A stretch of DNA of 64,000 bases from positions 60,984 through 124,983 of the IMG/VR virus record IMGVR_UViG_3300025914_000009; one strand, written 5' to 3'. Positions 1 through 64,000 of this stretch are shown one piece after another. This DNA is from a virus. Numbering within the stretch: position 1 is the stretch's first letter; the number at the start of each line of letters is the position of its first letter. Under the pieces are notes generated by a model. It did not search any database. It was not told the DNA's origin and saw nothing but the letters and a program-made list of their open reading frames with translations. The translations under genes and the position numbers were made by a program.

Positions 1-1
1 A

Positions 2-508
2 GTAGACTCCAACTACTTTGAATTCCATCTAAGAGCTGATATCTATAGAGGATGGTGGATATATGAACCTAATAGACAAGAAGCATGTCCATATTCACCA
101 ATAGTTACCTTTGAGAGATCCCCCCTTATGAAGCCTATAGAAAAACTATGCGTAATAGAATATGCCTATTATGCTGACAATGAAGAAATTGAGGGTGTAA
201 ATCCTCCACTGTGTCCTGTACCACAATATAAAACCAGTGTAATTTTTGTACAATTATTTAAAATGCCCATAAACAGGCTAGGGACTGTAAAAGGACAGAT
301 TATCTACCAGGCATTAGGAAGATATGTAATAGAACCTCCTATAACTGAGCAGTTTAGTATTAATGTAGGAGATGATTCAAACCTCGTGAGAACCAATTGT
401 ACTGCCGGTATTGCTACTATTTACCCCAAGAGGACTATGAGAAAAGTACTCTGGTGGATAAGACATCCATTTGGCCCATCTTATATCAGCAAAAAAATTG
501 TACCATAA
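2..508 (+). CDS. hypothetical protein, 5' end outside window
   Basis: The frame is open from the first bases of the window to a TAA at 506-508, giving 168 visible residues; a methionine at 128 is in frame, but the upstream codons read as ordinary protein (residues such as WWIYEP), so I treat the gene as truncated by the window edge. The product is soluble-looking and of mixed composition. I do not recognise the family. Confidence 0.6.
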   Translation, partial: VDSNYFEFHLRADIYRGWWIYEPNRQEACPYSPIVTFERSPLMKPIEKLCVIEYAYYADNEEIEGVNPPLCPVPQYKTSVIFVQLFKMPINRLGTVKGQIIYQALGRYVIEPPITEQFSINVGDDSNLVRTNCTAGIATIYPKRTMRKVLWWIRHPFGPSYISKKIVP

Positions 509-588
509 CTCTAGGGGAGCGAGAGGAGGGAATTGTTCATCCTTCAAAGGGTTAGCCCTCTATCACAAACTCCCCTATTCTTTAAATT

Positions 589-690
589 ATGAAACAAAAA
601 AGAAAACAACGCGAAGAGCCCCTATTTTGGGGTATCGTAGGAATATTACTAGCATTTTATATGATATATCAAACATATAATATGCGTTAA
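589..690 (+). CDS. 33-aa single-pass membrane protein
   Basis: A short gene starting MKQKRKQREE, a strongly basic N-terminus followed by one hydrophobic helix (about residues 13-27, FWGIVGILLAFYMIY). This charge pattern suggests one membrane span with the N-terminus inside. It is preceded by the A/T-rich TTTAAATT typical of starts here. Function unknown. Confidence 0.5.
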   Translation: MKQKRKQREEPLFWGIVGILLAFYMIYQTYNMR

Positions 691-693
691 AGA

Positions 694-893
694 TTGTCTG
701 CACTTGATGTTGAAAAATCCAAGTACCAGGGAATGATGTTCCCACAGCTCTGTGGAAGCTTAAGAGGGGGAAGGCAGACAAGAGTATAGACTTGTCCGTC
801 TGATAGTCCAGTTACATAAAAAGTGTTGTTCTGGTTGACATAACTATCAGGCTTTGTGCATCTCAACCATGGTTTGGTCTTAAGTGCACAGCC
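694..893 (+). ncRNA. three tandem stem-closed RNA units
   Basis: No gene fits here. Three successive segments are each closed by a perfect stem: TTGTCTGC/GCAGACAA (694-701 with 774-781), CTGATAGT/ACTATCAG (800-807 with 843-850) and TGTGCA/TGCACA (855-860 with 885-890). The first holds three inner hairpins (ACTTG/CAAGT, GGGAA/TTCCC, CCACAG/CTGTGG), so it could fold as a multibranched RNA. The tandem closed-stem layout resembles the array at 10.3-11.2 kb but lacks its ACAGCAAA motif. Strand is assumed from the neighbours. Confidence 0.4.
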
Positions 894-943
894 AATAGGT
901 GTCTTCTCCCTTTTTATTCAGTCATTTATTAAATCAACATAAA

Positions 944-1318
944 ATGAAGAAAAAAGACCAAACCAAAGAAGCAAGTGAGGGAATATCAATAATTGAGGTT
1001 CCCTTTACAGCACGAGAAAAGAAAGCTTTGGGTAAAATCCTCGAAACCCCTCACTGGGGAAGGAGGAAACTGAAGGACGAATTTATTGCCGACAATGGTA
1101 GGCTATCTGAAGAAGTAGATGCCTACATTATGGCTAATGGGAAGCGTAAGAGAGTTAATGAAGCAGTAAGTGATTCTGGATCAGCGAATGATCCTATAGG
1201 CTCTAAGGAGAATAAAAAGCTGAGTGAGCCTGTAAAAGCACCTACCTCTGAGCTCAGAATGCAAATCAAAGGTCTCAGAATAGAAGGTGATATTCTGGTT
1301 ATTGAGCTCAATAAGTAG
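944..1318 (+). CDS. hypothetical acidic/basic protein, 124 aa
   Basis: The ATG at 944 (MKKKDQTKEASEG) follows AATCAACATAAA, the usual start context here; an upstream in-frame start at 899 would lie in the RNA region and is less likely. The protein is rich in K and E, with a low-complexity middle (about residues 75-100) and a hydrophobic C-terminal strand (DILVIELNK). No family recognised. Confidence 0.6.
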   Translation: MKKKDQTKEASEGISIIEVPFTAREKKALGKILETPHWGRRKLKDEFIADNGRLSEEVDAYIMANGKRKRVNEAVSDSGSANDPIGSKENKKLSEPVKAPTSELRMQIKGLRIEGDILVIELNK

Positions 1319-1332
1319 TTTTAACTAATTCG

Positions 1333-1474
1333 GATCAGGAGTAGGACAAACTCCAGAGAGGGGGGCATTGATAATACCAACTTTGTCCACCTCTCAATTC
1401 ATTTCTGATTAGTAGCAACGATCAGAACCATCGGCAGAGCTGATGATATGGGCAAGAAACAAGCTAAACTGATC
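1333..1474 (+). ncRNA. structured intergenic RNA with pseudoknot potential
   Basis: Outer stem ATCAG/CTGAT (1334-1338 with 1405-1409) encloses GGACAAA/TTTGTCC (1344-1350 with 1382-1388). GAGAGG (1356-1361), inside that loop, pairs with CCTCTC (1390-1395) just outside it: an H-type pseudoknot. A second element is closed by GATCAG/CTGATC (1420-1425 with 1469-1474) with an inner CCATC/GATG-ATGG helix. The rest up to 1630 holds weaker hairpins (1608-1620 GACGT/ACGTC) and no gene. Confidence 0.35.
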
Positions 1475-1633
1475 CAAAATAGAGTACCTCTATAGAGCAG
1501 ATACACTTGAGGATCTAACTTCTGTATTTCTTCCCATATAAAGCCACACACCACATATTCAAAGTAGTGGGGCCAAAGATATTTAATTTTTCTACAGTAA
1601 GGGACGTCTGAAACGTCGATTTAACCAAGAAAG

Positions 1634-1660
1634 GAGGGGTGTTTCTACACTCCTCTTCTT
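1634..1660 (+). terminator. intrinsic terminator hairpin with TTCT loop
   Basis: GAGGGGTGT and ACACTCCTC form a 9-bp stem with one G-U pair around a TTCT loop, followed by a pyrimidine-rich TTCTTATTT. It closes the RNA-rich stretch before the gene at 1683. Confidence 0.6.
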
Positions 1661-1682
1661 ATTTAACTAAAAACATTAATAC

Positions 1683-1898
1683 ATGAAAAAGGAAAGATTT
1701 TTTAATATTGTTCATTGGGCATCATTCTGCTCTGTGGGACTTTTTGTGTGCTGGGCAATGATTATCTACTTCAGCCACTGGGATGAAGTTATGACTTCTA
1801 AAACACAGTTCATGTTGCAATGGAAGCCATTACTAGGCATATTCTTAAGCTTCGCATGTCAAATTGCTAGTAGTATACTATTAAACAGGGAAAAATGA
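1683..1898 (+). CDS. small membrane protein, two TM helices
   Basis: A 71-aa protein with hydrophobic segments at about residues 12-30 and 45-64 separated by a short polar loop. It overlaps the next gene by ATGA, so the two are translationally coupled. A two-helix membrane protein of this size could be holin-like, but the lysis genes sit elsewhere (49 kb), so I leave the function open. Confidence 0.6.
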   Translation: MKKERFFNIVHWASFCSVGLFVCWAMIIYFSHWDEVMTSKTQFMLQWKPLLGIFLSFACQIASSILLNREK

Positions 1899-2125
1899 AA
1901 CTAGAATTCCCTCTTACTGTAGCATACAATAAAGAAGACAAAAAGATTGGATGTGTCCTTTTGCAACCAGCAATGGGCGCCACACTTCCCTCAGGGGTAG
2001 TATCAAGCCTATTCGATACAGACAGTTGGGAATTAAGTCCTGTTAAATTAAAGCTGTATACCCTTCATAATCAAGAGCAGTTTGATCTCATGGTTAAAAT
2101 CACTAAAGAAGCCAGAAAATCATGA
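1895..2125 (+). CDS. hypothetical protein, 76 aa
   Basis: Coupled by ATGA overlaps to the genes before and after, which supports expression. The product has alternating hydrophobic strands (LEFPLTVAY, KLKLYTL) suggesting a small beta-rich domain. Family not recognised. Confidence 0.6.
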   Translation: MKLEFPLTVAYNKEDKKIGCVLLQPAMGATLPSGVVSSLFDTDSWELSPVKLKLYTLHNQEQFDLMVKITKEARKS

Positions 2126-2331
2126 ACAATCATTTGGAAGAAGTATGTCAAATGGGCCAAGGGGCTAAATGTTGTAAATTCTTAACATTAGGCCCTGAGG
2201 GGTTTGCTTGCGCAAAAACTGATCCAGCTTTGTATGCCGGGATTATTGCTACATGGCACCTTAGTCCACATGTTGCTCAAGGAGACAACTGTGAAGGAGC
2301 CCAAGGCTCTGTTTTAAACAAAAAAAGATAG
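2122..2331 (+). CDS. hypothetical Cys-containing protein, 69 aa
   Basis: Starts in an ATGA overlap. Five cysteines (CQMGQGAKCC, FACAKT, DNCEG) and two histidines suggest metal binding or a redox-active fold, but the spacing matches no finger I know. It lies directly before a vWA gene. Confidence 0.55.
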   Translation: MNNHLEEVCQMGQGAKCCKFLTLGPEGFACAKTDPALYAGIIATWHLSPHVAQGDNCEGAQGSVLNKKR

Positions 2332-2359
2332 TCTATTAATTCACATAAAATACACGAAA

Positions 2360-2992
2360 ATGGAAACAAACCAAGCAACACTTGCAGACCTTGCTAAGTA
2401 TGACATCTATGTAGTAGCAGACCGTTCAGGTTCAATGGGAAACACAGACATGCCAAATGGCAGAAGTCGTTGGAAAGCTGCTGAAGAAGGCACTATCGCA
2501 GTAGCTTCTAAAGCAATCCAGTATGATCAGGATGGTATTACTGTAGGCATATTTGGTGGAAACACTATCAAACTTATTGATAATGTGAAGGATACTGCTG
2601 CAATCCAGAAAATCTTCACAGAAAATGAGCCTGCTGCCGGCACTCCCACTGATCAGATGTTAAATCAGGTATTTGACAGGTACTTTGCTGCCAAAGCTGC
2701 AGGTAACAATCCTAAACCAATCTTACTGGCAGTAATTACCGACGGTGAGCCTAATGACAGAGGTGCTACTAAAAAGGCTATTGTTGAAGCTACCAAAAAG
2801 ATGGACAAAGATGAGGAAATTGCTATCTCTTTCCTGCAGATAGGAAATGATCCTTCTGCCGCCAGCTTTCTGGCTGAATTGGATGATGAACTGGTAGACA
2901 AAATGGGTGCTAAGTTCGACATTGTTGATACAAAGAAACTGGAAGATGTTGAAAACATCACAGAGACTCTGCTCGCAGCAATAAATGATTAG
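2360..2992 (+). CDS. von Willebrand factor A (vWA) domain protein
   Basis: A 210-aa protein that is essentially one vWA domain. The metal-ion-dependent adhesion site is intact: DRSGS at residues 21-25, a central G-T-P-T stretch (AAGTPTDQ) and TDGEPN as the last MIDAS loop. vWA folds mediate Mg-dependent protein-protein contacts and often partner with AAA ATPases or, as in Ro60, with an RNA-binding ring. There is no signal peptide, so it should be cytosolic. It is one of three vWA proteins in the window (with 7548 and 32417). Confidence 0.9.
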   Translation: METNQATLADLAKYDIYVVADRSGSMGNTDMPNGRSRWKAAEEGTIAVASKAIQYDQDGITVGIFGGNTIKLIDNVKDTAAIQKIFTENEPAAGTPTDQMLNQVFDRYFAAKAAGNNPKPILLAVITDGEPNDRGATKKAIVEATKKMDKDEEIAISFLQIGNDPSAASFLAELDDELVDKMGAKFDIVDTKKLEDVENITETLLAAIND

Positions 2993-3032
2993 TGATTCTT
3001 CCAAGCAGGTTAAGGATGAATAATTCTTAACT

Positions 3033-3209
3033 TTATCTCCTGCTCCCTGAGGGAAATGGGAGAGCTTAAGTCATTGAAGCTCATATACAACAATATCCCC
3101 ATAGCTTACCAGAGCCATTCCTGAAAGGAGATAAGGATCAAAATGCATACGAAGTTCACGTACTCCGTGGTATGCTAATACTTCACTTATTCTCTTGCTG
3201 GTACAAGAG
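3033..3209 (+). ncRNA. structured leader/intergenic RNA
   Basis: TTATCTCC (3033-3040) pairs perfectly with GGAGATAA (3127-3134), closing a 102-nt segment with inner hairpins (GCTCCC/GGGAGAGC). It is followed by GCATAC/GTATGC (3145-3150 with 3170-3175) and CTCTTG/CAAGAG (3192-3197 with 3204-3209). A second CAGGAGAT copy at 3211 could compete for the first strand, which would allow two alternative folds. No gene fits this 250-nt gap. Confidence 0.35.
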
Positions 3210-3246
3210 ACAGGAGATTATTTTCTAACACTAAAAATCATTTATT

Positions 3247-3363
3247 ATGGGATCTTTCTTATTTGGAGCAGTATGTGGTTTAGTTGTAGGAATGGTATTT
3301 GGCCACGGTATATGGACATGGATAAAAACCATAGCTGATAAAAATCAAACCAAAACTCCATAG
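3247..3363 (+). CDS. 38-aa membrane protein
   Basis: MGSFLFGAVCGLVVGMVFG begins a glycine-rich hydrophobic helix spanning about residues 3-25, followed by a polar tail. It resembles small phage inner-membrane proteins. It is followed 2 nt later by another small membrane protein. Confidence 0.5.
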   Translation: MGSFLFGAVCGLVVGMVFGHGIWTWIKTIADKNQTKTP

Positions 3364-3365
3364 TC

Positions 3366-3512
3366 ATGGCACTCTTAACTGGACTAATTCTCCTATTTGG
3401 TGCTGTTATAGGTTTTGTAGTAGCTTGGCATTGGCAAAGGGCAAAGTACGAGAAGGTTTTAAAGGTTTTAGGTAGTCAGATGCATGCTAGTAGCAATAGC
3501 ACACCGTCTTAA
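3366..3512 (+). CDS. 48-aa single-pass membrane protein
   Basis: One N-terminal TM helix (LTGLILLFGAVIGFVVAW), then a short basic cytosolic-type segment and a Ser-rich end. Tight spacing to its neighbours supports a polycistronic unit. Function unknown. Confidence 0.5.
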   Translation: MALLTGLILLFGAVIGFVVAWHWQRAKYEKVLKVLGSQMHASSNSTPS

Positions 3513-3517
3513 GATAT

Positions 3518-3730
3518 ATGGCTAAGCACAAGAATTACAGCGAAGAAGCAGTTGTAAGTCAACTGAATCAGAAGTCAGACATTCTGATCCCTAAGGATAC
3601 TAAGAAGATCCTCATGCTCTTTGGTAGTCAATCCAGAGGAGATGTGGGTATCAAATCCCGTGGGAAGATAGACTTCTTACATAAGTACCATGGATATGTA
3701 CGTCTGTGGGTAACCTCATTTAAAAACTAA
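3518..3730 (+). CDS. hypothetical protein, 70 aa
   Basis: Basic protein with a recurring small-phage-protein look: a helical N-terminus (NYSEEAVVSQLNQK), then GDVGIKSRGKIDFLHKYHG. I do not recognise a function. It sits in a run of closely packed genes. Confidence 0.55.
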   Translation: MAKHKNYSEEAVVSQLNQKSDILIPKDTKKILMLFGSQSRGDVGIKSRGKIDFLHKYHGYVRLWVTSFKN

Positions 3731-3733
3731 GTC

Positions 3734-4156
3734 ATGATCGACCACACAGCTATTTTAAGCGGAGCTTTATTCGATTACAATGATTGGGTAGTGAAGCAAA
3801 CCAATGTTTCTGTGGTTCCTGCTGAACTGAGAGGTATATTCTATAATAAGTTGATAACAAGACTTAAGGATGGATATGACTCAATTGACCTCAGAGCAGC
3901 AATTAAGCCCGATCATCTTGTTATATCCTTTACTTCCCGTGGGTACATTGCAAGCCTTTCTTTTGTTAATGAAAGACATGCTTATACAGCTTCCCTCAGG
4001 AATCAAATCTTGGATGGTCTTGAAAAGGCTCTAGTTGAAATAGATGTAACCAGTTTTCAGGACAAGTTTTCTTATGAGCTAAGTAAAGTGATTTTGGAAG
4101 CAAAAAAATGTTTCAATTATGGAAGACAACAAACCCCAAGGGGAGGATCAGAGTAA
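3734..4156 (+). CDS. hypothetical protein, 140 aa
   Basis: Soluble mixed alpha/beta protein; starts 3 nt after the previous stop and overlaps the next gene by 38 nt. The final residues (YGRQQTPRGGSE) are read from DNA that also encodes the next gene's N-terminus. Family unknown. Confidence 0.6.
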   Translation: MIDHTAILSGALFDYNDWVVKQTNVSVVPAELRGIFYNKLITRLKDGYDSIDLRAAIKPDHLVISFTSRGYIASLSFVNERHAYTASLRNQILDGLEKALVEIDVTSFQDKFSYELSKVILEAKKCFNYGRQQTPRGGSE

Positions 4157-4556
4157 AGAGGCTAAAAAGGTAGACGAAAGATACCAGAAGGGTCTCAGAA
4201 CTCTCACTGCCTTAATGGGAGGGCCTGATTGGGCAAAAGCAACAAAACTATCTAAGGCAGAAATGCCTGAGGTTCTTGCAAGAATTATCCAGAAGAAGAA
4301 AGAAGCTCTCATGGTAACCTTCGAACAAAGCTATGAGAAGATTGTAGAGAGAAAAAAGCATCTGGACAAAACTATTGCTGACAAGGAAAGAGAACTGCAG
4401 AAGATCATTACTGAAGAAAAGAAAGTCTTCAACAAGGAAGTAGATGTCCTTAGAACCCTCTTTACTAAAATTGATGAAATTGAAAAAGAGTATTTCGCAG
4501 ATTTGATGAGCGGAGATACTGAGTCAGAAGATTATACTGAACCTTCTAAAGAGTAG
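4119..4556 (+). CDS. coiled-coil protein, 145 aa
   Basis: Charged, highly helical protein. Residues about 60-125 form a continuous E/K-rich heptad stretch (KKHLDKTIADKERELQKI) consistent with a coiled coil. It starts inside the preceding gene. Likely an oligomerising or scaffold-like protein; function unknown. Confidence 0.6.
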   Translation: MEDNKPQGEDQSKEAKKVDERYQKGLRTLTALMGGPDWAKATKLSKAEMPEVLARIIQKKKEALMVTFEQSYEKIVERKKHLDKTIADKERELQKIITEEKKVFNKEVDVLRTLFTKIDEIEKEYFADLMSGDTESEDYTEPSKE

Positions 4557-4559
4557 CCT

Positions 4560-4826
4560 ATGCAACAAGGTAGCTTAATAATGCTGGCCAAACCTCTAAC
4601 AAAGAAGGACTATGAGTTGGCCAGAAAACTTGGCACCCCAATGCCTGCAAAGGATGTATTTTATACCATTTCGAGAGGGCCATTTTTGATCTATTGTCAT
4701 ATACAGAAAAAAAGTACTTTGACAATTCAAATTGAAGAATTGGGAACAGGTTTTTACGATCCATCGTTCTTTATTGAGGTACAGGCACCTATGAAAATTG
4801 ATCTAAATGAGATTTTAGTCATCTAA
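4560..4826 (+). CDS. small paralog family protein (MQxGSL type), copy 1
   Basis: 88 aa. It shares a plan with the genes at 4838 and 6660: an N-terminal MQQGSLI/MKKGSIV/MQKGSLV strand, a middle proline plus YTIS-like strand, an IEELG-type strand, and an F-E-V-Q-A-P then I-x-L-x-E-I-L ending. The pattern suggests a small all-beta barrel (SH3/KOW-like), but that is inference. Function unknown. Confidence 0.6.
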   Translation: MQQGSLIMLAKPLTKKDYELARKLGTPMPAKDVFYTISRGPFLIYCHIQKKSTLTIQIEELGTGFYDPSFFIEVQAPMKIDLNEILVI

Positions 4827-4837
4827 AACCATTTCGT

Positions 4838-5110
4838 ATGAAAAAGGGAAGTATCGTCGAACTAAAGGAAGACTTCTATTCAGGTACAGAAGAAATGCTA
4901 CTACTCTCTACTATGGGCTACCCTCTATTACTACATCATACTCCTTATGTACTCAGTAATGATCCTATTGAATACACTTGTGGAAGCTGTGGAAAAATCC
5001 ATGTAGCAATAGAATTAGAGGAATTTCCCGAACTAGCCTTCAATGGAGAACATTTTGAAGAAGTACTTGCACCCCAAGAGGTAGAACTTGCAGCATTATT
5101 AGATACTTAA
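4838..5110 (+). CDS. small paralog family protein, copy 2, with CxxC
   Basis: 90 aa and clearly related to the gene just before it (MKKGSIVEL at the start, FEEVLAPQEVELAALL at the end), so the pair is a tandem duplication. This copy also carries CGSCGKIH, a CxxC knuckle missing from the other copies, which may bind zinc. Confidence 0.6.
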   Translation: MKKGSIVELKEDFYSGTEEMLLLSTMGYPLLLHHTPYVLSNDPIEYTCGSCGKIHVAIELEEFPELAFNGEHFEEVLAPQEVELAALLDT

Positions 5111-5156
5111 ACACATTGACTCCAGGTACTATAGTCAAGTTAAGTGCAGAACACGG

Positions 5157-5191
5157 CGTAGAGCCAGTGTAATGCTGGTTCTACGTCTTTT
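5157..5191 (+). terminator. strong intrinsic terminator
   Basis: CGTAGAGCCAG (5157-5167) pairs with CTGGTTCTACG (5175-5185), 11 bp with one G-U, followed by TCTTTT. It separates the small-gene run from the NADAR operon. Confidence 0.75.
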
Positions 5192-5202
5192 AAAAGTGAG
5201 TT

Positions 5203-5751
5203 ATGGAATCATCCGATAAAGTAAAGGCGATTTATAATGTTACTGATACCCATATATATGGGTTCTTTAACGAATATAGGTACTTGTCCAACTTTCATTT
5301 ACATTCGATTGAATATGAAGGGATTCTGTATCCTTCGAATGAAAATGCTTACCAAGCAGCCAAGATTGACTATCAAGGGCATATGCAGCAAAAGTATCAA
5401 AGGATGAAGTTTGCTGAATTAACTCCAAGTCAAGCTAAAAGTGCTGGCCGCTCAGTGTCCTTAAGGGAAGACTGGTTACAAAAGATACCAAATGATCAGA
5501 TAGTATTTGATACATCTGGAGTCTTGATAGAGCAGGTAAGAGACAAGATAATGTATGACCTAAATGAAATCAAATTCTCCAATCCTCATCTCAGGAACCT
5601 TCTTCTGTCAACGGAGGATAAGTATCTTGAGGAAACCAATTGGTGGAGAGATGACTATTGGGGAGTACATAACGGTAAAGGTCTAAACAAACTTGGCAGA
5701 ATCCTGATGAAGATCAGAGATGAAGCTAAAGCTAAAAAGGAGGCAGCATGA
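5203..5751 (+). CDS. NADAR family protein (YbiA-like)
   Basis: 182 aa. Family signatures in order: GFFNEYRYLSNF (residues 20-31), YPSNENAYQAAK (43-54), KSAGRSV..REDW, LLSTEDKYLEE, DDYWG and GLNKLGRILMKIR. NADAR proteins bind and cleave ADP-ribose-linked substrates: YbiA/RibX-type act on riboflavin intermediates, and others remove ADP-ribose from DNA guanine in toxin-antitoxin systems. The glutamate in SNENAYQ is the expected catalytic residue. Coupled by ATGA to 5748. In this NAD-gene-rich phage a role in reversing host ADP-ribosylation is plausible, but not shown. Confidence 0.88.
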   Translation: MESSDKVKAIYNVTDTHIYGFFNEYRYLSNFHLHSIEYEGILYPSNENAYQAAKIDYQGHMQQKYQRMKFAELTPSQAKSAGRSVSLREDWLQKIPNDQIVFDTSGVLIEQVRDKIMYDLNEIKFSNPHLRNLLLSTEDKYLEETNWWRDDYWGVHNGKGLNKLGRILMKIRDEAKAKKEAA

Positions 5752-6068
5752 AAACTTTAACAGATGTCAGGAATTTCTTAAATGAGATTCCTGATGAAAA
5801 ATGGTGCATGAACAGCTTTGAAAATGCACAGGGTCAAAGATGTGCTTTAGGGCATATAAACCATGCACTTTGTGGAAATGCTGTACCATCCTTGCAGGAT
5901 TGCAGTGAAGGGACATATGGGCCTTCAATCTCACTCCTTCCTTCTGCAAGCTTTGCGCTGACAGTCGTAAAAGCCAATAATGGTCATTACACCTCAGCTA
6001 AAGGGAATACTCCGAGAGAAAGAGTAGTTAACCTCATTGATGAAGAACTAAAGAAGAAGAATACATGA
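5748..6068 (+). CDS. small phage protein with CALGH motif, copy 1
   Basis: 106 aa. It shares with 13933 a plan seen in many phage proteins: helix I-P-x-E-x-W, then C-A-L-G-H, then an N-N/N-D-G turn and T-P-x-x-R-V-x-x-L near the C-terminus. This resembles the DUF6197-type family (cysteine, asparagine and a final helix conserved). Biochemical role unknown. Start and stop overlap neighbours by ATGA. Confidence 0.6.
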   Translation: MKTLTDVRNFLNEIPDEKWCMNSFENAQGQRCALGHINHALCGNAVPSLQDCSEGTYGPSISLLPSASFALTVVKANNGHYTSAKGNTPRERVVNLIDEELKKKNT

Positions 6069-6640
6069 GTCTAAAATTCACCCGGTCAAAGACCGAAGAG
6101 CATTATTTTACTTCTGATTATCACTGGGGTCATACTAATGTCTTGAAATACGATGGTAGACCATTCGAAAGTATCGAAAATCATGACAAATATATTGTGG
6201 AATGCCACAACAGAGTTGTCAGACCAACAGACCATTTATGGTTCTTAGGTGACCTATCCCTTGGGGATCTAAAGGAGGCTGAACTCATGCTCAGAGATAT
6301 GAATGGGATTAAGCACTTCATCAAAGGCAACCATGATCATAATGAGACTATTGATATATACAAGAGATGTGGTATATATCATGGTGAACAGATCACCATT
6401 GTCATTGATGGGCAGAAGATCATTCTTAACCATTGCAGGATGTATGTATGGCCAAACTCCCATCATGGATCTTGGAATGTACATGGGCATTCACATGGTA
6501 CTCTTGACAATGCCCCCTGGGGGAAGAGTATGGACGTGTGCATCGCCATAAGGCATTATTACCCAATATCATACCCAGGGATAGGCACTATTATGACCAC
6601 CAAAGACATTTTGATAACTGATCACAGGAGAAAAGAGTAA
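6065..6640 (+). CDS. calcineurin-like metallophosphoesterase
   Basis: 191 aa. Metallophosphoesterase motifs are all present: SDYHWGH (D18, H20), LGDLS for the bridging metal Asp, KGNHDH, and HGHSHG near the C-terminus. Phage members of this group hydrolyse phosphodiesters of nucleic acids or 2'-3' cyclic nucleotides; the substrate cannot be read from the sequence. It is coupled by ATGA to 5748 and so shares an operon with the NADAR gene. Confidence 0.88.
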   Translation: MSLKFTRSKTEEHYFTSDYHWGHTNVLKYDGRPFESIENHDKYIVECHNRVVRPTDHLWFLGDLSLGDLKEAELMLRDMNGIKHFIKGNHDHNETIDIYKRCGIYHGEQITIVIDGQKIILNHCRMYVWPNSHHGSWNVHGHSHGTLDNAPWGKSMDVCIAIRHYYPISYPGIGTIMTTKDILITDHRRKE

Positions 6641-6659
6641 CTTGTTAAAAATCAGTGTT

Positions 6660-6920
6660 ATGCAAAAAGGATCTTTAGTAAAATATATAGGCGGCCAATG
6701 TGAATTTGGCAAGCTTGTATACCCTCTCTCTAAAGAAGAGGTATATACAATATCTGGTATATATCTCGGTCTCTTCTTAGGTCAAGCTAAGGGAGCAGTG
6801 ACTTTAGAAGAAGCTGATGGTTATGGATTCATAATGAATATGTTTGAAGAGATTCAACCACCTATAACTTCTGAAGAAATTTTGGAAGCCGTAGAAGAAA
6901 ATGTAGTTTTACAAGATTAA
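6660..6920 (+). CDS. small paralog family protein (MQKGSLV type), copy 3
   Basis: I chose the ATG at 6660, because from there the protein begins MQKGSLVKY exactly like copies at 4560 and 4838; an earlier TTG would add six residues. The ending FEEIQPPITSEEIL also matches the family. 86 aa, likely a small beta domain, function unknown. Confidence 0.6.
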   Translation: MQKGSLVKYIGGQCEFGKLVYPLSKEEVYTISGIYLGLFLGQAKGAVTLEEADGYGFIMNMFEEIQPPITSEEILEAVEENVVLQD

Positions 6921-6923
6921 ATT

Positions 6924-7499
6924 CTATCTGTAGAATCTGGACATATCCCTTTGTTTGGGAGATGACTGATAAGTACAAGATTCTCCATGATAGGTAAATG
7001 TGTAGCCTTTTGCAGATTTCCCTTTACCTGCAAGGATTCTATGAATAGTTGCTATGTGAAGAGAAAGTGCTTTGGCACAAGTCTTCATAGTTGGAAAAGT
7101 GGCAAAGAGAGACAAATCATGAATAAGATAAACATCAACTGACTTTACTCTTTTATGATGAGCTTCTCTGATCTTTTCGGCAGTTTTCTGAGAGCACTGA
7201 AAGTTTTCACCATTTGGTTCATAAATGTTGTAACCATATTCAGGAAGGTGAGAATTATGTTGTGAAATATAATAGACTTCTCTGGCTATCCTGTTCTCAA
7301 AAGTGCATTCTTCAAGTACATAGAAAGAAAATTTGTCTTTTCCATACTTGTTATAAGAACTTTGAAGATGGATAGAAAAATGGGTACCTTTACTCAACTG
7401 ACGAAAATGTGAATACTTTCTAGTCTTTGGAGATTTTGTAGAACCTATATAAACCTTATTGTTAACCAGGTTCTTTATTGCATATATGTAAGCTTTCAT
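6924..7499 (-). CDS. GIY-YIG homing endonuclease with NUMOD-type domain
   Basis: 191 aa, the only minus-strand gene in the left 47 kb. The N-terminus is a GIY-YIG nuclease domain (YIYAIKN..YIGST, with a conserved R-x-x-x-H stretch and NKYG). The C-terminal half (VYLIHDLSLFATFPTMKTCA then helix and KGYTF) is a NUMOD1/helix-turn-helix DNA-binding module. No intron is visible, so this is a free-standing homing endonuclease that has inserted between 6920 and the Ro60 gene; its orientation marks it as a recent mobile insertion. Confidence 0.88.
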   Translation of the reverse strand: MKAYIYAIKNLVNNKVYIGSTKSPKTRKYSHFRQLSKGTHFSIHLQSSYNKYGKDKFSFYVLEECTFENRIAREVYYISQHNSHLPEYGYNIYEPNGENFQCSQKTAEKIREAHHKRVKSVDVYLIHDLSLFATFPTMKTCAKALSLHIATIHRILAGKGKSAKGYTFTYHGESCTYQSSPKQRDMSRFYR

Positions 7500-7514
7500 A
7501 ACATGAAGTTACAC

Positions 7515-7564
7515 ATTTGACAGCAAAAAACCAAATATTTCGACAAGATGTTTGACAGCAAAAA
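7515..7564 (+). promoter_or_regulatory. duplicated TTTGACAGCAAAAA motif at the Ro60 start
   Basis: The 14-mer TTTGACAGCAAAAA occurs at 7516-7529 and again at 7551-7564, straddling the Ro60 start codon at 7548. It contains ACAGCAAA, the constant motif of the nine RNA units downstream. The first copy lies in a small hairpin (ATTTG 7515-7519 with CAAAT 7532-7536). I infer an RNA-level binding site, perhaps for autoregulation by Ro60. The TTGACA part could instead be a promoter hexamer. Confidence 0.4.
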
Positions 7565-9254
7565 GACACAGTTATTCTCCATGCCGGAGAAGAAGAAAAC
7601 GACATCTGACTCACCATTTGTGCAAGCAGGTCTCAAAAAGAAAGCTCAAGTCCTATCAGGAAATGGAGCTATCAAGTATTCTACAACAGGGAATGCTTTT
7701 GTAGACCAGTTTGGTAAGATGGGAGAGTACAAAAAGCCCAGATCTTTCTCTGATATAGAAAAAGATTGCGAAGCTCTATGGGCAATTGATCCTTTGAGGG
7801 CAATCAAGATGAGCTTTTACATACGTACAATTACCAGACCTACCGACTTATTAGGAAAAACTACTTCCATTACCCAGAGGGGTGCTGAGCTTAAGCATGA
7901 GGGTATAATGAGGCTTATATGGTTGGCTACTAAAGATCAGCAAGCTTTCATAAAGAATCTATGGGTTCTTCCAGTCCTCGGATCATGGAAAGATATTATT
8001 ACAATGCTTCAGTATGATCTTGTATATCATGGATGGGGAGGTAGAGTTTTACCATGGGTAAGATTTGGTGATCTACTATTATCTGCCCTTGGGGATAAGA
8101 ATACTTGTGAACTGGTAAAGAAATACATACCTAGTATCAAGACCAATTCAAAATGTACTACTGTAGAAGCACAGGCTGATACCATGATTGCCAAATGGCT
8201 TTGCGGACTTCTATATCCTGAATATGTAGATAGTCCTGATGAGGTGCATGGTAAGTTTCATAAAAAGTACAGGAAGATGAAAACCTCAGGTACTGCTCAT
8301 GAATGGCAAAAGCTTATTTCTCAGAAGAAATTCGATAGAATAGACTTTGGTAAGATTCATGGGCGTGCTTTATCACTCCTTGTAAGGAGTAAATTCCTGA
8401 AGCGTCAAGGCTTACAGGATAAATATGCGGCATGGGTTAAGAAGCCTACTACAGAGGTTAAATACACAGGATATGTCCATGAGCTGTTCTCAGAACTCTT
8501 CCGAGGAAGTATGAGTGCAAAATACCCAACCTTGGCAAGTGTTCCAGAACATATGAGAGATACTATCAACAAACAGTTTGTGACCCTGGTTAACAAAGGT
8601 AAATCAGAGGATCATACCACCTCTCTGATTGTTGTTAGAGATACCTCAGGCTCAATGATGTCCACAGCTACGGGCACTAACATGTCTTCCTATGGAATCT
8701 CAAAGGCATTAGGGTTATACTTTGCAGAGTTCTTGGAGGGCCCATTTGCAAACTCTTGGATAGAATTTAACAGCGGAGCCAAGATGCACCAATGGACAGG
8801 TAAGACCCCGATTGAAAAATGGTTCAATGACACAAGTTCTGTTGTGGGAGGTACTGATTTTCAATCAGTTGTGAAATTATTCTGCCAAATAAAGGCTCAG
8901 GGAGTTCCTGAATCTCAATTCCCCTCAGGGATTCTATGTATTTCGGATGGTGAGTTCAATCCTGCCATGGCAAGCAAGACCAATGTAGAAAGCATGCTAC
9001 TTACTCTAAGAAATGCTGGTTTCAGTGAGGATTATGTAAGTAACTTTGTTATTGTCTTCTGGAACATACCTAATCAGTATTATGGAGCCATGTCTAGAAC
9101 AAAGTTCGAAACATATGGAAGTATCTCAAATGTATTCTACTTTGGGAGTTATTCAGCCTCTATAGTAGCCTTCTTAACATCCAAAATTCGAACAGCTGCA
9201 GAGCTGGTAGATGTAGCTCTTGATCAGGAAGTATTAAACTTAGTAAAGCTTTAG
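7548..9254 (+). CDS. Ro60/TROVE-domain RNA-binding protein (Ro/SS-A homologue)
   Basis: 568 aa, the usual Ro60 length. Residues about 40-350 form the helical HEAT-like TROVE ring (DPLRAIKMSFYIRT, LPVLGSWKDI). From about 355 a vWA domain carries an intact MIDAS: DTSGS at 365-369, GGTDF, SDGEF. Ro60 rings clamp ends of misfolded RNA in the central hole and bind Y RNAs on the outer surface; bacterial Ro60 works with exonucleases in RNA decay. The stop codon lies at the start of the first Y-like RNA unit (9254), and eight more follow at 10.35 kb, so protein and RNA partners appear co-encoded. Confidence 0.92.
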   Translation: MFDSKKTQLFSMPEKKKTTSDSPFVQAGLKKKAQVLSGNGAIKYSTTGNAFVDQFGKMGEYKKPRSFSDIEKDCEALWAIDPLRAIKMSFYIRTITRPTDLLGKTTSITQRGAELKHEGIMRLIWLATKDQQAFIKNLWVLPVLGSWKDIITMLQYDLVYHGWGGRVLPWVRFGDLLLSALGDKNTCELVKKYIPSIKTNSKCTTVEAQADTMIAKWLCGLLYPEYVDSPDEVHGKFHKKYRKMKTSGTAHEWQKLISQKKFDRIDFGKIHGRALSLLVRSKFLKRQGLQDKYAAWVKKPTTEVKYTGYVHELFSELFRGSMSAKYPTLASVPEHMRDTINKQFVTLVNKGKSEDHTTSLIVVRDTSGSMMSTATGTNMSSYGISKALGLYFAEFLEGPFANSWIEFNSGAKMHQWTGKTPIEKWFNDTSSVVGGTDFQSVVKLFCQIKAQGVPESQFPSGILCISDGEFNPAMASKTNVESMLLTLRNAGFSEDYVSNFVIVFWNIPNQYYGAMSRTKFETYGSISNVFYFGSYSASIVAFLTSKIRTAAELVDVALDQEVLNLVKL

Positions 9255-9345
9255 GGGCAGCTACAGCAAACACTATATTATACAGATTAATGCTGAACAA
9301 AATCCTGAGTGTTCTGAAGTTTCCCAGACAGGTGAATGCTGTCCC
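9254..9345 (+). ncRNA. Y-like RNA unit 0, abutting the Ro60 stop codon
   Basis: GGGGCAGC (9254-9261) pairs with GCTGTCCC (9338-9345) with one G-U; it is followed directly by TACAGCAAA as in the main array. The 5' strand begins on the last base of the Ro60 stop codon. The interior is about 70 nt and I see no full tRNA-like domain in it. Position and motif tie it to the Ro60 gene. Confidence 0.6.
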
Positions 9346-9446
9346 GTATACTCTCTAAAAGCCTTTGGGTGAATGGATGGATTAAAAGGATTTAGAGGCA
9401 GGGGTGAAAATTGAGATCCCCTGTCTCTTTTTTTAAATTCTATATT

Positions 9447-10025
9447 ATGAAGCTATCTGAAAAGGGTAAAGATATCATTGAGGTCTTCATATTTAACATG
9501 AAATGGATCTTGCTTGCTTTCCTTATCAAATTAGGATGGGATCTTATGGTTCTAGCCTATTTTGTATACAGTCAGCCTGAACTCACTCAAGCCCAGCTGA
9601 TGCATTTCATTGAGGATGTGGATATTACAATGATTGCAATCCTTATAAAGATGATGATAGCAGGTGGTTATAACTCTTCTATATCCAAGAAACATGATTT
9701 TGATTCAGAGAATATTAGTAGTGGGCAGTTAAAGATTAAGATGGGTACATCTATCATAGGTATCTCTTCTGTTCATATGCTAAAAGTATTCATGGAGTCA
9801 GAGAATTTGACTGTGGAAGAAATATGGAAGAAAACTATTGTCCACTGTGCTTTTATTGTTGGAGGACTAGCACTATCTTTGATTGATTATTTACACTGTA
9901 AAACAGAATCTCATGAGACAATACCTACTTCTGGCTCTTTGCCTCATGTTAATAACATGGGGATGTCTGGAGAACACTCATTTCCACAGATACAAGAAAG
10001 CAAAGGTTTACACGGAGAGAAATGA
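9447..10025 (+). CDS. YqhA/UPF0114-like membrane protein
   Basis: 192 aa from the ATG at 9447 (a TTG at 9411 would add twelve residues in an A/T-rich leader). Hydrophobic segments at about 17-38, 55-75, 100-120 and 135-155. The stretch HFIEDVDITMIAILI and the later GQLKIKMGTSIIGISSVHMLKVF match the layout of the UPF0114 (YqhA) family (E-x-x-D then D-L-K-x-K). Inner membrane; family function unknown. Its C-terminal codons overlap the next gene in another frame. Confidence 0.6.
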   Translation: MKLSEKGKDIIEVFIFNMKWILLAFLIKLGWDLMVLAYFVYSQPELTQAQLMHFIEDVDITMIAILIKMMIAGGYNSSISKKHDFDSENISSGQLKIKMGTSIIGISSVHMLKVFMESENLTVEEIWKKTIVHCAFIVGGLALSLIDYLHCKTESHETIPTSGSLPHVNNMGMSGEHSFPQIQESKGLHGEK

Positions 10026-10341
10026 TGATGGATCAGTCTTTCTTTACTATTACATATTAGCTACCTCCAATAACTATGGAGGGTCAAGCTATTATTATTA
10101 CTCCAGTAGGACTGCTGTTACTACATTCTCCCCTGCGGGCTGGTCAAACTCATCAATTGACCCAGTGAGCAAATTTGAAAACCTCAAGGAGGAGGATAAG
10201 GAGGTTGATGTTGATCTTGATGAAGAAGTTAATGGAGATATGATGGAAGAGATGCAAGACGATCCTGATATTTCAGAGGTAGGAGATGACTCAGCAGGTG
10301 ATTCCTCTGGAGATTCATCAGGGGATGGTTCAGGTGACTAA
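9913..10341 (+). CDS. putative lipoprotein with acidic Ser/Gly/Asp tail
   Basis: Starting at the ATG at 9913, the protein begins with a lipoprotein signal (MRQYLLLALCLMLITWGC; Cys at 18). A Tyr/Ser-rich segment and a strongly acidic D/S/G repeat tail follow. The first 113 nt overlap the YqhA-like gene in the +1 frame, an arrangement reminiscent of embedded spanin lipoproteins, although the acidic tail is not spanin-like. Membrane-anchored, function unknown. Confidence 0.5.
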   Translation: MRQYLLLALCLMLITWGCLENTHFHRYKKAKVYTERNDDGSVFLYYYILATSNNYGGSSYYYYSSRTAVTTFSPAGWSNSSIDPVSKFENLKEEDKEVDVDLDEEVNGDMMEEMQDDPDISEVGDDSAGDSSGDSSGDGSGD

Positions 10342-10348
10342 TTTCAAA

Positions 10349-10407
10349 AGGGCACATACAGCAAACATTATAACAATTCACCTACATTTGAATTAAAAGT
10401 GTGCCCT
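10349..10407 (+). ncRNA. Y-like RNA unit 1 (minimal type)
   Basis: AGGGCACA (10349-10356) pairs with TGTGCCCT (10400-10407), 8 bp, followed by TACAGCAAA. At 59 nt it is the shortest form: closing stem, motif, A/T-rich loop with a weak TTCA/TGAA hairpin, and TTAAAAG before the 3' strand. GTTAA separates it from unit 2. Confidence 0.65.
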
Positions 10408-10411
10408 GTTA

Positions 10412-10531
10412 AGGTCTGCAACAGCAAATATATCCTTGTGGCACTGGGGGTCAGTGGTGGAAATCCACTCTGTGGGGAAACCCAAAGTAGCTTAGTACTT
10501 AGAGCACCAGTTGGAGAAAAAATGCAGACCT
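10412..10531 (+). ncRNA. Y-like RNA unit 2 with permuted tRNA-like domain
   Basis: Closing stem AGGTCTGCA/TGCAGACCT (9 bp), then ACAGCAAA. Inside, tRNA parts come in permuted order: anticodon-stem 3' strand ACTGG (10443-10447), variable GGGTC, T arm AGTGG-TGGAAAT-CCACT (10453-10469), acceptor 3' strand CTGTGGG, GAAA tetraloop (10477-10480), acceptor 5' strand CCCAAAG, TA, D arm (10490-10505), then CCAGT (10507-10511), which pairs with ACTGG. The acceptor stem is thus a capped hairpin, and the closing stem replaces the anticodon loop. One A-G mismatch in the acceptor. This is the clearest YrlA-like unit. Confidence 0.75.
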
Positions 10532-10535
10532 GTTA

Positions 10536-10649
10536 AGATACCTAACAGCAAACAATTTGATCCTCTTGTGGATTAGTAGCTTAATTGGTAAAGCGCCCAA
10601 TTGATAATTGGGAGATCCTAGTTCAATTCTAGGCTTTAAAGAGGTATCT
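10536..10649 (+). ncRNA. Y-like RNA unit 3 with tRNA-Ile(GAU)-like core
   Basis: Closing stem AGATACCT/AGGTATCT, then AACAGCAAA. The interior keeps normal tRNA order: D arm 10579-10594, anticodon arm CCCAA-TTGATAA-TTGGG (10596-10612; anticodon GAT), T arm CCTAG-TTCAATT-CTAGG (10617-10633). The expected acceptor strands (GGATTAG against CTTTAAA) do not pair, so the unit's own closing stem takes the acceptor position, with an extra ATCC/GGAT hairpin inserted before the D arm. A canonical aminoacylatable tRNA-Ile is unlikely. Confidence 0.65.
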
Positions 10650-10653
10650 GATA

Positions 10654-10842
10654 AGGGTTCTTACAGCAAATATTAGCAAATGGAAACCTTTGGTCGGAGG
10701 TTCAAATCCTCCCCTCCCAACCAGATTTGGTGTCACCCTAAGGTGTTCAGGACAGCCAAATCTGGTGACTAATCAACCTGACCATATCTGGTTGGGAGGT
10801 AGCTCAGTCTGGTTAGAGCAGAGGATGCAACAAAAGAACCCT
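10654..10842 (+). ncRNA. Y-like RNA unit 4: permuted tRNA with encoded CCA
   Basis: Closing stem AGGGTTCT/AGAACCCT, then TACAGCAAA. The 3' half of a tRNA comes first: T arm GGAGG-TTCAAAT-CCTCC (10696-10712), acceptor strand CCTCCCA (10713-10719), A73 and CCA (10721-10723). After a 69-nt hairpin-rich spacer comes the 5' half: TGGGAGG (10793-10799, perfect 7-bp match), TA, D arm GCTC..GAGC with GG in the loop, and GAGGA pairing partly with ACCTT (10686-10690). If the spacer were removed at CCA, a mature-looking acceptor end would result. Confidence 0.75.
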
Positions 10843-10846
10843 GATA

Positions 10847-10906
10847 AGGAGACTTACAGCAAAACAACTCAACTTTCAACCGTTTATTTGAAATAGAGAG
10901 TCTCCT
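10847..10906 (+). ncRNA. Y-like RNA unit 5 (minimal type)
   Basis: AGGAGACT/AGTCTCCT closes a 60-nt unit with TACAGCAAA directly after the 5' strand. The loop is A/T-rich with no stable inner domain. Same class as units 1 and 8. Confidence 0.65.
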
Positions 10907-10910
10907 GATA

Positions 10911-10999
10911 AAGTGCCACACAGCAAATATTAATTCTTTTTCAACAAAGACCGCCCCTGGATGGGAGGAAGCTAAAGAGGTTCGATTCCTCAGGCACTT
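10911..10999 (+). ncRNA. Y-like RNA unit 6 with T arm joined to the closing stem
   Basis: AAGTGCC (10911-10917) pairs perfectly with GGCACTT (10993-10999); CACAGCAAA follows the 5' strand. Directly before the 3' strand lies a T arm, AGAGG-TTCGATT-CCTCA (10976-10992), so here the closing stem is geometrically an acceptor stem stacked on the T arm as in a tRNA. The D-arm region is replaced by the motif and an A/T-rich stretch. Confidence 0.65.
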
Positions 11000-11003
11000 G
11001 ATA

Positions 11004-11150
11004 AGGTGAGCAGCAGCATTTAACTAAATAATGGCCCTAAGGTTGGGAAAACTGAAACAGTCATACCGATACTCTCATAGGTTAATACGAAAAGAGTAGT
11101 GTCAAAGGCCCCAAGGGGTACTGGCGGCTATACAAAGAATATGCTCATCT
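11004..11150 (+). ncRNA. Y-like RNA unit 7 (large, diverged motif)
   Basis: AGGTGAGCA/TGCTCATCT (9 bp with one G-U). The motif here reads GCAGCATTT, a variant of ACAGCAAA. The 130-nt interior has GGCC (11033 and 11107) and ACTG/CAGT (11052 and 11058) hairpin options but no tRNA-like loops that I can see. Confidence 0.55.
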
Positions 11151-11154
11151 GATA

Positions 11155-11214
11155 AGGTCACATACAGCAAAAAGCTAAAAGCAATCATCTTGTAAATGAT
11201 AAAAACTGTGACCT
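11155..11214 (+). ncRNA. Y-like RNA unit 8 (minimal type, last of array)
   Basis: AGGTCACA/TGTGACCT closes 60 nt with TACAGCAAA after the 5' strand and a small ATCAT/ATGAT hairpin inside. The trailing GATAAG is present but no further unit follows. Confidence 0.65.
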
Positions 11215-11251
11215 GATAAGTAGAGTCTGAAAACCTAAAACATTAATTACG

Positions 11252-11352
11252 TACCCCCACTACAGGTTGGACTATTTCTATTATCCTACGCCAAGTTCAT
11301 TGACATATGGTTGGTGAATTATCTCCTGTTTGATTTGATAGTAGTGGTGGTA
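11252..11352 (+). ncRNA. 101-nt structured RNA after the Y-like array
   Basis: TACCCCCACTAC (11252-11263) pairs with GTAGTGGTGGTA (11341-11352), 12 positions with one mismatch, enclosing CAGG/CCTG and CCAA/TTGG helices. It lacks ACAGCAAA, so it is a different element, possibly the leader of the gene at 11372. The gap 11215-11371 holds nothing else. Confidence 0.4.
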
Positions 11353-11371
11353 TGTCTAAAACCACATTAAC

Positions 11372-11749
11372 ATGACCCCTGAACAGGTAAGAGATCTATG
11401 TATCAATATAGACATGAAATGTCTTGGTAATGATTCGTTCTACCTAAGGATAGAAAGGGATAATGAGCAACCTGTCGATGGGAGAGTCTTTATTCAGGTT
11501 AATTACAGTGCTCCTTGCATAAAGACTGGTGAGTTGAGACAATGGAGTGGTAGAAAGTGGTATCTTTCCAGACACATGACTCAAGATGAAGTGATTAAGA
11601 CAGCATTTGCTGCTTTCAAGGCTGCAGTAGAACATGAGATTCTGGAAGGGTTTAGCGTAGGGGGAAAATTACTATTCAATCCTCATGTTGACTTTACAGA
11701 ATTATTATCTATCTCCCAGAGGGAGGTAAAAAGAACAGAACAAACTTAA
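11372..11749 (+). CDS. conserved phage hypothetical protein, 125 aa
   Basis: Contains GRVFIQVNYSAPC, TGELRQWSGRKWYLS, MTQDEVIKTAFAAFKAAVEHE and FNPHVDF, a layout I have seen in many tailed-phage genomes without a known function. The conserved tryptophans and EHE/NPH motifs suggest a compact alpha/beta domain. The start at 11372 follows CACATTAAC. Confidence 0.65.
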   Translation: MTPEQVRDLCINIDMKCLGNDSFYLRIERDNEQPVDGRVFIQVNYSAPCIKTGELRQWSGRKWYLSRHMTQDEVIKTAFAAFKAAVEHEILEGFSVGGKLLFNPHVDFTELLSISQREVKRTEQT

Positions 11750-11759
11750 AGATTTACTT

Positions 11760-12251
11760 ATGAAGCCGATGGTTATTACAGAAGACTTGGCAACAATTGG
11801 AATGAGAGTAATGAGAGGCCCTAGCTGGGCGTGAGGGGATCAGGATGGAGGGATAGGCGGTAAAGGAACCATTACTAAATTACTACAAAATGGTTGGGTA
11901 ATGGTAAAGTGGGATAATAGCACCTCTGATGCTCTATATAGAGTAGGACATGGTGGTGATTATGATCTTGTGATGTATGATCCCTTTACTAGCACTGGGA
12001 TTAATCTCGCAAACCCTTATTCCAAAAGAGTTAGCCAAGCAAACCAAGCTCTACAAAGCTTGTCGGAAAGTATTAAGAAAACCACTTCTTTAACAGAAAA
12101 ATCAAATACAAAACATGGAAACACAAACACAGGATCAGGCAGCAACAGACCAAACCCCATTAAAGTACGCCGCCCTATTAGCACAATCGAAGGATCAAAA
12201 AGACGAAGCAGAGCGCCAATTAAATGTGGAAGAGGCTCAGCAAGATCTTGA
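11760..12251 (+). pseudogene. MIB/HERC2-like domain gene with in-frame TGA
   Basis: From the ATG at 11760 the reading is MKPMVITEDLATIGMRVMRG-PSWA, then TGA (11832-11834), then GDQDGGIGGKGTI and GWVMVKWDN..YRVG..GDYDL. This is the MIB/HERC2 domain, whose consensus has W-K-W-G-D-Q-D-G-G; the stop sits exactly where the second tryptophan belongs (TGG to TGA). Either the gene is broken by one base change or the stop is read through. The downstream part is open to 12251 and its last 137 nt overlap the next gene in another frame. Confidence 0.7.
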
Positions 12252-12423
12252 TTCCGCGATCCTTAACCAGAAAAGATCCATTTCTGGAGCAACAAGAAGG
12301 CTGCAGGAAATTAAGGGAAGGTTCCCTCTGGACATTGATGCAATCATTGATGCACAGACAGAACTGAGAGATCTGCAATTAGGTCTTACTGACTTAAATG
12401 CCCTGAAAGTAGAGTTATTCTAA
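12115..12423 (+). CDS. coiled-coil hypothetical protein, 102 aa
   Basis: METQTQDQAATDQTP start, then long charged helices (DEAERQLNVEEAQQDLDSA and the LDIDAIIDAQTELRDLQ stretch) with heptad-like leucines. Starts inside the 3' end of the MIB/HERC2 frame. Ends just before a strong terminator. Function unknown. Confidence 0.6.
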   Translation: METQTQDQAATDQTPLKYAALLAQSKDQKDEAERQLNVEEAQQDLDSAILNQKRSISGATRRLQEIKGRFPLDIDAIIDAQTELRDLQLGLTDLNALKVELF

Positions 12424-12443
12424 GGTACACTATGTACTATTTT

Positions 12444-12483
12444 CTGGGAAGGAGAGCACACTTACTCTTTCCCAGTTTTTTTT
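12444..12483 (+). terminator. strong intrinsic terminator
   Basis: CTGGGAA..GAG pairs with CTC..TTCCCAG (12444-12475) around a short loop, followed by eight to nine Ts. Confidence 0.8.
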
Positions 12484-12496
12484 GTAAAGAAGGGAT

Positions 12497-12607
12497 ATGA
12501 GAGCAGCTAATATTCAACAGGGCCCCGAGGGAGAGAATGGAGGATGCTTAACATTGATTATCATTATCTTAATCATGATCCTTCTAAAAATATGTATTGG
12601 AAGATAG
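12497..12607 (+). CDS. 36-aa single-pass membrane protein
   Basis: Polar, Gly-rich N-terminus (MRAANIQQGPEGENGG) then one very hydrophobic Ile/Leu helix (CLTLIIIILIMILLKIC). Follows the terminator directly. Function unknown; the ORF is short, so confidence is moderate. Confidence 0.45.
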   Translation: MRAANIQQGPEGENGGCLTLIIIILIMILLKICIGR

Positions 12608-12666
12608 TTATGAAACAGGGTTAATTTTGAAGTCAACAAAAGGCTTAAACCACAAAATCCCTGAAT

Positions 12667-12900
12667 ATGGTAAAAGGAAGAAGATACAGGCTGGTTTATT
12701 CCAATAGGCCCCCTTTTGACACTAGACCATATGGTCTATATGTCTATACCAATAACTTCGAAGGTCTGGTAAGAGTGATATGCAGAACTGAGATTGAAGA
12801 GGCCCGAAAAAGAGTGAAGGCGAACAAAAGAGGAACCTTTTACAAGTATACTCCATCAAAAGAGTATATGCGTGCATTAAATAAATTTCATAGTCATTAA
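12667..12900 (+). CDS. basic hypothetical protein, 77 aa
   Basis: Arg/Lys/Tyr-rich (MVKGRRYRLVYSNRPP, EEARKRVKANKRG). Could bind nucleic acid by charge, but no motif is recognised. It lies 11 nt before the next gene. Confidence 0.55.
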   Translation: MVKGRRYRLVYSNRPPFDTRPYGLYVYTNNFEGLVRVICRTEIEEARKRVKANKRGTFYKYTPSKEYMRALNKFHSH

Positions 12901-12911
12901 AATTCAGACTC

Positions 12912-13703
12912 ATGTTAAAGTTAAACAAGTTACTGGCACTAGTAGAGTCCTCTACTCCTGTATTCAGAAAACTTATTGCAGAATACAAACTCTTTTTCGA
13001 AAAGAAACAAGGTGAATTTCAAGGTGTTCGAAAGACTTACACCCCAAGGGAAGGTACAAAGGATGAGCCTTCTATGCGACAGTTTAAACAAGTTGTTACT
13101 ACTATTCAGGAGAAGCTCAAATATATGGAACAAAACTCCTTTGAGCACCTAAATAATGTTATGTCTGTAGAAGCTACAAATGCTTCAGGTGCAGCAAAGG
13201 CAGAATTGGTAGTAAATGGTATCAGCTTTGGAAAGCTATCTACGCTAGAGCTTATGAAGCTTAAGTCTATTCTCGAAAAGGAGGGACTGGAAGCTATGTA
13301 TGCAACTATACCTGTAAGAAGTGATGCTGAGATATGGAACCCTACTATTGATCCTCTCTATCAAAATAGAGAGATCATGGAAACTCCAATGCAGACAGGT
13401 GTTAGTAAGAGTATTGAGAAAGAGGAGTATATTCTGGCAGATCCCAATCTAAAGAATATGGCAGACACTTCAAGATATACTCCGGTGAAATCTGTGAAGA
13501 ATACTATTGTTGATTTGGGAGATTATACACTGCAACACTTCTCAGGGGAATCTACTCATAAGTATAGAGCCAGCATACTTAAGAAAAGAAGTGATTTACT
13601 GGAAGCTATCAATGGTGCTATCAAAGAGGCTAATGATGTACCTGTAGTTCAATCAGAATTCAGTGCTTTCAAGTTATTTGATTATCTTCACGGCGAAGAT
13701 TAA
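12912..13703 (+). CDS. DUF7873-like phage protein, 263 aa
   Basis: The order of features matches a family widespread in large phages: LNKLLAL at the N-terminus, G-x-R-K-T-Y-T-P-R-E, a conserved NAS-AKAELVVNG strand, LELMKLKSILE helix, IWNP, and a C-terminal helix KKRSDLLEAINGAIKEAND. Length is normal for that family. It is usually a cytosolic phage protein of unknown function. Confidence 0.65.
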   Translation: MLKLNKLLALVESSTPVFRKLIAEYKLFFEKKQGEFQGVRKTYTPREGTKDEPSMRQFKQVVTTIQEKLKYMEQNSFEHLNNVMSVEATNASGAAKAELVVNGISFGKLSTLELMKLKSILEKEGLEAMYATIPVRSDAEIWNPTIDPLYQNREIMETPMQTGVSKSIEKEEYILADPNLKNMADTSRYTPVKSVKNTIVDLGDYTLQHFSGESTHKYRASILKKRSDLLEAINGAIKEANDVPVVQSEFSAFKLFDYLHGED

Positions 13704-13713
13704 ATTCTCTTTT

Positions 13714-13920
13714 ATGCCTAAATCTAAAAGGTTAAGACCTTCCAGTACCCCTGGGAGGCAAAAGAACTCCAACTGTCAGAAAAGTGTTGCTAAAAACTTT
13801 GTAACTTTGGACACCAAAGGGTTTAAAAAAGAACCCAATTTGTGGCTTCAAGGATGCATAGAGATTAGCAATATGAAGGGTAACTACCCTACGCAGGAGG
13901 TAATACAATCACGTAACTAA
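13714..13920 (+). CDS. doubtful small basic protein, 68 aa
   Basis: ATG at 13714 gives MPKSKRLRPSSTPGRQ and then a sequence with no clear fold. A TAACTTTG box inside it (13801-13808) and a GGGTTT/AACCC hairpin (about 13829-13846) hint that part of this stretch may be a promoter or RNA rather than protein. Kept at low confidence. Confidence 0.35.
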   Translation: MPKSKRLRPSSTPGRQKNSNCQKSVAKNFVTLDTKGFKKEPNLWLQGCIEISNMKGNYPTQEVIQSRN

Positions 13921-13932
13921 AAACATTGTGAG

Positions 13933-14406
13933 ATGGATGTACAATATTTTATAGATAAGTTTGGGGCTATTCCTGAAGAACAATGGACAACTGAGTGCTA
14001 TCAAGATAACCAAAACAGGAGATGTGCTCTTGGTCACTGCTCTCCAAATGTTATGAGTAAGTATAAAGATGAACGAGTGGAGAGCTTTGTTGAGATAGCA
14101 GAGAGTCAAGAGGAAGAAGGCAGAGTGCTTTTGCAGTTATTTTGGGATCATGAGCTCTGTGTTCCACCAGTGAATGATGGATACGAGATAAGGTACACAC
14201 AAGGTACCCCAAAGCAAAGAATCCTAGCTGCCCTAAGGGATATACAGAAGAAGGAACAGATGAAGACTGCTTCTATAATTCCTCTTTGCTCAGAGTGTGG
14301 CAAACCTATCACAGAATGTGATTGTGAAGAAGAGATTGACGAGGAAGAAGATTGGGGCGCAGGAGCTGCAGAAGAGGTAGATCATATAGTACTAGAAGTT
14401 ATTTAA
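13933..14406 (+). CDS. small phage protein with CALGH motif, copy 2
   Basis: 157 aa. Residues 1-110 resemble the gene at 5748 (IPEEQW, RCALGH, ND-G, YTQGTPKQRILAAL). A C-terminal extension adds a CSECGKPITECDC knuckle, a likely zinc ribbon, and an acidic tail (EEEIDEEED). The extension suggests fusion of the common phage domain with a metal-binding module. Function unknown. Confidence 0.6.
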   Translation: MDVQYFIDKFGAIPEEQWTTECYQDNQNRRCALGHCSPNVMSKYKDERVESFVEIAESQEEEGRVLLQLFWDHELCVPPVNDGYEIRYTQGTPKQRILAALRDIQKKEQMKTASIIPLCSECGKPITECDCEEEIDEEEDWGAGAAEEVDHIVLEVI

Positions 14407-14409
14407 ATA

Positions 14410-14482
14410 TTTGACCTAGACTTAGACTTAGACTTAAGCTCAAATCAGTCCCCAGACGATTTAGACTTAGACTTGTGTCAAA
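14410..14482 (+). repeat. TTAGAC hexamer repeats within a hairpin
   Basis: Two short runs of the hexamer TTAGAC (about 14418-14437 and 14461-14475) are flanked by TTTGAC (14410-14415) and GTCAAA (14477-14482), which pair. Repeats of this kind can be protein-binding iterons or replication slippage products; nothing decides which. Confidence 0.45.
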
Positions 14483-14590
14483 AGACTTAGGTTCAGAACA
14501 ACAAAATAAGATGTCAGGTAGTTAATTAAATCCATAGGTCGCAGGTTTGAATCCTGTCTCCGCCTCTGTTCCGTAGCATTTTTTGTTTAA

Positions 14591-14619
14591 ACGGCTGGTG
14601 TTTCTACATTAGCCTCATT
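14591..14619 (+). terminator. hairpin with TTCT loop inside the permuted RNA spacer
   Basis: GGCTGGTGT and ACATTAGCC pair (two G-U) around TTCT, followed by TCATTTT. The stem-loop core GTGTTTCTACA is the same as in the terminator at 1634, so a phage-typical terminator is likely. Confidence 0.5.
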
Positions 14620-14639
14620 TTAAACCAAATACTCATCAT

Positions 14640-14810
14640 ATGGCAGGAAAAGCTGGTGGTAAAGGTGGCAGAAAGATCGGAAGAAACAAGCGTAGAAATG
14701 AAAGAAAAGGTAGTCCAATCTCCCTTTTTGTTAGAGGAAAGATCACTGCGCACAAGTATTGGGAATTAACTGGGTTGTCTTCTCGTATTAAGCAGAGAGA
14801 AGCTGCCTAA
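14640..14810 (+). CDS. 56-aa highly basic Gly/Lys/Arg protein
   Basis: Begins MAGKAGGKGGRKIGRNKRR, a basic glycine-rich lead like those of small RNA-binding or ribosome-associated proteins and of many small Bacteroidetes-phage proteins, then a helical C-terminus (YWELTGLSSRIKQREAA). It lies between the two halves of the permuted tRNA-like RNA, so it would have to be translated from that precursor or from a separate transcript. RNA binding is inferred from charge only. Confidence 0.6.
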   Translation: MAGKAGGKGGRKIGRNKRRNERKGSPISLFVRGKITAHKYWELTGLSSRIKQREAA

Positions 14811-14968
14811 AGTATCTATTGTCCAATAATAGACAAGTCCAGAGAACTGAGTTTCTACTCCCTTCTCTGGCATTCAAGGCGGAGTAGTTCAGTTGACAGA
14901 ACAATGGAATAATATTAGCTTAAGGCTACTTGAAAACATCTTGACAGTGAAAAACTGTATTAATTACA

Positions 14969-15008
14969 GGGAGGGCGGATAGGATAGATTCCCCCCTCCC
15001 CTTTTTTT
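14969..15008 (+). terminator. strong intrinsic terminator
   Basis: GGGAGGG (14969-14975) pairs with CCCTCCC (14994-15000), followed by a seven-T run. It ends the permuted tRNA-like transcript before the next tRNA. Confidence 0.8.
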
Positions 15009-15025
15009 CTTCTTATCTATCACAA

Positions 15026-15119
15026 GGCGAAGTATGCAAATTGGTAAAGCAGTCCTCGTTGAGAGGATGGGACTAAATTCTGGGTAATGTCCATGGTAGT
15101 TCGAATCTATCCCTCGCCA
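15026..15119 (+). tRNA. class II-like tRNA, anticodon loop lacks U33
   Basis: Acceptor GGCGAAG/CCTCGCC (one A-C mismatch), D arm with GG, anticodon arm GTCCT-CGTTGAG-AGGAT, long variable arm (GGAC/GTCC, 15-nt loop) and T arm GGTAG-TTCGAAT-CTATC. A long variable arm points to Leu, Ser or Tyr, but positions 34-36 read TTG (Gln) and position 33 is G instead of U. Decoding is therefore doubtful and it may be another tRNA mimic. It ends 13 nt before the next start codon; no CCA is encoded. Confidence 0.6.
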
Positions 15120-15132
15120 CTAAAATTCTTTT

Positions 15133-15366
15133 ATGAAAAGACTTCTTTATTTATGTATCATTCTCCTATCCTTTGGGGGATGTGGTGAGAAAAAGCCTAT
15201 AAAGGGTGATTGGATCTGGGTTCATATTGATACAGATCTTAGTGAATTCAATGGTAAAATCATCTCACAAATGATTCCCGGAGATGGAGATCAGATAACT
15301 ATTGTTTTTACTGACACAACTAGAGTTACTCTTAAAGCCTGCTCTAATCTTAAACTCTACAAGTAA
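15133..15366 (+). CDS. small lipoprotein, 77 aa
   Basis: Signal peptide MKRLLYLCIILLSFGGC with a lipobox ending in Cys 17, then a short beta-rich domain (DWIWVHIDTD, DQITIVFTDTTRVTL). Probably exported and lipid-anchored, a type sometimes used for superinfection exclusion. Overlaps the next start by TAATG. Confidence 0.65.
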   Translation: MKRLLYLCIILLSFGGCGEKKPIKGDWIWVHIDTDLSEFNGKIISQMIPGDGDQITIVFTDTTRVTLKACSNLKLYK

Positions 15367-15863
15367 TGAAACCATATTTTGCTAAATATCTTCCTATAGA
15401 AGGAGAAATAAAAGAAGGGGATATAGTACTTATAAAGGGAATATTACAGTTCTACTTTGTTGATCGGGTGAAAGAAACCCCTAGTGAAAAGTATAAGCTC
15501 TTCCTCTGTGGTAGAGATATACAAATAGGAGACTATATTCATGGTTTGAGAGAAGGAGGATGGGATACTGAACATCAGGGAATTGCTTTGGAACAGGACA
15601 GAGGTTACTTTTTTATAGAAGGTATTATCGAAGGGGGGTTGCGCAAATTCAGACTTAGACAATGTTTCAAAGTAATAGGAGAAATATCTCCTGAAGCCAA
15701 AGTACAGGAAGGAGATGAGTTTGATTATGGAGAAGTATTAATAAGCTATTGTTGTGAGAAAGGAGATGAGTGTGATAAGCATTTTGGAGAGCAATTATGT
15801 TCAGCACCCCATGAAATACTAAATCTTATTAAGATTAAGTGTCCTTGGGGTCATTTTCATTAA
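15366..15863 (+). CDS. hypothetical protein, 165 aa
   Basis: Begins with a beta-rich IKEGDIVLIKG module; a Cys-rich end (SYCCEKGDECDKHFGEQLC) may bind metal. Not recognised. The TAATG junction couples it to the lipoprotein gene. Confidence 0.55.
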   Translation: MKPYFAKYLPIEGEIKEGDIVLIKGILQFYFVDRVKETPSEKYKLFLCGRDIQIGDYIHGLREGGWDTEHQGIALEQDRGYFFIEGIIEGGLRKFRLRQCFKVIGEISPEAKVQEGDEFDYGEVLISYCCEKGDECDKHFGEQLCSAPHEILNLIKIKCPWGHFH

Positions 15864-15874
15864 AAATTCATGCA

Positions 15875-16306
15875 ATGAAGACGTATAAAGGCTTGATTCT
15901 CAAGCGTTCAGATATCCCAGACAATGGGATATTTGTTTTTGGGGCCAATACTGAAGGTAGGCATAGCAAGGGAGCTGCTTTGGTGGCTTATAGGCACTTT
16001 GATGCAGAGTATCGTAATCCTCAAGGCCCCCAGGGAAGATCATATGCAATAATTACCAAAGACTTACGTAAAAAGGTTCATCCTTCTATTCCAAGGTTCT
16101 ATATAGAGTCAGAGATTAGAGCTTTGTATAAATTTGCAGAGCGCCATACTCATCTGGAGTTCTATATAGCTTATGGTACTGGAAAGAATTTGAATGCTTA
16201 TTCCCCTCAGGAAATGGCAGACATGTTCTCCAAATTCCCTATTCCTGAGAATGTAGTATTCAATGAGGAGTTCTCCAAATTGTTAACATTAAAAACTGCA
16301 GCATGA
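15875..16306 (+). CDS. macro-like phage protein (FVFGxNxxGRHxxGAA family)
   Basis: I chose the ATG at 15875 because the family starts about there. IFVFGANTEGRHSKGAALVA is the signature of a widespread phage and bacterial family that resembles macro/nucleotide-binding folds by its glycine pattern; C-terminal IAYGTGKNLNAYSPQEMADMF also fits. No enzymatic activity is established to my knowledge; ADP-ribose or NAD-derivative binding is only a guess, prompted by the NADAR and NAD genes nearby. Confidence 0.65.
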   Translation: MKTYKGLILKRSDIPDNGIFVFGANTEGRHSKGAALVAYRHFDAEYRNPQGPQGRSYAIITKDLRKKVHPSIPRFYIESEIRALYKFAERHTHLEFYIAYGTGKNLNAYSPQEMADMFSKFPIPENVVFNEEFSKLLTLKTAA

Positions 16307-16416
16307 GTGAAGAGATAAAGCCTGGTTGGCAAACCGCATTGTTCCTTATTTTCTTTGTATTATTGCAGTTGTTAGCTTTGCTCCCTATTTACTTAATTTT
16401 AAAAAGCTTACAATGA
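16303..16416 (+). CDS. 37-aa single-pass membrane protein
   Basis: Overlaps both neighbours by ATGA (16303 and 16413). One long hydrophobic helix (ALFLIFFVLLQLLALLPIYLI). The double coupling makes it credible despite its size. Confidence 0.6.
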   Translation: MSEEIKPGWQTALFLIFFVLLQLLALLPIYLILKSLQ

Positions 16417-16664
16417 GTGAACAACAAGAGAAAAAGACCACCCTTGGGGATCCTATGTATGTAGAGTCTCTAATGACCCCTGATGAGTGGTCAAGGAGAA
16501 GGAGGGAATACCCATCTACTAGCCACTTTCATTACCATGAGGTTAATAGATTGAAAACCAACTCATTCAAGTGGAGATTTGGTATGGGTGAACGCCTTAG
16601 CCCTACTGAGATTGGTAATATCAACATGAATCTTGATTATTTACGTAAAAAATTCAAAGTATGA
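16413..16664 (+). CDS. hypothetical protein, 83 aa
   Basis: MSEQQEKKTTLGDPMYVES start in an ATGA overlap; contains an aromatic, basic middle (HFHYHEVNRLKTNSFKWRF). Soluble, function unknown. Ends overlapping the next gene. Confidence 0.6.
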   Translation: MSEQQEKKTTLGDPMYVESLMTPDEWSRRRREYPSTSHFHYHEVNRLKTNSFKWRFGMGERLSPTEIGNINMNLDYLRKKFKV

Positions 16665-16861
16665 TAACACTTAACGTAGTATTAATAATGCTACTATGGT
16701 TAATATTAGGACTTTTCATCTGCCATAAAGCCAATTGGTTCAAACATTTTGGTAATGGTTATGATCCAGAGCCAGCTGCTTGTATATTTGCAGTATTATG
16801 TGCTCCAGTTGTATTCATAGTAAACTTTATAAACCGATTCTTCATCCAAAAATGGCACTAA
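16661..16861 (+). CDS. small membrane protein, two TM helices
   Basis: 66 aa with hydrophobic segments at about 1-21 and 40-58, separated by HKANWFKHFGNGYDPEP. ATGA-coupled on the left and TAATG on the right. Function unknown. Confidence 0.6.
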   Translation: MITLNVVLIMLLWLILGLFICHKANWFKHFGNGYDPEPAACIFAVLCAPVVFIVNFINRFFIQKWH

Positions 16862-17169
16862 TGAGAAAGAACAAAAAGCACCTTAGGTTTTATAATAGAT
16901 GTATAGAAGGACGTGACATGTGGAAGTTTACTAAGGAGGGTGGTATAAGTCCTCTTTATGGATTATGTCATGCAGTAGATTTAGGTCTGATTGATGAACA
17001 GACATTTGATCGTTTTCACCCAACTGAGGATGATATTAAGTGGCTCAACTGGGAGGGTTATAGCACAGCATTTTGGGGATTAGGTAAAGAAGATGCTGAG
17101 ATAATGGAATTTACTCCTTTAAGACAAACAATTGTACTTTTCATGGCTGCTATAAAAGGGGAGCTATAA
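16861..17169 (+). CDS. hypothetical protein, 102 aa
   Basis: I chose the ATG at 16861 (MRKNKKHLRFYNRC), which overlaps the previous stop. The protein has a helical, Trp-rich C-terminal half (DIKWLNWEGYSTAFWGLG). It may be a distant relative of the CALGH-type proteins but the motif is not intact (YGLCHAVD). Confidence 0.55.
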   Translation: MRKNKKHLRFYNRCIEGRDMWKFTKEGGISPLYGLCHAVDLGLIDEQTFDRFHPTEDDIKWLNWEGYSTAFWGLGKEDAEIMEFTPLRQTIVLFMAAIKGEL

Positions 17170-17180
17170 AAACACAACTT

Positions 17181-17606
17181 ATGAATCCAGAAATCAAAAA
17201 AAAGTGGCTAGAAGCTCTTAAAAGTGGTAGATATAAAAGGGTAAAGGGACAGCTAAAACACAGAGAAGGAGAGACTGTTAAACACTGTTGTCTTGGTGTC
17301 CTTTGTGAGCTTCATCATGAAATGACTGGTGAAGGAAATTGGGATAATAATAGCATGGAAGGATATTTCTCAAAAACTAACTCTATTGATAATAGTGCTC
17401 TTGTTCTCCCTGCGATAGTGAGAGATTGGGCAGGGTTAGATAGTCAAAATGCCCTTTTCGTACTAGATGATGATGAACTCAGGGAAAAGGCAAGGAAGAT
17501 GTCAAATGATTATATTCTGACAGAGGCTAGTCTTACTGAAATAAATGATCTGTCTGAAGAAAAAGACTTCTCTGATGTGATTCCTTTCATAGAAAAACTA
17601 TTCTAA
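17181..17606 (+). CDS. phage protein with CCLGVLC motif
   Basis: 141 aa. KKWLEALKSGRYKRVKGQL then HCCLGVLCEL and a C-terminal DFSDVIPFIEKLF helix. This is a phage family in which CLGVLC plays the role of CALGH in 5748 and 13933; the same N-terminal helix, Cys-Leu-Gly centre and D-F-x-x-V-I end are seen in many phages. Function unknown. Confidence 0.65.
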   Translation: MNPEIKKKWLEALKSGRYKRVKGQLKHREGETVKHCCLGVLCELHHEMTGEGNWDNNSMEGYFSKTNSIDNSALVLPAIVRDWAGLDSQNALFVLDDDELREKARKMSNDYILTEASLTEINDLSEEKDFSDVIPFIEKLF

Positions 17607-17607
17607 T

Positions 17608-18174
17608 ATGTATACAAATCATACAGGGGGAGCCAAAGGAGCAGATGCAACATGGAAGGAGCTAGGAAAACCCCATGGGGTGAATACGATAGACTGGAGA
17701 CCTCATCATGTGGCCAGAATAGCTCTTGGGGATGAAAAGTATAATCAAATGATTGAGGCAGTAAAGTCAGCAGCTGAGGTACTTAAGAGACCATGGCAGT
17801 TTCCTGGAGACACACTTGTTCACAGAAACTATCTTCAGCCCCTTAATGCTCAGGCCATCTATGCAGTTTCTTATATCATAGCCCCAGGGGAAATAGACTT
17901 CAAAGGCTTTGAGAACAAGACTGGTAAGGAGATAGTAGCTGGAGGTACTGGTTGGGCTGTAGAAATGGCTATTCAGATGAAGAAGCCTGTGTATGTCTAT
18001 GATATGAGTACTGATCATTGGTATAAATGGGATAGTGCATTTGGTAGATTCTTTGAGCTTCCTGAAGCTCCTACTCTTACAACAATCTTTGCTGGTATAG
18101 GATCAAGATTTCTAACCCCTAAGGGGTATTCTGCAATTGATGATGTATACAAAAAAACTTTCAAGTATGAATGA
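17608..18174 (+). CDS. SLOG-superfamily protein
   Basis: 188 aa. N-terminal TGGAKGADATWKELGK and central VAGGTGWAVEMAIQMKKPVYVYD match the Rossmann-like SLOG fold (SMF/DprA, LOG), which binds nucleotides or their derivatives. Some SLOG proteins act as sensors of NAD-derived signals in immunity. The arrangement (two glycine motifs and TTIFAGIGSR near the C-terminus) suggests an intact fold. The ligand is unknown. It overlaps 18167 by ATGA-like coupling. Confidence 0.75.
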   Translation: MYTNHTGGAKGADATWKELGKPHGVNTIDWRPHHVARIALGDEKYNQMIEAVKSAAEVLKRPWQFPGDTLVHRNYLQPLNAQAIYAVSYIIAPGEIDFKGFENKTGKEIVAGGTGWAVEMAIQMKKPVYVYDMSTDHWYKWDSAFGRFFELPEAPTLTTIFAGIGSRFLTPKGYSAIDDVYKKTFKYE

Positions 18175-18394
18175 AATATTTCTGATTCAGCGGATTTGGA
18201 TAGATTCTCTTGAAAATCAATCAAGCAATGCAGTAGGATATGAACCTATAGGATGGTTGCCCACTGAAAAAGAAGCTCAGGATTTTGTTTCCAAAGGTAG
18301 GATGTTCACTCGTGCAGATTGCTGGGCCATAGGTTATGTAGAGAAAGAGATGCCTCAATTCACCTATAAAAAGCTAACAAAGTGTACTACGTAA
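18167..18394 (+). CDS. hypothetical protein, 75 aa
   Basis: Starts inside the last codons of the SLOG gene. Aromatic, with W-L-P-T-E-K-E-A-Q-D-F and CWAIGY; probably a small alpha/beta domain. Function unknown. Confidence 0.55.
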   Translation: MNEIFLIQRIWIDSLENQSSNAVGYEPIGWLPTEKEAQDFVSKGRMFTRADCWAIGYVEKEMPQFTYKKLTKCTT

Positions 18395-19179
18395 TACAAG
18401 AAAACCTGTTCAGAGAATATGGTTTCAAAGCACTCATAAGTCATTTAAATAAAATGAGAGAGAGAAAGGGAGAAGGTTGTGAACCAATCTATGATCCTGA
18501 ACCTAATCATGAAATAGTTAAGTATATTCCCTTCTCTGAACACCTAGAGGTTAAAACCTCAAGAAAAGATGTATTCTTCTTTGGATCCACTAATGCTGGG
18601 CTAGTAGCCAGGAAGAAGTATGACTGGACTCCAGGTCATTTTATCAATGAGAACTTTACTATGGAGAAATACCTACCTGCCTTTGGAGAACACATGCTAA
18701 ATTCTGATGGGAAGATTATAGCAACTGACACTATTTTTACTGAGCCAGAGCATTTCTTTTGTAGACCCTTGGGGGATGGGAAAGAGTTCACAGGCCAATT
18801 ATTTAATATAAAGCAATGGTATGATTATGTATGGGATAATACCGATCTTTTAGAAAAGTGCCCAAATGTGCTTGTAGCTTCTCCAAAAACTACCCAACAG
18901 GAAATCAGGTGCTGGATGATTGATGGTGAACCAGTTACCATCAGTCAGTACAAAATAGGTTCTCGTGGTAACTACTTAAATATGGATCACAATGATGAAG
19001 CTATTATCTTTGCTCGTAAAATGGCTAAGATCTTCCAACCTGCCAGGGCTTTCTGCCTTGATATATGCCTCTATAATGATGAGTACTACATCGTGGAGTT
19101 GGGGTGTATTAACCACTGTGGCTTTTACGATGCTAATATGGGTAAACTTATTGATGCGCTTGAAAAAATGAAATTCTGA
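18382..19179 (+). CDS. ATP-grasp protein, R2K clade
   Basis: 265 aa from a GTG at 18382. The layout fits the R2K clade of ATP-grasp enzymes: VFFFGSTNAG, a lysine/EIRCWMIDGE strand (E-x-R motif), then FCLDICLYNDEYYIVELGCINHCGFYD with the metal-binding D and E-x-x-N region. R2K enzymes are predicted ligases that link amino groups to carboxylates, possibly modifying proteins. The partner substrate is unknown; the SLOG gene next door may form a functional pair. Confidence 0.75.
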   Translation: MYYVIQENLFREYGFKALISHLNKMRERKGEGCEPIYDPEPNHEIVKYIPFSEHLEVKTSRKDVFFFGSTNAGLVARKKYDWTPGHFINENFTMEKYLPAFGEHMLNSDGKIIATDTIFTEPEHFFCRPLGDGKEFTGQLFNIKQWYDYVWDNTDLLEKCPNVLVASPKTTQQEIRCWMIDGEPVTISQYKIGSRGNYLNMDHNDEAIIFARKMAKIFQPARAFCLDICLYNDEYYIVELGCINHCGFYDANMGKLIDALEKMKF

Positions 19180-19379
19180 TGAAAACAAAAAACTCCTATC
19201 TTGTTGAATATAAGATAGATAATGGTACACTTAGAAAAGAGGCTATAGATGTTGAGATAGAGGATGATATGTCAGCAGTCGATATAATGACATGTTTACA
19301 GAGAAAACTACACTATCAACCCGGAAATGTTTATATTTCACAAGTGTCATTACTTGCTTCTTTTCCAATTAACAAATAA
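19179..19379 (+). CDS. hypothetical protein, 66 aa
   Basis: Coupled to the ATP-grasp gene by TGATG. A small beta-rich product (YLVEYKIDN, IDVEIEDDM). A tiny acceptor protein for the ATP-grasp ligase would fit this position, but nothing in the sequence proves it. Confidence 0.55.
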   Translation: MKTKNSYLVEYKIDNGTLRKEAIDVEIEDDMSAVDIMTCLQRKLHYQPGNVYISQVSLLASFPINK

Positions 19380-19388
19380 AAATTATGT

Positions 19389-19805
19389 ATGACAGGAATT
19401 ATAATCGGGAGATTTCAAGTACCTTTCCTCCATCCAGGGCACCTTCACCTGATCGCAACCTCAATAAGGGAATGCGATGAGACAATCATTTTGCTGGGTA
19501 CCCCGGCTCCAACTGTTGAGTCTATAAATGATGAAAGAAATCCTTATGGACTCCCTTCCAGAATAAGGATGCTTCAACAGATCTTTCCTCAAGTGAAGAT
19601 CCAAGTTTTATATGATTCCCCTACTGATGAGTTTTGGTCAATGGATGTGGATCATATAGCATCCAAGTATAAAAATCCAATCCTTTATCACTCCAGGGAC
19701 AGCTTCAAAAATCACTATGTGGGGAAGATTCCCCTAAAGGAAGTAGAAGAGGTGCCTGGGTTTTCGGGCACCAAACTAAGACAGCATGGAAGTATTCAAA
19801 GTTAA
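19389..19805 (+). CDS. NMN adenylyltransferase-like nucleotidyltransferase
   Basis: 138 aa. IIGRFQVPFLHPGHLHLI carries the H-x-G-H motif of the nucleotidyltransferase fold, and FSGTKLRQ near the end matches the ISGTxIR substrate-binding motif. Similarity is to the NadM/NadR N-terminal domain that makes NAD from NMN and ATP; other cytidylyltransferases share these motifs, but the RFQ.P start is NadM-like. It could act with the NAMPT-like gene at 28863. The short length fits one domain without a Nudix part. Confidence 0.8.
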   Translation: MTGIIIGRFQVPFLHPGHLHLIATSIRECDETIILLGTPAPTVESINDERNPYGLPSRIRMLQQIFPQVKIQVLYDSPTDEFWSMDVDHIASKYKNPILYHSRDSFKNHYVGKIPLKEVEEVPGFSGTKLRQHGSIQS

Positions 19806-19851
19806 AGTACAGATAAAGTAGTTAGTGTTAAGGTTTGACAGCGAAATGGAA

Positions 19852-19952
19852 AGTCAGATAGCTCAGTTGGTTAGAGTACCTGCTAGGGCTTGATCGAAAG
19901 ATCAACGAAGCTGCCGCACAGGAGGTCAGGAGTTCGAATCTCCCTCTGACTT
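19852..19952 (+). tRNA. tRNA-like gene with hairpin insertion in the anticodon loop
   Basis: Acceptor AGTCAGA (19852-19858) with TCTGACT (19945-19951) is perfect; D arm GCTC..GAGT with GG; T arm AGGAG-TTCGAAT-CTCCC. Between CCTG (19879-19882) and CAGG (19919-19922) lie 36 nt instead of about 9, including a hairpin TTGATC-GAAA-GATCAA. If the extra 28 nt were removed the loop would read CTGCCGC (anticodon GCC). No CCA; ends 2 nt before a start codon. The motif TTTGACAGCGAAA, close to the Ro60-leader motif, lies upstream (19834-19846). Confidence 0.65.
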
Positions 19953-19953
19953 C

Positions 19954-20205
19954 ATGAAAAGAAGAAAGAAAGCTAGAGGTCTAAGGTACAAGTTAGATTA
20001 CATAGCCTTCTGGAAAACTAAAGGGATATATGGGCAAACTAGAATAGATCGCATGAGAGAAAGAAAAAGAAGAAGATTTGAAAAGTGGTTTGAAAGGAAG
20101 AAGCAGAGAAAATATGGCCCTTGGTGGCAGAATGGAAGAATGGTACAGTGGTGCGAATATCCAGAAGGTTCAATATGTGATTATCCTTGCAATGGTGATT
20201 GCTAG
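19954..20205 (+). CDS. very basic Arg/Trp-rich protein, 83 aa
   Basis: MKRRKKARGLRYKLDY start, then RMRERKRRRFEKWFERKKQ and a Cys-containing end (CEYPEGSICDYPCNGDC). The positive charge suggests RNA or DNA binding; the four cysteines may bind zinc. It is flanked on both sides by tRNA-like elements, so a tRNA-related role is possible. Confidence 0.55.
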   Translation: MKRRKKARGLRYKLDYIAFWKTKGIYGQTRIDRMRERKRRRFEKWFERKKQRKYGPWWQNGRMVQWCEYPEGSICDYPCNGDC

Positions 20206-20212
20206 GATTGAT

Positions 20213-20270
20213 AGGGGGATAGCTCAGTGGTAGAGCATTCTTGTCGGAAGTTCGATTCTTCCTCCCCCTA
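20213..20270 (+). ncRNA. tRNA-like element lacking an anticodon arm
   Basis: AGGGGGA/TCCCCCT acceptor stem (perfect), TA, D arm GCTC-AGTGGTA-GAGC, A26, then only eight bases (TTCTTGTC) before the T arm GGAAG-TTCGATT-CTTCC, and ACA at the 3' end. The anticodon stem-loop is absent, so it cannot decode. It ends 2 nt before the DNA polymerase start codon. It could be a processing signal for RNase P/Z or a tRNA mimic. Confidence 0.65.
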
Positions 20271-20272
20271 CA

Positions 20273-22285
20273 ATGGATGTAGAAATCTATGATATAGAAT
20301 GTTTAGCAGGAATGTTCCTGTATTGTGGGTTTAATCCCACAACTGAAACATGGGTAGAATTTGAGATTTCGGAGTACAGAAATGATCTTTTTGCGCTCTC
20401 AAAGCATCTACAGTCCCTAAGGGGTGTGTATGGCATATCCTATAATGGATTAAGCTATGATTGTCAGGTGCTGCAGTTTATTATGGATAATCATCAGAGA
20501 TGGATTGACTATGATAATATTAGAACCTTGAACATTATTAAAAAGTTCTCCAACAAGATTATTGACGATCAGAAGTATGATCTGTTTCCTCCCTATAGAG
20601 AAGAGGATATAGACAATACTCAGATAGATCTGCTAAAGATCCACCACTTCGACAATGAGAATAAGAGAACATCTTTGAAATGGCTAGAGTTCTCTATGGA
20701 CTTCTACAACGTGGAAGAGATGCCTTATCATCACACTCAGGAGAAATTCACTCCTGATGAGATACAGGAGATTAAGGATTATTGTAGAAATGACGTAGAG
20801 GCTACTTATGAATTTTGGAAGTACACCATTGGGGAAATTGAACATGACGAGTATAAAGGCAAGAACAAAGTACAGGACAGGCTTGATCTGATTGAGGAGA
20901 TGAAATTTCCTACCAAAGCTCTCTCATGGAGTGACGTTAAGATTGGTGATGAGATTAACAAGAAAGTGTATTGTGAGCTTACTAGCTTGACTACCAGACA
21001 GTTGTATGATCTTAAAAAGAAAAGGAAACCTACGAAGAGGTTCAATTATGGAGATTGTATACCAGATTATGTTACCTTTAGAACTAAACCCTTTCAGGAG
21101 TTCTTTGAGAAGATGAAAAAGGTGAGGGTAAATCTGGCTAAAAAAGAGGAATACCCTTTCAGTATCAATGGGTTACATCTGCTCATTGCTAAAGGAGGAA
21201 TCCATTCCAGCGAAAAGAATAGGATAGTAATACCCAAATGGAATGAGATTCTGATGGATGCAGATATTGGTTCTCAATACCCCTGGTCTATCATTAAGAG
21301 AAAGTTATTTCCTTCCCATTTGAGCACAGCATGGCTGGTAGGCTATGAGAGTACTTTTAAAAAGAGGATCAGCTATAAGAAGCTGGCTCAGAACCCAGAC
21401 ATTCCTAAGAGGGATAAAAGGAAATATAAAGGGCTCAGTGAGATGCTAAAGTTAGCCCTAAATGGAGGAGGTTTTGGTAAGACTAATGAGAAGAACTCAT
21501 GGCAGTACGATCCTTTCGTGCAATTTAGCTGTACCATAGGTAATCAGTTTGAGATCCTAATGCTTATTGAAGATCTGCTAATAGCTGGTATTCAGACTAT
21601 TAGTGCTAATACTGATGGTATAGTATGTTTATTTGACAAGAGTTTGGAAGAGACTTACTATAATACCTGCTACGCATGGGAAAAGAAGGTAGGAAACAAT
21701 GAACAGGGTAAGCTGGAGTATACTCAGTACAGTAAAATGATTCAGGCTACTGTGAATGACTATCTGGCTATAAAGCTTGATGGAGAGGTGAAGAAGAAAG
21801 GTGACTTCCTTACCAGTTTTCCGGTAGAGAAGAATAAGAGTAGAAAGATTATCAATCTCGCACTGGAGAAGTGGTTTGTTAATGGTATTAGAGCAGGCAT
21901 TACTATCAGACAGCATTTAAATATCTTTGATTTCTGTATAGGAGTAAAGGCTTCTAAACAATTCCATTATGAAACTATTGATAAAGAGGGGCAGAAAGAA
22001 GTGTTTGACAGAATGATAAGGTATTATGTGTCTACAGATGGAAAGAAGCTACTAAAGATCAAGAATGAGAACTCAGAAGCTGATGGTAATGATGTAACAC
22101 AATGTGAAGCAGGAGAGTGGAAGTGTACAGTGATAAACAAGGTAGATACCAATAAGCCTATAGCAGAGTATAATATCAACTATGATTATTATATAAACAA
22201 GGCTGAAGAGCGTATCTATGCAATTGAAAAAGGAAGGAAAAGAAAAGGTGGAAGACCAGATCCTAACCAAACAACATTATTTTGA
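20273..22285 (+). CDS. family B DNA polymerase
   Basis: 670 aa. Exonuclease motifs: YDIE (D7, E9), YNGLSYD, YCRNDVEAT. Polymerase motif A DADIGSQYP (D329), motif B KLALNGGGFGKT (K393) and motif C NTDGI (D448) are intact. The order exo then palm fits a replicative phage PolB. It carries out genome replication together with the helicase (25462) and primase (34759). The compact size and divergent motif A (SQYP for SLYP) are typical of phage enzymes. A glycosylase at 36552 may protect against uracil. Confidence 0.9.
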   Translation: MDVEIYDIECLAGMFLYCGFNPTTETWVEFEISEYRNDLFALSKHLQSLRGVYGISYNGLSYDCQVLQFIMDNHQRWIDYDNIRTLNIIKKFSNKIIDDQKYDLFPPYREEDIDNTQIDLLKIHHFDNENKRTSLKWLEFSMDFYNVEEMPYHHTQEKFTPDEIQEIKDYCRNDVEATYEFWKYTIGEIEHDEYKGKNKVQDRLDLIEEMKFPTKALSWSDVKIGDEINKKVYCELTSLTTRQLYDLKKKRKPTKRFNYGDCIPDYVTFRTKPFQEFFEKMKKVRVNLAKKEEYPFSINGLHLLIAKGGIHSSEKNRIVIPKWNEILMDADIGSQYPWSIIKRKLFPSHLSTAWLVGYESTFKKRISYKKLAQNPDIPKRDKRKYKGLSEMLKLALNGGGFGKTNEKNSWQYDPFVQFSCTIGNQFEILMLIEDLLIAGIQTISANTDGIVCLFDKSLEETYYNTCYAWEKKVGNNEQGKLEYTQYSKMIQATVNDYLAIKLDGEVKKKGDFLTSFPVEKNKSRKIINLALEKWFVNGIRAGITIRQHLNIFDFCIGVKASKQFHYETIDKEGQKEVFDRMIRYYVSTDGKKLLKIKNENSEADGNDVTQCEAGEWKCTVINKVDTNKPIAEYNINYDYYINKAEERIYAIEKGRKRKGGRPDPNQTTLF

Positions 22286-22308
22286 TAACAAAGAAGTGGA
22301 GGTTTTAA

Positions 22309-22662
22309 ATGAAAGAGTTTAGGTTTTACACAAAAGGGGAAGGACATGAGCAAACCTGGTGGATTGATCTATGTGCATACATTGCCCAAGGGGGTAACCC
22401 AGCTGATTTACAAATGGTAGCAGGGGCTGATGATTTTCTTGATATATTGAGCGGAGAAAACATGGAAGATGAAGTAAAACTCCAGATCTCTGAACAGAAA
22501 CAAAAAGGGTTCTATGAGCTCAAACGATGTGATGAGATACCTACTGTGTCTGGTAGGTACTATTTTGATGACATGTCAGACAATCTTATGTGGTTATGTC
22601 CAGTTATTATGTGGATATTTGAAGGAAGGTATCCAGAAACTATTTACTATAAACCAATCTGA
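22309..22662 (+). CDS. conserved phage protein (DUF6717-like), 117 aa
   Basis: Contains WWIDLCAYIAQGG, DLQMVAGADDFLDIL and a C-terminal SGRYYFDD. The M-V-A-G-A-D-D core resembles a small family found in phages and bacteria without a known function. Follows the DNA polymerase by 23 nt. Confidence 0.6.
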   Translation: MKEFRFYTKGEGHEQTWWIDLCAYIAQGGNPADLQMVAGADDFLDILSGENMEDEVKLQISEQKQKGFYELKRCDEIPTVSGRYYFDDMSDNLMWLCPVIMWIFEGRYPETIYYKPI

Positions 22663-22663
22663 T

Positions 22664-23122
22664 ATGAAGCCTCCATTCTATTCCTCGAAAGCATTTGTGA
22701 ATTTACCAGGTTGTAATTCCGATGCTTCGATTTTCTCCCAAATTGTCTTTTATTCAGATGATAGCTCAGGTTATGATGCTACTCTAAAGTTAAGAGACTG
22801 CGGGAACTCTATTCACTTCGCTGTTGGGTTAAACGATGAAGGGGATAGATCATATGAGAACAGCTTATTCAAAGTAGAAGCTCTTATTAAGGAGTTGGTA
22901 GCTTTCAGGGATGCTCTGGTTCAGGCTAAGAGCATTTATGATGAAAGAGCAAAGGTAGAAGAACTTGAGAGACAGCAATATATGAGTAAAAATGAAAATC
23001 ATGAAATGGATCCAAGGCATAGCCATCCTCCTGATATCAGCAGTGTTAATTATTCCACTGATAATTCTGTTAGAGGATTGGAGGACTTACAGGCAGCAGT
23101 CAATGTTGTACCAAATCTTTAG
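22664..23122 (+). CDS. hypothetical protein, 152 aa
   Basis: Start at 22664 (MKPPFYSSKAF) directly after the previous stop. Beta-rich N-terminal domain (YDATLKLRDCGNSIHFAVGL), then a helical linker (KVEALIKELVAFRDALVQ) and a His/Pro-rich tail. Probably a small cytosolic phage protein; function unknown. Confidence 0.6.
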   Translation: MKPPFYSSKAFVNLPGCNSDASIFSQIVFYSDDSSGYDATLKLRDCGNSIHFAVGLNDEGDRSYENSLFKVEALIKELVAFRDALVQAKSIYDERAKVEELERQQYMSKNENHEMDPRHSHPPDISSVNYSTDNSVRGLEDLQAAVNVVPNL

Positions 23123-23127
23123 TGATA

Positions 23128-23430
23128 ATGAAGACTACAACACAGATAGTAGACGAAGAGTTTGAGTATCTTAGAGACAAAGCATATTTGGAAGCTGAGA
23201 AATATGAAAGAGAAACCAGACTTATGCAGGAGATCTTCGAAGTGGAGCACGCAAGAGTGGTATTAGGAAAAGTGAGAAAAACTCGCAAAAATGTCCAATA
23301 TGCAACAGTCTCAACAAGAGCAAAACGCCCAAGGTTTATCCGTGTTCAATCTTACCATAGAAGGATTCAGGCAGCTACAGACTTATGGAATAGATCTAAA
23401 CCATCTATTCATACTGGAATGCCTTTCTGA
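23128..23430 (+). CDS. hypothetical protein, 100 aa, overlapping the next gene
   Basis: Helical, charged N-terminus (EEFEYLRDKAYLEAEKYERE). The last 140 nt overlap the gene at 23291 in another frame, and from that point on the translation (arginine-rich, low order) no longer looks conserved. The gene may have lost its original stop codon. Confidence 0.5.
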   Translation: MKTTTQIVDEEFEYLRDKAYLEAEKYERETRLMQEIFEVEHARVVLGKVRKTRKNVQYATVSTRAKRPRFIRVQSYHRRIQAATDLWNRSKPSIHTGMPF

Positions 23431-23962
23431 AGGCACTGATGTAGAAAAGCACATGAGTTCTTCTAAGGTAGCAGCATGGAAACAAAATTTGTATAGGAAA
23501 AGCCTCATAACTGAAAAAGGAGAGGTTACTGTCTTAGGTAAAGAATTACTTGTAGCATTATCTTCTGCCAGACCCCCGGGGGAAGTAGTGAGGAAGATTA
23601 GGAAGGAGGTAGATGAGTTATTCGAGTTGTGGTGGAAAGCTTATCCTCCTACTGATATGTTTGAATACAAAGGTAGATCATTCAGTGGCTCAAGGGGTTT
23701 GAGGCAGAAAAAGGAGGACTGTAAGAAGAAATTCAATGAGATCTTACTTGAGGGAGAGCATAGTGCTGAAGATCTTATAAGAGCTTTAGAGAGGGAAATC
23801 ACTTTGAAAAAGGAGCAATCTGTGAAAGACAATGAGAATAAGATGAAGTATATGCAGAATAGTGCAACATATCTTAACCAAAGAACATATGAGAATTTTA
23901 TGTACCCTAAGGAAGGTTTTGTGATTGCTAAAATCACATCACCTGGAGCAGTGGACATCTAA
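23291..23962 (+). CDS. replication-initiation-like protein with winged helix
   Basis: 223 aa. The N-terminal half looks like a winged-helix domain (HLFILECLSEG, WKQNLYRKSLIT, GEVTVLGKELL). The C-terminal half has WWKAYPPTDMF, QKKEDCKKKFNEIL and MKYMQNSATYLNQRTYE, a signature of phage replication organiser proteins of the DnaD/gp16 type. Position beside the polymerase and helicase supports a role in replisome loading. Confidence 0.65.
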   Translation: MSNMQQSQQEQNAQGLSVFNLTIEGFRQLQTYGIDLNHLFILECLSEGTDVEKHMSSSKVAAWKQNLYRKSLITEKGEVTVLGKELLVALSSARPPGEVVRKIRKEVDELFELWWKAYPPTDMFEYKGRSFSGSRGLRQKKEDCKKKFNEILLEGEHSAEDLIRALEREITLKKEQSVKDNENKMKYMQNSATYLNQRTYENFMYPKEGFVIAKITSPGAVDI

Positions 23963-23993
23963 ACTCAGCTGAAAAAGGGATAATAGTAAGCAT

Positions 23994-24104
23994 ACCAACC
24001 CAGTATCCCTGCGAGAGTATAGGCTCAACACCCCGGAGGACTGCTTATACTGAAATATTCCTCTCGTAAATGAGAGGTCACAGTCCTGCCTGCTGTAGGT
24101 TGGT
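23994..24104 (+). ncRNA. 111-nt multibranched RNA
   Basis: ACCAACC (23994-24000) pairs perfectly with GGTTGGT (24098-24104). Inside: CAGTAT/ATACTG, CCTCTC-GTAAAT-GAGAGG and GGACTG/CAGTCC. The 3' strand runs into TTTTTAA, so transcription may stop there. No gene and no known RNA family recognised. Confidence 0.5.
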
Positions 24105-24116
24105 TTTTAACTAATT

Positions 24117-24278
24117 AAGATCTAAGGAGGATCGGATATCAACACTAAGATCACACCTGTCCCACGCTCCAATGGCTTAGTAGGAGAAGAGTCATTGCCC
24201 TGCAAGTTACGTTCAGACTACTAGCTTGAGGCACGGATCAGGCTCAACCCTTTGAGATATCCCACCTCCTTAGGTCTT
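24117..24278 (+). ncRNA. 162-nt RNA with 14+7 bp closing stem and cloverleaf interior
   Basis: AAGATCTAAGGAGG (24117-24130) pairs with CCTCCTTAGGTCTT (24265-24278; one G-U), continued by GGATATC/GATATCC (24134-24140 with 24256-24262). The interior has three helices: ACTAAG/CTTAGT, AGTAG/CTACT and TTGAG/CTCAA. The 3' end runs into TTTAAATTTT. It stands beside 23994 in a 330-nt gap between replication genes. Family not recognised. Confidence 0.55.
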
Positions 24279-24291
24279 TAAATTTTGACCT

Positions 24292-24423
24292 ATGAAAGGA
24301 TTAGTTTTTATCTTAATGTTACTATTTTGCGCGGTAACATTTCTTCCATTACTAGCCTTAATCATAGATGGATGTAGTTATGGGGAAGACAGTCTTATTT
24401 ATAAAATGTATAAACAAATCTAA
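24292..24423 (+). CDS. 43-aa membrane protein
   Basis: N-terminal hydrophobic segment MKGLVFILMLLFCAVTFLPLL, then a short polar tail. It may be a TM anchor or signal-like peptide. It overlaps the next start (TAATG). Confidence 0.5.
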   Translation: MKGLVFILMLLFCAVTFLPLLALIIDGCSYGEDSLIYKMYKQI

Positions 24424-25106
24424 TGAGTAATCTTGTCATCATTGTCCCTTCAAGAGGAAGACCTAGCTTGATGAAAAGGTTTCTGGATAGCTGGAAACTG
24501 ACAACTCAGGGGAAATCTACCATAAGAATAGGGTTAGATGCTAATGACCCTAATCTAATGGATTACATTAAATCTGAACGAAATGTCTATAAGACAGTGT
24601 TTACCAGCCAATTAGAGTTAAATCAAAAGAATAATTTGCTAGCAATGAGTGAGATAGAAGATGGTGCTAATATAGTAGGTTTGTTGAGTGATGATTTTAT
24701 ATTCCATACACTGGGATGGGAAGATAAGATCATTGAATGGCAGGATCAGAATAAGGGAATATGTTATGGAAATGACCTTTTACAGGGGGCTGCTTTACCA
24801 ACAGCACCTTTTATTCATGAAGATATTATTCTCCCTCTGGGGTATACAGCTCCTCCCATTCTAAAGCATTATTATATTGATAACTACTGGCTTGAGTTAG
24901 GTTTACGTCTTGAGAAGATCAAATATCTTCCAGATATTGTAATAGAACATAGTCACTGGAGCAACAAAAAAGCAATTAAAGATCTAACTTACAGCCAGTC
25001 AGAGGCCCTAATGGGTGAAGATAAGAAAGCTTGGGATCACTACAGAGAAACTAAATTATCTAATGACGTACAAAAAATACAATTATGGCACAAAAAACTA
25101 AAGTAG
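24423..25106 (+). CDS. GT-A fold glycosyltransferase-like protein
   Basis: 227 aa. LVIIVPSRGRPSLMKRFLDSW opens as in family 2 glycosyltransferases, GLLSDDFIF supplies the DxD-like metal motif, and HSHW a C-terminal histidine motif. Phages use such enzymes to glucosylate DNA bases or surface proteins. Its position among replication genes favours a DNA-base or nucleotide-sugar role, but the acceptor cannot be read. Confidence 0.7.
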   Translation: MSNLVIIVPSRGRPSLMKRFLDSWKLTTQGKSTIRIGLDANDPNLMDYIKSERNVYKTVFTSQLELNQKNNLLAMSEIEDGANIVGLLSDDFIFHTLGWEDKIIEWQDQNKGICYGNDLLQGAALPTAPFIHEDIILPLGYTAPPILKHYYIDNYWLELGLRLEKIKYLPDIVIEHSHWSNKKAIKDLTYSQSEALMGEDKKAWDHYRETKLSNDVQKIQLWHKKLK

Positions 25107-25288
25107 AAGTGAAAGCAGGTTACAGCACTTGCACTCTATTATTTATCACTTTCCTGGTTCTCAAATTATGTGGAGTAATCAACTGGTCTTGGTGGTGGAT
25201 AACTGCACCAATATGGGGGCCTCTTGCAATCATTGCTCTGCTAATGCTTATTGGACTTATTGGTATGATAGTTACAAAGAAAATCTAA
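25085..25288 (+). CDS. small membrane protein, two TM helices
   Basis: 67 aa: a short basic lead, helix at 16-33 (CTLLFITFLVLKLCGVI), then W-rich turn and helix at 40-65. Overlaps the glycosyltransferase 3' end by 22 nt. Function unknown. Confidence 0.6.
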   Translation: MAQKTKVEVKAGYSTCTLLFITFLVLKLCGVINWSWWWITAPIWGPLAIIALLMLIGLIGMIVTKKI

Positions 25289-25289
25289 T

Positions 25290-25469
25290 ATGACAAATCT
25301 CGAAAAAGCAACCAGAGCTACTATCCTGCAGTTTGCTCTTGATAATATAGGGGCTACAGAGCTAAATCCTGTCAAGCAGGCAAGAGATCTGGGAGAGGCC
25401 CTCGAAGTAGAAATGGATGATGGAGTAAAGAAGATAGTAACAATCAATGTAACAGATTCAGATGAGTGA
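25290..25469 (+). CDS. hypothetical protein, 59 aa
   Basis: MTNLEKATRATILQFALDNIG then KQARDLGEALEVEMDDG. Small, acidic, helical. Overlaps the helicase start by 8 nt, which supports coupled expression. Confidence 0.5.
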   Translation: MTNLEKATRATILQFALDNIGATELNPVKQARDLGEALEVEMDDGVKKIVTINVTDSDE

Positions 25470-26544
25470 TTTTGATGACTTAGCAGGAGAAGTTCAGAGT
25501 GGCATGGATGGTGCCAATGCTGGTGTACCAATGGGGTTTCAGAGGCTGAACAATCACATAAGTATCAGAAAATCAACTAAGTATTTAATAGGAGGCTACA
25601 CTGGTAGTGGCAAAACTGCTCTACTGGATGATGCCTTTGTGTTAAATCCACTAGATTGGTACATTAGGAATTATAGTACTACGAGAATAAGACTGAAGTT
25701 AGTTTACTTTTCTATGGAGAGAAGAAAGAACTTCAAGTTGGCTAAGTGGATTTCCAGAAAGATATTCATGGATCATGGAGTACTTATTCCTGTGACCAGG
25801 TTAATGGGTTGGTGCCCAAGGGATCAGAGGCTAACTCCTGATGAGCATGATCTGTTCCTAATGCACAGAGAGTATATTGAGGCTCTTATGGAAGTGATTA
25901 TCATGATGGATTACCCAGAGAATCCCACAGGGATAAGGAAGTACATGAGGGAATTATATCTGAGGCACGGTAGGGAGGAACAGGTTACAGAGCATAAAAG
26001 GATATATATACCAAATGATCCTAATTTGATTATCATGAAGATCAAAGATCACTCTGGTCTGATAAAGAAAGAGAGTGGTCTTGCTACTAAAAAAGATGTG
26101 ATAGATAAAGCATCTGAAGATGATCGAATGGAAAGGGATTATTATGGGGGTTCTATAGTAGAGGTTTCTCAGTTCAATAGAGATATCTCAAGTCCCCTAA
26201 GGCTCAAATCAGGTGATGTAGAGCCAATGCTTGAGGATTTTAAGGACACTGGAGCTACTCAGGAGGATTCAGATGTGGTTTTATCACTATTTGATCCTAT
26301 GAGATATAAGGTTCCAGACCCCTCAGGGTATGATCTATCCTTACTCCGCTCCAGAGATGGAATGAAGATGTATAGATCCTTAAAAATCCTGAAGAATTCC
26401 TATGGCTCAGATGATATTAGGATAGGTCTTGCATTCCAACCTGTTGTAGGCATGTTTAAGGAAATGCCAAAGATAGGAGATATGACTCCAGAAGTCTATG
26501 AAACTATTTTGAACAATACGTTCTTTTTACCAGAAAACAGATAA
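25462..26544 (+). CDS. DnaB-type (SF4) replicative helicase-like ATPase
   Basis: 360 aa. Walker A GGYTGSGKTAL (about residues 44-54), a Walker-B-like stretch before DHSGLI, and a VVEVSQFNRDI-type strand (SIVEVSQFNRDIS) typical of the RecA fold of SF4 helicases, where Gln and Asn sense the nucleotide. The N-terminal DnaB domain is absent, as in several phage enzymes. It would unwind DNA ahead of PolB and interact with the primase at 34759. Confidence 0.75.
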   Translation: MSDFDDLAGEVQSGMDGANAGVPMGFQRLNNHISIRKSTKYLIGGYTGSGKTALLDDAFVLNPLDWYIRNYSTTRIRLKLVYFSMERRKNFKLAKWISRKIFMDHGVLIPVTRLMGWCPRDQRLTPDEHDLFLMHREYIEALMEVIIMMDYPENPTGIRKYMRELYLRHGREEQVTEHKRIYIPNDPNLIIMKIKDHSGLIKKESGLATKKDVIDKASEDDRMERDYYGGSIVEVSQFNRDISSPLRLKSGDVEPMLEDFKDTGATQEDSDVVLSLFDPMRYKVPDPSGYDLSLLRSRDGMKMYRSLKILKNSYGSDDIRIGLAFQPVVGMFKEMPKIGDMTPEVYETILNNTFFLPENR

Positions 26545-26545
26545 T

Positions 26546-27394
26546 ATGATTAAAACCATCAATTTGAACACAGGAGAGGGATATACTAAAACCGTATTCC
26601 CTGATTCTCAGCCTCATATTCACGTAGATGTAGCTTTGGAAGAGTACCTGGCCAGAGTAATAGTGTCTCTGGACTCCCCAGCAAAACTTCTTGAGCTATG
26701 TATGATATCTAGTGCTTTAGATCATCATAAGACTATCTCAAAGAGTGAGCTCCACATTACCTACTTATTGGGTGCCAGATCTGATAGAAATCATGATCTT
26801 CCCTTAGGGAGCAGCTTTGGTCTGAAAGTGATAGCAGATATCATTAATTCCCTTGAGTTCTTGGATGTATATCTCTATGATCCTCATTCAGATGTAGCCC
26901 CTGCTTTAATCAAAGGTTCAATTGTGGTTAATAATAGGGAGCTGGTGGAGGCTTATGATAAAAAGGATACAATTCTTATTGTTCCTGATGCAGGTGCTTC
27001 CAAAAAGGCACACAAATATGCTGAGTGGAATCCAAATATTAAAGAATCCATACAGTGTATAAAGCATAGAGACCTTTCTAATGGTAAAATAACTCTTGAA
27101 GTTCTTAACCCTGCAACATGTGCTGGGAGGCATTGTGTGATTATTGATGATATCTGTGATGGGGGTGGAACTTTCATTGCTATTGCTAAGCAGCTTAGAG
27201 ATCAGGGATGGAATCCTCTTTCTATGACTCTCATAGTTACTCATGGGATTTTCTCCAAAGGATTTGAGCCACTGGAAGAGTATTTTGATGAGATAATATG
27301 CTCAGACTCACTAGGAGTATGGATACATACAGGTAAAGTCAAAATAAAACAAATAGCTTATGACCCAGACAAATATGGAATTAATGCAGGATGA
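26546..27394 (+). CDS. PRPP synthetase-like enzyme (Prs or Adps)
   Basis: 282 aa. The PRPP-binding loop CVIIDDICDGGGTF and a second strand ILIVPDAGASKKA match Prs, as does LLGARSDR. Prs adds pyrophosphate to ribose 5-phosphate. A phage branch, Adps of the NARP1 pathway, instead pyrophosphorylates ADP-ribose, giving ADPR-PP for a NAMPT-like partner to make NAD. That partner is present four genes downstream (28863). Prs and Adps cannot be separated by eye. Confidence 0.82.
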   Translation: MIKTINLNTGEGYTKTVFPDSQPHIHVDVALEEYLARVIVSLDSPAKLLELCMISSALDHHKTISKSELHITYLLGARSDRNHDLPLGSSFGLKVIADIINSLEFLDVYLYDPHSDVAPALIKGSIVVNNRELVEAYDKKDTILIVPDAGASKKAHKYAEWNPNIKESIQCIKHRDLSNGKITLEVLNPATCAGRHCVIIDDICDGGGTFIAIAKQLRDQGWNPLSMTLIVTHGIFSKGFEPLEEYFDEIICSDSLGVWIHTGKVKIKQIAYDPDKYGINAG

Positions 27395-27803
27395 ATATCT
27401 AAGACCTGGGGCCTCTTATAGCAGACTCATAATGGAATATTACAAGCACAAGAGCCTCTGTGTAGGTTTTGACTTTGATGGTACTGTTCATGATTATCAT
27501 AATAATGGATCTACCTATCATCTTGTAATTCAATTACTAAGGGATTTAAAGGAAATAGGTTGCACTATTATCTGCTGGACTGCTTACAAGGATCATGCTT
27601 ATATAATGAGATTCCTTGAAGACAACAATATTCCTTTTGATGGAATAAATACAGATGGCATCAAACTCCCCTGGGAAAGCAGGAAACCATTCTTCAGTGC
27701 TCTTCTGGATGACAGGGCTGGTCTCATCCAGGTATATAATGACCTAAAAGACCTTGTGACAACAGTAAAAAGAGAAAAAAATGATAGACCAGAATGTGGT
27801 TGA
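27360..27803 (+). CDS. HAD-superfamily hydrolase
   Basis: 147 aa. VGFDFDGTVHDY is HAD motif I (D-x-D-G-T), CWTAYKDH supplies motif II (T), and LPWESRKPFFSALLDDRAG motif III/IV (K, D-D). Small phage HADs are often nucleotide phosphatases. Starts 35 nt inside the Prs-like gene; an ATG at 27375 is an alternative start. Operonic with the NAD genes. Confidence 0.75.
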   Translation: MTQTNMELMQDEYLRPGASYSRLIMEYYKHKSLCVGFDFDGTVHDYHNNGSTYHLVIQLLRDLKEIGCTIICWTAYKDHAYIMRFLEDNNIPFDGINTDGIKLPWESRKPFFSALLDDRAGLIQVYNDLKDLVTTVKREKNDRPECG

Positions 27804-28071
27804 TTACATGGTTGCTAACAATGGCAACTATAACTACCGTAAAGCAGCAGAAGAGTTAATGGAACTAGCTTTAGTCTTAATACAGACAAGTAACAAGAAA
27901 ATCTCAGGTGCTCCTGATGAACAAGAGATTATAGACGAGATAGGAGATGTGGAGATCAGGATGGAAGTATTAAGAAGGCTATTTCCAAAGGACAAAATTG
28001 AGAAAAGGATCGAGTTTAAGATGGATAAATTCCGAGGTTACATAACAACTAAAAAGTATTCTAAATTTTAA
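27781..28071 (+). CDS. MazG-like nucleotide pyrophosphohydrolase
   Basis: 96 aa, all helical. KAAEELMELALVLIQ and EIIDEIGDVEIRMEVLR give the E-E-x-x-E and E-x-x-D metal motif of all-alpha NTP pyrophosphatases, with RIEFKMDKFRGYI as the final helix. Such enzymes remove noncanonical NTPs or ppGpp. It lies between HAD and deoxyribosyltransferase genes, a nucleotide-metabolism context. Confidence 0.75.
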   Translation: MIDQNVVDYMVANNGNYNYRKAAEELMELALVLIQTSNKKISGAPDEQEIIDEIGDVEIRMEVLRRLFPKDKIEKRIEFKMDKFRGYITTKKYSKF

Positions 28072-28073
28072 TT

Positions 28074-28568
28074 ATGAAAGTAGTACAGGCACCACAAAGA
28101 GCAGACTGGTACATACCAGTCAGTATATTTTTGGCAGGATCAATTGAGATGGGACTAGCATCAGGATGGCAGGAAGAGGCAATTGAGTTATTTGAGAAAT
28201 TCATTCCAAAGAAGCTGAACAATAAGTATCAGATTCTCAATCCCCGAAGGGATGACTGGGACAATAGTTGGGATAACTCTTTTGAAGATCCAACATTTAG
28301 TCAGCAGGTAAACTGGGAGCTCAGAGGTCTTGAGAAGGCTGATATGAGACTCTTCTATTTTGATCCAGGAACAATCTCTCCCATCAGCCTACTTGAGTTA
28401 GGTAGATATGGATTCAGTGGAACGGTTGTAGTATGCCCTGAGGGGTATGAAAGGAAGGGAAATGTAGATATCTTCTGTGACAGAATGAGCATTATGCAAA
28501 AGGATACGCTTGAAGAAGCAGCAAAGTACATAATTAAACAAACTAAAAGCAGGGCAAGTTATGGGTAA
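28074..28568 (+). CDS. nucleoside 2-deoxyribosyltransferase-like protein
   Basis: 164 aa. IFLAGSIEMG, NPRRDDWDNSW and QVNWELRGLEKADMRLFYFDP..SPISLLELG correspond to the nucleoside 2-deoxyribosyltransferase-like family, including the catalytic-type glutamate (SLLELG). Members cleave or transfer glycosidic bonds of nucleosides or NMN-like compounds. In this operon a role in nucleotide or NAD-precursor salvage is plausible. Confidence 0.75.
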   Translation: MKVVQAPQRADWYIPVSIFLAGSIEMGLASGWQEEAIELFEKFIPKKLNNKYQILNPRRDDWDNSWDNSFEDPTFSQQVNWELRGLEKADMRLFYFDPGTISPISLLELGRYGFSGTVVVCPEGYERKGNVDIFCDRMSIMQKDTLEEAAKYIIKQTKSRASYG

Positions 28569-28860
28569 AACAGAAATCACACCTGGAGCCAAACTTAAAT
28601 GTATTTTCTCACAGAAGCTTCCTGGAAAAGAGTATGCTCCTGCATTGAAACAAGATCAAGAGTATGAATGTAAGAGTATCCATCTGGACTCTAAAGGTAA
28701 TCCTCACATTGATGTGGGTCTGCCTTTGGAGCTAAATTATGTAAAAAGTTATGCTACGGGAGAGGAACTTCCTGGTACAACTCATTGGTGTCACCCGAAC
28801 AGGTTTGTTGTAACTGAGCAACCTGCTCACAAATATGCTGATGGAGGTCAGTATTTTTAG
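28561..28860 (+). CDS. hypothetical protein, 99 aa
   Basis: Overlaps the previous gene by 8 nt. Beta-rich; EITPGAKLKCIFSQ and HWCHPNRFVV faintly resemble the small MQKGSLV-type proteins at 4560-6920. Function unknown; co-transcribed with the NAMPT-like gene. Confidence 0.55.
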   Translation: MGKTEITPGAKLKCIFSQKLPGKEYAPALKQDQEYECKSIHLDSKGNPHIDVGLPLELNYVKSYATGEELPGTTHWCHPNRFVVTEQPAHKYADGGQYF

Positions 28861-28862
28861 TT

Positions 28863-30428
28863 ATGAAAATCAATCCACTGAATCTGATAGATTTCTATAA
28901 GGCTGATCACAGGAGACAATATCCTAAGGATACTACTCTTGTTTTCTCCAATTTTACTCCACGGAAGAGCAGAATCCCTGGTGTTGATCATGTAGTATTC
29001 TTTGGTTTACAATACTTTATCAAAGAATATCTGATCAAACAGTGGAATGAAAACTTCTTCCAAAAACCACTAGATGATGTTGTTAAGTCTTTCAACCGTC
29101 GCAAGGATAGTTCACTTGGGCCCAATTCCATTGGTAGTGATCATATTGTTGCTCTTCATGAACTGGGGTATCTCCCTTTACAAATTATGGCTCTACCTGA
29201 AGGCTCGAAAGTCCCAATCAGAGTACCCCCTCTTATAATGTGGAATACCAGACCTGAGTTCTTCTGGTTGGTAAACTATCTAGAAACCTGTATGTCAGCC
29301 TCTTTATGGCAAGGTTCTACCTCTGCTACACTGGCTGCTGAATATAGGAAATTGCTCAATAGCTGGGCTCTTAAGACTGGTAGCCCTAAACAGATCAATG
29401 AGTTTGTGCAGTGGCAAGGCCATGACTTCTCCTTTAGAGGCATGAGCAGTATTGAATCTGCAGCAATCTCAGGAGCAGGACATCTTTTATCTTTCACAGG
29501 TACTGATACTGTCCCAGCCATAGATTTCCTTGAAGAGTACTACAATGCAGATGCAGATAGTGAGCTCATAGGTGGTTCTGTACCAGCAACCGAGCACTCT
29601 GTAATGTGTATGGGTATGCAGGGAGGCGAGTTTGAGACATTTAAGAGACTTATTACTGAAATATACCCCTCAGGGATAGTGAGTATAGTCTCCGACACAT
29701 GGGATCTCTGGACAGTTCTAACTGATTATTTACCAAGGCTTAAGGATGTAATTCTGGCAAGAGAAGGTAAGGTGGTTATCAGACCTGATTCAGGTGATCC
29801 TGTGGATATTATCTGTGGACTTCCTCCAGATTCAGCCAGTCTCCTAGGGAATGGTAAATGGCTACATACATACAAAGGTGGTGTAAAAGAGGGGAGTCCT
29901 CAACAGAAAGGTGTAATAGAACTCCTCTGGGACATCTTCGGAGGTAAAATCAATGAAAATGGATACAAAGAGCTTGACTCTCATATTGGCGCTATCTATG
30001 GGGATTCCATTAATTTGGATCGGGCTAACTCAATTTGTCAAAGATTGGAAGCTAAGGGCTTTGCTTCAACTAATATTGTTCTGGGTATCGGTAGTTATAC
30101 TTATCAGTATAATACTCGTGATACACAAGGCTGGGCTATGAAAGCTACCTATGGGGAGCTTCTCCCAACACCTTATCATAATGTCCCTGTAGAAAGAGAG
30201 ATCTTTAAGGATCCAATAACTGATGATGGAACTAAGAAGTCTGCTAAAGGTCTTATAGCTGTATATAAAGTATATGATGATCCAGAGTCAGATAATTATA
30301 GCTATCACATGACTGATCAGGCTACTTGGGATATGGTAAAAAATTGTGCTCTTAAGCCAGTCTTTATAGACGGAAAACTGATGATAGATGATAGTCTTGC
30401 TAATATTCGGGCAAGAGTAGCAATGTAA
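28863..30428 (+). CDS. nicotinamide phosphoribosyltransferase-like (NAMPT or Namat)
   Basis: 521 aa, close to NAMPT length. Start NPLNLIDFYKADHRRQYP and active-site landmarks are in place: D215 (GTDTV), H245 (ATEHSV), R307 and D309 (VIRPDSGDP), G380-D381 (YGDSI). NAMPT makes NMN from nicotinamide and PRPP. In phages with a Prs-like partner this fold also serves as Namat, joining nicotinamide to ADPR-PP to give NAD in one step (NARP1). The Prs-like gene at 26546 supports NARP1; the NadM-like gene at 19389 would support the two-step NARP2 route. Confidence 0.88.
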   Translation: MKINPLNLIDFYKADHRRQYPKDTTLVFSNFTPRKSRIPGVDHVVFFGLQYFIKEYLIKQWNENFFQKPLDDVVKSFNRRKDSSLGPNSIGSDHIVALHELGYLPLQIMALPEGSKVPIRVPPLIMWNTRPEFFWLVNYLETCMSASLWQGSTSATLAAEYRKLLNSWALKTGSPKQINEFVQWQGHDFSFRGMSSIESAAISGAGHLLSFTGTDTVPAIDFLEEYYNADADSELIGGSVPATEHSVMCMGMQGGEFETFKRLITEIYPSGIVSIVSDTWDLWTVLTDYLPRLKDVILAREGKVVIRPDSGDPVDIICGLPPDSASLLGNGKWLHTYKGGVKEGSPQQKGVIELLWDIFGGKINENGYKELDSHIGAIYGDSINLDRANSICQRLEAKGFASTNIVLGIGSYTYQYNTRDTQGWAMKATYGELLPTPYHNVPVEREIFKDPITDDGTKKSAKGLIAVYKVYDDPESDNYSYHMTDQATWDMVKNCALKPVFIDGKLMIDDSLANIRARVAM

Positions 30429-30457
30429 TCTATTAGTTAAAATTAAATTTTAATCAC

Positions 30458-31303
30458 ATGTTCAAATTACTAAGAAGAGTAGCTAACCCAATAGTAGCTA
30501 TTACTAAATCTGACGCTGCGATAGTTCGTGAAATTCACGATGATTTTGAAACAGCTTCTCAGAAAGCCTTAAATGAGGCTAAAAAGATCCTTGAGAGTTT
30601 GAATAATGCAGATGCTAAAGCTCAGGTAGATGCTTTAAAATCTGCAGGGTTTAATAATGTCCCTATAGTAAAGCAATGGCACGCAGAGGACTTGAAAAGG
30701 GCTGAGGCTGAGAAGAGAATTGCTGCTGTGGAAAAATATGCCATAAAATATCCTGGTCAGAAGTTCATCTTTATAGATCAGGTTAAGGCTATTTGCCAAA
30801 AGTACGGTCTTCTATGTGTTCCTGCATATAAATACAAAGGAGATGTTCCTCAAAAGAACATCTTGGAAATCAGCAAGTTCAAGGCTCTTCCAGAAGATAC
30901 TTATCTGGAACAAACTAATCGCTTTAGTGACAGAGTAGAGTTCGACTTTACTAAGAGGCACAACTTTGTTGATAGCAAACAAGCTCAAAAGATGAGAGAT
31001 GATGTCAACCGTAGAAACTCTTATCTACTGAATGACCAGAGCTTATGGCCTACTGGAACGGCTTTGCCTAGCTACCCTTCCTATACCTCTATGCCAACAT
31101 TCACCTCAGTCCCATTATTTATCTGTGCCCCTAAGGGAGATTTGATAGTGGATGATAATGACAAAGTGCACAATGGGGTCTTTATGAGTAGGGAGATCAA
31201 AGATCCTATTGTCCTGCACTATGTGGGTGATGGTTTCCTGATTGTCTCTAAATGGGGCCCTGAGGCTGAAGATAAAGATCTCGTGAATGAAAATATGAAC
31301 TAA
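30458..31303 (+). CDS. hypothetical protein, 281 aa
   Basis: Helical N-terminal half (ASQKALNEAKKILESLNNADAKAQV), then a conserved-looking KFIFIDQVKAICQKYGLL and a Pro/Ser-rich C-terminal beta domain (LFICAPKGDLIV). Family seen in Bacteroidetes phages next to replication genes, function unknown. TAATG junction to the next gene. Confidence 0.6.
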   Translation: MFKLLRRVANPIVAITKSDAAIVREIHDDFETASQKALNEAKKILESLNNADAKAQVDALKSAGFNNVPIVKQWHAEDLKRAEAEKRIAAVEKYAIKYPGQKFIFIDQVKAICQKYGLLCVPAYKYKGDVPQKNILEISKFKALPEDTYLEQTNRFSDRVEFDFTKRHNFVDSKQAQKMRDDVNRRNSYLLNDQSLWPTGTALPSYPSYTSMPTFTSVPLFICAPKGDLIVDDNDKVHNGVFMSREIKDPIVLHYVGDGFLIVSKWGPEAEDKDLVNENMN

Positions 31304-31542
31304 TGGGACTATTGGAAGCTCAGATAAAAGCTGCCTTGGCTATTCAAAGGACTGAGGCAGCTCTTTCAGAAGCAAGAGGTAATCTAGCTACGCATTTCCC
31401 TGCTGAAAGTAGAGAACATATGGATGCCTTTCTTGCCTATATAGATTCTCTAATCAGTATTTCCATATCCCTAGGGAGGGTAAAAGAACTTCACGAAAAC
31501 TGCCTAAAAGATGACCAAAGAAACACGCAAAAAGAGGGCTGA
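31303..31542 (+). CDS. helical hypothetical protein, 79 aa
   Basis: Starts on the preceding TAATG. Predicted to be nearly all helix (AQIKAALAIQRTEAALSEA; IDSLISISISLGRVKELHE). Function unknown. Confidence 0.55.
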   Translation: MGLLEAQIKAALAIQRTEAALSEARGNLATHFPAESREHMDAFLAYIDSLISISISLGRVKELHENCLKDDQRNTQKEG

Positions 31543-31699
31543 AATCCTCGAAAAGATTAGGAAATCTGAGGAAAAAGAGGTAAATTTGATACCTTTTTCA
31601 CCTCAATCTTCTAACCAATTCTTTCTGGGTTTCAAACTTAATAGTGACAAGGTAAATCAAATGTGGAGATGGGATACCCTCGAAGATGTTAAATTGTAA
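31511..31699 (+). CDS. hypothetical protein, 62 aa
   Basis: Overlaps the previous gene by 32 nt. Charged lead TKETRKKRAEILEKIRKSEEKE then NLIPFSPQSSNQFFLGF. Function unknown. Confidence 0.5.
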   Translation: MTKETRKKRAEILEKIRKSEEKEVNLIPFSPQSSNQFFLGFKLNSDKVNQMWRWDTLEDVKL

Positions 31700-31707
31700 A
31701 TTCATAT

Positions 31708-32403
31708 ATGGCTAACAAAACTATCAGAGATTATCACAAGATTTGCTTGGTAAGCCCCCCAGGGAAGGGTAAGACTTTCAGCTTTAGGAACATGAGTGAA
31801 TCTACTACAGGATTTGTGAATGCTGAGAATAAACCTTTGCCTATTGAGAGAACTTTCAAACACTATGCAAAGCCAAAGAAGTTTGCAGGAGCTTTAAAAG
31901 CTATTGAGGATTATGCAAAGAATCCAGAAATAGACTGCATAGTAGTAGATAGCATGTCTGAAATATTTAACATGTTACTTGAAGAGATGAGAGTTAACTT
32001 TAGGGGATTTGATGTATGGGATAATTATAATAGAGGTATTAGTAAACTTATGAACTTGGTCAAATCTGTGGAAAAGGAAATGTTCCTCACTGCTCACTAT
32101 GAAGTGATAAACATTGAGGGAGAACCTGAGAAAAGGATTAAGACTAAAGGTAAAGAGTGGGAAGGCATGATCGAGAAAGAGTTTACCATTGTCCTGTATG
32201 CTGATAGTAAGTTTGAAAATGATAAACCAAAGTACTTCTTCAAACTGGCTGCTGAAGGTACAAGCGCTAAGTGCCCTCCAGGGGTGTTTGGTACTGATGT
32301 GTTCAAAATACCTAATGATAGCAATGAAGTTCTGAAGAAAGTAGTCGAATTTGCAAAGAAGTCTGAGAGACAAGTAACTGATACAGAAGCTTTATTTAAT
32401 TAA
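31708..32403 (+). CDS. Sak4-like RecA-fold ATPase
   Basis: 231 aa. Walker A is SPPGKGKTFSF, Walker B is IDCIVVDSMSEIF, and KSVEKEMFLTAHYEVI is the sensor strand. Phage ATPases of this size with this motif order belong to the Sak4/AAA_24 group that works with single-strand DNA-binding proteins in annealing or recombination. A likely SSB (33830) lies two genes on. Confidence 0.75.
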   Translation: MANKTIRDYHKICLVSPPGKGKTFSFRNMSESTTGFVNAENKPLPIERTFKHYAKPKKFAGALKAIEDYAKNPEIDCIVVDSMSEIFNMLLEEMRVNFRGFDVWDNYNRGISKLMNLVKSVEKEMFLTAHYEVINIEGEPEKRIKTKGKEWEGMIEKEFTIVLYADSKFENDKPKYFFKLAAEGTSAKCPPGVFGTDVFKIPNDSNEVLKKVVEFAKKSERQVTDTEALFN

Positions 32404-32416
32404 TAAAAAGTAATAT

Positions 32417-33250
32417 ATGAGTAAGATCTTCGAAAAACTTTTAGAAGACTTCAAGAAAGCTAATTTGGCTGCTAAGGAAAAACTGGCAGCCAAATATGGC
32501 TTTTCTAGCACTAGTGAATATCTTAAATATCTGGAATCCCAGATTGCTGTAGATACAGCACTAGTTGAGGTGAAGACTACTACACCTAAAACAAAAAAGA
32601 AAACCAAGGTAGTAGAACGTATCACCGTACATAATGTACATATCCTTGATGCCTCAGGGAGTATGTCAGGCCCCAAGTTTAATGCAGCCCTCACAGGTAT
32701 AAATAAGGAAGTAGAAGAGATGAGAAAGGATAACTCTACTGACGTTACCCAAACTGTGGTACATTTCTCCGATCCTTATGATATCCAGACAGCTTTCTGG
32801 AAGACTCCTCTAGGGAAAGTAGGAACCTTTCATGCTGTGACAAGGGGTTCTACTGCACTCCTGCAGACTGTAGGTGAAACACTTACAAAGCTTCTCTCCG
32901 AGGCTAATGGTAAGGATAAAGTTCTAGTGAAGATCTTCACAGATGGTCAGGAGAACTCTACAGCAATGAACTCGCCATGGAGAAGCACTAAAGCAGTAGC
33001 AGATCTCATCAAAGAATGCGAGGCTAAAGGTTTCACTATTACCTTTGTTGGTACAGAGGAAGATGTAGCTTACGTCATAAGACTATTATCTGTTGACAAA
33101 ACCAATACCCTTTCTCATAAAAACACTGCAGAAAGCATTGGTGCTACTTATATGATGTCTACTGTGGCAACTGCTAAGTTCAGAAGTTCTGCTTCTCGCG
33201 GGGAAGATGTGAGCCGTGGATTCTATAGTAAGGAAACTGGTACATTATAA
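32417..33250 (+). CDS. vWA-domain protein with charged N-terminal extension
   Basis: 277 aa. Residues 1-65 form a Lys-rich lead, then a vWA domain with DASGS (D78), RGSTAL and FTDGQEN, so all three MIDAS loops are intact. Length and domain order resemble tellurite-resistance-type vWA proteins and the Ro60 C-terminus. It lies beside the RecA-fold ATPase, a common vWA partner. Cytosolic. Confidence 0.85.
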   Translation: MSKIFEKLLEDFKKANLAAKEKLAAKYGFSSTSEYLKYLESQIAVDTALVEVKTTTPKTKKKTKVVERITVHNVHILDASGSMSGPKFNAALTGINKEVEEMRKDNSTDVTQTVVHFSDPYDIQTAFWKTPLGKVGTFHAVTRGSTALLQTVGETLTKLLSEANGKDKVLVKIFTDGQENSTAMNSPWRSTKAVADLIKECEAKGFTITFVGTEEDVAYVIRLLSVDKTNTLSHKNTAESIGATYMMSTVATAKFRSSASRGEDVSRGFYSKETGTL

Positions 33251-33261
33251 ACTACACACAT

Positions 33262-33825
33262 ATGACAAAATTCAGAGATCTAAAAGTTGGTGAGAAACTG
33301 AGCGAAACTCAGTACTATTCAGTGGTTAAGATTGTGGGAGATAAGGTACAATTGAAAGCAGACAATGGAGAGGATATAGTTCTTAATAAAGGCTATGTAG
33401 AAAATCTCCTGACTTCCTCAACTCAGTTCGAAAGAGAGGAAGCCATAACTAAAACAGACGCAGCAGCCCTATTTCTGGCTTCCCCAGGGGTTGTTATGAC
33501 TGTTAATTTTAACACTCAGGTTAAGGAAAAAGATGCCATCGAGCAATTAAGAGACATCTATCCTAACAAAGGTGGGAAAATGACCAGTGAGGCAGATTAT
33601 ACAAAGAAAGTAAAAGAGATCATCTCTTCTGTAATCACTGGTAAAGAGAGAACAATGGTAGGAAGACACTATGGTTCTCAGAATGAGTTTGGAAGAGTTA
33701 GCTTCATTGATATGGAAGTTGATAAAGATCCTTCCAAACCTGACTATGATTCCAGAACAAGACAGGTTGACCCCCGCACAATTAACTGGATGATCATAAG
33801 AAGTGTTAAGTATAAAATAAAGTAA
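33262..33825 (+). CDS. hypothetical protein, 187 aa
   Basis: An SH3-like beta start (DLKVGEKLSETQYYSVVKI, DGEDIVLNKGYVENLL), then a helical middle and a C-terminal VSFIDMEV..RQVDPRTINWMII that is reminiscent of DNA-binding replication accessory proteins of phages. No firm family. It lies directly before the SSB candidate. Confidence 0.6.
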   Translation: MTKFRDLKVGEKLSETQYYSVVKIVGDKVQLKADNGEDIVLNKGYVENLLTSSTQFEREEAITKTDAAALFLASPGVVMTVNFNTQVKEKDAIEQLRDIYPNKGGKMTSEADYTKKVKEIISSVITGKERTMVGRHYGSQNEFGRVSFIDMEVDKDPSKPDYDSRTRQVDPRTINWMIIRSVKYKIK

Positions 33826-33829
33826 GCAT

Positions 33830-34687
33830 ATGAGTATCAAAGGTAAAGCAAGAGAGCAAAAGGAGTTTGTAAAGAAAACTGGGTTCTTTGAAGGAGAAGT
33901 GATAGCTATTAATCCTGACAGGGAAAAGCTGGAGAAGATTCTCAGTACAACACTGGAAAAAGATCCAGAATATTTAGGTAAGGAAGATAAAGATGGGAGA
34001 GAAATTGTGAAATTAAACATTGTGGCATGGATCAGGGATGTGAAAACAGGAGAACTTCGGAGTATCAGATTCTTTTTGAAAGATGTGGAGAAGGAAAATA
34101 AGGATAAGACCAAAAAGCAGTATATCAATGATGTTGGTATGACTACTTGGGCAGATGATCCCAAGAATCTTGCTGATTGGTTTACATCCAGGTCATATAG
34201 AGTGGCCCATGAAGGTGAAGAGGAATTATATAACTTTGCTATTACCTGGCTGAATAAGCTTGATACCAGAGATGCTGAGACAGTTTTAGCATTTGACTGG
34301 ACTAAACTGATGAGAGGAAATGTCAAGGAGATCGCAGACCAGATAAATGGTGAATATAGTGGTACAATATGCTGCCTGGTGACTATGAGGACTGTCGATA
34401 AGGAAGGTGCACCAATGGAGTATGAACAAGTGTATAATAAAGAGTTCCTGCCTGGTTATGCTATGAAGCAGATCAGATTGAGGAAGATTGATAATAGCTT
34501 CATAGAAGGAGCTAGAGGAACTGAGAAGAAGAAAAGAACCAAACTGCAGAAGTTTGTTCTAAACATTGTTGACCCTCAGTATGGAATAAAAGATCATTTT
34601 ACACTTGGAGAACTAACTCCATATGATTCTACTAAGAATATTACATCTGGAAATTCAGTGATCGCTGAAGACGATACAAGCTATTAG
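33830..34687 (+). CDS. putative single-stranded DNA-binding protein
   Basis: 285 aa. FFEGEVIAINPDREKLEKIL is a recurrent start of a large phage protein family found with recombination and replication genes and thought to bind ssDNA. A beta-rich core (VAWIRDVKTGELRSIRFFLKD) and an acidic C-terminal end (AEDDTSY) fit SSB behaviour. Followed by a terminator, so it closes this operon. Function is inferred. Confidence 0.55.
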   Translation: MSIKGKAREQKEFVKKTGFFEGEVIAINPDREKLEKILSTTLEKDPEYLGKEDKDGREIVKLNIVAWIRDVKTGELRSIRFFLKDVEKENKDKTKKQYINDVGMTTWADDPKNLADWFTSRSYRVAHEGEEELYNFAITWLNKLDTRDAETVLAFDWTKLMRGNVKEIADQINGEYSGTICCLVTMRTVDKEGAPMEYEQVYNKEFLPGYAMKQIRLRKIDNSFIEGARGTEKKKRTKLQKFVLNIVDPQYGIKDHFTLGELTPYDSTKNITSGNSVIAEDDTSY

Positions 34688-34715
34688 TTCATGATTCGGT
34701 TTTTTTTTCATTTTG

Positions 34716-34746
34716 ACCCTGCTATTCCTAGCGGGGTTTTTCTTTT
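34716..34746 (+). terminator. intrinsic terminator
   Basis: CCCTGCTA-TTCC-TAGCGGGG (34717-34736) with one mispaired/wobble position, then TTTTTCTTTTT. It stands immediately before the promoter of the primase gene. Confidence 0.75.
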
Positions 34747-34754
34747 TAACTTTG
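34747..34754 (+). promoter_or_regulatory. Bacteroidetes-type -7 box TAACTTTG
   Basis: Matches TAnnTTTG and lies 4 nt before the primase ATG (34759), right after a terminator. With a start site about 5-7 nt downstream the mRNA would have almost no leader. Confidence 0.65.
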
Positions 34755-34758
34755 TATC

Positions 34759-35757
34759 ATGATAAAAGGAGCTAAAAGAGTAGACCTCTCTATTGATACT
34801 ATCCTTGAGAAGGTGAGTGAGTATGAGATATACAGATACTATATTGGTCATGATTTTGTGCTAGGAAAGACATTCTGTTCCCCTTTTAGGAAGGAGAGCG
34901 ATCCTAGCTTCTCTGTAATAGTTTCTAAATCAGGGAGATTGCATCATCTTGATTATGGAGACTCTACAAAGAGGGGGGATTGTGTAGATCTTGTTAGGCA
35001 AATGTATATGGGTATTAGCTACTGGGCTGCCCTAAGGATGATTGCCAGAGACTTTGGACTACTCCAGTCCCATGGGGCTAAGAGAGAAAAAGTATCTGTG
35101 GCAGATCCACTGCCTAAAAAGGATTACCTTATTCAGGTTGTGACTAGAAGATTTGATAGTGCAGAGCTGGCTTACTGGGCATCCTACCACATTACTGAAA
35201 AGGAACTGGAACAGAATGATGTATATGCAGTTAAGAAGCTTTATCTGGATAGAGAAAGGATAATGATACCACCAACTGATATGGTATTTGGATATCTTAT
35301 GGGTGATAATAAGGACAAGTGGAAGATCTATAGGCCCCTTGGGGATAAGCGGAACAAATGGCTAACTAATGTACCTAATAGATACATTAATGGATTAGAT
35401 AGGATTATCAATAACTGTAAAGTTGGAGTAATAACCAAGTCTAAGAAGGATGAAATGGTTTTAGCTAAATTCCTACCCAATGTAGCTTCTGTGCAGAGTG
35501 AAAATGAGATAGCTATAACAAAAGAAAATATAGATCTTATTACTCAAAGATGTGGTAAAGTTTACCTTAATTTTGATAGTGATGATGTAGGTGTACAAGC
35601 ATGTAAGTACTACAATCAGTTTGGATTCAAGTGGATTAACTGTCCGAAAGGGTATACTACACCCGAGGGCAAAGCAATTAAGGACTTTGCGGATCTGGCA
35701 AAGTATCAAGGATTAGAAGTTGTTATCAATCATTTTAAGCAAAAAGGTGTTATATGA
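34759..35757 (+). CDS. DnaG-type primase
   Basis: 332 aa. A CHC2-like N-terminal module lacks most zinc ligands (CSPFRKESDPSFSV retained). The TOPRIM domain has VGVITKSKKDEMVLAKF in place of the usual E-G-x-x-D and LNFDSDDVGVQA for the D-x-D motif. It would make RNA primers for PolB together with the helicase at 25462. It is expressed from its own promoter. Confidence 0.8.
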   Translation: MIKGAKRVDLSIDTILEKVSEYEIYRYYIGHDFVLGKTFCSPFRKESDPSFSVIVSKSGRLHHLDYGDSTKRGDCVDLVRQMYMGISYWAALRMIARDFGLLQSHGAKREKVSVADPLPKKDYLIQVVTRRFDSAELAYWASYHITEKELEQNDVYAVKKLYLDRERIMIPPTDMVFGYLMGDNKDKWKIYRPLGDKRNKWLTNVPNRYINGLDRIINNCKVGVITKSKKDEMVLAKFLPNVASVQSENEIAITKENIDLITQRCGKVYLNFDSDDVGVQACKYYNQFGFKWINCPKGYTTPEGKAIKDFADLAKYQGLEVVINHFKQKGVI

Positions 35758-36359
35758 TTTCATATGGATCACAATTATCAACACTCAAGAGACAAACTAT
35801 TCAATATATACTTGAGAAGGTAAGAGAACCAGGATATAAGAATGATCCTGACCTCTTGAGGGTATGTCAATCTGGAGCTGTAATGGCTGTCTTAAATCTT
35901 GGCAATCTTCAAAAAGATGTGAGAAAGCTGGAAGAGTGTTCAATTGAAAGACTCTGCAATATTGCAGATAAAATACATTTCAAACCTGTTTATGAACCTG
36001 TAAAACCTGTTCTCCCGCACGAAGAGAAGAAAGAAACTATAACTACACAAACAGAAACTATGCCTTTCGAAATTAAACAGAACATCCCTTTGCCAGGAGT
36101 AATTATGGACAAAGCTCAGGTAGTACCTGTTGCCAAAAAGAGATGGAAAAAGACTAACTACAGAGAGCTTCCTCTCAAAGATATGAAAATAGGAGAGTGT
36201 ATCATCATATTCGATGATTGTAATGAACATACCATCTCTGGAAAACTGGCCAATGCTAAGAGTGGTGTAGAGAGATTTGTCAGTTTAATGGATACTAAAA
36301 AGAAGTTCAAAGTAGCCAAAACTGACGATTTTAAAATAGGTGTATGGAGAATAGATTAA
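35754..36359 (+). CDS. hypothetical protein, 201 aa
   Basis: ATGA-coupled to the primase. A helical N-terminal domain (SQLSTLKRQTIQYILEK, SVERLCNIAD-like) is followed by a Pro-rich linker and a small beta domain (LKDMKIGECIIIFDD, RFVSLMDTKKKFKV). It could be a helicase- or primase-accessory protein by position only. Confidence 0.6.
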   Translation: MISYGSQLSTLKRQTIQYILEKVREPGYKNDPDLLRVCQSGAVMAVLNLGNLQKDVRKLEECSIERLCNIADKIHFKPVYEPVKPVLPHEEKKETITTQTETMPFEIKQNIPLPGVIMDKAQVVPVAKKRWKKTNYRELPLKDMKIGECIIIFDDCNEHTISGKLANAKSGVERFVSLMDTKKKFKVAKTDDFKIGVWRID

Positions 36360-36547
36360 TCAAAAAAGAGTACCATACTTGTACTGAGAATGATCCATGG
36401 AAGGAAGGAATGGGGCCTTGTGAGCATCCTGATGCTAAAGAAATAGAGGAGGATTATGGGAAAGGAGGAGGAGTAGCAGATGGAGATTATGTGAGATATG
36501 AGTGCCCTAATTGCAAACTTAAATTTTGGGTTGAACTTCCAAATTAA
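36344..36547 (+). CDS. small zinc-ribbon protein, 67 aa
   Basis: MENRLIKKEYHTC then GPCEHPD and YECPNCKLKFWVELPN: a CxxC knuckle plus an earlier Cys/His pair, consistent with one zinc site. Overlaps the previous gene by 16 nt. Function unknown. Confidence 0.6.
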   Translation: MENRLIKKEYHTCTENDPWKEGMGPCEHPDAKEIEEDYGKGGGVADGDYVRYECPNCKLKFWVELPN

Positions 36548-36551
36548 CACT

Positions 36552-37358
36552 ATGGATTATGAAAAGATAGCACCACAACTGGGAGACTGGGCTCCAAAGT
36601 TCAAGGAGTTCATAGAATCCCCTGATTTCCAGGATATATATAAGTTCCTGAAGAAAGAGGGTAGAAAACCTCCAGAAGGTGAAGGGAAGATCATATGCCC
36701 GGAGCACTGTAATACCTTTAGAGCTTTCAGGGAATGTCCTTTCTCAAAACTCAGAGTAATCTTCATTCTTCAGGATCCCTATCCATGGGTTAAGGCTGAC
36801 AAAGAAGGTAAACTCATATATACAGCTGATGGTATGGCCATGAGCTGTAGTAATACTGGAGTATGCCAACCTTCTCTGGAACTATTCTATCAAGGTATGG
36901 AAGACAATCTTGGAGTTCCGGTTCCCAGACATCCTGATTTGTCCTATCTAGCCAATCAAGGAGTTCTTCTTCTCAATACCTCTCTTACCGTAGAGATGAA
37001 TAAACCATCTTCCCATGGGGGATTATGGGATAAGTTCATCTTGTATATGTTTGAAAATGTGATCAATTTTTATACAAAGGGACTTATATATGTTTCTTTT
37101 GGTAAGAATGCTCATATCATGGCCAAAACCATCGTTCCTTTCCTGCACTGGGGCTTTGAGATAGAACATCCGGCTGCTGCTGCACATAAAGGAAGAGAAT
37201 GGGAGCATGATAAGATCTTCACTAAGATCAATAAGATTCTGAAGGATTGCAATGAAGAACAAATAAATTGGGTTTATGGGGCAGATAATTCCATGGTGGA
37301 TGAGGGAGCACGCACAGTTCCCAAAACAGGAGTTGGAGGAAAGGTCAGAAAAGACTAA
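36552..37358 (+). CDS. uracil-DNA glycosylase (family 1 type)
   Basis: 268 aa from the ATG at 36552, 5 nt after the previous stop. ILQDPYPWVKADKEG carries the catalytic Asp (D75), LLLNTSLTVE the uracil-binding Asn strand, and EHPAAAAHKG (H206) the DNA-minor-groove motif (usually HPSPLS). Length and motif order fit family 1. The variant HPAAAA is unusual. It removes uracil from phage DNA. A 35-residue C-terminal tail overlaps the next gene in another frame. Confidence 0.85.
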   Translation: MDYEKIAPQLGDWAPKFKEFIESPDFQDIYKFLKKEGRKPPEGEGKIICPEHCNTFRAFRECPFSKLRVIFILQDPYPWVKADKEGKLIYTADGMAMSCSNTGVCQPSLELFYQGMEDNLGVPVPRHPDLSYLANQGVLLLNTSLTVEMNKPSSHGGLWDKFILYMFENVINFYTKGLIYVSFGKNAHIMAKTIVPFLHWGFEIEHPAAAAHKGREWEHDKIFTKINKILKDCNEEQINWVYGADNSMVDEGARTVPKTGVGGKVRKD

Positions 37359-37809
37359 ATACGTACAAAGAGATCTAGAAGACCAGATTGAAGAAGAGTA
37401 TGAAGCCCAAGGAAGGGAGTATCAAAGAACAGACATTAATTCTAATAATATGAGTACAAGTCGATTATTACCGACAATTGTAGTACAGGATGTACTAGAC
37501 CTTTTGAAAAAAGGCTACACAAGACTGGCAAAAGATGACACGGGTTATGGAAGCATTCAGTATCATTATAGCTTGAGTGTTGCCCAAGTAAAAGCTTTGT
37601 TTAAGCATCCTAAACTGAAGGCTAAGAAGACAATGCCTCCTATGGGGATAAATATTGTAGATAGAGAAGAACCTGCTCCAAATGTTGCAGAGGTTCTTTC
37701 TACCGGGGGCTTTGCTCCTACACAAGACGTAGTGATATCAGGTACTGAGGAACCAGCAGAGAGTTCTCCTGCTGAATTTATACTTCAGAGAAATCAATTA
37801 TTTAGCTAA
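37276..37809 (+). CDS. hypothetical protein, 177 aa
   Basis: The first in-frame ATG is inside the glycosylase gene (83-nt overlap); 37303 and 37450 (MSTSRLLPTIVVQDV) are alternatives, and 37450 gives the best-ordered protein. The core VVQDVLDLLKKGYTRLAKDD is helical, followed by SLSVAQVKALFKHPKLK and an acidic Pro-rich tail. It precedes the ubiquitin-like cassette. Function unknown. Confidence 0.55.
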   Translation: MGQIIPWWMREHAQFPKQELEERSEKTKYVQRDLEDQIEEEYEAQGREYQRTDINSNNMSTSRLLPTIVVQDVLDLLKKGYTRLAKDDTGYGSIQYHYSLSVAQVKALFKHPKLKAKKTMPPMGINIVDREEPAPNVAEVLSTGGFAPTQDVVISGTEEPAESSPAEFILQRNQLFS

Positions 37810-37829
37810 ACATTCAAAAAACAAGTAAT

Positions 37830-38363
37830 ATGGCACGTAGAATTATCACTTACAGCACTCTTGGTGACAACATGAAAGAAGTTTTCTCTGATGCGACAAC
37901 ATGGGGGGATCTTCAGCCTGACTTAACAAGAGCAGGTGTTCGATTTGAAGGTATGAAAGCAATGACCAATCCTGGTCAGGTAACTCTGGAAAGCCTGCAG
38001 GCTGAGCTCCCTGATGGAGAATTTCAGCTGTTCATCATGCCTCAGAAGGTTAAATCTGGATATGATCTTATAGAAGATCAAGACTTGATTGATGAAGAAG
38101 ATGGAGAATCATGGAATGAGACTGATTGGAATCTGGATTATGAGAATCCTGAAGAACACATCTTTAAATCTTATAAAGATTTAGCAATTGCACGGGCTAA
38201 GAAAGCCTTTGCACTTTTAGAAAAATCTATCGGTTATTTGACAGGCACAATAAATCGTCCTGTTGGTAAACCTGGTAATGCAATACCAGCTGAAGATCCT
38301 ATTCTGGCTTCATTGAGATCAGAGGCTGCCAAGTTGCAGAAGAACATGGAGATATTTGGATAA
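37830..38363 (+). CDS. putative ubiquitin-like beta-grasp protein
   Basis: 177 aa. Residues 1-75 look like a beta-grasp: RRIITYSTLGDNMKE, helix TTWGDLQPDLTRAG, then QVTLESLQAELP and FQLFIMPQKVKSG. The order strand-strand-helix-strand-strand is that of ubiquitin and MoaD/ThiS. A C-terminal helical domain (KSYKDLAIARAKKAFALLEKS) follows, without a terminal GG; conjugation would need internal cleavage, possibly by the JAB peptidase at 39434. Assignment rests on fold-like pattern and neighbours. Confidence 0.5.
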   Translation: MARRIITYSTLGDNMKEVFSDATTWGDLQPDLTRAGVRFEGMKAMTNPGQVTLESLQAELPDGEFQLFIMPQKVKSGYDLIEDQDLIDEEDGESWNETDWNLDYENPEEHIFKSYKDLAIARAKKAFALLEKSIGYLTGTINRPVGKPGNAIPAEDPILASLRSEAAKLQKNMEIFG

Positions 38364-38371
38364 TCTAAAAT

Positions 38372-38395
38372 AGAGGGCCTTCGGGCTCTCTTTTT
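38372..38395 (+). terminator. intrinsic terminator with TTCG loop
   Basis: AGAGGGCC-TTCG-GGCTCTCT (38372-38391), 8 bp with one G-U and an extra-stable tetraloop, then TTTTC. It lies between the Ubl and E2-like genes, so Ubl would be more abundant than the enzymes. Confidence 0.75.
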
Positions 38396-38403
38396 CTTTT
38401 GTT

Positions 38404-39588
38404 ATGACAGTAAAAGAAAAGATAGAAAAGCTAATTGAGGAATCGGTTGAAGGTACTGATTTTAATGTGGTAACAGAGATAAAGGCAATGCTAAACTCAC
38501 TCTATGGTGAGGAGCGCAATCAGATAGTTAAACCATCATATGAGACTATTAAGAATAGGGCTTCAGAAGTAGGAATTGATGTGAGCAATATTGGAACATT
38601 AGCAGGTTTGACTCCTAATCAACTTCGTACCTATCTAACAAATTATGTCCCAGATGGCTTAAGTTACCAGATCATTATTCATTTCCCTGAGATCACTATA
38701 ACAAATGGCTCTCAGGAACACCTGATTCGAGATATATATGTAAGACTCTTCCTGCGTCCTAATGGTACACTATTCTCAGCAATACAAGGTATGAGGACTA
38801 CTTTCACAGAAGCAGAACTTCTATCCCAATACGTTCATTCTCATCTCCCCAAGGCAGACTTTAACTCTATAATATTCAATAACTTCTGTACAGGGATAGG
38901 TGAGATCAACCAGGTTCTTGCTCTATTGAACTCGAAATTCACATCTGCCAACTTTATGATGCTCTTAATGCATATAAAGAATTTCCTGGAATGGGAGTCT
39001 AAAGAAGGTCATCCTTACATGCTGATAGAGAATATATTCAGAAGAGACACTCGCAGAGGTAGCTATAATGGCGTTGCAGACTATATAGTTATCAAGGCAG
39101 CAGACTTGATTATGACCTGCATAAGAAATAAACTGACAGTCTCTGAAATCATGAATAAGTTCACTTTTACAGTCAGTGAAAGGAATATAGTAGCTACAGC
39201 AACTCTGGATATGGAGAAATGGATGGCAAAAGAGATGGAAAATTGGGATGTAGAGACTCTGTTTGGACACAGCTGGACTCCAAGTAACTTTGTATCCCTG
39301 AGAGATAGTGAGGGGAGGTACCACAATCTTCCCGCAGGGGTAGGGAGGTTGGTATACCAACAAGGATCAATTTTGAATTTTAAGGATCGAAATATAGAAC
39401 TTCAAATAATCGAAAGATCACAAACACAAACATATGAAACGTTCGCAAACCCAAAAATTACAAAAGAGACTTGTAAAAAGCTCTCACGAATCCTCACCAA
39501 AACAGCGCTTACCTCTGCAGGAATTAGGTCAGGTAGTGCCCTTGTTTATAGCGCCGGAACTCCAAGCTCAAATCACATATCTGTGTAG
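38404..39588 (+). CDS. putative E2-like (UBC-fold) protein
   Basis: 394 aa. After a helical lead come YQIIIHFPEITITN, the DIYVRLFLRPNG strand, then SQYVHSHLP..FNNFCTGIGEI: the pattern of beta-meander, histidine motif (HSHL) and a cysteine following a glycine-poor turn (FCTG) seen in prokaryotic E2-like proteins (HPH..FCLG). The final 50 residues overlap the JAB gene by 155 nt out of frame and look like noise. With Ubl, JAB and E1 neighbours this is the likely conjugating enzyme; Cys assignment is inference. Confidence 0.45.
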   Translation: MTVKEKIEKLIEESVEGTDFNVVTEIKAMLNSLYGEERNQIVKPSYETIKNRASEVGIDVSNIGTLAGLTPNQLRTYLTNYVPDGLSYQIIIHFPEITITNGSQEHLIRDIYVRLFLRPNGTLFSAIQGMRTTFTEAELLSQYVHSHLPKADFNSIIFNNFCTGIGEINQVLALLNSKFTSANFMMLLMHIKNFLEWESKEGHPYMLIENIFRRDTRRGSYNGVADYIVIKAADLIMTCIRNKLTVSEIMNKFTFTVSERNIVATATLDMEKWMAKEMENWDVETLFGHSWTPSNFVSLRDSEGRYHNLPAGVGRLVYQQGSILNFKDRNIELQIIERSQTQTYETFANPKITKETCKKLSRILTKTALTSAGIRSGSALVYSAGTPSSNHISV

Positions 39589-40693
39589 GGAGATCTGGAC
39601 AGATGAATGGTCAGGTATGCTCTTTTATGAGACAGTAGGTAACTTTGGAGAAGAAAACTTCCAGATAAACGCTAAAGGGCTGTTCTTATTGGATATAGGT
39701 TCAGCAGCATATACAGAGTATGATCCCAGTGATCCTGACTTAATAAAGTTCCTGATGTCTAATCCTGATGCCTTGATGATGAAAAAGGGTCATATTCATT
39801 CTCATAATAATATGGATGTTTTCTTCTCAGGCACTGATAATGGTGAACTTGTTGATAACTGCGGATTCCATAACTTTTATGTATCTCTGATTGTCAATAA
39901 TAAAAATGAGATGTGTGCCAAGATTGCCTTTAAGGCAAAGACCACTTCAGAGAATCATATAACTGTCAGTTATCTGGATCAGGAGGGAAAAGAGAGACAG
40001 AAGAGGCTCATGAACAAGAAAGAGGATGAGTCTATATATGTATACAAATGTAAGATCTTTAAACCCACAGAGGCCGTGGAGGACTCTTTTAAGGGCCGAT
40101 TTCAAGAGCTCAGAGAAGCCAAACAGTCTAAGGAAAAGTCTCGAAAAGCTTTTGAAACGGCTTATAAAGAAGGAACCTATAAAGGATTTAATGTTGACCA
40201 AAGATGGAAGCAATCAGGATTATTTGATGACGTTAAAGGATCAAGTAATCTCCCTAAGGGAAAAGAAGGGACAAAGGGCTGGACGGACGATGAAACAGTG
40301 GGATCAGGAGGAAAGAGAGCTTCAGTGGTGGAGCGAGTTGGAAATATAAAAACTGACCCAAGGGTCTATAGTATGCTCACTAAGTTACTCAGTATGGACT
40401 TCATATATGAAGGAACCCTAAGTTCTATCATGAAAAAGCTGAATAATGAGTTCTTTCCTGAGGAGGAAGAGACTACTGCATACCGTACATCTTATCAGCT
40501 TCATCTATATTGTGATGCTATTGAGACAAGAGCAACAGAGTTCTATATTGACTCTTTCCCGGAGGATTGCCAAAAGTTGCTGAATTTTGATGCTACAATG
40601 CAGAAGTGTGTTGAGATCCTGGAGACATATGATGATGAGTATCCAGAGCTTGTGTCCCATCTGACAGAATCATTAAATCTTGAATTAAATTAA
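39434..40693 (+). CDS. JAB/JAMM metallopeptidase, extended
   Basis: 419 aa. ETVGNF supplies the glutamate, GHIHSHNNMDVFFSGTD the H-x-H and S-x(7)-D zinc motif of JAMM isopeptidases. The C-terminal 220 residues (coiled-coil like QELREAKQSKEKSRKAFE, then a domain to the end) are not recognised. In bacterial ubiquitin-like systems JAB enzymes release the modifier or trim its tail. It lies directly before the E1 gene. Confidence 0.85.
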   Translation: MKRSQTQKLQKRLVKSSHESSPKQRLPLQELGQVVPLFIAPELQAQITYLCREIWTDEWSGMLFYETVGNFGEENFQINAKGLFLLDIGSAAYTEYDPSDPDLIKFLMSNPDALMMKKGHIHSHNNMDVFFSGTDNGELVDNCGFHNFYVSLIVNNKNEMCAKIAFKAKTTSENHITVSYLDQEGKERQKRLMNKKEDESIYVYKCKIFKPTEAVEDSFKGRFQELREAKQSKEKSRKAFETAYKEGTYKGFNVDQRWKQSGLFDDVKGSSNLPKGKEGTKGWTDDETVGSGGKRASVVERVGNIKTDPRVYSMLTKLLSMDFIYEGTLSSIMKKLNNEFFPEEEETTAYRTSYQLHLYCDAIETRATEFYIDSFPEDCQKLLNFDATMQKCVEILETYDDEYPELVSHLTESLNLELN

Positions 40694-40694
40694 T

Positions 40695-41423
40695 ATGTTT
40701 AAAGTCGAAGAAGTTGAATCTCAATTTGGTAGGGTAAAGGGAGCCAGTTGGTTCCCTTTGCTCTATAAAAAAGATGTAATGGTATTAGGACTAGGAGGTA
40801 TAGGAAGCTGGACAGCTCTTCTTTTATCAAGAATTGGCTGCACTTTGCATTTATTTGATATGGATAGATATGAAACACATAATATGACTGGACAGATTGT
40901 AGGGACTAAACATATTGGGGATAATAAAGCAGTGGCAGTAAGTGATGTAATATCGGAGTTTTCTCCAAATTGTAAAGTCAATTCCTATCCCCAGAGGTAT
41001 GATGAGGACAGTTTTACTAATAACATAATGATCTGTGGGTTTGATAACATGGTGGCCAGAAAAGTAGCTTTTGCTAATTGGAAGAAGAGCCTGGAAGGAT
41101 TAAGTATGGAAGATAGAACAAAGTACTTCTTCCAGGATGGAAGATTACTAGCAGAGCAGCTTCAGATATTCAGTATTTCTGGAGACTATTTAGATGGTAT
41201 ACGTGAATATGAGAGAGACTGGCTCTTTAATGATAAAGAGGTAGAGGAGGCAGAATGTACCTTTAAGCAGACTTCTCACTGCGCTGCCATGATTGCATCC
41301 CACATGGTTGGATTTTTGACTAATTGGGTATCAAATGTGGACATGGTAAGTAAGGGATTTCCTGCCATAAAGCAGGTTCCTTTCAAGTATGAATACTTGA
41401 TACCCGCAAATCTCATATCATGA
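40695..41423 (+). CDS. E1/ThiF-like ubiquitin-activating enzyme
   Basis: 242 aa. GLGGIGSWTALLLSRIGC (from G32) is the ATP-binding Rossmann motif, LFDMDRYETHNMTGQ carries the R and N-Q residues that contact ATP, and KYFFQDGRL follows; CTFKQTSHCA supplies cysteine candidates for thioester formation. ThiF-type enzymes adenylate the C-terminus of a ubiquitin-like protein. The short form fits phage E1s. It is coupled by ATGA to 41420. Confidence 0.85.
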   Translation: MFKVEEVESQFGRVKGASWFPLLYKKDVMVLGLGGIGSWTALLLSRIGCTLHLFDMDRYETHNMTGQIVGTKHIGDNKAVAVSDVISEFSPNCKVNSYPQRYDEDSFTNNIMICGFDNMVARKVAFANWKKSLEGLSMEDRTKYFFQDGRLLAEQLQIFSISGDYLDGIREYERDWLFNDKEVEEAECTFKQTSHCAAMIASHMVGFLTNWVSNVDMVSKGFPAIKQVPFKYEYLIPANLIS

Positions 41424-42145
41424 CAACACTTGATTTCAAAGATAAATTGACTGAGAATACATTCAGTTATGGTAATGATTTTGTGTATGATGAAAATACA
41501 AAGAAGTCATTTAGTTTGTATTTTAGTCGTGATAGTATCAATTACCCTTATATACTAAAGGGCGGACAGTCTAATGAGGAGGAACTTGAAGTTTCGATCT
41601 ATAGTTACCAGCTAAGAAGTAGAGTACTGAATACCAAGAAGATAAAGGAGATCATGGACAGTTCCAGGCTTCCTCTTTTATTCAATATAAAGAGAAGAAA
41701 CTATCTTCTTGGTAAAGGGTTCCTGGCTGAATATATACACGGGGAAGAAATAAACAAGATTCTCTTTGTTGCCTGTGTAGATGGCTCTAAGAGCGTGAGT
41801 TCAATGGAGCAGGTTAAGTTCTTCGTGTCTAAAGATATTTATACTGATGAACATAAAGCACTTCAGCCTGCAATAAAGGATTTCATAGGAGCTCATCCTG
41901 GAGATGTGATTATATGTAAGAATGTTTTGGACTATGTAGGAGAGAAGATTGTTTTCCCTCGGGGGGTACTTATCTCTGAGCTGATAACATACAAAGATGC
42001 TATTGTAAGAGCTACAGTAGAAAGGGAGTTTGATCTAGAGGCTCCATTAGTAGTAGATGCTACTTTTCAAGATACGACTGCACCTATAACAATTCACGCT
42101 GGTTCTTATATTGCAACTGATAATAGTACTGTTTCACCTTGGTAA
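41420..42145 (+). CDS. hypothetical protein in the Ubl cassette, 241 aa
   Basis: Coupled to the E1 gene by ATGA, so probably part of the same pathway. Contains a central domain (ILFVACVDGSKSVSSMEQV, RNYLLGKGFLAEYIHGEE) and a beta-rich end (APITIHAGSYIA). I cannot assign it; a target, adaptor or second modifier are options. Confidence 0.55.
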   Translation: MTTLDFKDKLTENTFSYGNDFVYDENTKKSFSLYFSRDSINYPYILKGGQSNEEELEVSIYSYQLRSRVLNTKKIKEIMDSSRLPLLFNIKRRNYLLGKGFLAEYIHGEEINKILFVACVDGSKSVSSMEQVKFFVSKDIYTDEHKALQPAIKDFIGAHPGDVIICKNVLDYVGEKIVFPRGVLISELITYKDAIVRATVEREFDLEAPLVVDATFQDTTAPITIHAGSYIATDNSTVSPW

Positions 42146-42151
42146 TTTTTG

Positions 42152-42159
42152 TATCTTTG
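42152..42159 (+). promoter_or_regulatory. Bacteroidetes-type -7 box TATCTTTG
   Basis: Matches TAnnTTTG and lies 4 nt before the ATG at 42164. Transcription would start at or next to the start codon. Confidence 0.6.
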
Positions 42160-42163
42160 TTGA

Positions 42164-42556
42164 ATGACAAGGTCAAAATCATATTCAAGAAACAAAGGGC
42201 ATAATTGTGAAAGGGATTTCGCTAAGAAGTTTAGAGATTTAGGATTCGAGTTCTGCAAAACCTCAAGGCAGGCAAGTAGATTACTTGATGACAGTGGAAT
42301 TGACCTTAGCGGAATCCCTCTCAATGTCCAAATTAAGTCTGGCTACAAAAAGGCCAGACCAAAGGCTGATGAACTATTTAAAGGAATGAAAGAGGTTCTA
42401 TCCAAGAACTTCCCTCCGGGAGATGGTATACATAAATACCCAAAAGTACTCATCCACAAACTGGATGGTATGGCACAGGAAAACCAACTTGTGACAATGA
42501 CATGGGAAGATTGGGTAGAGTTCCTGAAAGCTTATAAACAGGTAAAAAATCTATAA
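42164..42556 (+). CDS. PD-(D/E)xK endonuclease, Holliday-junction-resolvase-like
   Basis: 130 aa. NKGHNCERDFAKKF gives the first glutamate, DDSGIDL the metal-binding Asp, and LNVQIKSG the Q/E-x-K motif, in the order of archaeal-type resolvases and related phage nucleases. It would cut branched DNA during recombination or packaging. Has its own promoter. Confidence 0.75.
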   Translation: MTRSKSYSRNKGHNCERDFAKKFRDLGFEFCKTSRQASRLLDDSGIDLSGIPLNVQIKSGYKKARPKADELFKGMKEVLSKNFPPGDGIHKYPKVLIHKLDGMAQENQLVTMTWEDWVEFLKAYKQVKNL

Positions 42557-42557
42557 A

Positions 42558-42953
42558 ATGGGGTATAAATTATTTCTGGATGATGATAGGAACCCAGTTC
42601 ATTGTGTGACCTGGATGCATACCAGAATAGGTAGGAAGAACTCTATCTACCTTCAGAATGAATGGGTTATATGTAGAAATTACATCTGTTTTGTGAATAC
42701 CATAGAGCAAATGGGACTCCCCGACTTTATATCATTTGACCATGATTTGAGTGATACTATCTGGAGCCCTGATGAGGTATATGAAGATTCAGAAAAGACA
42801 GGCTATGAATGTGCCAAGTGGCTGGTTAACTATTGTCTCGATCATAAGCTACCACTACCTGACTTTGCCGTACATTCCCTAAACCCCGGAGGGGCAGAAA
42901 GGATTATGGGCTACCTAAAGCAAGCTGAAATATGGACAAGAAAGCAAAACTAA
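42558..42953 (+). CDS. cyclic-phosphate-processing receiver-like (cREC) protein
   Basis: 131 aa. LFLDDDRNP at the N-terminus, then ISFDHDLSD, TGYECAKWLVNYC and FAVHSLNPGGAERI: the pattern of the cREC domain, a receiver-fold family with D-D-x-R and D-H-D-L motifs predicted to process cyclic phosphates of nucleic acid ends or nucleotides. It may relate to RNA repair, fitting the many RNA elements here. Confidence 0.7.
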   Translation: MGYKLFLDDDRNPVHCVTWMHTRIGRKNSIYLQNEWVICRNYICFVNTIEQMGLPDFISFDHDLSDTIWSPDEVYEDSEKTGYECAKWLVNYCLDHKLPLPDFAVHSLNPGGAERIMGYLKQAEIWTRKQN

Positions 42954-43027
42954 TCTGGTGGATACTCCTCATTCTTGAGCTAGGATTATATACCTTTGCT
43001 GTATGGTTAATACTCAATCTCAAATGA
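42932..43027 (+). CDS. 31-aa single-pass membrane protein
   Basis: MDKKAKLIWWILLILELGLY then FAVWLILNLK: one helix with a basic start. It overlaps the cREC gene by 22 nt and the exonuclease start by ATGA, which supports that it is translated. Confidence 0.5.
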   Translation: MDKKAKLIWWILLILELGLYTFAVWLILNLK

Positions 43028-44112
43028 CAGAAGCACAGTATAGAGCACTGGACATAGACTCCTATTCCTCAATTAAGGTCTTTATTGAGGACAGAAAGAA
43101 GTATTATAAAAAATTTGTACTCAAGGAATCTGTAAGAGATGGTGATACTCCAAGTACAACCTTTGGATCTTTGGTAGATTGTCTAATGTTCACACCCGAT
43201 GAATTTGATTCCAGATTTGCACTCTCAATTTCTGACACTCCTAAGGGACAATACGCAAAGCTGATAGATGAGCTAATGAATGTAACAGAAAGATCAGTAG
43301 GGGAGTCAGGTGAAGTTACCAGAGAAATAGAGGATATGCTTGAGGAGGCTTACAATAATGTGAAATATGATAGAAATGGAACAATTGTGGATTTTAAGCG
43401 TGACAGCTTTGAGGTAGTCAAACGTAAGTTTGTGGGATCTGATCTGGAAATTTACTACAAGCAACTCAGAGAAGCTCATGGTAAAGATGTGATTGAGCCA
43501 GTAATGGTAGATAATGCCTTAAACATTATTAATGAGTTGAGAACCAATAGCATCACAGCAGAGATCATAAATATGGTAACAAACTCTAATCTGACTGTGT
43601 ATAATCAGTTCCCTATCATAGGTAATCTGAAAGACTGTTTAGGAGAAGAAATCACAGAAGAAGAATCTAAAGCTAAGTGCTTGGTAGACAAGTTAATCAT
43701 AGATCATACAGCAAGAGAAATACATATATATGATCTTAAGACTGCATGGGATAATGAAGGGGAGTTCCTGAATAATTACTTCAAGTATAAGTACTATATT
43801 CAAGCCTCTCTATATTTCTACTTAGTCGTAGAGTGGAAGAAGAAACAACCAGAGATTAAAGACTATACAGTGAGATGGCCAGCTTTTATAGTAGCTGATA
43901 GTAACAATTATAAAAGCCCTCTGATATATGTGACTGATAATACAAACATGAATCAGGGAATGAGAGGCTTCATAATAAGAGGAAAGTACTATCCAGGTGT
44001 GATAAATGCAGTTAGAGATATGATTTGGCACAAAAGAACAGGAATATGGAACATTTCGAGAGAGAACTATAGGAACAATGGGATAGTGCCAGTTAGAATA
44101 TTTGAGAATTAA
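43024..44112 (+). CDS. PD-(D/E)xK exonuclease (RecB/Cas4-like)
   Basis: 362 aa. I use the ATG at 43024, in an ATGA overlap with the small gene before it. FGSLVDCLMFTPDEF and KCLVDKLIIDHTAREIHIYDLKTAWD supply H-type lead, Asp and D-x-K motifs of RecB-like nucleases (PD-D/ExK group, as in RecE and phage exodeoxyribonuclease VIII). QASLYFYLVVEW is the QhxxY motif. It would resect ends for the annealing/recombination genes. Confidence 0.8.
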   Translation: MTEAQYRALDIDSYSSIKVFIEDRKKYYKKFVLKESVRDGDTPSTTFGSLVDCLMFTPDEFDSRFALSISDTPKGQYAKLIDELMNVTERSVGESGEVTREIEDMLEEAYNNVKYDRNGTIVDFKRDSFEVVKRKFVGSDLEIYYKQLREAHGKDVIEPVMVDNALNIINELRTNSITAEIINMVTNSNLTVYNQFPIIGNLKDCLGEEITEEESKAKCLVDKLIIDHTAREIHIYDLKTAWDNEGEFLNNYFKYKYYIQASLYFYLVVEWKKKQPEIKDYTVRWPAFIVADSNNYKSPLIYVTDNTNMNQGMRGFIIRGKYYPGVINAVRDMIWHKRTGIWNISRENYRNNGIVPVRIFEN

Positions 44113-44122
44113 AGTCAAAAAG

Positions 44123-44674
44123 ATGATAACAGAAAAGGATAAGAAGAATTGTACCACCATATTTCTGCTACCTGGTATAGGGCATACCAGACAGAAGCTG
44201 CTTCCTTATGGGTTCCTAGCTGCTTATCTGGATGATGTTAACCATGAGGTTCATTATGAGGAAGCTATATATCTCCTATTTAAGCCTGAGGACATAGCAG
44301 CTTTCCAGAAGTTTTTAGAAGATGAGTATAAGAAACCAAGTTTGATACTGGAAGATTATGATTATAGAGGAGGATACGTTGTTATTGTGTACAAGATAGA
44401 TGAGAGGTATCTCCCTGAGTATGAGTTATTTTTACAAGGTAAATATTCCAAGTTCAGACCAGAGTATATTGCTCAGTTTCCAGAAGAGATAGTCACACAA
44501 TCCCCCTCGGGGCTAACAGTAAAGCATTCTCTTCACTATCATATCTTCAATAGAACTGATAGAATAAAGGACTATTGGGAGAAGAAGATTGGGGAAAAGA
44601 TTCCCGATGATATGGAACTATGGAGCTCTCCTGATATGGACAAGGAGGTACTTGATATTATATCATTTCATTAA
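44123..44674 (+). CDS. conserved Bacteroidetes-phage protein, 183 aa
   Basis: I chose ATG 44123 (MITEKDKK) over an upstream TTG. TIFLLPGIG, GFLAAYLDDV, YLLFKPEDIAAFQKFLEDE and ILEDYDYRGGYVVIVYK form a pattern recurring in Bacteroidetes phages with no known role. Soluble alpha/beta. Confidence 0.6.
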   Translation: MITEKDKKNCTTIFLLPGIGHTRQKLLPYGFLAAYLDDVNHEVHYEEAIYLLFKPEDIAAFQKFLEDEYKKPSLILEDYDYRGGYVVIVYKIDERYLPEYELFLQGKYSKFRPEYIAQFPEEIVTQSPSGLTVKHSLHYHIFNRTDRIKDYWEKKIGEKIPDDMELWSSPDMDKEVLDIISFH

Positions 44675-44687
44675 AAATTATCATAAT

Positions 44688-45059
44688 ATGGCAGTATTTC
44701 CAACACTTGATTTTGTACAAATAAAAGCGAGGTATCCAAAGGCACTGGCAAAGATTCAGAAGTGGGTATTTGAGCAACCAGAACTGCAGAGTGTTACTGA
44801 TGAGTTTGTTGATCCAAAGAACCCCGAGAAGTCAAAGGAGATGTTTGTAGGCTTAATGATCCAGATGGATCCCAGGAAGTTGTATGATATCTTTGATTCA
44901 TTTAACATCTTCATTTCAGTCTCAAAAGGAGAGCTAGATTCATTCAGGTCTCATGTGCTTGGAGAAGATCTCCATGGAGGAAACATTGGCTCTAGTAGGC
45001 ACGAGGCTGAGGTTTCAGCCTTTCATGATGCATTTGAATTACTTGAAAAACAATCGTAA
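44688..45059 (+). CDS. hypothetical protein, 123 aa
   Basis: ATG 44688 follows ATTATCATAAT. Contains helix-rich FPTLDFVQIKARYPKALAK and a C-terminal HEAEVSAFHDAFELLE motif common in small phage proteins. Function unknown. Confidence 0.55.
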   Translation: MAVFPTLDFVQIKARYPKALAKIQKWVFEQPELQSVTDEFVDPKNPEKSKEMFVGLMIQMDPRKLYDIFDSFNIFISVSKGELDSFRSHVLGEDLHGGNIGSSRHEAEVSAFHDAFELLEKQS

Positions 45060-45060
45060 T

Positions 45061-45402
45061 ATGAGTTACCTAGATCGAATGTATGAAGCTGAAGAGGCAA
45101 AGGAGAAAAAGGCTCTAAGATATAACCAGGGGAAACCACAATGGTCTATGGTTCACTTTAGATCACTAGAGCCTATGGTCAAAGTACTTATGTATGGTGC
45201 AAATAAATATGCGAGAGATAACTGGAAAAAAGGATTGAACAGACAAGAGATTCTGGACAGCATGCAGAGGCATCTGGCAGCCTTGATTGATGGTCAGGAG
45301 ATTGATCCTGAGAGCCAAGAACATCATATTGGCCACATCATGTGCAACTGCCTTTTCTATTCCTACTTTAATATTGTAGGTGGAGAATTATCTTCCAAAT
45401 AA
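45061..45402 (+). CDS. dATP/dGTP diphosphohydrolase-like protein
   Basis: 113 aa. ALRYNQGKPQWSMVHF, VLMYGANKYARDNWKKG, SMQRHLAALIDGQEID and HHIGHIMCNCLFYSYF match the phage domain annotated as dATP/dGTP diphosphohydrolase, including the conserved E/H residues of an all-alpha pyrophosphatase. It would adjust the dNTP pool or block base misincorporation. Confidence 0.75.
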   Translation: MSYLDRMYEAEEAKEKKALRYNQGKPQWSMVHFRSLEPMVKVLMYGANKYARDNWKKGLNRQEILDSMQRHLAALIDGQEIDPESQEHHIGHIMCNCLFYSYFNIVGGELSSK

Positions 45403-45463
45403 CTTGTCTGGTTATGGGTTTGTGAGGTATATTTGAAGTTTTCATCACTAAACCTTTTACACC

Positions 45464-45610
45464 ATGGCAGAATATAAACCTGCACTAAATGAGGCAGAAT
45501 ATATTAGAATAGAAGAGCTTATGAAAGAGCTCGTAAGTGTACAACTTAAGGAAGATCAATTGAAAAAAGAACTTCGAAAGTTGGTTTATAAGACGGAATA
45601 CCCAAGATAA
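45464..45610 (+). CDS. 48-aa helical protein
   Basis: MAEYKPALNEAEYIRIEELM then a lysine/glutamate helix (KEDQLKKELRKLVYK). Probably a short coiled coil. Followed by a terminator. Function unknown. Confidence 0.5.
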   Translation: MAEYKPALNEAEYIRIEELMKELVSVQLKEDQLKKELRKLVYKTEYPR

Positions 45611-45630
45611 TTGGGAAGTTGTGTTTGTGT

Positions 45631-45662
45631 GGGGCTGGATTTCTATCTGGCCCCATTTTTTT
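45631..45662 (+). terminator. intrinsic terminator with TTCT loop
   Basis: GGGGCTGGAT-TTCT-ATCTGGCCCC, 10 bp with two G-U pairs, then A and seven Ts. It insulates the recA transcript. Confidence 0.8.
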
Positions 45663-45664
45663 CG

Positions 45665-45672
45665 TAAATTTG
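45665..45672 (+). promoter_or_regulatory. Bacteroidetes-type -7 box TAAATTTG
   Basis: Matches TAnnTTTG, lies just after a terminator and 6 nt before the recA ATG (45679). A nearly leaderless recA message is implied. Confidence 0.65.
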
Positions 45673-45678
45673 TATACT

Positions 45679-46677
45679 ATGGCAGAACAGAATCTTCTCG
45701 AAAAAGAGATTGCTAAACTGGAGAAGGATTATGGAAAAGGTTCTATAATCTCAAGAAAATCAGGGGCAGTCGAAGCAATAAGTACTGGATCACTTAAGTT
45801 GGATTTAGCAACTGGGATTGGAGGACTCCCTCGGGGAAAAGTAGTAGAGTTAATGGGATGGGAATCCTCTGGCAAATCTACTGTAGCTCAAAAGGTTGTA
45901 GCTAATGCTCAAGCTAAAGGTCTTAAATGCTTATATATGGATGGAGAATTTAGTCTCGATCCTACATATGCTAAAGCATTGGGTATCAACATGGAAGAGC
46001 TTATGGTATATCAGATAGATGAAGGGGGAGGAGAGAAATGCTATAATGTGGCTGAGAGATTAATACGAACAGGAGAAATTGGGGTGGCAATCATTGATTC
46101 TCAGACTTCTATGCTGCCTAAAAAAGTAATGGAAGGTGAGGTTGGAGATAGTGCTATAGGTCTACACGCCAGGCTTATGAGTACTGCAGTACCAAAGATT
46201 ATGAATGCTGCTGCTATAGGTAACTGTCTGGTTATCTTTATATCCCAGTTCAGAGAGAAGATAGGTGTGATGTTTGGTAGTCCTGAGACTACAAATGGTG
46301 GTAATGCTTTGAAATTCTATGCTCACATGAGAATAGAAGTTCGTAAGAGCATTGTGAAAGAAGGAGATCTGGCTGTAGCCAATAAGACCAAATGTAAGAT
46401 TATAAAGAATAAACTGTCAGAGCCCTTTGGGACAGCAGAGTTTAATATAATCTTCGGAAAAGGCATTGATAGGTTAGGGGAGCTTATAGACCTGGCTGTA
46501 GACTATGAGGTTGTAAAGAAGGGAGGAGCATGGTTCAGCTATGGAGAGGGAGAGAATCTTGTTAAGGCCCAAGGGGAAGATAAATTCAGAGAGCTGCTAG
46601 AGGCAAACTCTGACTTTGCACAAGAGATTGAAAATCAAGTAATACAGAAAGTCAATGCTAACACCACAAGCACTTAG
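45679..46677 (+). CDS. RecA/UvsX-type recombinase
   Basis: 332 aa from the ATG at 45679, immediately after the promoter (a TTG-type start at 45619 would overlap the terminator). Walker A GWESSGKST (residues 60-68), Walker B VAIIDSQT, loop L2 with SPETTNGGNALKF, and FISQFREKIG correspond to bacterial RecA. Catalyses strand exchange for recombination-dependent replication with the nuclease and annealing genes nearby. Confidence 0.92.
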   Translation: MAEQNLLEKEIAKLEKDYGKGSIISRKSGAVEAISTGSLKLDLATGIGGLPRGKVVELMGWESSGKSTVAQKVVANAQAKGLKCLYMDGEFSLDPTYAKALGINMEELMVYQIDEGGGEKCYNVAERLIRTGEIGVAIIDSQTSMLPKKVMEGEVGDSAIGLHARLMSTAVPKIMNAAAIGNCLVIFISQFREKIGVMFGSPETTNGGNALKFYAHMRIEVRKSIVKEGDLAVANKTKCKIIKNKLSEPFGTAEFNIIFGKGIDRLGELIDLAVDYEVVKKGGAWFSYGEGENLVKAQGEDKFRELLEANSDFAQEIENQVIQKVNANTTST

Positions 46678-46885
46678 AGATAAAGGATTTGTATACCATG
46701 CTGCGGGAATATCTGGAGCTGATCAGTGGCAGGGAATGTCTCACTGGATAAATAAAGAAAGAGGTATTCACCTAAGGGGGAATGTTTCAACTGCTAAAGG
46801 TGGAACACTAACCCTATGGGATTATCCACAGATCCAAATTGATAACATAGAGGAGTTGGACTTCCTTTTAAAACTAGTGAAATGA
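46655..46885 (+). CDS. hypothetical protein, 76 aa
   Basis: Overlaps the recA end by 23 nt and the next gene by ATGA. RDKGFVYHAAGIS, GADQWQGMSHWINKERGI: a compact alpha/beta domain. Function unknown. Confidence 0.6.
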   Translation: MLTPQALRDKGFVYHAAGISGADQWQGMSHWINKERGIHLRGNVSTAKGGTLTLWDYPQIQIDNIEELDFLLKLVK

Positions 46886-47253
46886 AAAGAACGCCACTTA
46901 AAAGGAAAAATAGTAGGATGAAGAATAGCTCTTTGAGGAGAAAGAGAAAAATAGCAGAAGAGAAAATTGAAGAAGAGAGTTTGAGAATGAAGAACTTCTT
47001 CCAAGGTCTCTGGAACAAAATACCTGCTTCCCTGAGACACTGCTGGTCTTGTGATAAGCTTCTATATGAGCCTGTAAGAAGCTATTACTTTGATCATTTA
47101 ATCGAAAAGAGTAAGAAACCAGAACTAGCATATGACGAGTATAATATATTCTTATGCTGTCTGGAATGTCATGCCCTTAAAACAGATGGGCATCCTACAG
47201 AAGTACATCAAAAAGCTATAGAAGCTGCAAAAAGAAGATTTGGTTTAGTGTAA
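46882..47253 (+). CDS. HNH-type endonuclease
   Basis: 123 aa. Basic N-terminus, then CWSCDKLLYEPVRSYYFDHLIEKS, N..L and CCLECHALKTDG: two CxxC pairs bracketing the DH motif (FDHLI) of an HNH/zinc fold, and final HQKAIEAAKRRF. Similar to NinG/Rap-type or terminase-associated HNH proteins. The target is unknown. Confidence 0.7.
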   Translation: MKRTPLKRKNSRMKNSSLRRKRKIAEEKIEEESLRMKNFFQGLWNKIPASLRHCWSCDKLLYEPVRSYYFDHLIEKSKKPELAYDEYNIFLCCLECHALKTDGHPTEVHQKAIEAAKRRFGLV

Positions 47254-47259
47254 ATTTTC

Positions 47260-47267
47260 TATATTTG
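47260..47267 (+). promoter_or_regulatory. Bacteroidetes-type promoter, TTTG-N17-TATATTTG
   Basis: TATATTTG fits TAnnTTTG; a TTTG lies 20 nt upstream (spacing slightly short of the usual 19-21). It sits 4 nt before the ATG of the Acb2-like gene, which is therefore transcribed on its own. Confidence 0.65.
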
Positions 47268-47271
47268 CACT

Positions 47272-47535
47272 ATGGCAACACTCGAAACATTACAAGCACA
47301 GGGACATCCTGTTACTTTAAGCTATGGTCAGAAAGCTGTAGGTCTTACATTCAATCCTGGTAAAGATCCAGCAGTAGAGTTAGTAAAACAGAAATATGCT
47401 GATCTCATTGATCTACTAGATTCTATGAGGACTGCAGCAGAAGGATCAGAGAAGAAAAGAATGTATTCTGTAGCTATCACAGATGCCCAAGCAAGCCAGA
47501 TGTGGGCAGTAAAAGCAATAACCTGGCAATATTAA
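47272..47535 (+). CDS. Acb2/Tad1-hairpin-like protein (anti-CBASS candidate)
   Basis: 87 aa. VGLTFNPGKDPAVELVKQKY, ADLIDLLDSM and AITDAQASQMWAVKAITW form the helical-hairpin pattern of the Acb2/Tad1-hairpin family, whose phage members are hexameric sponges that sequester cyclic di/trinucleotides made by CBASS or the signal of Thoeris. Length and the final Q-M-W-A-V-K-A motif fit. Binding specificity cannot be read. Has its own promoter. Confidence 0.65.
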   Translation: MATLETLQAQGHPVTLSYGQKAVGLTFNPGKDPAVELVKQKYADLIDLLDSMRTAAEGSEKKRMYSVAITDAQASQMWAVKAITWQY

Positions 47536-47539
47536 AACT

Positions 47540-47902
47540 ATGTCTAACATTTTCTTCTATCAGAGAGAAGTAACGAGAAAAGTAAAAGTGGAAGATCCGA
47601 AAGAAGGAGAGCCCACAGAAAAAGATGTAACAGAAACTTATTGGGATTGTTTCAACTTGAACAAGGTAATTAGAGGTCATTGGACAAGCCCTGACACCTT
47701 CACAATATTGATGGATGATGGGCATGAGCAGACAGATTCAGTAGATAACCCTGTATTTGGGAAGAGTGGAAAGTTAGTGAAGATTGATAAAGTGAGACAG
47801 AGAGATTGGTATATGTCCCAAATACCTCTCAACAAGCAGGATGCACTGAGGTACAGAGCAACAGTGGAAGCAAGGGTACAGACAGGTTTTATGGAGGGTT
47901 AA
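47540..47902 (+). CDS. hypothetical protein, 120 aa
   Basis: Last plus-strand gene, 4 nt after the Acb2-like gene. Acidic charged lead (KVEDPKEGEPTEKDV) and a beta-rich core (TFTILMDDGHEQTD, GKLVKIDKVRQRDW). Function unknown; may be co-expressed as a partner. Confidence 0.6.
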   Translation: MSNIFFYQREVTRKVKVEDPKEGEPTEKDVTETYWDCFNLNKVIRGHWTSPDTFTILMDDGHEQTDSVDNPVFGKSGKLVKIDKVRQRDWYMSQIPLNKQDALRYRATVEARVQTGFMEG

Positions 47903-47910
47903 AATGAAAA

Positions 47911-47941
47911 AGAGGGGTACAAAACCCCTCTTTTTTTTTTC
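47911..47941. terminator. bidirectional terminator at the convergence point
   Basis: AGAGGGG..CCCCTCT (47911-47917 with 47925-47931) with a T run on the right and an A run on the left, so it ends transcription from both strands where the two gene blocks meet. Confidence 0.85.
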
Positions 47942-48070
47942 TTACTGTCCTCTACCACCAGTTTTATAACCGTAGGGATTTTTCCCTGTACCAGTTCCAC
48001 TTCCAGGCTTTTTAGGGCCCCTAGGGGGAACTGGGGTGGCAGACATCTTCTTCGCTTTCTTTTTGGCCAT
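47942..48070 (-). CDS. 42-aa Lys/Pro/Gly-rich protein
   Basis: MAKKKAKKMSATPVPPRGPKKPGSG and a GTGTGKNPYGYKTGGRGQ end; strongly basic and disordered-looking. Such short basic peptides are common beside phage structural genes. Function unknown. Confidence 0.5.
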   Translation of the reverse strand: MAKKKAKKMSATPVPPRGPKKPGSGTGTGKNPYGYKTGGRGQ

Positions 48071-48076
48071 TTTTCA

Positions 48077-48394
48077 TTAGGATTTAGGCTTGAATAATTG
48101 ATTTACACCATCTTCCAGCTCTTCAAGATCATCTTTAGAAATATCACTAGCCTCTACGATTACTCCTTGCTCCACTCCATTTTTGAATATCTCCTGTACA
48201 GTATTAAAAGCCTCATATTTCAGAGCTATACTAGAACCTTCTGCAGTATTCACTTCTCTTGTAAGGCAGTGGTATAAAGCAGCTAGTTGCTGACCTGTGA
48301 TTTCAAATACATCTGTTGGCTCCCACTTGTAATTTGCATTGGGATTAAAAACAGGCTTAGTTTTGGAAGCCTTCATTGCTGTTACTTTTGCCAT
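48077..48394 (-). CDS. hypothetical protein, 105 aa
   Basis: MAKVTAMKASKTKPVFNPNANYKWE lead, a helical core (ITGQQLAALYHCLTREV), acidic end. Begins with the same MAK-K-A style as its small neighbour. Function unknown. Confidence 0.6.
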   Translation of the reverse strand: MAKVTAMKASKTKPVFNPNANYKWEPTDVFEITGQQLAALYHCLTREVNTAEGSSIALKYEAFNTVQEIFKNGVEQGVIVEASDISKDDLEELEDGVNQLFKPKS

Positions 48395-48399
48395 TGGTT

Positions 48400-48681
48400 T
48401 TAGAAATTTATTAAATATGAAATATTGTTTCCTGCCTTCATGCTCTTTGAGAACTCAACGTGTATTCCCAGCATAGTATGAAACCTTTTTATAACATCAA
48501 AGATAGTAAGAAAGGTCAATGGAGTAGAAGGGCATATTCTTACCAGAACTCCATCTTCTTTTCTATATATCATCATGTCAGAATCAAAATCTACTGCCTC
48601 TATAAGACCCTCAAGGTAGTTTAAGTAGGTAGATTCATTATCTGGAATTACTGGTGGAAAGTTAAGTCTCTGAACTTGCAT
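48400..48681 (-). CDS. hypothetical protein, 93 aa
   Basis: VQRLNFPPVIPDNES start and TFLTIFDVIKRFHTMLG helix. Overlaps the upstream gene's stop by one base. Function unknown. Confidence 0.55.
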   Translation of the reverse strand: MQVQRLNFPPVIPDNESTYLNYLEGLIEAVDFDSDMMIYRKEDGVLVRICPSTPLTFLTIFDVIKRFHTMLGIHVEFSKSMKAGNNISYLINF

Positions 48682-49085
48682 TAGGACAAAGTTAGTAAAT
48701 ATTTTACTCTGTACCCAAGTCCACTTAAATCTGCTGCTTTATTTGATAAGGCCCACCACTTAGTTTCTTCCCCATACTCATAGAGCTCATCTGCAAACTT
48801 ACAGAGCTCATCAAGAAGTTTATCATGGTTTGCATTTTTATCTACAGGAATCTTAGGAGAGTCAGTAAATCTTTTAGGTCTTATATACCCAAGGAGGAGC
48901 TCTGAGATCTCATCCTTAAACTCTACGAGGCCCTTATAAAGCTTATCAAGAGCTTTATGCTCAGCGAATGAAGTGGTCTGTAGATGCTTGAAATGAGCCC
49001 AGTCATGGAAGTAAAATAACATCTGCATTGCCCTATCGGGCGTCATCTTCCCTCCTCCCTGAGGGGTAGGTAAATAACTTGCCAT
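48681..49085 (-). CDS. hypothetical protein, 134 aa
   Basis: All-helical look (RAMQMLFYFHDWAHFKHLQT, DKLYKGLVEFKDEISELLLG). A helical phage protein downstream of the spanin; function unknown. TAATG-type overlap with the spanin gene. Confidence 0.6.
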   Translation of the reverse strand: MASYLPTPQGGGKMTPDRAMQMLFYFHDWAHFKHLQTTSFAEHKALDKLYKGLVEFKDEISELLLGYIRPKRFTDSPKIPVDKNANHDKLLDELCKFADELYEYGEETKWWALSNKAADLSGLGYRVKYLLTLS

Positions 49086-49567
49086 TACTTATTGATTATT
49101 GCTTTAAAGATAGGTGGCCCAAGAAAGTATAGAATAATACCTACAAGCATTATCCATGCCCATAGAGGAGTCTTTTTCTTCACAACAGGAACATCTATAG
49201 TCTTTGTCTCCGAATGATATACTTGTGCGGTCTTTAATTTGACCAAACTATCTATCACTCTAACTAAGCTATCTGTCTTGCAATTCACAGTCAATCTACC
49301 TTTACTTATATCCACTTTAGCCTTTACTCTCCCTGAGGGAGATGTAGCTTCGTTATGATACTGAATATCTGGATAGGGGATACTATCATGTATTATAACA
49401 GCATCTGCAGGAACGACGTCTGTAACTGTTACATAAATAGTAGTATCTTTCACCACAATACTATCTTTTGTGACAATTTGTGGAGGAAATTTCTGAAGGC
49501 ATCTCTTCTGAGTAACACAAGATGCAAGAAACAGTATCAGGAGTCCTATTGTGATTATCCTTTTCAT
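49085..49567 (-). CDS. unimolecular spanin (u-spanin)
   Basis: 160 aa. Lipoprotein signal MKRIITIGLLILFLASC (Cys 17), a periplasmic beta-rich stretch (TKDSIVVKDTTIYVTVTDVV) and a C-terminal TM helix (LWAWIMLVGIILYFLGPP). An outer-membrane lipid anchor plus inner-membrane anchor in one chain defines u-spanins, which fuse the two membranes in the last lysis step. Adjacent to the holin candidate and 4 nt overlapped with it. Confidence 0.8.
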   Translation of the reverse strand: MKRIITIGLLILFLASCVTQKRCLQKFPPQIVTKDSIVVKDTTIYVTVTDVVPADAVIIHDSIPYPDIQYHNEATSPSGRVKAKVDISKGRLTVNCKTDSLVRVIDSLVKLKTAQVYHSETKTIDVPVVKKKTPLWAWIMLVGIILYFLGPPIFKAIINK

Positions 49568-49752
49568 TCTTTTTCCTTTTCTTTCTTACCTCTTAGTGCC
49601 TTCACTATGACTATGCTATAGTGAACAATTGCTAATATTGATACGATTGAGCTTAACACAACTCCGATTGGTGGTAGGCTTGCGACCATGTTTAATAATA
49701 GTGTTACGGGCCACAGAACAGCACTGAAAATTTTGTCTATTTCTGAAGACAT
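49564..49752 (-). CDS. holin candidate, two TM helices
   Basis: 62 aa: short lead, hydrophobic segments at about 10-28 and 30-50, then a basic tail (RGKKEKEKE). Class II holin-like topology, and overlap with the spanin gene supports a lysis role. No endolysin is in this window. Confidence 0.65.
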   Translation of the reverse strand: MSSEIDKIFSAVLWPVTLLLNMVASLPPIGVVLSSIVSILAIVHYSIVIVKALRGKKEKEKE

Positions 49753-49778
49753 TATTTTGACTTTTTAGGTTAACAAAA

Positions 49779-49802
49779 TTAGGGGGGTTACTGCCCCCCT
49801 AA
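49779..49802 (-). terminator. intrinsic terminator (minus strand)
   Basis: TTAGGGGGG/CCCCCCTAA hairpin; on the minus strand it is followed by TTTTG. It ends the transcript of the poly-Thr gene at 49811. Confidence 0.65.
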
Positions 49803-49810
49803 TAAGGTCA

Positions 49811-50305
49811 TTAAGTAGTAGTTGTAGTAGTTGTTGTGCTGGTTGTTGTAGTAGTAGTTGTTGGGCCTGCATGTGCTACTATTGTATACACATCGCCTGC
49901 TGCAGTGAATGTATAAGTCAATGTGCCTGTAGTGCCTGTCTGGTTGGACAGGATAGCTCCTGTAGTGTCGTCAACAACAATGAGGCTCTTAGTAGTATCA
50001 GTTCCTGTCACAGTTACTGTAACGCTCTGTCCACTTCCTGCAGCAAATGTACCTGAAGCACTTGTAAGAGTATCTTCTACAGTTGCTCCACCTACAGTTA
50101 GTACAAATTCCCCATTTGAAGCAGGTGCCAGATAGGCATAATTTGACATTGGGAGAGCACAACATTCATCGTTGGTGATTTCTTTCCAGAAATATCCTCT
50201 ACCTCCTTCAGGGGGAGCATATCTTAATATTAATGTTCCTGGAACCACCTGTCCAAGTTTGTCGAACTTGACAAAAGCCCTTAATCTAGGGTTTCGCTTT
50301 GCCAT
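49811..50305 (-). CDS. protein with poly-threonine C-terminus
   Basis: 164 aa: a small structural-type N-terminus (LRAFVKFDKLGQVVPGTLIL), an Ig-like threonine/glycine-rich beta domain, and a C-terminus of sixteen residues that are all Thr except one Ser. The DNA is an ACN triplet run. Poly-Thr tails recur in Bacteroidetes phages, and Thr clusters can be O-glycosylated by Bacteroidetes hosts. Three glycosyltransferase genes follow upstream on the same strand. Confidence 0.7.
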   Translation of the reverse strand: MAKRNPRLRAFVKFDKLGQVVPGTLILRYAPPEGGRGYFWKEITNDECCALPMSNYAYLAPASNGEFVLTVGGATVEDTLTSASGTFAAGSGQSVTVTVTGTDTTKSLIVVDDTTGAILSNQTGTTGTLTYTFTAAGDVYTIVAHAGPTTTTTTTSTTTTTTTT

Positions 50306-50317
50306 TTTGGGTAAAGT

Positions 50318-51382
50318 TTAAATGGTTATTGGCGGTATGGCCTTATATGGATCATACCCTACAACATACCTTGCAGGGTTAGCTTCTTGAATTTCTTTTA
50401 CATAGTTTTTAGAGCAATATTTCTCATCCACATCGGAAAGATCATCTTCAAAAGGAGTACCTTGATTATTTACATACTTAAGTTCCCTTTTATGAAACAA
50501 GATTGCATTATCATGATTTCTGCTGGTAGCCCCAGCATCATGGTAGATCTGAACCTGATCCCATTTCCCTATGGGATCTGTAGCCCAGCAGAAGTCCATT
50601 TCCCAGGGGCAGTTAGTTTTGTACCCTTTTGCCCATAGGTTAAACAAGATGCTCCACATATCAGCACACCATGACTGGAATCCCTTATCTTCATTCTCAA
50701 AGAATCTTCTATTCACACTCCTTAAATTAAGGAGAACTTTAATACATCCCTGGAAAACATCCATCCAGAACTGGGCATCAATTCCTTTAAGGAGGTATTG
50801 TGCTCCTCCTGAACCCTCTTCATTCTTCACAGCGTCCTCTCTAGTCAGACCAAATTCTCCCATCAGCTCGTCCAGAACATCTATCTGGTTGTATGCTTCC
50901 AATCTCTCTGGCAGAACGTCTTTTACCTTACTATCAAAATATGAAGCAGCTATATAGCTCTTAGTGTCACTTAAGTAGCAGGAATTATCATATAGGATAC
51001 TGTCAAGCTTTGGTTTTCTGGTGAAAATCACATCACTATCTATGTATAAGATAGCATCATTTACCAGATCAGGTCTCTCTGTAAAGTACTTATGAAGAAG
51101 CCATGGTCTTAGCAGAGGGATATAGTTCATTACTCTTATAAGACGAAGTAGTTCTCCAGTTTCATCTTCATAGAATTTAAAGCTGGCCTCTGGATAATCT
51201 GACTGTAATGCCTTCCATTCTTTCTCAAACATCTCTCCCCCATTTCTATCACTATGTTTCCAAATGAGAGCTGTGTATTGGCCCGAAAGTCCATGTTTTC
51301 TGAGATTATGGAGTTGAACTCTTAGCTGCCAGTTAAAATAGAGATCATTAGGCTGGCAGGTTATTATTCTTAATTTCTTCAT
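50318..51382 (-). CDS. glycosyltransferase (GT-A, nucleotide-sugar type)
   Basis: 354 aa. An ILYIDSDVIF strand carries the D-x-D metal motif, with YTALIWKHSD and W-rich HAGATSRNHDNAILFHKREL at the end. Resembles GT8/GT34-like phage glycosyltransferases. In the virion-gene block it probably modifies a surface protein or glycan. Overlaps the methyltransferase by 35 nt. Confidence 0.75.
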   Translation of the reverse strand: MKKLRIITCQPNDLYFNWQLRVQLHNLRKHGLSGQYTALIWKHSDRNGGEMFEKEWKALQSDYPEASFKFYEDETGELLRLIRVMNYIPLLRPWLLHKYFTERPDLVNDAILYIDSDVIFTRKPKLDSILYDNSCYLSDTKSYIAASYFDSKVKDVLPERLEAYNQIDVLDELMGEFGLTREDAVKNEEGSGGAQYLLKGIDAQFWMDVFQGCIKVLLNLRSVNRRFFENEDKGFQSWCADMWSILFNLWAKGYKTNCPWEMDFCWATDPIGKWDQVQIYHDAGATSRNHDNAILFHKRELKYVNNQGTPFEDDLSDVDEKYCSKNYVKEIQEANPARYVVGYDPYKAIPPITI

Positions 51383-52076
51383 TCATCTTGGTTTTAAAGT
51401 CTTCTACTGATATAAGATTTAATATCTCATATCTGTCATTGTCAAGAGCTTCATAGTCTATTTCCTCTACAGGGAAATTCAGTGGCCTTGCTGGGATATT
51501 AGGATGAATTACTCCTACTCCCCAGTCAGTATCTATTGTATAAGTCAGATAAGGTAGCTCGATTCTGGCTTTTATAAAGGCTTTATATACATCCCCATTC
51601 CAGTTTCCATGCTTATCTCCAATTGTAGAGTGCTGTAGGGTAGGAGGGTTACAGTCATGCAGAACTATAGTTCCCCCAGGGGATAAGTGTTTAAGGGCAT
51701 TTTCAATATCTCTGCTTACCTGGGTCGCTTCATGAAGACCGTCTATAAATATGATATCCCACTTTTCATCTTCATCTATCTTGGAGAAGAAGTAGTCTGA
51801 AGTACACTTATGAATATCACATCCTCCATCTGACACTAGTATGGAGTTTGGAGGCATTGATTGTTGAAACTCATTCTTACATGGATTAGGGTCTGTGGCA
51901 GTCTTATCCTCACATTTAACCTGATCAAATGACCAGCCTTTGTAGTAACCTATCTCTAAATACGACTTGTAGTTATGCTTCTGTATGAAGCTATTGATTA
52001 TATCCCATCTGTTCATATCAAACTTTGGTTTTTTTGTCAGTTTAGATGATATGTATCTATGTAGTTTGCTTATCAT
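51348..52076 (-). CDS. class I SAM-dependent methyltransferase
   Basis: 242 aa. YLEIGYYKGWS is motif I, DIIFIDGLHEATQVSRDIENAL and GGTIVLHDCNPP the motif IV region of the Methyltransf_24-type fold. Such enzymes methylate sugars in surface polysaccharide genes. It lies between two glycosyltransferases, suggesting an O-methylated glycan on the virion. Confidence 0.78.
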   Translation of the reverse strand: MISKLHRYISSKLTKKPKFDMNRWDIINSFIQKHNYKSYLEIGYYKGWSFDQVKCEDKTATDPNPCKNEFQQSMPPNSILVSDGGCDIHKCTSDYFFSKIDEDEKWDIIFIDGLHEATQVSRDIENALKHLSPGGTIVLHDCNPPTLQHSTIGDKHGNWNGDVYKAFIKARIELPYLTYTIDTDWGVGVIHPNIPARPLNFPVEEIDYEALDNDRYEILNLISVEDFKTKMNEEIKNNNLPA

Positions 52077-52077
52077 C

Positions 52078-52731
52078 TTACAAAGATAGCGAATCTACAA
52101 ATCTCTTTGTGGTGGAAAATTCTGAGCTTGAGTGGGTTATGATATATAGTTCTTCCTCACTTAAGTTTTCATAATCCAAATACCAGGGAATATGTCTGGC
52201 AGTACAGTCTCCTGCGATCCTTATAGCCTCATAAGTAAAGCACTGACCGACTATAATAGTAGAGAAAGTTGTATCAACATCTGCCTTAAACACCTCAGGC
52301 TCAAGCTCTTGTCTCCAGAACTTCTGCTCTTCTCCCTTTACATAAGATCCATATATAGTTGAAGGAAGATCATCTATCCTGAGTGCTAGTCCAGCTTTTA
52401 CTTTTTGGTATTTCTCAGCCGTAGAGCACATCTTTTCTACAAACCCCCTAGGGGTGTTAGGGTTAAGCTCAATATCAGCATCGGAATAAGCTACCCACCC
52501 TTGGAATTTATTGATGTAGTCACTGTTATAGATAGCAAGTTGTCCAAGGTTTCTACCTAATAGTTCAACTTTGTAAGGGCAACTATTGTACCATTCCAGC
52601 AAAGGAGGGTAGGTTGAGTTATTGTCAAGGATGTGAATGTTGCTATAGCCCAGCTTTGAAAGATCGTCTGCCAGTTTTTTAGTCGTGCTTAACCTATTAA
52701 AATTATTTATTATAATTGGTATATCACTCAC
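52078..52731 (-). CDS. glycosyltransferase, family 2-like
   Basis: I start this gene at a GTG at 52731 (V-S-D-I-P-I-I-I-N-N-F-N-R-L), where it overlaps the stop of the next gene upstream (TAGTG). An upstream ATG would translate DNA that encodes another gene's poly-Thr tail. VAYSDADIELNP is the D-x-D motif; DNNSTYPPLLEW is typical of GT2. Completes the glycan cluster. Confidence 0.75.
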   Translation of the reverse strand: MSDIPIIINNFNRLSTTKKLADDLSKLGYSNIHILDNNSTYPPLLEWYNSCPYKVELLGRNLGQLAIYNSDYINKFQGWVAYSDADIELNPNTPRGFVEKMCSTAEKYQKVKAGLALRIDDLPSTIYGSYVKGEEQKFWRQELEPEVFKADVDTTFSTIIVGQCFTYEAIRIAGDCTARHIPWYLDYENLSEEELYIITHSSSEFSTTKRFVDSLSL

Positions 52732-52889
52732 TATGTTGTAGTTGTTGTGGTAGTAGTAGAAGTAGTTAGGGTTGGAAGCACTGCTCCAACATAACACAGG
52801 AATCTATGTATTATCCTAAAGCGTCTATCTATTTCCTGTCTGGACATAGTGCTTAGAGGCTCATATTGGCAGATGTTACTTGTTGACAT
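52731..52889 (-). CDS. 52-aa protein with poly-threonine tail
   Basis: MSTSNICQYEPLSTMSRQEI then IHRFLCYVGAVLPTL and an end of TTSTTTTTTTT before TAG. The same kind of tail ends the gene at 49811, and here too the ACN codons form a repeat. The small size and shared tail suggest a targeting or glycosylation tag. Start 52889 overlaps the next gene's 3' end. Confidence 0.6.
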   Translation of the reverse strand: MSTSNICQYEPLSTMSRQEIDRRFRIIHRFLCYVGAVLPTLTTSTTTTTTTT

Positions 52890-53631
52890 AGACTAAATCA
52901 TAATATTTTTGAACTTCTTCTTTCTTCCATGGTGTTAGAATCTGGTCTCCATGATCTCTTGAAAAGTTCCTATAGTTACTAAAGTTGTTTGGATGCCCCG
53001 CATTCCCTGAGGTCTTGAAGGTAGGAATGTCTGTATCGCCCCAGTTATAAATCAATGTAGGAGCACCAGAGTCATCCACACGTATCTTTTGCTCATATAC
53101 AAGAGGATTAACCCATTGGAGGTGTTGATCCGTAGTACCTTGGCTGTACCCATATTTTTGTATGTGTTCTGCTGCAACAAAGATTGATGGTTCCAAAGTG
53201 TTACTCATTAACTCTATCCCTCCAGGGTGTCTGTAATAAGACTTTGAAGGTTTATATGCGACTTTCCCTTCATCAATTCCTCTACGGAGACCTTTTATCC
53301 CCTCTGATATATGATTGGGAAGGAAAATATCATCATCATCCCAATGTATAATTACCTGTGTATCAGGAGAAACATATTTCAAAGCATCATTATATATATC
53401 TCCCAGGTTATTATAGGGCTCATTAGTCCTATTACAATTAGACTGATTTATAAGAGTAACTAACTTATTTGGTTTCTCTGTTGAGAAGTTGAATAGACTT
53501 TGAGAAACAGGTGAGTTATTATAGATAAGAAGCTCATGTATACCTTCATAGTCTTGTTCGAGGAACAATCTTATGCTTCTCTCCATTAGCTTATGTCTAC
53601 CACAGGTAGCAGCAATTGCACATACTTTCAT
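52876..53631 (-). CDS. family 2 glycosyltransferase
   Basis: 251 aa. MKVCAIAATCGRHKLMERS start, LLIYNNSP strand and VIIHWDDDDIF (D-D-D metal motif) are the GT2 signature. Third glycosyltransferase in a row; with the methyltransferase it forms a virion-glycan module. Stop overlaps the poly-Thr gene. Confidence 0.82.
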   Translation of the reverse strand: MKVCAIAATCGRHKLMERSIRLFLEQDYEGIHELLIYNNSPVSQSLFNFSTEKPNKLVTLINQSNCNRTNEPYNNLGDIYNDALKYVSPDTQVIIHWDDDDIFLPNHISEGIKGLRRGIDEGKVAYKPSKSYYRHPGGIELMSNTLEPSIFVAAEHIQKYGYSQGTTDQHLQWVNPLVYEQKIRVDDSGAPTLIYNWGDTDIPTFKTSGNAGHPNNFSNYRNFSRDHGDQILTPWKKEEVQKYYDLVYVNK

Positions 53632-53966
53632 TATGGTTTTTTGAATATGTGATTATAGAATACATTGAATGTCAGCATAATAATAAGTCCAATGATTAGA
53701 AAATCAAGGTACGAGTTGAACATTGGGCCATATTTATGATAAGCTATTGCCCCGAGGGATATAGAAGTCCACATAAGACTCTTAGCCAAATGCCATGCAT
53801 CTACAGGATAGCTAAATATCCTCTTGGCATACTTCCAGCTTTCCCATCTATACCAGAATCTTGGATTCCAGTTTCTGAATATAGAATTAGAAAAGTGCCC
53901 TTCATCTACACTATCCATGAAGGCATTACAGAGTCCTGCCAAAAAGAAGAAAAACAGACTTATCAT
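53631..53966 (-). CDS. membrane protein with several TM segments
   Basis: 111 aa. Hydrophobic N-terminus (MISLFFFFLAGLCNAFMDS), aromatic middle (WNPRFWYRWESWKYAK) and two C-terminal helices. May anchor or export the glycan-modified proteins; function unknown. Confidence 0.55.
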   Translation of the reverse strand: MISLFFFFLAGLCNAFMDSVDEGHFSNSIFRNWNPRFWYRWESWKYAKRIFSYPVDAWHLAKSLMWTSISLGAIAYHKYGPMFNSYLDFLIIGLIIMLTFNVFYNHIFKKP

Positions 53967-54175
53967 TATTGTCCCCCTTTACGAGTCCAGAAGTATATCC
54001 ATCCACCAACTACACCTAATCCACATACTACTGCAGCAACATCCCAGAACTTCCACCAGAAAGAGTGGTTTGCATAGTCACTAAGCCCAGGGAATATTAC
54101 AGCTCCGAAGATACCAACTAGTGCAGTAGCTACATAGAGCCAGTCTTTCAAGTACTCTTTAGAAAAAATTGACAT
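53966..54175 (-). CDS. small membrane protein, two TM helices
   Basis: 69 aa; helices at about 10-30 and 44-62. Overlaps the previous gene by one base. Holin-like topology, but the function is not shown. Confidence 0.55.
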   Translation of the reverse strand: MSIFSKEYLKDWLYVATALVGIFGAVIFPGLSDYANHSFWWKFWDVAAVVCGLGVVGGWIYFWTRKGGQ

Positions 54176-54196
54176 AAATTATAGTTTTTTGTAAAA

Positions 54197-54433
54197 TTAA
54201 GGTTTTTTATCATCTGCTGGAGGAACTTCCCCCATAAAAAATATACCAATAGCCTTCACAAAGAGTGTAAGGCCAGGAAGAATGACAAGGCTAATATCAT
54301 TTTTTAGATCAGGAGATATACCCTTCATTAGGGTTACAAGAGGTATTGCTCCCATAAAAAGGAAAATTAATGCTGTCTCAAGTCTCCTGAACCATAAAGG
54401 AGCAGGTTTATTCATATTATCATTGATTGCCAT
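54197..54433 (-). CDS. small membrane protein, holin-like
   Basis: 78 aa with segments ALIFLFMGAIPLVTL and LVILPGLTLFVKAIGIFFM; acidic-basic ends (PPADDKKP). The pattern fits class II holins, so there are two holin candidates in the block. Confidence 0.55.
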   Translation of the reverse strand: MAINDNMNKPAPLWFRRLETALIFLFMGAIPLVTLMKGISPDLKNDISLVILPGLTLFVKAIGIFFMGEVPPADDKKP

Positions 54434-54435
54434 AT

Positions 54436-57400
54436 CTACTTAATTGCACGTACTTTAAATGTCCCAGAGGCAGGGTCTTGTGCCCCTGAGGAATAATTAT
54501 TAAACCTTACAGTGACAGTGTTTGCACTGCTTACCCATGCACTAAATGAACTATTAGCAAGGGTTGAACCATTGGGAACCCCAAGCACTATTAAATCTCC
54601 ATCCACTGCTCCTGTAAGTGTAATAGTAAGGTCGCTACTACTTTGAGCACTTGTGCTTGGAAAATCAAGCGTAGCACTTGCAGTGGTTATAGGCACTCTT
54701 TCTACTAAACCGGGATTTGCGGATGCTGTATCAATAACTAGGTTAAACTGACTGGATGTACTAGTAATTATAGGTACACTATCTTTATTAATAGTCATAG
54801 CCCCACCTACCTGTAGTGTATGTCCATTATCTGTACCAGGTCTAAGTATGAAGTTTCCACTTGTTAATTTGAAGGTTCCGTAGGTAGGGGTATTGTTTAT
54901 CACACTACCACCAAATTCGATATCACCAGCTGTGGCAGTTAATCGCATACCACCAGTGCCACCATTACTCCATATATGAAAACAATCTGCTTTTTGTCCA
55001 AATAATGTAAATGCTGCATCAGTATGCATTATAAAAGATGTATGTACTGTAGTACCAAATCTGAGTTGCGCAGATGATGAAGTGGACGAACTATCATTCT
55101 GTATGTTCAAAGCCACGGCTCCCTTATATTTCATTCGCATATCAAGGTGAAATCCATTATATACTGTAGTCCCGATTCCAAAGAATGGATCATTAGCAGT
55201 ATTAATAGAGTCTCTTAACGCAAATTGATTTCCTATTAATATTGCCCCCGCATTTTTAATAGTAGTTATCGAAGAACCAGCAATCTTGAGTGCCCCATTG
55301 TATGTTTCTGATCCAATAATCACTGGTGAAACAAGGGTATCAGGTGTTCTTATTTTGCCTAAATTTGTGGTAATTAAATCAACTATATTATTAACATGTT
55401 TAATGTCGAATTTTTTATTATCAATTGCGTCATAAACAGAGAATGCATTTTTAGTATATCCTGACCCTGTAACAGTTACAGAATCGCCTACTATGCGCCA
55501 GTACATGTATTCCGGGCTCTTTGTACTACCTGTATAACCCCAATAATTATTTTGCTGGAATACGGTATTTGTGCAATTAACCACTATTATCGAATCGGAA
55601 TTACCGCCTATATCATTACCTGTAAGATGAATATTATCGCAACTCTCCATGTATACTTCACTCTTTATATTATTGCGAATAATATTTCCTATTATATTTT
55701 CCCCGTTTGAAACACCACTTAAAAATAATCCCGTGACTCTACTATGGGCAACAGTGTTACCAGATATTACATTATGACCGTTATTAGTTCCTCCAACAAT
55801 CATAATTCCATAGTCTGCCTCTGTTACCTTGTTTGATTGTATCGTATTATTCCCACCTGCCTTATAATAAGCTATATGTACCGAGTGACATGTATTATGG
55901 TTGATATCATTAAACTCAGCTCTTACATCTGCCATTATGCCACCATACGAACTATCAATAAAATTACTAGTAGCCTCATTTGCTATGGCAGCATACGCAT
56001 ATCCAGTATGTTTAAAATGTACCCCATAACCAGACACCCCATATATATGTATATTATTAATATAATTACCTAAACATGAATCTAATAATATACCATCTTG
56101 AGCTGTAGCTCCTGCTGTTGTATCCTGATTATAATTACCCTTGATTGAGAAATTTAAAAATGAACAATAACTACCCCCTAAAGACCACAATCCCTGTAAA
56201 ACAGGTTGATTCTGTGTAGTCTTTAAAACAGTCGCATTACCATCACCAATTATCATAATGCTGTCCTTCAACTGAATAGTGGAATTTAACAAATAATTAC
56301 CATGCGGGAAATATATTGTTTTACAACCACTATTAATCAATCCCTGGACTGTACTACTAACATCAGTGGTTCCAGTAGTATCGACTCCTGTTACTGTACA
56401 CCAACTTGCTGCTGGCCCTAATATACCAAAGGGTATTTTTTTATACAATAAATCAGATGAATCATGTACCAGTAAATTTTGCCCAGCTCTTAGTGATGTT
56501 AGCCATGGCAAGCTGTCCTTAGCCTGTGTCACCGCTCCTGTGATCTGTATTTTATGACCATTATCTGCAGTGGATCCAAAGAGCCAATGGCCACTATTGG
56601 TAATTCTTCCATGTTCGTTCGAGCCATTTAGTGTAGTTGATTTACCAAAACTAATTTGTCCCAGCTCAGAGACTATTCCTAAATAGTTCTGACCATCAAT
56701 CATAACACCACCATTGGGTGCAAATGGAGCTGAACCTGATCCTCCTATAAATGCTTGAAAAACTGCTCCCGCATCATTAGTAAATCTGAATCCGCTCAGA
56801 GATGTTGCACCTCTGTTAAGGGCGTTAGGTGCTAATAAAGTGCCGCTTTGTTTAATAATGTCTATTGGATAAACAGGGGCCCTGTTATTGATACCAAGTC
56901 GCATATTAGCCACATCATAAACTGTACTATCACTGAGATATATGTAACTTCCCGTTTTGTTGCTATTTGTTGTAGCCCCTAACTTAAGACTGGCTCCTGC
57001 TGTCTGACTTCCGTATAAAACTGGTGTGATGAGGGTATCTGGAATACGTACTAATCCTAAGTTGGTAGTAGTTAAATCGACAATATTATTAGTATGAGCA
57101 ATACTAAACGTTTTATTGTTGATAACATCATATATCGAAAACCCATTTTGTACATATCCTGATCCAGTTATAGTTGGAGCTTGCCCAACTGTCCTCCATC
57201 GGGGAAACTGATCTGGTGGCCCAGGTCTACCTGTATTTACATTCCATATTTTGTTGTTATATAAATTTGTGTTTGTACAGTTGATAAAAACGAGACTATC
57301 GACACCTAGGTCATTATTATCAAACCAGAGATTGTCTGAATTTTGTGCATATACATCATATACCGTATTGTTTCTTATAATGTTATGCCCAATCTGCTGT

Positions 57401-58401
57401 CCGTTTGTAACCCCATCACAAATTAGACCTGCGAAAAAGTTGTGGGCTATCAGGTTATCAGTCATTTCAGTATGGGCATCATTAAAGTCACCAGGAGGTA
57501 CAGCAGCATAACCAGATAAATACACCCCCACTGATCCTTTTGTTATATTATTATTATGTGCAATAACATTTCCTGAATTGATTTTCAGTCCAGTATCACA
57601 ATAGGCAATTGTGTTGCCTGTTATTTTATTAAATTCTGCAATATCAGCGTAAAATGCAACTTTACAACTATCAGCATAACATCCTAAGATAGTGCTTGCT
57701 TCAGTTGATACCTTATCTCTAAAAGCGTGAACCCCATATCCACCAATCTTGAAAAAATAAACATTGTTCAAATAAGCCCCTCTGCAGGTATCTAATCGTA
57801 TACCCTCCTGAGAAGCAGAATCTTTTACACCTGATATTGTAAAGTTTAAAAATGTGGCCCATTGGCCTGCTGTAGAGCCAGATCTAAACCCCTTGATATT
57901 TTTGTTTATCTGAATAACACTTGATTTACCATCACCAATTATGGTGATACTATCCGTCAGCTGAACAGTATTATTAAGCAAGTATTTCCCCTTAGGGAAG
58001 TAGATAACTTTACACCCGCTGTTTATCTTGGATTGAACAATAGCACTTGCATCTATGATTCCAGTAGTATCTGCACCAGCTTCTTTAATATTACACCAGT
58101 TTACAGGGTGGATATCATGAACAGAGGTTATCATCTCTAACCATCTATGCCCTCCTGGAATTGTATCTCTTATCCAAACTTTATTATTGAACCAATCGTA
58201 AACAAGTGCACCTAATGTATCTTTACCTCCATTTAGAGCATTCGTTGTATCACTCACCCTTGGGATATATAGATTCCAGGGTACATTTAACCTTGGATCA
58301 GTAGGTGTAAATGTGCCATTAGTTCTTGGCAAGAATGTCTGCCCACTAGCCCCTAGGGAAATGAGAAGTATAGATGCTAGTATAAATTTTAGGAGCTTCA
58401 T
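54436..58401 (-). CDS. beta-helix tailspike/fibre with duplicated domain
   Basis: 1321 aa. An N-terminal signal-like segment (MKLLKFILASILLISLGASG) is unusual for a virion protein. Two right-handed beta-helix modules repeat: INSGCKVIYFPKGKYLLNN / DSITIIGDGKSSV in the first and INSGCKTIYFPHGNYLLNS / DSIMIIGDGNATV in the second, each with a pectate-lyase-type rung array and the same VDLITTNLG strand. The C-terminus ends in a Ser/Thr-rich trimer-type domain (FNNYSSGAQD). The tailspike probably binds or degrades host glycans. Confidence 0.85.
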   Translation of the reverse strand: MKLLKFILASILLISLGASGQTFLPRTNGTFTPTDPRLNVPWNLYIPRVSDTTNALNGGKDTLGALVYDWFNNKVWIRDTIPGGHRWLEMITSVHDIHPVNWCNIKEAGADTTGIIDASAIVQSKINSGCKVIYFPKGKYLLNNTVQLTDSITIIGDGKSSVIQINKNIKGFRSGSTAGQWATFLNFTISGVKDSASQEGIRLDTCRGAYLNNVYFFKIGGYGVHAFRDKVSTEASTILGCYADSCKVAFYADIAEFNKITGNTIAYCDTGLKINSGNVIAHNNNITKGSVGVYLSGYAAVPPGDFNDAHTEMTDNLIAHNFFAGLICDGVTNGQQIGHNIIRNNTVYDVYAQNSDNLWFDNNDLGVDSLVFINCTNTNLYNNKIWNVNTGRPGPPDQFPRWRTVGQAPTITGSGYVQNGFSIYDVINNKTFSIAHTNNIVDLTTTNLGLVRIPDTLITPVLYGSQTAGASLKLGATTNSNKTGSYIYLSDSTVYDVANMRLGINNRAPVYPIDIIKQSGTLLAPNALNRGATSLSGFRFTNDAGAVFQAFIGGSGSAPFAPNGGVMIDGQNYLGIVSELGQISFGKSTTLNGSNEHGRITNSGHWLFGSTADNGHKIQITGAVTQAKDSLPWLTSLRAGQNLLVHDSSDLLYKKIPFGILGPAASWCTVTGVDTTGTTDVSSTVQGLINSGCKTIYFPHGNYLLNSTIQLKDSIMIIGDGNATVLKTTQNQPVLQGLWSLGGSYCSFLNFSIKGNYNQDTTAGATAQDGILLDSCLGNYINNIHIYGVSGYGVHFKHTGYAYAAIANEATSNFIDSSYGGIMADVRAEFNDINHNTCHSVHIAYYKAGGNNTIQSNKVTEADYGIMIVGGTNNGHNVISGNTVAHSRVTGLFLSGVSNGENIIGNIIRNNIKSEVYMESCDNIHLTGNDIGGNSDSIIVVNCTNTVFQQNNYWGYTGSTKSPEYMYWRIVGDSVTVTGSGYTKNAFSVYDAIDNKKFDIKHVNNIVDLITTNLGKIRTPDTLVSPVIIGSETYNGALKIAGSSITTIKNAGAILIGNQFALRDSINTANDPFFGIGTTVYNGFHLDMRMKYKGAVALNIQNDSSSTSSSAQLRFGTTVHTSFIMHTDAAFTLFGQKADCFHIWSNGGTGGMRLTATAGDIEFGGSVINNTPTYGTFKLTSGNFILRPGTDNGHTLQVGGAMTINKDSVPIITSTSSQFNLVIDTASANPGLVERVPITTASATLDFPSTSAQSSSDLTITLTGAVDGDLIVLGVPNGSTLANSSFSAWVSSANTVTVRFNNYSSGAQDPASGTFKVRAIK

Positions 58402-58403
58402 TT

Positions 58404-58841
58404 CTAAACTTTTGGAAATAAATATAAATGATAGTCTGCTGTGTTAGCATTAAACCCTGGCATAAGGATCTTAAACCCTCCTCCAGATACATAATCCCAT
58501 TCCTGGTTACCTACCTCATTGTAGATGAACCTGTTAAGATCATTAAAGAAGACTTCGAAGTTCACTCCTATCATAGAAGGAATATTACATGTAACACCAT
58601 CCCCTGAGAAATTAGAACTTATGATAGGAATTACAGAAGGGGGGAACTTCACCGAGCTATTTATATAACCTACTAGCTTGGTTACTAATGTATTAAGAGT
58701 ATCTCCAGGGTTTATTCCCGGAGGGTTAATGCTGCTACCTGAGTAGTATACACACCCCCCAGGGAGCCTAAACTGACACCCTGTGGTAGATGTAGAGACA
58801 CTGCAGGGTCTGCAGCTATTTCCTGGAACGGACATTGACAT
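58404..58841 (-). CDS. hypothetical virion protein, 145 aa
   Basis: Start at 58841 (MSMSVPGNSCRPC), 6 nt after a TAnnTTTG box; an upstream TTG start is in frame. Cys-rich lead (CRPCSVSTSTTGCQ), then NPPGINPGDTLNTLVTKLVGYI and a beta-rich end. Its TSTTG stretch recalls the poly-Thr proteins. Located next to the tailspike, so probably structural. Confidence 0.55.
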   Translation of the reverse strand: MSMSVPGNSCRPCSVSTSTTGCQFRLPGGCVYYSGSSINPPGINPGDTLNTLVTKLVGYINSSVKFPPSVIPIISSNFSGDGVTCNIPSMIGVNFEVFFNDLNRFIYNEVGNQEWDYVSGGGFKILMPGFNANTADYHLYLFPKV

Positions 58842-58847
58842 GGCCCA

Positions 58848-58855
58848 CAAATTTA
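58848..58855 (-). promoter_or_regulatory. Bacteroidetes-type -7 box TAAATTTG (minus strand)
   Basis: TAAATTTG on the minus strand, 6 nt before the ATG at 58841: same spacing as the plus-strand examples. It would start the tailspike/glycan/lysis transcript. Confidence 0.6.
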
Positions 58856-58911
58856 CTTATTAATCTGGTACATAAGGTTTTACATATGAAATATACTGCT
58901 TAATATAGCAT

Positions 58912-61900
58912 TTATCTCACCGATCCGTAGTTAGTATTCATTCTGATCCCATATTCCTTGGCTATATCATTATTAAAGATTGCCAGATAAGTGATTAACT
59001 CTTTGAAGAAAGGCAGACCTCTTGCTACATATTTGAGTGGATGTTGCCTTGCAGCTTGCTCATCATTTCCAGTTACTTCATAGAAGAGCTTTTTGATGAC
59101 TGAGGTGAAGAATCTTTCCGCTTCCACTAATATACCTACTGCAGGGAATACTGATCCATTCAGGATATTGGTAAAAGATGAGGGTGTGTACATGAAAGTC
59201 AACTCATCTGTCAGCTTATCTAGCCCCCTTAGAGCCCATCTATAGGCACCTTTTTGCTCATCATCATCATCTTTATCTGGAGCACTTAGCCTCATAGCTA
59301 TTAGGAGACCCATTAATCCAGCAGCCAGCATAAGCTCCTTCATCTCAGATCTTACACCTTTAATATACATGTCCACAAATTCAGCCTCATTCATCTCCAG
59401 ATCCTGCATTTCTTCAGCAAAAGCTTCTCTTTTCTTGGCATATTCCTTCTTTGCTACCTCTATCAGGGGCTCCGAGTTATTACCCAGAAGCTTAGTTAGA
59501 TTTGTTATGCTACTAAGTCCCATATGCCTAACTCCATTAAAGAGCATCCTAATTCTTCCATATTCATACTTATCAGTTCCAGGTGCATACTTCAGAGACC
59601 CAAATCTTACGTCAAACATTCTGGGAATCCAGTTCTTAAACATAAAGAAAGACTGCCATGTAATATACCTCTTATATAAAGATAAATCCTCATGTGAAGT
59701 ATTACCCAGAGCATCCTTAATGATCTCTAAGATCTGTTGTCTCAGATTAATGACGGCATCTCCATTTCTGTCAATATTAGGTAGCTCTATCTGATCATTT
59801 ACTACCTGAGCATAGTTTATAAGGGCCTGGGGGGACTTCTGCAGTTCTTCAACTCTCTTTTCCAGTCTTTCCTCAAAGGCTTTTGAATCAGCATATGTTC
59901 CAGCAAACTTATTAGCATGCCCAAGTTCCTTTCTTGCTACATCCCTGATATTCACCAGTTTACCATCCTGAACTATTGTATTTTTGATCATACTAAGAGC
60001 TATGATACTGTTTACCCAGTTATCTGAACCTCTCTGTAGATAAAAGAGATGGTCAGATGATAGGTATTCTACAGCCTTAGATACTGACATCTTTCTTATC
60101 ATATGCCCAGTTCTATCTTCCAGATAGGGATGTATGAAGGAAATTAACCCTGCAAGTTTCTTGTCCTCATTCGATCCATAGAACTTACCTGAAACGTACT
60201 TCAGCTCAGCCTCCAGAAGATCTTTCTTGTTAAAATACAGACCCTGGTTTATAGCAGCATTGGCAGTACCACCAAATAGCTGTGCTAAAGATGTCATCAC
60301 ATTCACCCCAAGGGTTTTAGTAACAAAGTATCTATTCATTGCCCCAACAGCCTTTATTCCAGAGATCTTAATATCCTCTTTCTCAGGCACAGTGATTATC
60401 TCTGAGCCAAAGAGCTTGTTTATTTTCTCAACTGCAGACTTATAGGGAATAGTAAGCACTACATCAAACTCATCCGACTTAGCTTTTCCATAATATACAG
60501 CATCCAAGTGCTGCTTTATATAGTCAGCGTTAACTTCATTTGAGATGAGAATAGGCTTGTTTGTAGAGCGTTCTTTCTTTAACTTACCTGTAGTAGTGCT
60601 CTCATAGGCTTTTCTACCAAGTTCTGTATAGTAGAGCATTCTGGCAAGACCTTCTGACTCAGTTCTAAGTTTATATTTCAGGATCTCTGCATCCCAAAGG
60701 GCAAGTACTTTGAATACATCCATGGACTTCTCGGAGTAATCCTTAAAGTAATTACCATCAGCATCTTGTACCCATTCGCCCAAGTCAGTCACATAGTTTG
60801 CATGGATTTCATCCAATGGTTTACCTGTAATTGGGTCTATCTTTCCAAACTCCTGATCCTCAGCCTCTATTCTAATACCTCCAAACAAAGCTCTAAATTT
60901 ATTCCCTGCAGGGGCAGATGAAAGCTTTTCCAATAAGCTTCTTCTTACATTAGGAAACCAACTCCATCCATTATGTTCATGGAGCATTCCAAGATTCCAT
61001 GATTCCTTCAATCTGTCTCTATAATACTTATAGAACTCACGTAGAGCTTCTACCTTCTCAATTTCCTGATACGCAGCAGATTTCCACTTATCTTTTAAAG
61101 GGAAATTCTGCAATGCCCAGTTATAACTTCCTACACCTTTCTTAAAGTCTATATGGAAAGTATCTACAAAGTTCTGCAGGTTCTGCTGTACAAGTATCTT
61201 ATTTTCAGCATCATCTGCTACTATTCTGGCAGTTTTAGCATCATCAATTCTTCTTTGGTGTTCTGCAGCAAACCATTTATTATACTCATCTATATCAATA
61301 TTTGCCTTAACCCACTTCTGATCTCTGTTCTCTTGGGCCTTTTTTAAGTCATCATAGAACTTTCTGTCAATCTCCTGGATCATCTTTCCTGTCCATCTCC
61401 CCTTACTATCATATTGGAAGACTTTCTTATATAATTCTTCTACTGGTCTACCTGCTCTCCATTCGTCCACTTTCTTTTCAATCTTCTGCAGCTCATCAAG
61501 TCTATCAAGAAACTCAAGCTTGAAACCATTATTTATTCTCTTCACAAGTGCCCATAGCTCAGCTCCTGCCTTAATAGAAGATTGTGAAAGGGAACGCACC
61601 ATTCTTCTGTACCAAGTGAGTTTCTTCTCTGGGGTAAATTCGTCCTTAATGCCCACTTTGGCAGCAAACTTCTTAGTTCTGAATTGAACAGCAGTCTTCC
61701 AGTAATCTTTGATAAGATCAGATGCATCGTCTGAGATATCTCTGGCTTCCTTTATAATGTCCTGAGAATCAACAGTTCCGTCATCAAAGGTAGCCTTATA
61801 GATATCATAGAGATCTTTATAGATTTCAATCTCATCTTTGTCAGACATTATCTCATCTGCAATCTTATTAAGCTCAGCTATGGTAGCCTTCTCTGGGTCA

Positions 61901-64000
61901 GTGTTAGCTATCTTTTCCTTTAGTGAAATACTCCTTTCCTTAGCTCTTTTGATGATAGTCTTGGCAGAAGATACAATACCCTTACCATCCTTCTTTATCT
62001 GCAACTTTCTTATAGCTCCTACTAACTCAGCTACCCTTGCAGCCCTATCTTGTCTTTGATCTGGTGGGACTCTTTCTGAAGCAATCCTTTGGGATAGAGC
62101 TCTCAGTTTTCGAATAAGCTCATCAAATTGCTCATTTTCAGTCACTTCTGATTCTGAAGAGATTGGTATAAGAGATTCATCCTGGATTAATGCCACATTC
62201 ACATTACCTATGCTCAGCTTGCTTAACTTCATATCTGAAATACCTGGAGCTACTCTTTGGTATTCAGCTTTGATAGGGATAGCTCTTGTTTGTCTGAAAT
62301 CACCTCTTGATACACCATATCCTGTTTGTAAAATCTTTCTAAGTGCTTCTATTTCAAGGTTATAGGCTTCTTGTGTATAAACAGGTATATCAGATGTGGT
62401 CTTTGCCAGCTGAGGCACTTTGAACTGAAACAGATCTACTCTTCCCTGAGGGGTAATAGCGATCAGGTCAGCTCTACCTGCAGTATTTATTCCATCATAC
62501 AGGTTTACTGAATGAACAAACTCAGTTCCTGGCTCATAGCTATTTAGCCTATCTTTTATGTTAGACTCAAGGGTCAAATAGAAGCTATTATCAGAAGGAT
62601 CTACTGCTGAAGGATTGACTTGATTTAAAGGATTTACTCTTACTTTGTGATCATCATCAATGTATCTATTAAGGATATCTTTAATATCTACTTGTATCTT
62701 ACTCTCAGTCTCTTGCTTGAATCCTCTCATAGCTTTATCAGCTCTTTCAGCTCCAACTCTTCTTTTCAGGAACTCTAGTATCTCTTTCTGTACAGTTTTT
62801 CTGATCTTATTTCCATTAATCTCAAACTCATCACCTTTTTTTGTAATATTAGTGTTTTTGTCAGTTATCTTCTGAGCAATATTCTCTTCTCCAAGTTGAG
62901 CAAATGGGCTACCCTCAAGTTCTTCTACTGTTCCAAAATCATCTCCTTTGAGTACCTTTTCAGCTACCTGTTCAAACGGGTTGAATTGAGCTTTTAAGAA
63001 TAGTCCCTTTAGGAAGTCAATAATCTTCTGCCACCAGTTTCTTGTCTGGTCTAATAGCTCTGGCTTCTCATTAATACCTTCATTTTTATTAATCACGGTT
63101 TGAGCAAGAACCTTACCAATGGCTTCTTTCTTGATTTTTGCTATATCAGGCTTCCCTTCTTTTGTCTGATAGAAAGGATTATTCTGATACTCAGAGAACA
63201 CCTGGTCTGTAAGATTGTATCTTCCTATTCTATCCATCATTTGCTTGAACAGAGCAGGATTCTTTTGCTCAATAAGCTCTACAGCCATGTGCATAGCTTC
63301 TTCAGGAAGAGCTACATCTTCCTTCCCCTGAACAACCTGAATAAGACCATTAAGAGGATCAGCCAAACCATTAACCCCAAGGGATTGCCCATCATAGGTA
63401 ATTTTTGCAAGTGATTGAACTTCAACTCCTATCCTATCGAGAAACTCCCTAACCTTCTTCATGGTGGCAGGAGAAGCCTGAGAAGGATTTATATTCTTTC
63501 TTACAGGCTCATCTGAAGTATAATAGTCCATTTTCTTCATCTGATCATTTGACTGATCTGACTCATCAAAGTAGTTATCAATAGCTTCCTGGTTCCATGC
63601 TCCGCCATTCTTTTGAAGAGCTTCTATGACCTTCAGGGATTTAGAGTGAGTAAGTACAGCTGGCTTTTTATCCGACTTCTGAATCTCATCCATGGCCTGC
63701 AATAGCCTGCTCTTGAATTGATTGAATGATTCCCCCCCAGGGACTTTGATATCAGGATTACTTAAGTAGTATCTTTCATCAAATTCACCCTCAGGGCGAG
63801 ATGAGAACTTGCCTAAGTCCCAGGCTTCCAACCCTTTATGCTCAATAATAGGGATTTTGAGATCTTTACTAATGACCTGAGATGTCTGTAAAGCCCTTTT
63901 AGTGGGAGAGGTGTATACCACTTCCACACCTTCAGGTCTTAAATCTCTTTCCAGAGCTTCTTTGGTTTCTCTATACCCCTCGGGGGTAATGGTTTCACCA
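58912..64000 (-). CDS. giant multidomain protein: histidine phosphatase + nuclease + long helical part (truncated by window)
   Basis: Over 1690 aa visible; the frame stays open to the window edge and begins G-E-T, the end of a histidine-phosphatase RHGET motif, with VVYTSPTKRALQTSQ and VPGGES following. Around residues 430-500 lies a PD-(D/E)xK-type stretch (GRADLIAITPQGRVDLFQFK). The remaining 1100 residues are helical (coiled-coil KEKIANTDPEKATIAEL), with a C-terminal TM segment (LAAGLMGLLIAMRLS). Fused enzymes in a giant phage protein suggest an ejected virion polyprotein; this is inference. Confidence 0.8.
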   Translation of the reverse strand, partial: GETITPEGYRETKEALERDLRPEGVEVVYTSPTKRALQTSQVISKDLKIPIIEHKGLEAWDLGKFSSRPEGEFDERYYLSNPDIKVPGGESFNQFKSRLLQAMDEIQKSDKKPAVLTHSKSLKVIEALQKNGGAWNQEAIDNYFDESDQSNDQMKKMDYYTSDEPVRKNINPSQASPATMKKVREFLDRIGVEVQSLAKITYDGQSLGVNGLADPLNGLIQVVQGKEDVALPEEAMHMAVELIEQKNPALFKQMMDRIGRYNLTDQVFSEYQNNPFYQTKEGKPDIAKIKKEAIGKVLAQTVINKNEGINEKPELLDQTRNWWQKIIDFLKGLFLKAQFNPFEQVAEKVLKGDDFGTVEELEGSPFAQLGEENIAQKITDKNTNITKKGDEFEINGNKIRKTVQKEILEFLKRRVGAERADKAMRGFKQETESKIQVDIKDILNRYIDDDHKVRVNPLNQVNPSAVDPSDNSFYLTLESNIKDRLNSYEPGTEFVHSVNLYDGINTAGRADLIAITPQGRVDLFQFKVPQLAKTTSDIPVYTQEAYNLEIEALRKILQTGYGVSRGDFRQTRAIPIKAEYQRVAPGISDMKLSKLSIGNVNVALIQDESLIPISSESEVTENEQFDELIRKLRALSQRIASERVPPDQRQDRAARVAELVGAIRKLQIKKDGKGIVSSAKTIIKRAKERSISLKEKIANTDPEKATIAELNKIADEIMSDKDEIEIYKDLYDIYKATFDDGTVDSQDIIKEARDISDDASDLIKDYWKTAVQFRTKKFAAKVGIKDEFTPEKKLTWYRRMVRSLSQSSIKAGAELWALVKRINNGFKLEFLDRLDELQKIEKKVDEWRAGRPVEELYKKVFQYDSKGRWTGKMIQEIDRKFYDDLKKAQENRDQKWVKANIDIDEYNKWFAAEHQRRIDDAKTARIVADDAENKILVQQNLQNFVDTFHIDFKKGVGSYNWALQNFPLKDKWKSAAYQEIEKVEALREFYKYYRDRLKESWNLGMLHEHNGWSWFPNVRRSLLEKLSSAPAGNKFRALFGGIRIEAEDQEFGKIDPITGKPLDEIHANYVTDLGEWVQDADGNYFKDYSEKSMDVFKVLALWDAEILKYKLRTESEGLARMLYYTELGRKAYESTTTGKLKKERSTNKPILISNEVNADYIKQHLDAVYYGKAKSDEFDVVLTIPYKSAVEKINKLFGSEIITVPEKEDIKISGIKAVGAMNRYFVTKTLGVNVMTSLAQLFGGTANAAINQGLYFNKKDLLEAELKYVSGKFYGSNEDKKLAGLISFIHPYLEDRTGHMIRKMSVSKAVEYLSSDHLFYLQRGSDNWVNSIIALSMIKNTIVQDGKLVNIRDVARKELGHANKFAGTYADSKAFEERLEKRVEELQKSPQALINYAQVVNDQIELPNIDRNGDAVINLRQQILEIIKDALGNTSHEDLSLYKRYITWQSFFMFKNWIPRMFDVRFGSLKYAPGTDKYEYGRIRMLFNGVRHMGLSSITNLTKLLGNNSEPLIEVAKKEYAKKREAFAEEMQDLEMNEAEFVDMYIKGVRSEMKELMLAAGLMGLLIAMRLSAPDKDDDDEQKGAYRWALRGLDKLTDELTFMYTPSSFTNILNGSVFPAVGILVEAERFFTSVIKKLFYEVTGNDEQAARQHPLKYVARGLPFFKELITYLAIFNNDIAKEYGIRMNTNYGSVR

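What the first reader, a model, noticed from the sequence alone, without database searches (positions are those of the whole stretch)
10536..10649. tRNA-Ile(GAU)-like core whose acceptor stem is replaced by the array's closing stem
Unit 3 has intact D, anticodon (TTGATAA) and T arms in normal order, but its own acceptor strands no longer pair; AGATACCT/AGGTATCT closes the molecule instead, with ACAGCAAA and an extra hairpin inserted before the D arm. It suggests that tRNA genes were captured into the array and refitted as Y-like RNAs, and that permuted and unpermuted capture both occurred.
Basis: seen in the sequence. Interest (0 to 1): 0.7.

Follow-up and report, generated by a model that had tools for sequence, protein, structure and literature searches.

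The report
Captured tRNA inside a phage RNA handle
Next to a gene for a Ro60-like RNA-binding protein, this phage carries a row of small RNA units that share one stem-and-ACAGCAAA handle and display pieces of tRNAs; the unit in question holds a tRNA-Ile that lost its acceptor stem, and the same kind of array occurs in dozens of other phages and resembles RNAs thought to be unique to social amoebae.

Summary
Window 10536-10649 is a tRNA core with intact D, anticodon (GAU) and T arms (Rfam tRNA 52.6 bits, model 6-65 of 71). The outer acceptor pairs are gone and an 8-bp array stem closes the molecule. It is unit 3 of an array of at least nine units. Each reads A-AG-stem-(WW)ACAGCAA-variable loop-stem-CU-G.

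The array follows a DUF2828/phrog_850 protein, a remote Ro60/TROVE relative. Of 55 viral loci found by that protein alone, 53 carry stem-closed ACAGCAA units: 205 units, against 3-11 for scrambled motifs. Rfam's Dictyostelium class I RNA model, a family described as unique to social amoebae, hits 40 of 51 such records (E<=0.01, just below its cut-off) and 1 of 44 comparison records, which also encodes the protein.

Unit 3 is not alone. L164 has an independent acceptor-less tRNA-Thr(CGU) unit, L171 one with a complete tRNA. Some 30 units hold tRNAs permuted at the anticodon. A quarter of short units hold a hairpin whose loop equals a real anticodon loop, most often Lys UUU.

Most likely this is an RNP that shows tRNA pieces to tRNA-binding enzymes, perhaps as decoys for host anticodon nucleases. 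Protein binding and the decoy role are inferred.

The parts
7546..7607 (+). Unit-like element over the start codon of the DUF2828 gene: A-AGATGT-TTG-ACAGCAAA ... ACATCT-G (probable autoregulatory site)
   Evidence: 17 of 19 homologues with AAGATG have [AG][CT]ATCTG 36-63 nt later, 0 of 18 without (Fisher p 1e-8)
7548..9254 (+). DUF2828/DUF7788 protein, 568 aa (phrog_850 'RNA-binding protein'), remote Ro60/TROVE-vWA relative; presumed binding partner of the units
9254..9345 (+). unit 0 (GGGGCAGC/GCTGTCCC), directly after the protein gene
10349..10407 (+). unit 1, short type
10412..10531 (+). unit 2, tRNA-like remnants in permuted order (T-arm-like then GTAGCTTAGTACTTAGAGC D arm)
   Evidence: read from sequence
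10536..10649 (+). unit 3 (the finding): unpermuted tRNA-Ile(GAU) core without acceptor stem inside the handle
10536..10543 (+). unit 3 closing stem, 5' strand AGATACCT
10545..10552 (+). unit 3 ACAGCAAA motif
10557..10576 (+). unit 3 extra hairpin, using the old 5' acceptor strand
10579..10594 (+). unit 3 D arm
10596..10612 (+). unit 3 anticodon arm, anticodon GAU
10617..10633 (+). unit 3 T arm
10642..10649 (+). unit 3 closing stem, 3' strand AGGTATCT
10654..10842 (+). unit 4: permuted tRNA (3' half, linker, 5' half; 7-bp acceptor, 5-bp remnant of the anticodon stem)
10847..10906 (+). unit 5, short type; 24.7 bits to Rfam RF01414
10911..10999 (+). unit 6, with a T-arm-like hairpin
11004..11150 (+). 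unit 7 (AGGTGAGCA/TGCTCATCT; degenerate motif GCAGCATT)
11155..11214 (+). unit 8, short type with anticodon-arm-like hairpin ATCAT-CTTGTAA-ATGAT (anticodon UGU); 24.6 bits to RF01414

Best explanation
The array encodes a set of small RNAs that share a handle: a closing stem with conserved ends A-AG...CU-G and an unpaired ACAGCAA next to its 5' strand. The handle is most likely the binding site of the Ro60-like DUF2828 protein encoded just upstream, which also seems to control its own mRNA through a copy of the handle over its start codon. The loop of each handle is an exchangeable display site for tRNA pieces. Many short units show an anticodon arm, permuted units show the elbow and acceptor of a tRNA cut at its anticodon, and unit 3 shows the D, anticodon and T arms of a tRNA-Ile(GAU) that entered through its acceptor end. 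The RNPs most likely bind tRNA-recognising enzymes. The favoured role is as decoys for host anticodon nucleases during infection. Shown by computation: the handle, its link to the protein gene, the tRNA mimicry and the mimic at the start codon. Inferred: protein binding, processing into single units, the decoy function.
For: Anatomy. Link to the protein in both directions: a protein-blind DNA pattern recovered arrays that nearly all carry the gene, and protein-first scans gave units in 53 of 55 loci (205 units against 3-11 for five scrambled motifs and 4 on the other strand) and in 58 of 80 loci of a second, distant clade (138 against 7-25). Fixed register: 9 nt from unit start to motif in 177 of 187 units. 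Ro60 relation: hhalign 96% probability over 424 columns for phrog_850 against TROVE, 100% between phrog_850 and the window clade. Mimic at the start codon: 17/19 against 0/18. Unpermuted tRNA units in three unrelated phages, two with the same truncation. Permuted units keep the acceptor stem (mostly 7 bp) and open at the anticodon. Exchangeable insert: unit 4 and its L023 counterpart share the handle and first 29 nt but hold different tRNAs. Anticodon arms: 49 of 198 short units have a hairpin loop identical to a real anticodon loop, 2.0 in shuffles (maximum 6), 1 with reversed loops; UUU 15 of 49 against 17 of 426 real tRNAs (p 3e-8); U36 33 of 49 against 163 of 426 (p 2e-4). [quoted passage not shown]
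Against: No expression or binding data for this phage. The window clade alone matches TROVE weakly (hhalign 60%), the Pfam TROVE model does not hit the phage, and PDB profile matches are only weak vWA hits. About three quarters of short units have no recognised anticodon loop, and permuted units lack the anticodon, so an anticodon-nuclease decoy does not explain every unit. Units in homologous phages are not independent, so the p values overstate.
Confidence: 0.6

Rival explanations
1. Y-RNA-like scaffolds and gates: the RNPs work as Ro60/Rsr with Y RNA does, tethering a nuclease or covering the RNA-binding surface of the protein, and the tRNA-like parts recruit or are matured by tRNA enzymes.
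For: Partner protein is a remote Ro60/TROVE relative (HHpred for the Listeria homologue in PMC12282133). Permuted units match Rfam YrlA at 24.6-37.9 bits. Listeria phage P100 has RtcB and RNA ligase genes near its DUF2828 gene.
Against: The handle is not the Y RNA stem, YrlA matches stay far below the cut-off of 69, and anticodon-arm loops in short units are not expected from a gate or tether.
Confidence: 0.3
2. Sites for tRNA-modifying or processing enzymes: the units titrate or recruit such enzymes (for example t6A or pseudouridine synthases) in favour of phage tRNAs.
For: Loops follow the CUNNNAA anticodon pattern with an excess of U36-A37; T arms are kept in many units; the phage has its own cluster of 21 tRNAs.
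Against: Does not predict an excess of Lys UUU over other U36 anticodons.
Confidence: 0.12
3. Decaying tRNA gene array: the units are tRNA pseudogenes with no role of their own.
For: Acceptor loss, permutation and fragments look like decay.
Against: Handles are kept in fixed register with compensatory changes (units 0 and 7 against L023), linked to one protein family over distant phages; the phage has normal tRNAs elsewhere.
Confidence: 0.03
4. Unit 3 is a working tRNA-Ile gene whose acceptor stem is rebuilt after processing.
For: Intact D, anticodon and T arms.
Against: Outer five acceptor positions do not pair, no CCA, a normal tRNA-Ile(GAU) is present elsewhere, and L164 shows the same truncation in a tRNA-Thr.
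Confidence: 0.02

Closest known systems
Dictyostelium class I RNA (Rfam RF01414; Kjellin et al. 2021, PMC7919456)
   Same: About 60 nt; start AAG and end CUG; short closing stem conserved in pairing but not in sequence; unpaired (CC)UUACAGCAA next to the 5' strand; variable loop. The Rfam model hits 40 of 51 phage records with E<=0.01, best 39.7 bits.
   Different: Below Rfam's gathering score of 41.5 in every case; phage units lie in arrays with CTGATAAG spacers, many are longer and hold tRNA parts; stem to motif is one base shorter; no DUSE promoter expected; the protein partner known so far in Dictyostelium is Rnp1A (an RRM protein), and whether a DUF2828 protein takes part there was not testable.
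Bacterial Y RNAs, YrlA (Rfam RF02553), with Rsr/Ro60
   Same: Small RNA next to a Ro60-type gene; tRNA-like module in permuted order in about 30 units.
   Different: No Y-type Ro-binding stem recognised; YrlA scores 24.6-37.9 bits against a cut-off of 69; Pfam TROVE does not hit the protein.
Abundant ncRNAs and Rsr-like CKA15_055 of Listeria phage CKA15 (PMC12282133)
   Same: The protein is in the same DUF2828/phrog_850 family; authors suggested Y RNAs upstream; three units lie at 25553-25289, just upstream of its start at 25215.
   Different: Their most transcribed region (26236-26727) lacks the motif; the class I likeness and tRNA display were not described.
Phage tRNAs that counter tRNA-cutting defences (PMC10264068, PMC12409363, PMC11555353)
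   Same: Phage RNA resembling targets of anticodon nucleases.
   Different: Those are complete tRNAs that replace cut host tRNAs; the units here cannot be charged and would act only as bait.

Membership tests
Dictyostelium class I RNA (RF01414) | Covariance-model score at or above gathering (41.5 bits) | tested here: not met
   Best 39.7 bits; 0 of 51 records over the cut-off
Dictyostelium class I RNA (RF01414) | Closing stem with 5' AAG and 3' CUG ends, next to UUACAGCAA | tested here: met
   Consensus of 187 units: A at -1 in 97-100%, AG start, CU end then G (an A/G start, a C/U end and the following G were selection criteria), WWACAGCAA at fixed distance
Dictyostelium class I RNA (RF01414) | Model specific to the units rather than to AT-rich phage DNA | tested here: met
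   40 of 51 records with the protein against 1 of 44 comparison records, that one also encoding it; 0 of 14 control genomes; 65 of 68 mapped hits within the protein's locus, 64 of them with ACAGCAA or a near variant
Dictyostelium class I RNA (RF01414) | DUSE element about 60 nt upstream, Rnp1A binding | not testable with these tools
   Eukaryotic promoter and protein; no Dictyostelium sequence held
YrlA / bacterial Y RNA (RF02553) | Covariance-model score at or above 69 bits | tested here: not met
   24.6-37.9 bits in permuted units; unit 3 does not match
YrlA / bacterial Y RNA (RF02553) | Encoded next to a Ro60/Rsr gene | tested here: inconclusive
   Neighbour is DUF2828, related to TROVE only by profile comparison
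Functional tRNA (unit 3) | Seven-base-pair acceptor stem and CCA end | tested here: not met
   Rfam model 6-65 only; fold and sequence
Functional tRNA (unit 3) | D, anticodon and T arms in normal order | tested here: met
Ro60/TROVE protein (PF05731) | Pfam match over cut-off | tested here: not met
   No match in the phage at E<=10; it meets PF25043 DUF7788 instead, 40.1 against 27.1 bits
Ro60/TROVE protein (PF05731) | HEAT-repeat ring plus vWA fold | not testable with these tools

The most novel reading that the evidence does not exclude
A phage-borne RNP system in which a Ro60-like DUF2828 protein carries an exchangeable library of tRNA pieces (anticodon arms, elbows, acceptor-less tRNAs) on a common RNA handle to bait host tRNA-cutting defences, and the same protein-handle pair underlies the unexplained class I RNAs of social amoebae.
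Probability: 0.25. Interest if true: 0.95.

Novelty: new variant of a known kind. Interest (0 to 1): 0.85.

Why it matters
It ties together three loose ends: Ro60-like genes of unknown role in many large phages, RNAs described as unique to social amoebae, and phage tRNA relics. It gives a testable partner (DUF2828 protein) and a testable binding site (stem plus ACAGCAA) for class I RNAs. If the decoy reading holds, it is a new way for phages to counter tRNA-cutting immunity: bait rather than replacement tRNAs.

Tried and rejected
Blastn of the locus against phage records found nothing and a single-sequence search of viral contigs found no relative; alignments and a DNA pattern were needed. I first looked for a Y RNA or tmRNA; YrlA scores stay far below the cut-off and the tmRNA hits in the array are fragments. 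Origin of unit 3 from the phage's own tRNA-Ile(GAU) was rejected (about 34 of 61 positions). The most transcribed ncRNA of Listeria phage CKA15 is not one of these units. Bacterial chromosomes: only two hits in metagenome bins, one with two array units, one with none. A paper search for the motif gave only unrelated papers; a search for DUF2828 gave four plant papers. Whether Dictyostelium has a DUF2828 protein could not be checked here.

Full report
Observation. The Rfam tRNA model matches 10575-10635 with 52.6 bits, positions 6-65 of 71. The D arm, the anticodon arm CCCAA-UUGAUAA-UUGGG (anticodon GAU) and the T arm are intact. Only the two innermost acceptor pairs remain. The 8-bp stem AGATACCT/AGGTATCT closes the molecule, and ACAGCAAA plus a small hairpin built from the old 5' acceptor strand lie before the D arm. 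ARAGORN misses it.

The array. The unit is one of at least nine: unit 0 at 9254-9345 and units 1-8 at 10349-11214. Each has its own closing stem, the motif (degenerate in unit 7) and an insert; units 1-8 are separated by CTGATAAG or CTGTTAAG-type spacers. The window is part of a 125-kb virus record.

The partner gene. Directly upstream of unit 0 lies a 568-aa protein that matches Pfam DUF7788 (over cut-off), DUF2828 (below cut-off) and phrog_850 'RNA-binding protein'. Leptolyngbya phage Lbo-JY46 has a 46%-identical homologue followed at once by five units of the same build. Listeria P100, Enterococcus and Fusobacterium phages with far more distant homologues have one to three units just upstream of the gene.

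Test of the association. A DNA pattern with no protein information (spacer, gap, motif) recovered arrays from viral contigs, nearly all of which carry the protein gene. In reverse, 55 loci found by protein alone gave 205 stem-closed units in 53 loci. Five scrambled motifs gave 3-11 on the same strand, and the other strand gave 4. In the distant phrog_850 clade 58 of 80 loci have units, 138 in all against 7-25 for scrambled motifs. The distance from unit start to motif is 9 nt in 177 of 187 units, and an A precedes the stem in nearly all.

Relation to Dictyostelium class I RNA. These RNAs begin AAG, end CUGU, and have a short stem, an 11-nt motif and a variable loop; they were reported as absent outside dictyostelids (PMC7919456). 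Rfam's consensus for that motif reads CCUUACAGCAA. Rfam's model hits 40 of 51 phage records with the protein at E<=0.01, best 39.7 bits, none reaching the gathering score of 41.5. Of 44 other phage records one is hit, and it encodes the protein beside the hits. Among the other 43, one more encodes a homologue without a hit. Of 68 mapped hits, 65 lie in the protein's locus; 58 have CAGCA[AT] and six more a near variant such as ACTGCAAA. The units are therefore class I-like but not formal members.

Relation to Ro60. Profile comparison of phrog_850 proteins with cyanobacterial TROVE proteins aligns 424 columns with 96% probability. The window clade alone gives 60% and is linked to phrog_850 with 100%. 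The Pfam TROVE model does not hit the phage. HHpred placed the Listeria homologue closest to D. radiodurans Rsr (PMC12282133).

Self-control. In the window and many relatives the start codon of the protein gene lies in a unit-like element, AAG-ATG-TTT-GACAGCAAA...ACATCT-G. Of 19 homologues with AAGATG, 17 have the matching [AG][CT]ATCTG 36-63 nt downstream; of 18 without it, none do. This points to repression by the protein of its own mRNA. The homologues are related, so the p value is only a guide.

tRNA pieces. About 30 units carry T arm before D arm, with an acceptor stem (mostly 7 bp) closed by a linker and at most a remnant of the anticodon stem opening into the handle: tRNAs permuted at the anticodon. 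Unit 3 is the opposite case, a tRNA entered through the acceptor end. Two unrelated phages repeat it. L164:4528-4642 holds a tRNA-Thr(CGU) core of nearly the same length (115 against 114 nt), with the same Rfam truncation 6-65 and the same fold. L171:2935-3050 holds a full tRNA with its acceptor stem. Unit 4 and its counterpart in the closest relative L023 share handle and first 29 nt but hold different tRNAs, so inserts are exchanged. Orthologous units 0 and 7 have closing stems changed on both sides.

Anticodon arms in short units. Of 198 short units 49 have a hairpin whose 7-nt loop equals an anticodon loop of a real tRNA from the loci held; shuffles give 2.0 (maximum 6) and reversed loops 1. 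UUU (Lys) makes up 15 of 49 against 17 of 426 real tRNAs, and U36 is in excess. In window unit 8 the loop CUUGUAA (UGU) is kept in L023 while the stem differs.

How it probably works. The handle is bound by the DUF2828 protein; the loop displays a tRNA piece. [quoted passage not shown] Phage tRNAs are proposed to counter such nucleases (PMC10264068). Bait for anticodon nucleases is the favoured role. Y-RNA-like scaffolding is the main rival. Binding, processing and function are inferred; no experiment on this phage exists here.

The phage has 22 ordinary tRNAs in one 20-kb stretch, including a tRNA-Ile(GAU), but unit 3 is only about 56% identical to it, so unit 3 is not a recent copy and is not needed for decoding.

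Noticed in passing
window 14530-14575 and 14878-14920: A tRNA-like 3' half (T arm, ...CTCCGCC) lies about 300 bases before a matching 5' half (GGCGGAGTAGTTCAG...), with a small ORF between: a possible permuted or split tRNA outside the array.
   Followed up: no
window 20213-20270: 58-nt tRNA-like gene (Rfam 49.7 bits) that has acceptor, D and T arms but apparently no anticodon arm.
   Followed up: no
window 19852-19952: tRNA-like gene (Rfam 45.1 bits) with an insertion in the anticodon region.
   Followed up: no
window 7519-7545 and 6924-7499 (-): A GIY-YIG homing endonuclease gene abuts a partial copy (ACATTTGACAGCAAAAA) of the start of the DUF2828 gene, as if left by an insertion.
   Followed up: no
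L123:3304-3454: Hatchet ribozyme (75.1 bits) in a related phage contig, about 2.4 kb upstream of its DUF2828 gene.
   Followed up: no
L283:5099-5590 (Listeria phage cka15 26236-26727): Region reported as the most transcribed of the phage; it lacks the ACAGCAA motif, so it is a different unexplained ncRNA.
   Followed up: partly
L163:7806-8208 and L184:7540-7755: A tmRNA match (52.8 bits) and a group I intron (91.9 bits) in the flanks of two related arrays.
   Followed up: no
L147:7393-7487, L150:6937-6990, L166:7143-7207: Units with the variant motif ACTGCAAA found by the class I model but missed by the exact-motif scan, so unit counts are lower bounds.
   Followed up: partly
window 9411-10341: Two ORFs (one UPF0114 membrane protein) sit between unit 0 and unit 1; in the relative L023 the array resumes without them.
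   Followed up: partly

Follow-up and report, generated by a model that had tools for sequence, protein, structure and literature searches.

How do the two halves of a tRNA-like RNA come to lie on either side of a protein gene, and do they act as one molecule? This question is raised by positions 14508-14942 of the stretch analysed here, which comprises the final 64,000 bases of an IMG/VR virus record of 124,983 bases and is called the window throughout. The genes of the window include a UvsX-like recombinase and a DNA polymerase; together with the ordinary tRNA genes these indicate that the window comes from a bacterial virus. Positions 14508-14942 hold a circularly permuted tRNA-like gene with a small protein gene between its halves. 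Read 5' to 3', an outer arm is followed by AATTAAA, the 3' strand of the anticodon stem, the variable loop, the T-arm, the 3' strand of the acceptor and T73. After 74 nt come a gene of 56 codons, a hairpin, the 5' strand of the acceptor, the D-arm and the 5' strand of the anticodon stem, and a further 15 nt lead to the second arm of the outer helix. Relatives of the 56-aa protein were found in two viral contigs, L001 (phage G001, 33,985 bases) and L002 (phage G002, 126,034 bases), with 79% and 71% identity. The features are listed below, with the comparison to these two phages.

14404-14507, plus strand: non-coding leader with four copies of a GACTTA repeat; 77-91% identity among the three phages (14406-14507 compared)
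14508-14523, plus strand: 5' strand of the outer clamp helix, AAGATGT CAGGTAGTT; partners at 14924-14932 and 14936-14942, with three double-changed pairs and four more that vary on one side only
14524-14530, plus strand: junction side of the 3' half, AA TTA AA, giving a putative anticodon TTA and then A37 A38; the same site reads CTA in G001 and CCA in G002
14531-14565, plus strand: tRNA 3' half (anticodon stem 3' strand, variable loop, T-arm, acceptor 3' strand, T73), identified by the scanner, by ARAGORN on the joined halves and by covariation
14593-14614, plus strand: hairpin with a GTTTCTAC loop, then TCATTTT; the sole match of the terminator scan, not in the 17-nt gap of G001
14640-14810, plus strand: gene of the basic 56-aa protein, in the acceptor cap
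14839-14870, plus strand: hairpin immediately 5' of the 5' half, without a T-run; 6 of 12 pairs double-changed
14878-14908, plus strand: tRNA 5' half (acceptor 5' strand, D-arm, anticodon stem 5' strand), identified by the scanner and by covariation; 77-97% identity among orthologs
14909-14942, plus strand: junction side of the 5' half, with A32 U33, AATATTAGCTTAA, the clamp helix 3' strand and the AAA bulge; 82% identity in every ortholog pair, pairing with 14508-14523
14969-15008, plus strand: hairpin with a GGATAGGATAGATTCC loop, then seven T; the probable transcript end, in all three phages

All the long-range pairings that a first-pass annotation had read from the letters alone lie where it had placed them. 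CTCCGCC (14558-14564) pairs with GGCGGAG (14878-14884) in 7/7 positions and TCCAT (14531-14535) with ATGGA (14904-14908) in 5/5. The outer helix joins AAGATGT to ACATCTT (14508-14514/14936-14942) and CAGGTAGTT to GGCTACTTG (14515-14523/14924-14932, G-U pairs included), and is broken by a single AAA bulge. The T-arm (14541-14557) and the D-arm (14887-14902) are both complete, and an eighth acceptor pair is available between A14877 and T14565, an A:T that both relatives share. When each precursor was folded alone, the acceptor helix was recovered with a mean pair probability of 0.97-1.00 across a span of ~260-400 nt, and the inner pairs of the outer helix with 0.88-1.00, at z-scores of -2.6 to -3.1; the anticodon stem was strong in the window only (0.79, versus 0.17 and 0.12 in G001 and G002). 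The elbow had been described as a paired change, U56 with A19. Its letters, GA in the D-loop and TTTGAAT in the T-loop, are retained in all three orthologs, but the assignment depends on how an 8-nt D-loop is numbered. An ordinary tRNA gene, L292, has the same combination, a D-loop AGTTGA with a T-loop TTTGA.

To measure chance, a scanner was used whose four required stems (acceptor, T, D and anticodon) have to occur in the permuted arrangement. In the three related records (285,009 bases, with both strands scanned) five places scored at least 20, namely the locus itself (22.5), its two orthologs (22.5 and 23.0) and two RNAs of a nearby array (22.5 and 20.5), the latter at window positions 10443 and 10686. 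Neither shuffled nor natural sequence equalled the locus. Shuffled sequence yielded one match of at least 20 in 1,710,054 bases. A natural control of 237 viral loci, which are mostly chance matches to two overly short DNA patterns, gave five such matches in 2,134,672 bases on both strands, the best at 22.0 and none at 22.5, and the scanner maximum in three clusters of ordinary tRNA genes was 21.0. Among 1,241,612 loose elements resembling the 5' half in other loci, two could form both the 7/7 and the 5/5 pairing with the 3' half of the window.

Searches of viral_contigs with the 56-aa protein and with its alignment returned the same two loci each time, and a junction pattern led to them too; genome_contigs and the phage collection yielded none. 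Both relatives present the 3' half, the gene and the 5' half in the same order, with an intervening sequence of 312 nt in the window, ~255 nt in G001 and ~402 nt in G002. The first-pass annotation had named relatives that keep the gene and lose the pairing as the observation that would speak against it; only these two were found and both keep gene and pairing. Over 37 pairs in the three orthologs 98.2% of cells are paired, and nine pairs carry double compensatory changes, four in the acceptor, two in the T stem and three in the outer helix, the last being conserved though it is not a tRNA part. Shuffles gave 2.9 double-changed pairs and none of 500 equalled the observed nine; controls in which one partner was slid gave 0-2. 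These counts and the scanner controls uphold the earlier judgement that chance is unlikely. The anticodon stem and the D-arm are invariant and therefore give no information for or against their pairing among three sequences. The matching changes in paired bases, with the layout kept in two related viruses, indicate that the halves belong together, as had been proposed along with the tRNA-like character, the permuted order and the gene between the halves. Identity is 74-97% in the halves, arms and leader, 72-76% in the coding gene and 38-63% in the gaps between parts. The hairpin at 14839-14870 also covaries, whereas the long hairpin predicted in the leader has no pair with a double change. A permuted tRNA-derived gene is maintained by selection in these bacterial viruses.

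The permuted gene was reported neither by ARAGORN nor by the Rfam tRNA model on the window, a silence that is expected from the permuted order. Given the joined halves, ARAGORN drew a full cloverleaf in all three phages, with anticodons tta (window), cta (G001) and cca (G002). The joined window halves matched 45 records of the phage collection; the matches with the lowest E values are annotated tRNA-Asn genes, with 82-83% identity over 58-61 nt (E 5e-8), and span the junction. The joined G001 form had zero matches in the same collection. In viral_contigs 98 stretches carry the 5'-half motif. In 91 of them it belongs to an ordinary tRNA gene with the 3' half directly downstream; the others are the two permuted relatives and five that the script left unclassed (contig end or weak acceptor) and that look ordinary. 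Ancestry from an ordinary tRNA gene follows from these matches, and among the 98 stretches the permutation is peculiar to this phage group. All three orthologs have a C directly after the discriminator. So do 35 of the 42 ordinary tRNA genes considered in these phages (a set of 44 minus two without a fitting acceptor register), and the 3' end therefore resembles a processed one.

An ORF flanked by two tRNA copies, whose outer halves were then lost, would yield the present layout. At window positions 19852-20270 a tRNA-like gene with a long hairpin inserted at the anticodon is followed by a small basic ORF and a 58-nt tRNA-like RNA; the latter is without an anticodon arm, ends just before the ATG of the DNA polymerase (20273) and has its counterpart in all three phages. 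Such an ORF between two tRNA-like genes is a plausible starting point if the locus is a relic, in which two tRNA copies in tandem enclosed a gene and their outer halves decayed. A relic would not be expected to show compensatory changes between the halves, nor halves conserved about as well as or better than the coding gene (74-97% versus 72-76%). Given the covariation this view is unlikely, and we hold it to be very improbable indeed.

We then considered how the locus is transcribed. The two halves had been suggested to be possible separate transcripts that assemble in trans. A scan for sigma-70-type promoters on the plus strand found no promoter-like site in 14300-15130. In G001 only 17 nt separate the 3' half from the ATG of the gene, with AGGAGG nine bases ahead of the ATG, indicating that gene and 3' half share one transcript there and that trans-assembly is not needed; the gap is too short for a second promoter, and assembly from two promoters was rejected. 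In the window alone a T-tailed hairpin stands between the 3' half and the gene, so that partial termination, and hence two transcripts, is possible there. The hairpin between the gene and the 5' half (14839-14870), earlier called terminator-like, has no T-run and was discarded as a terminator; it is conserved, and other hairpins of these phages share its GTTTCTAC loop. The T-run hairpin after the 5' half is found in 3/3 phages, and in the window (14969-15008) it was missed by the simple terminator scan because this accepts only loops of 3-8.

Two observations concern the surroundings. These phage genomes repeatedly carry hairpins whose loop is GTTTCTAC or GTTTCCAC (window 1641, 14600 and 14851; L005 to L009), many of them before T-rich stretches. 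A second tRNA-like RNA lies directly downstream (window 15026-15119; L001 3382-3474; L002 3388-3482); its variable arm (AAATTCTGGGTA) is conserved and its anticodon arm differs strongly among the three phages.

The 56-aa protein has no Pfam and no PHROGs match, and its AlphaFold model is helical (pLDDT 70.9). The gene and the RNA occur together in 3/3 phages, the conserved hairpin adjoins the 5' half and the Shine-Dalgarno sequence of G001 abuts the acceptor. These features would suit an RNA that stays uncut, in which the tRNA-like fold joins the untranslated regions of the 56-aa mRNA like a clamp and protects or regulates it, perhaps through the protein itself. A clamp would have no need of a T-loop, a D-arm and a tRNA-like 3' end, and cutting by host RNase P is to be expected; we regard this explanation as improbable.

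The reading that we favour, tentatively and at a little less than an even chance, is that a tRNA-derived permuted RNA, made as a single transcript with the mRNA as its acceptor cap, is cut into two paired pieces and may serve as a tRNA mimic. One transcript would comprise the leader, the 3' half, the mRNA of the basic 56-aa protein, the 5' half and the terminator. Its halves would fold into the upper part of a tRNA (acceptor, T and D arms), the mRNA forming an oversized acceptor cap, with the two outer arms of the transcript clamped beneath the anticodon stem. A predicted cut by RNase P before 14878 and another by a tRNA 3'-end enzyme after 14565 would free the mRNA. A two-piece tRNA-like RNA, base-paired through the anticodon stem and the outer helix, would remain unligated, on the model of two-piece tmRNA. 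As a tRNA mimic it could be a decoy for, or a recruiter of, a tRNA-handling protein, and our guess is that the 56-aa protein is a candidate partner. The 8-bp acceptor (A-1:U73) is non-canonical and could hinder RNase P.

An unligated product is favoured because the junction has no BHB motif in any of the three orthologs and the three phage records gave zero matches to RtcB, RNA_ligase or tRNA_int_endo. The T4 Rnl1 search is uninformative on this point, its control having given no match; the host may supply a ligase. Retention in all three phages of the anticodon stem and of U33...A37 A38, which an unligated product does not need, fits the opposite view, that the locus is a true circularly permuted tRNA gene. 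Here the outer arms would be spliced out as an intron in two parts at the 33/34 boundary, ligation of the ends would pass through a circular intermediate, RNase P and tRNase Z would remove the cap, and the product would decode with UUA, CUA or CCA. All three joined forms make a clean cloverleaf with U33 and A37 A38, positions 32, 34 and 35 vary while both flanking arms are largely conserved, and the C after the discriminator agrees with such a product. In the phage with CUA (G001; L009 and L007), UAG stops are rarer, 2/51 versus 44/237 in the two relatives (Fisher p 0.01; ORFs of 80 aa or more), and 2/42 versus 32/198 on conserved ORFs (p 0.055). Besides the missing motif and enzymes, this view has against it that the phage with UUA (the window) does not avoid UAA, which makes up 81 of its 120 stops, that the anticodon differs in all three phages, and that G002 already has an ordinary tRNA-Trp(CCA). 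We consider a ligated tRNA unlikely, though it is the main rival of the favoured reading, and the idea of a suppressor tRNA is weak.

Several further ideas were rejected. Reassignment of a stop codon does not agree with the free use of UAA in the UUA phage or with TAG as the stop of some G001 genes, including the 56-aa gene. Archaeal splicing was set aside as no endonuclease match was obtained. For group I and group II introns an Rfam search with E allowed up to 10 was empty, although a permuted intron could escape it, and inspection by eye revealed neither an intron core nor a terminal G before the 3' exon. It is quite unlikely, in our estimate, that some unknown splicing activity removes the clamp arms as a split intron and joins 33 to 34, giving a circular RNA with the 56-aa frame and then a new decoding tRNA (UUA, CUA or CCA). 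If true, this would be a spliced permuted tRNA gene with an mRNA cap in a bacterial virus.

A different origin is suggested by the neighbourhood. At 7548-9254, 5.3 kb upstream of the permuted gene, the window carries a Ro60-like gene for a 568-aa protein, annotated by PHROG as 'RNA-binding protein'. With a model of pLDDT 66, the top three PDB fold matches of this protein are all Ro60 at E 1e-3 to 6e-3. None of the three records is matched by Pfam TROVE, the Ro60 family model, so that the Ro60 identity is better taken as a lead than as proof. Downstream of the gene an array (10340-11230) contains stem-loops arranged as stem, ACAGCAAA, intervening sequence, stem and CTGATAAG, with 11 copies of ACAGCAAA in the window versus 2.8 expected. 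Two of its modules (~10415-10535 and ~10655-10845) contain permuted tRNA-like domains according to the scanner. Besides G002, six more loci have the Ro60-like gene, and stem-loops lie downstream in all three whose downstream DNA was read (L257, L258 and L262). L257 has one permuted tRNA-like domain (score 22.5) and L258 has one that was read by eye; permuted tRNA-like RNAs read by eye in the G002 array scored below 20 and were not counted. The Ro60-linked arrays are likely a phage Y RNA family, and the two permuted RNAs of the window array resemble YrlA-type Y RNAs of bacteria (PMC8394870; Chen et al. 2014, cited in PMC7790460).

Other arrays with conserved ACAGCAA and CTGATAAG follow a Ro60-like gene in L005 (minus strand, ~11100-9950), L257 (2270-2740), L258 (11745-12080) and L262 (12155-12400). 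In the G002 array (L005 minus strand, 10380-10200) an extra hairpin seems, by eye, to be inserted in the T stem of a permuted tRNA-like domain. The window modules 10848-10907 and 11156-11215 resemble the Dictyostelium class I RNA model, with a terminal stem and a CUUACAGCAA motif, at an E of ~3, well below the cut-off.

The permuted gene itself could thus be a YrlA-type Y RNA, a permuted tRNA-like domain on a Ro60-binding stem, that acquired an mRNA in its acceptor cap. PMC8394870 describes YrlA as a stem, made by pairing of the RNA's two ends, that carries a tRNA-like domain (D, T and acceptor arms); the locus likewise has these arms, in permuted order, above a stem of its outer ends. The Ro60-like gene and the two permuted RNAs of its array lie in the same window. 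Unlike YrlA, the locus lacks the array signature ACAGCAAA / CTGATAAG, carries a protein gene in its cap and is kept in G001, whose 34-kb contig, a fragment, shows no Ro60-like gene or array. Moreover, the 56-aa gene and the permuted gene are absent from the six other Ro-like loci, the retained anticodon stem and tRNA 3' end are superfluous for YrlA, and the silence of the TROVE model counts against a Ro60 partner. Descent from a Y RNA is in our view improbable.

The locus was also compared with other systems. In Nanoarchaeum equitans, split tRNAs have complementary arms that extend the halves at the anticodon-loop junction, as in the phage locus; unlike theirs, the halves described here neighbour each other in one unit, without a BHB motif. 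Permuted tRNA genes are described in red and green algae, a nucleomorph and Thermofilum pendens, and in the algae and the one archaeon BHB splicing explains them (PMC3978253). The phage locus resembles the genes described there in that the 3' half is upstream, a cap lies between the acceptor strands and the junction is in the anticodon loop. It differs in its occurrence in a bacterial virus, in whose records and those of its relatives no splicing enzyme was found, in a long clamp helix in place of the BHB motif, and in an intervening sequence of ~255-402 nt with a gene, versus 1-74 bp in the 2014 list of PMC3978253. Two-piece tmRNA of bacteria and some phages is, as described in PMC9004378, likewise a permuted tRNA-like RNA made as one precursor and ending as two pieces. 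The tmRNA model gave no match on the window at E up to 10; the phage RNA, unlike two-piece tmRNA, has a D-arm and an anticodon stem, and its ORF is in the cap and not a tag-coding domain. The locus is thus set apart from permuted tRNA genes by the BHB motif and cap length, from tmRNA by the model and from Y RNAs by the array signature, and among the open-licence papers that were searched none was seen to report a gene of such kind in a phage or bacterium.

The locus raises the question whether its RNA is ligated by an unknown activity or works in two pieces, and either answer would be informative. In these phages the arrangement would couple the ends of an mRNA to tRNA processing.
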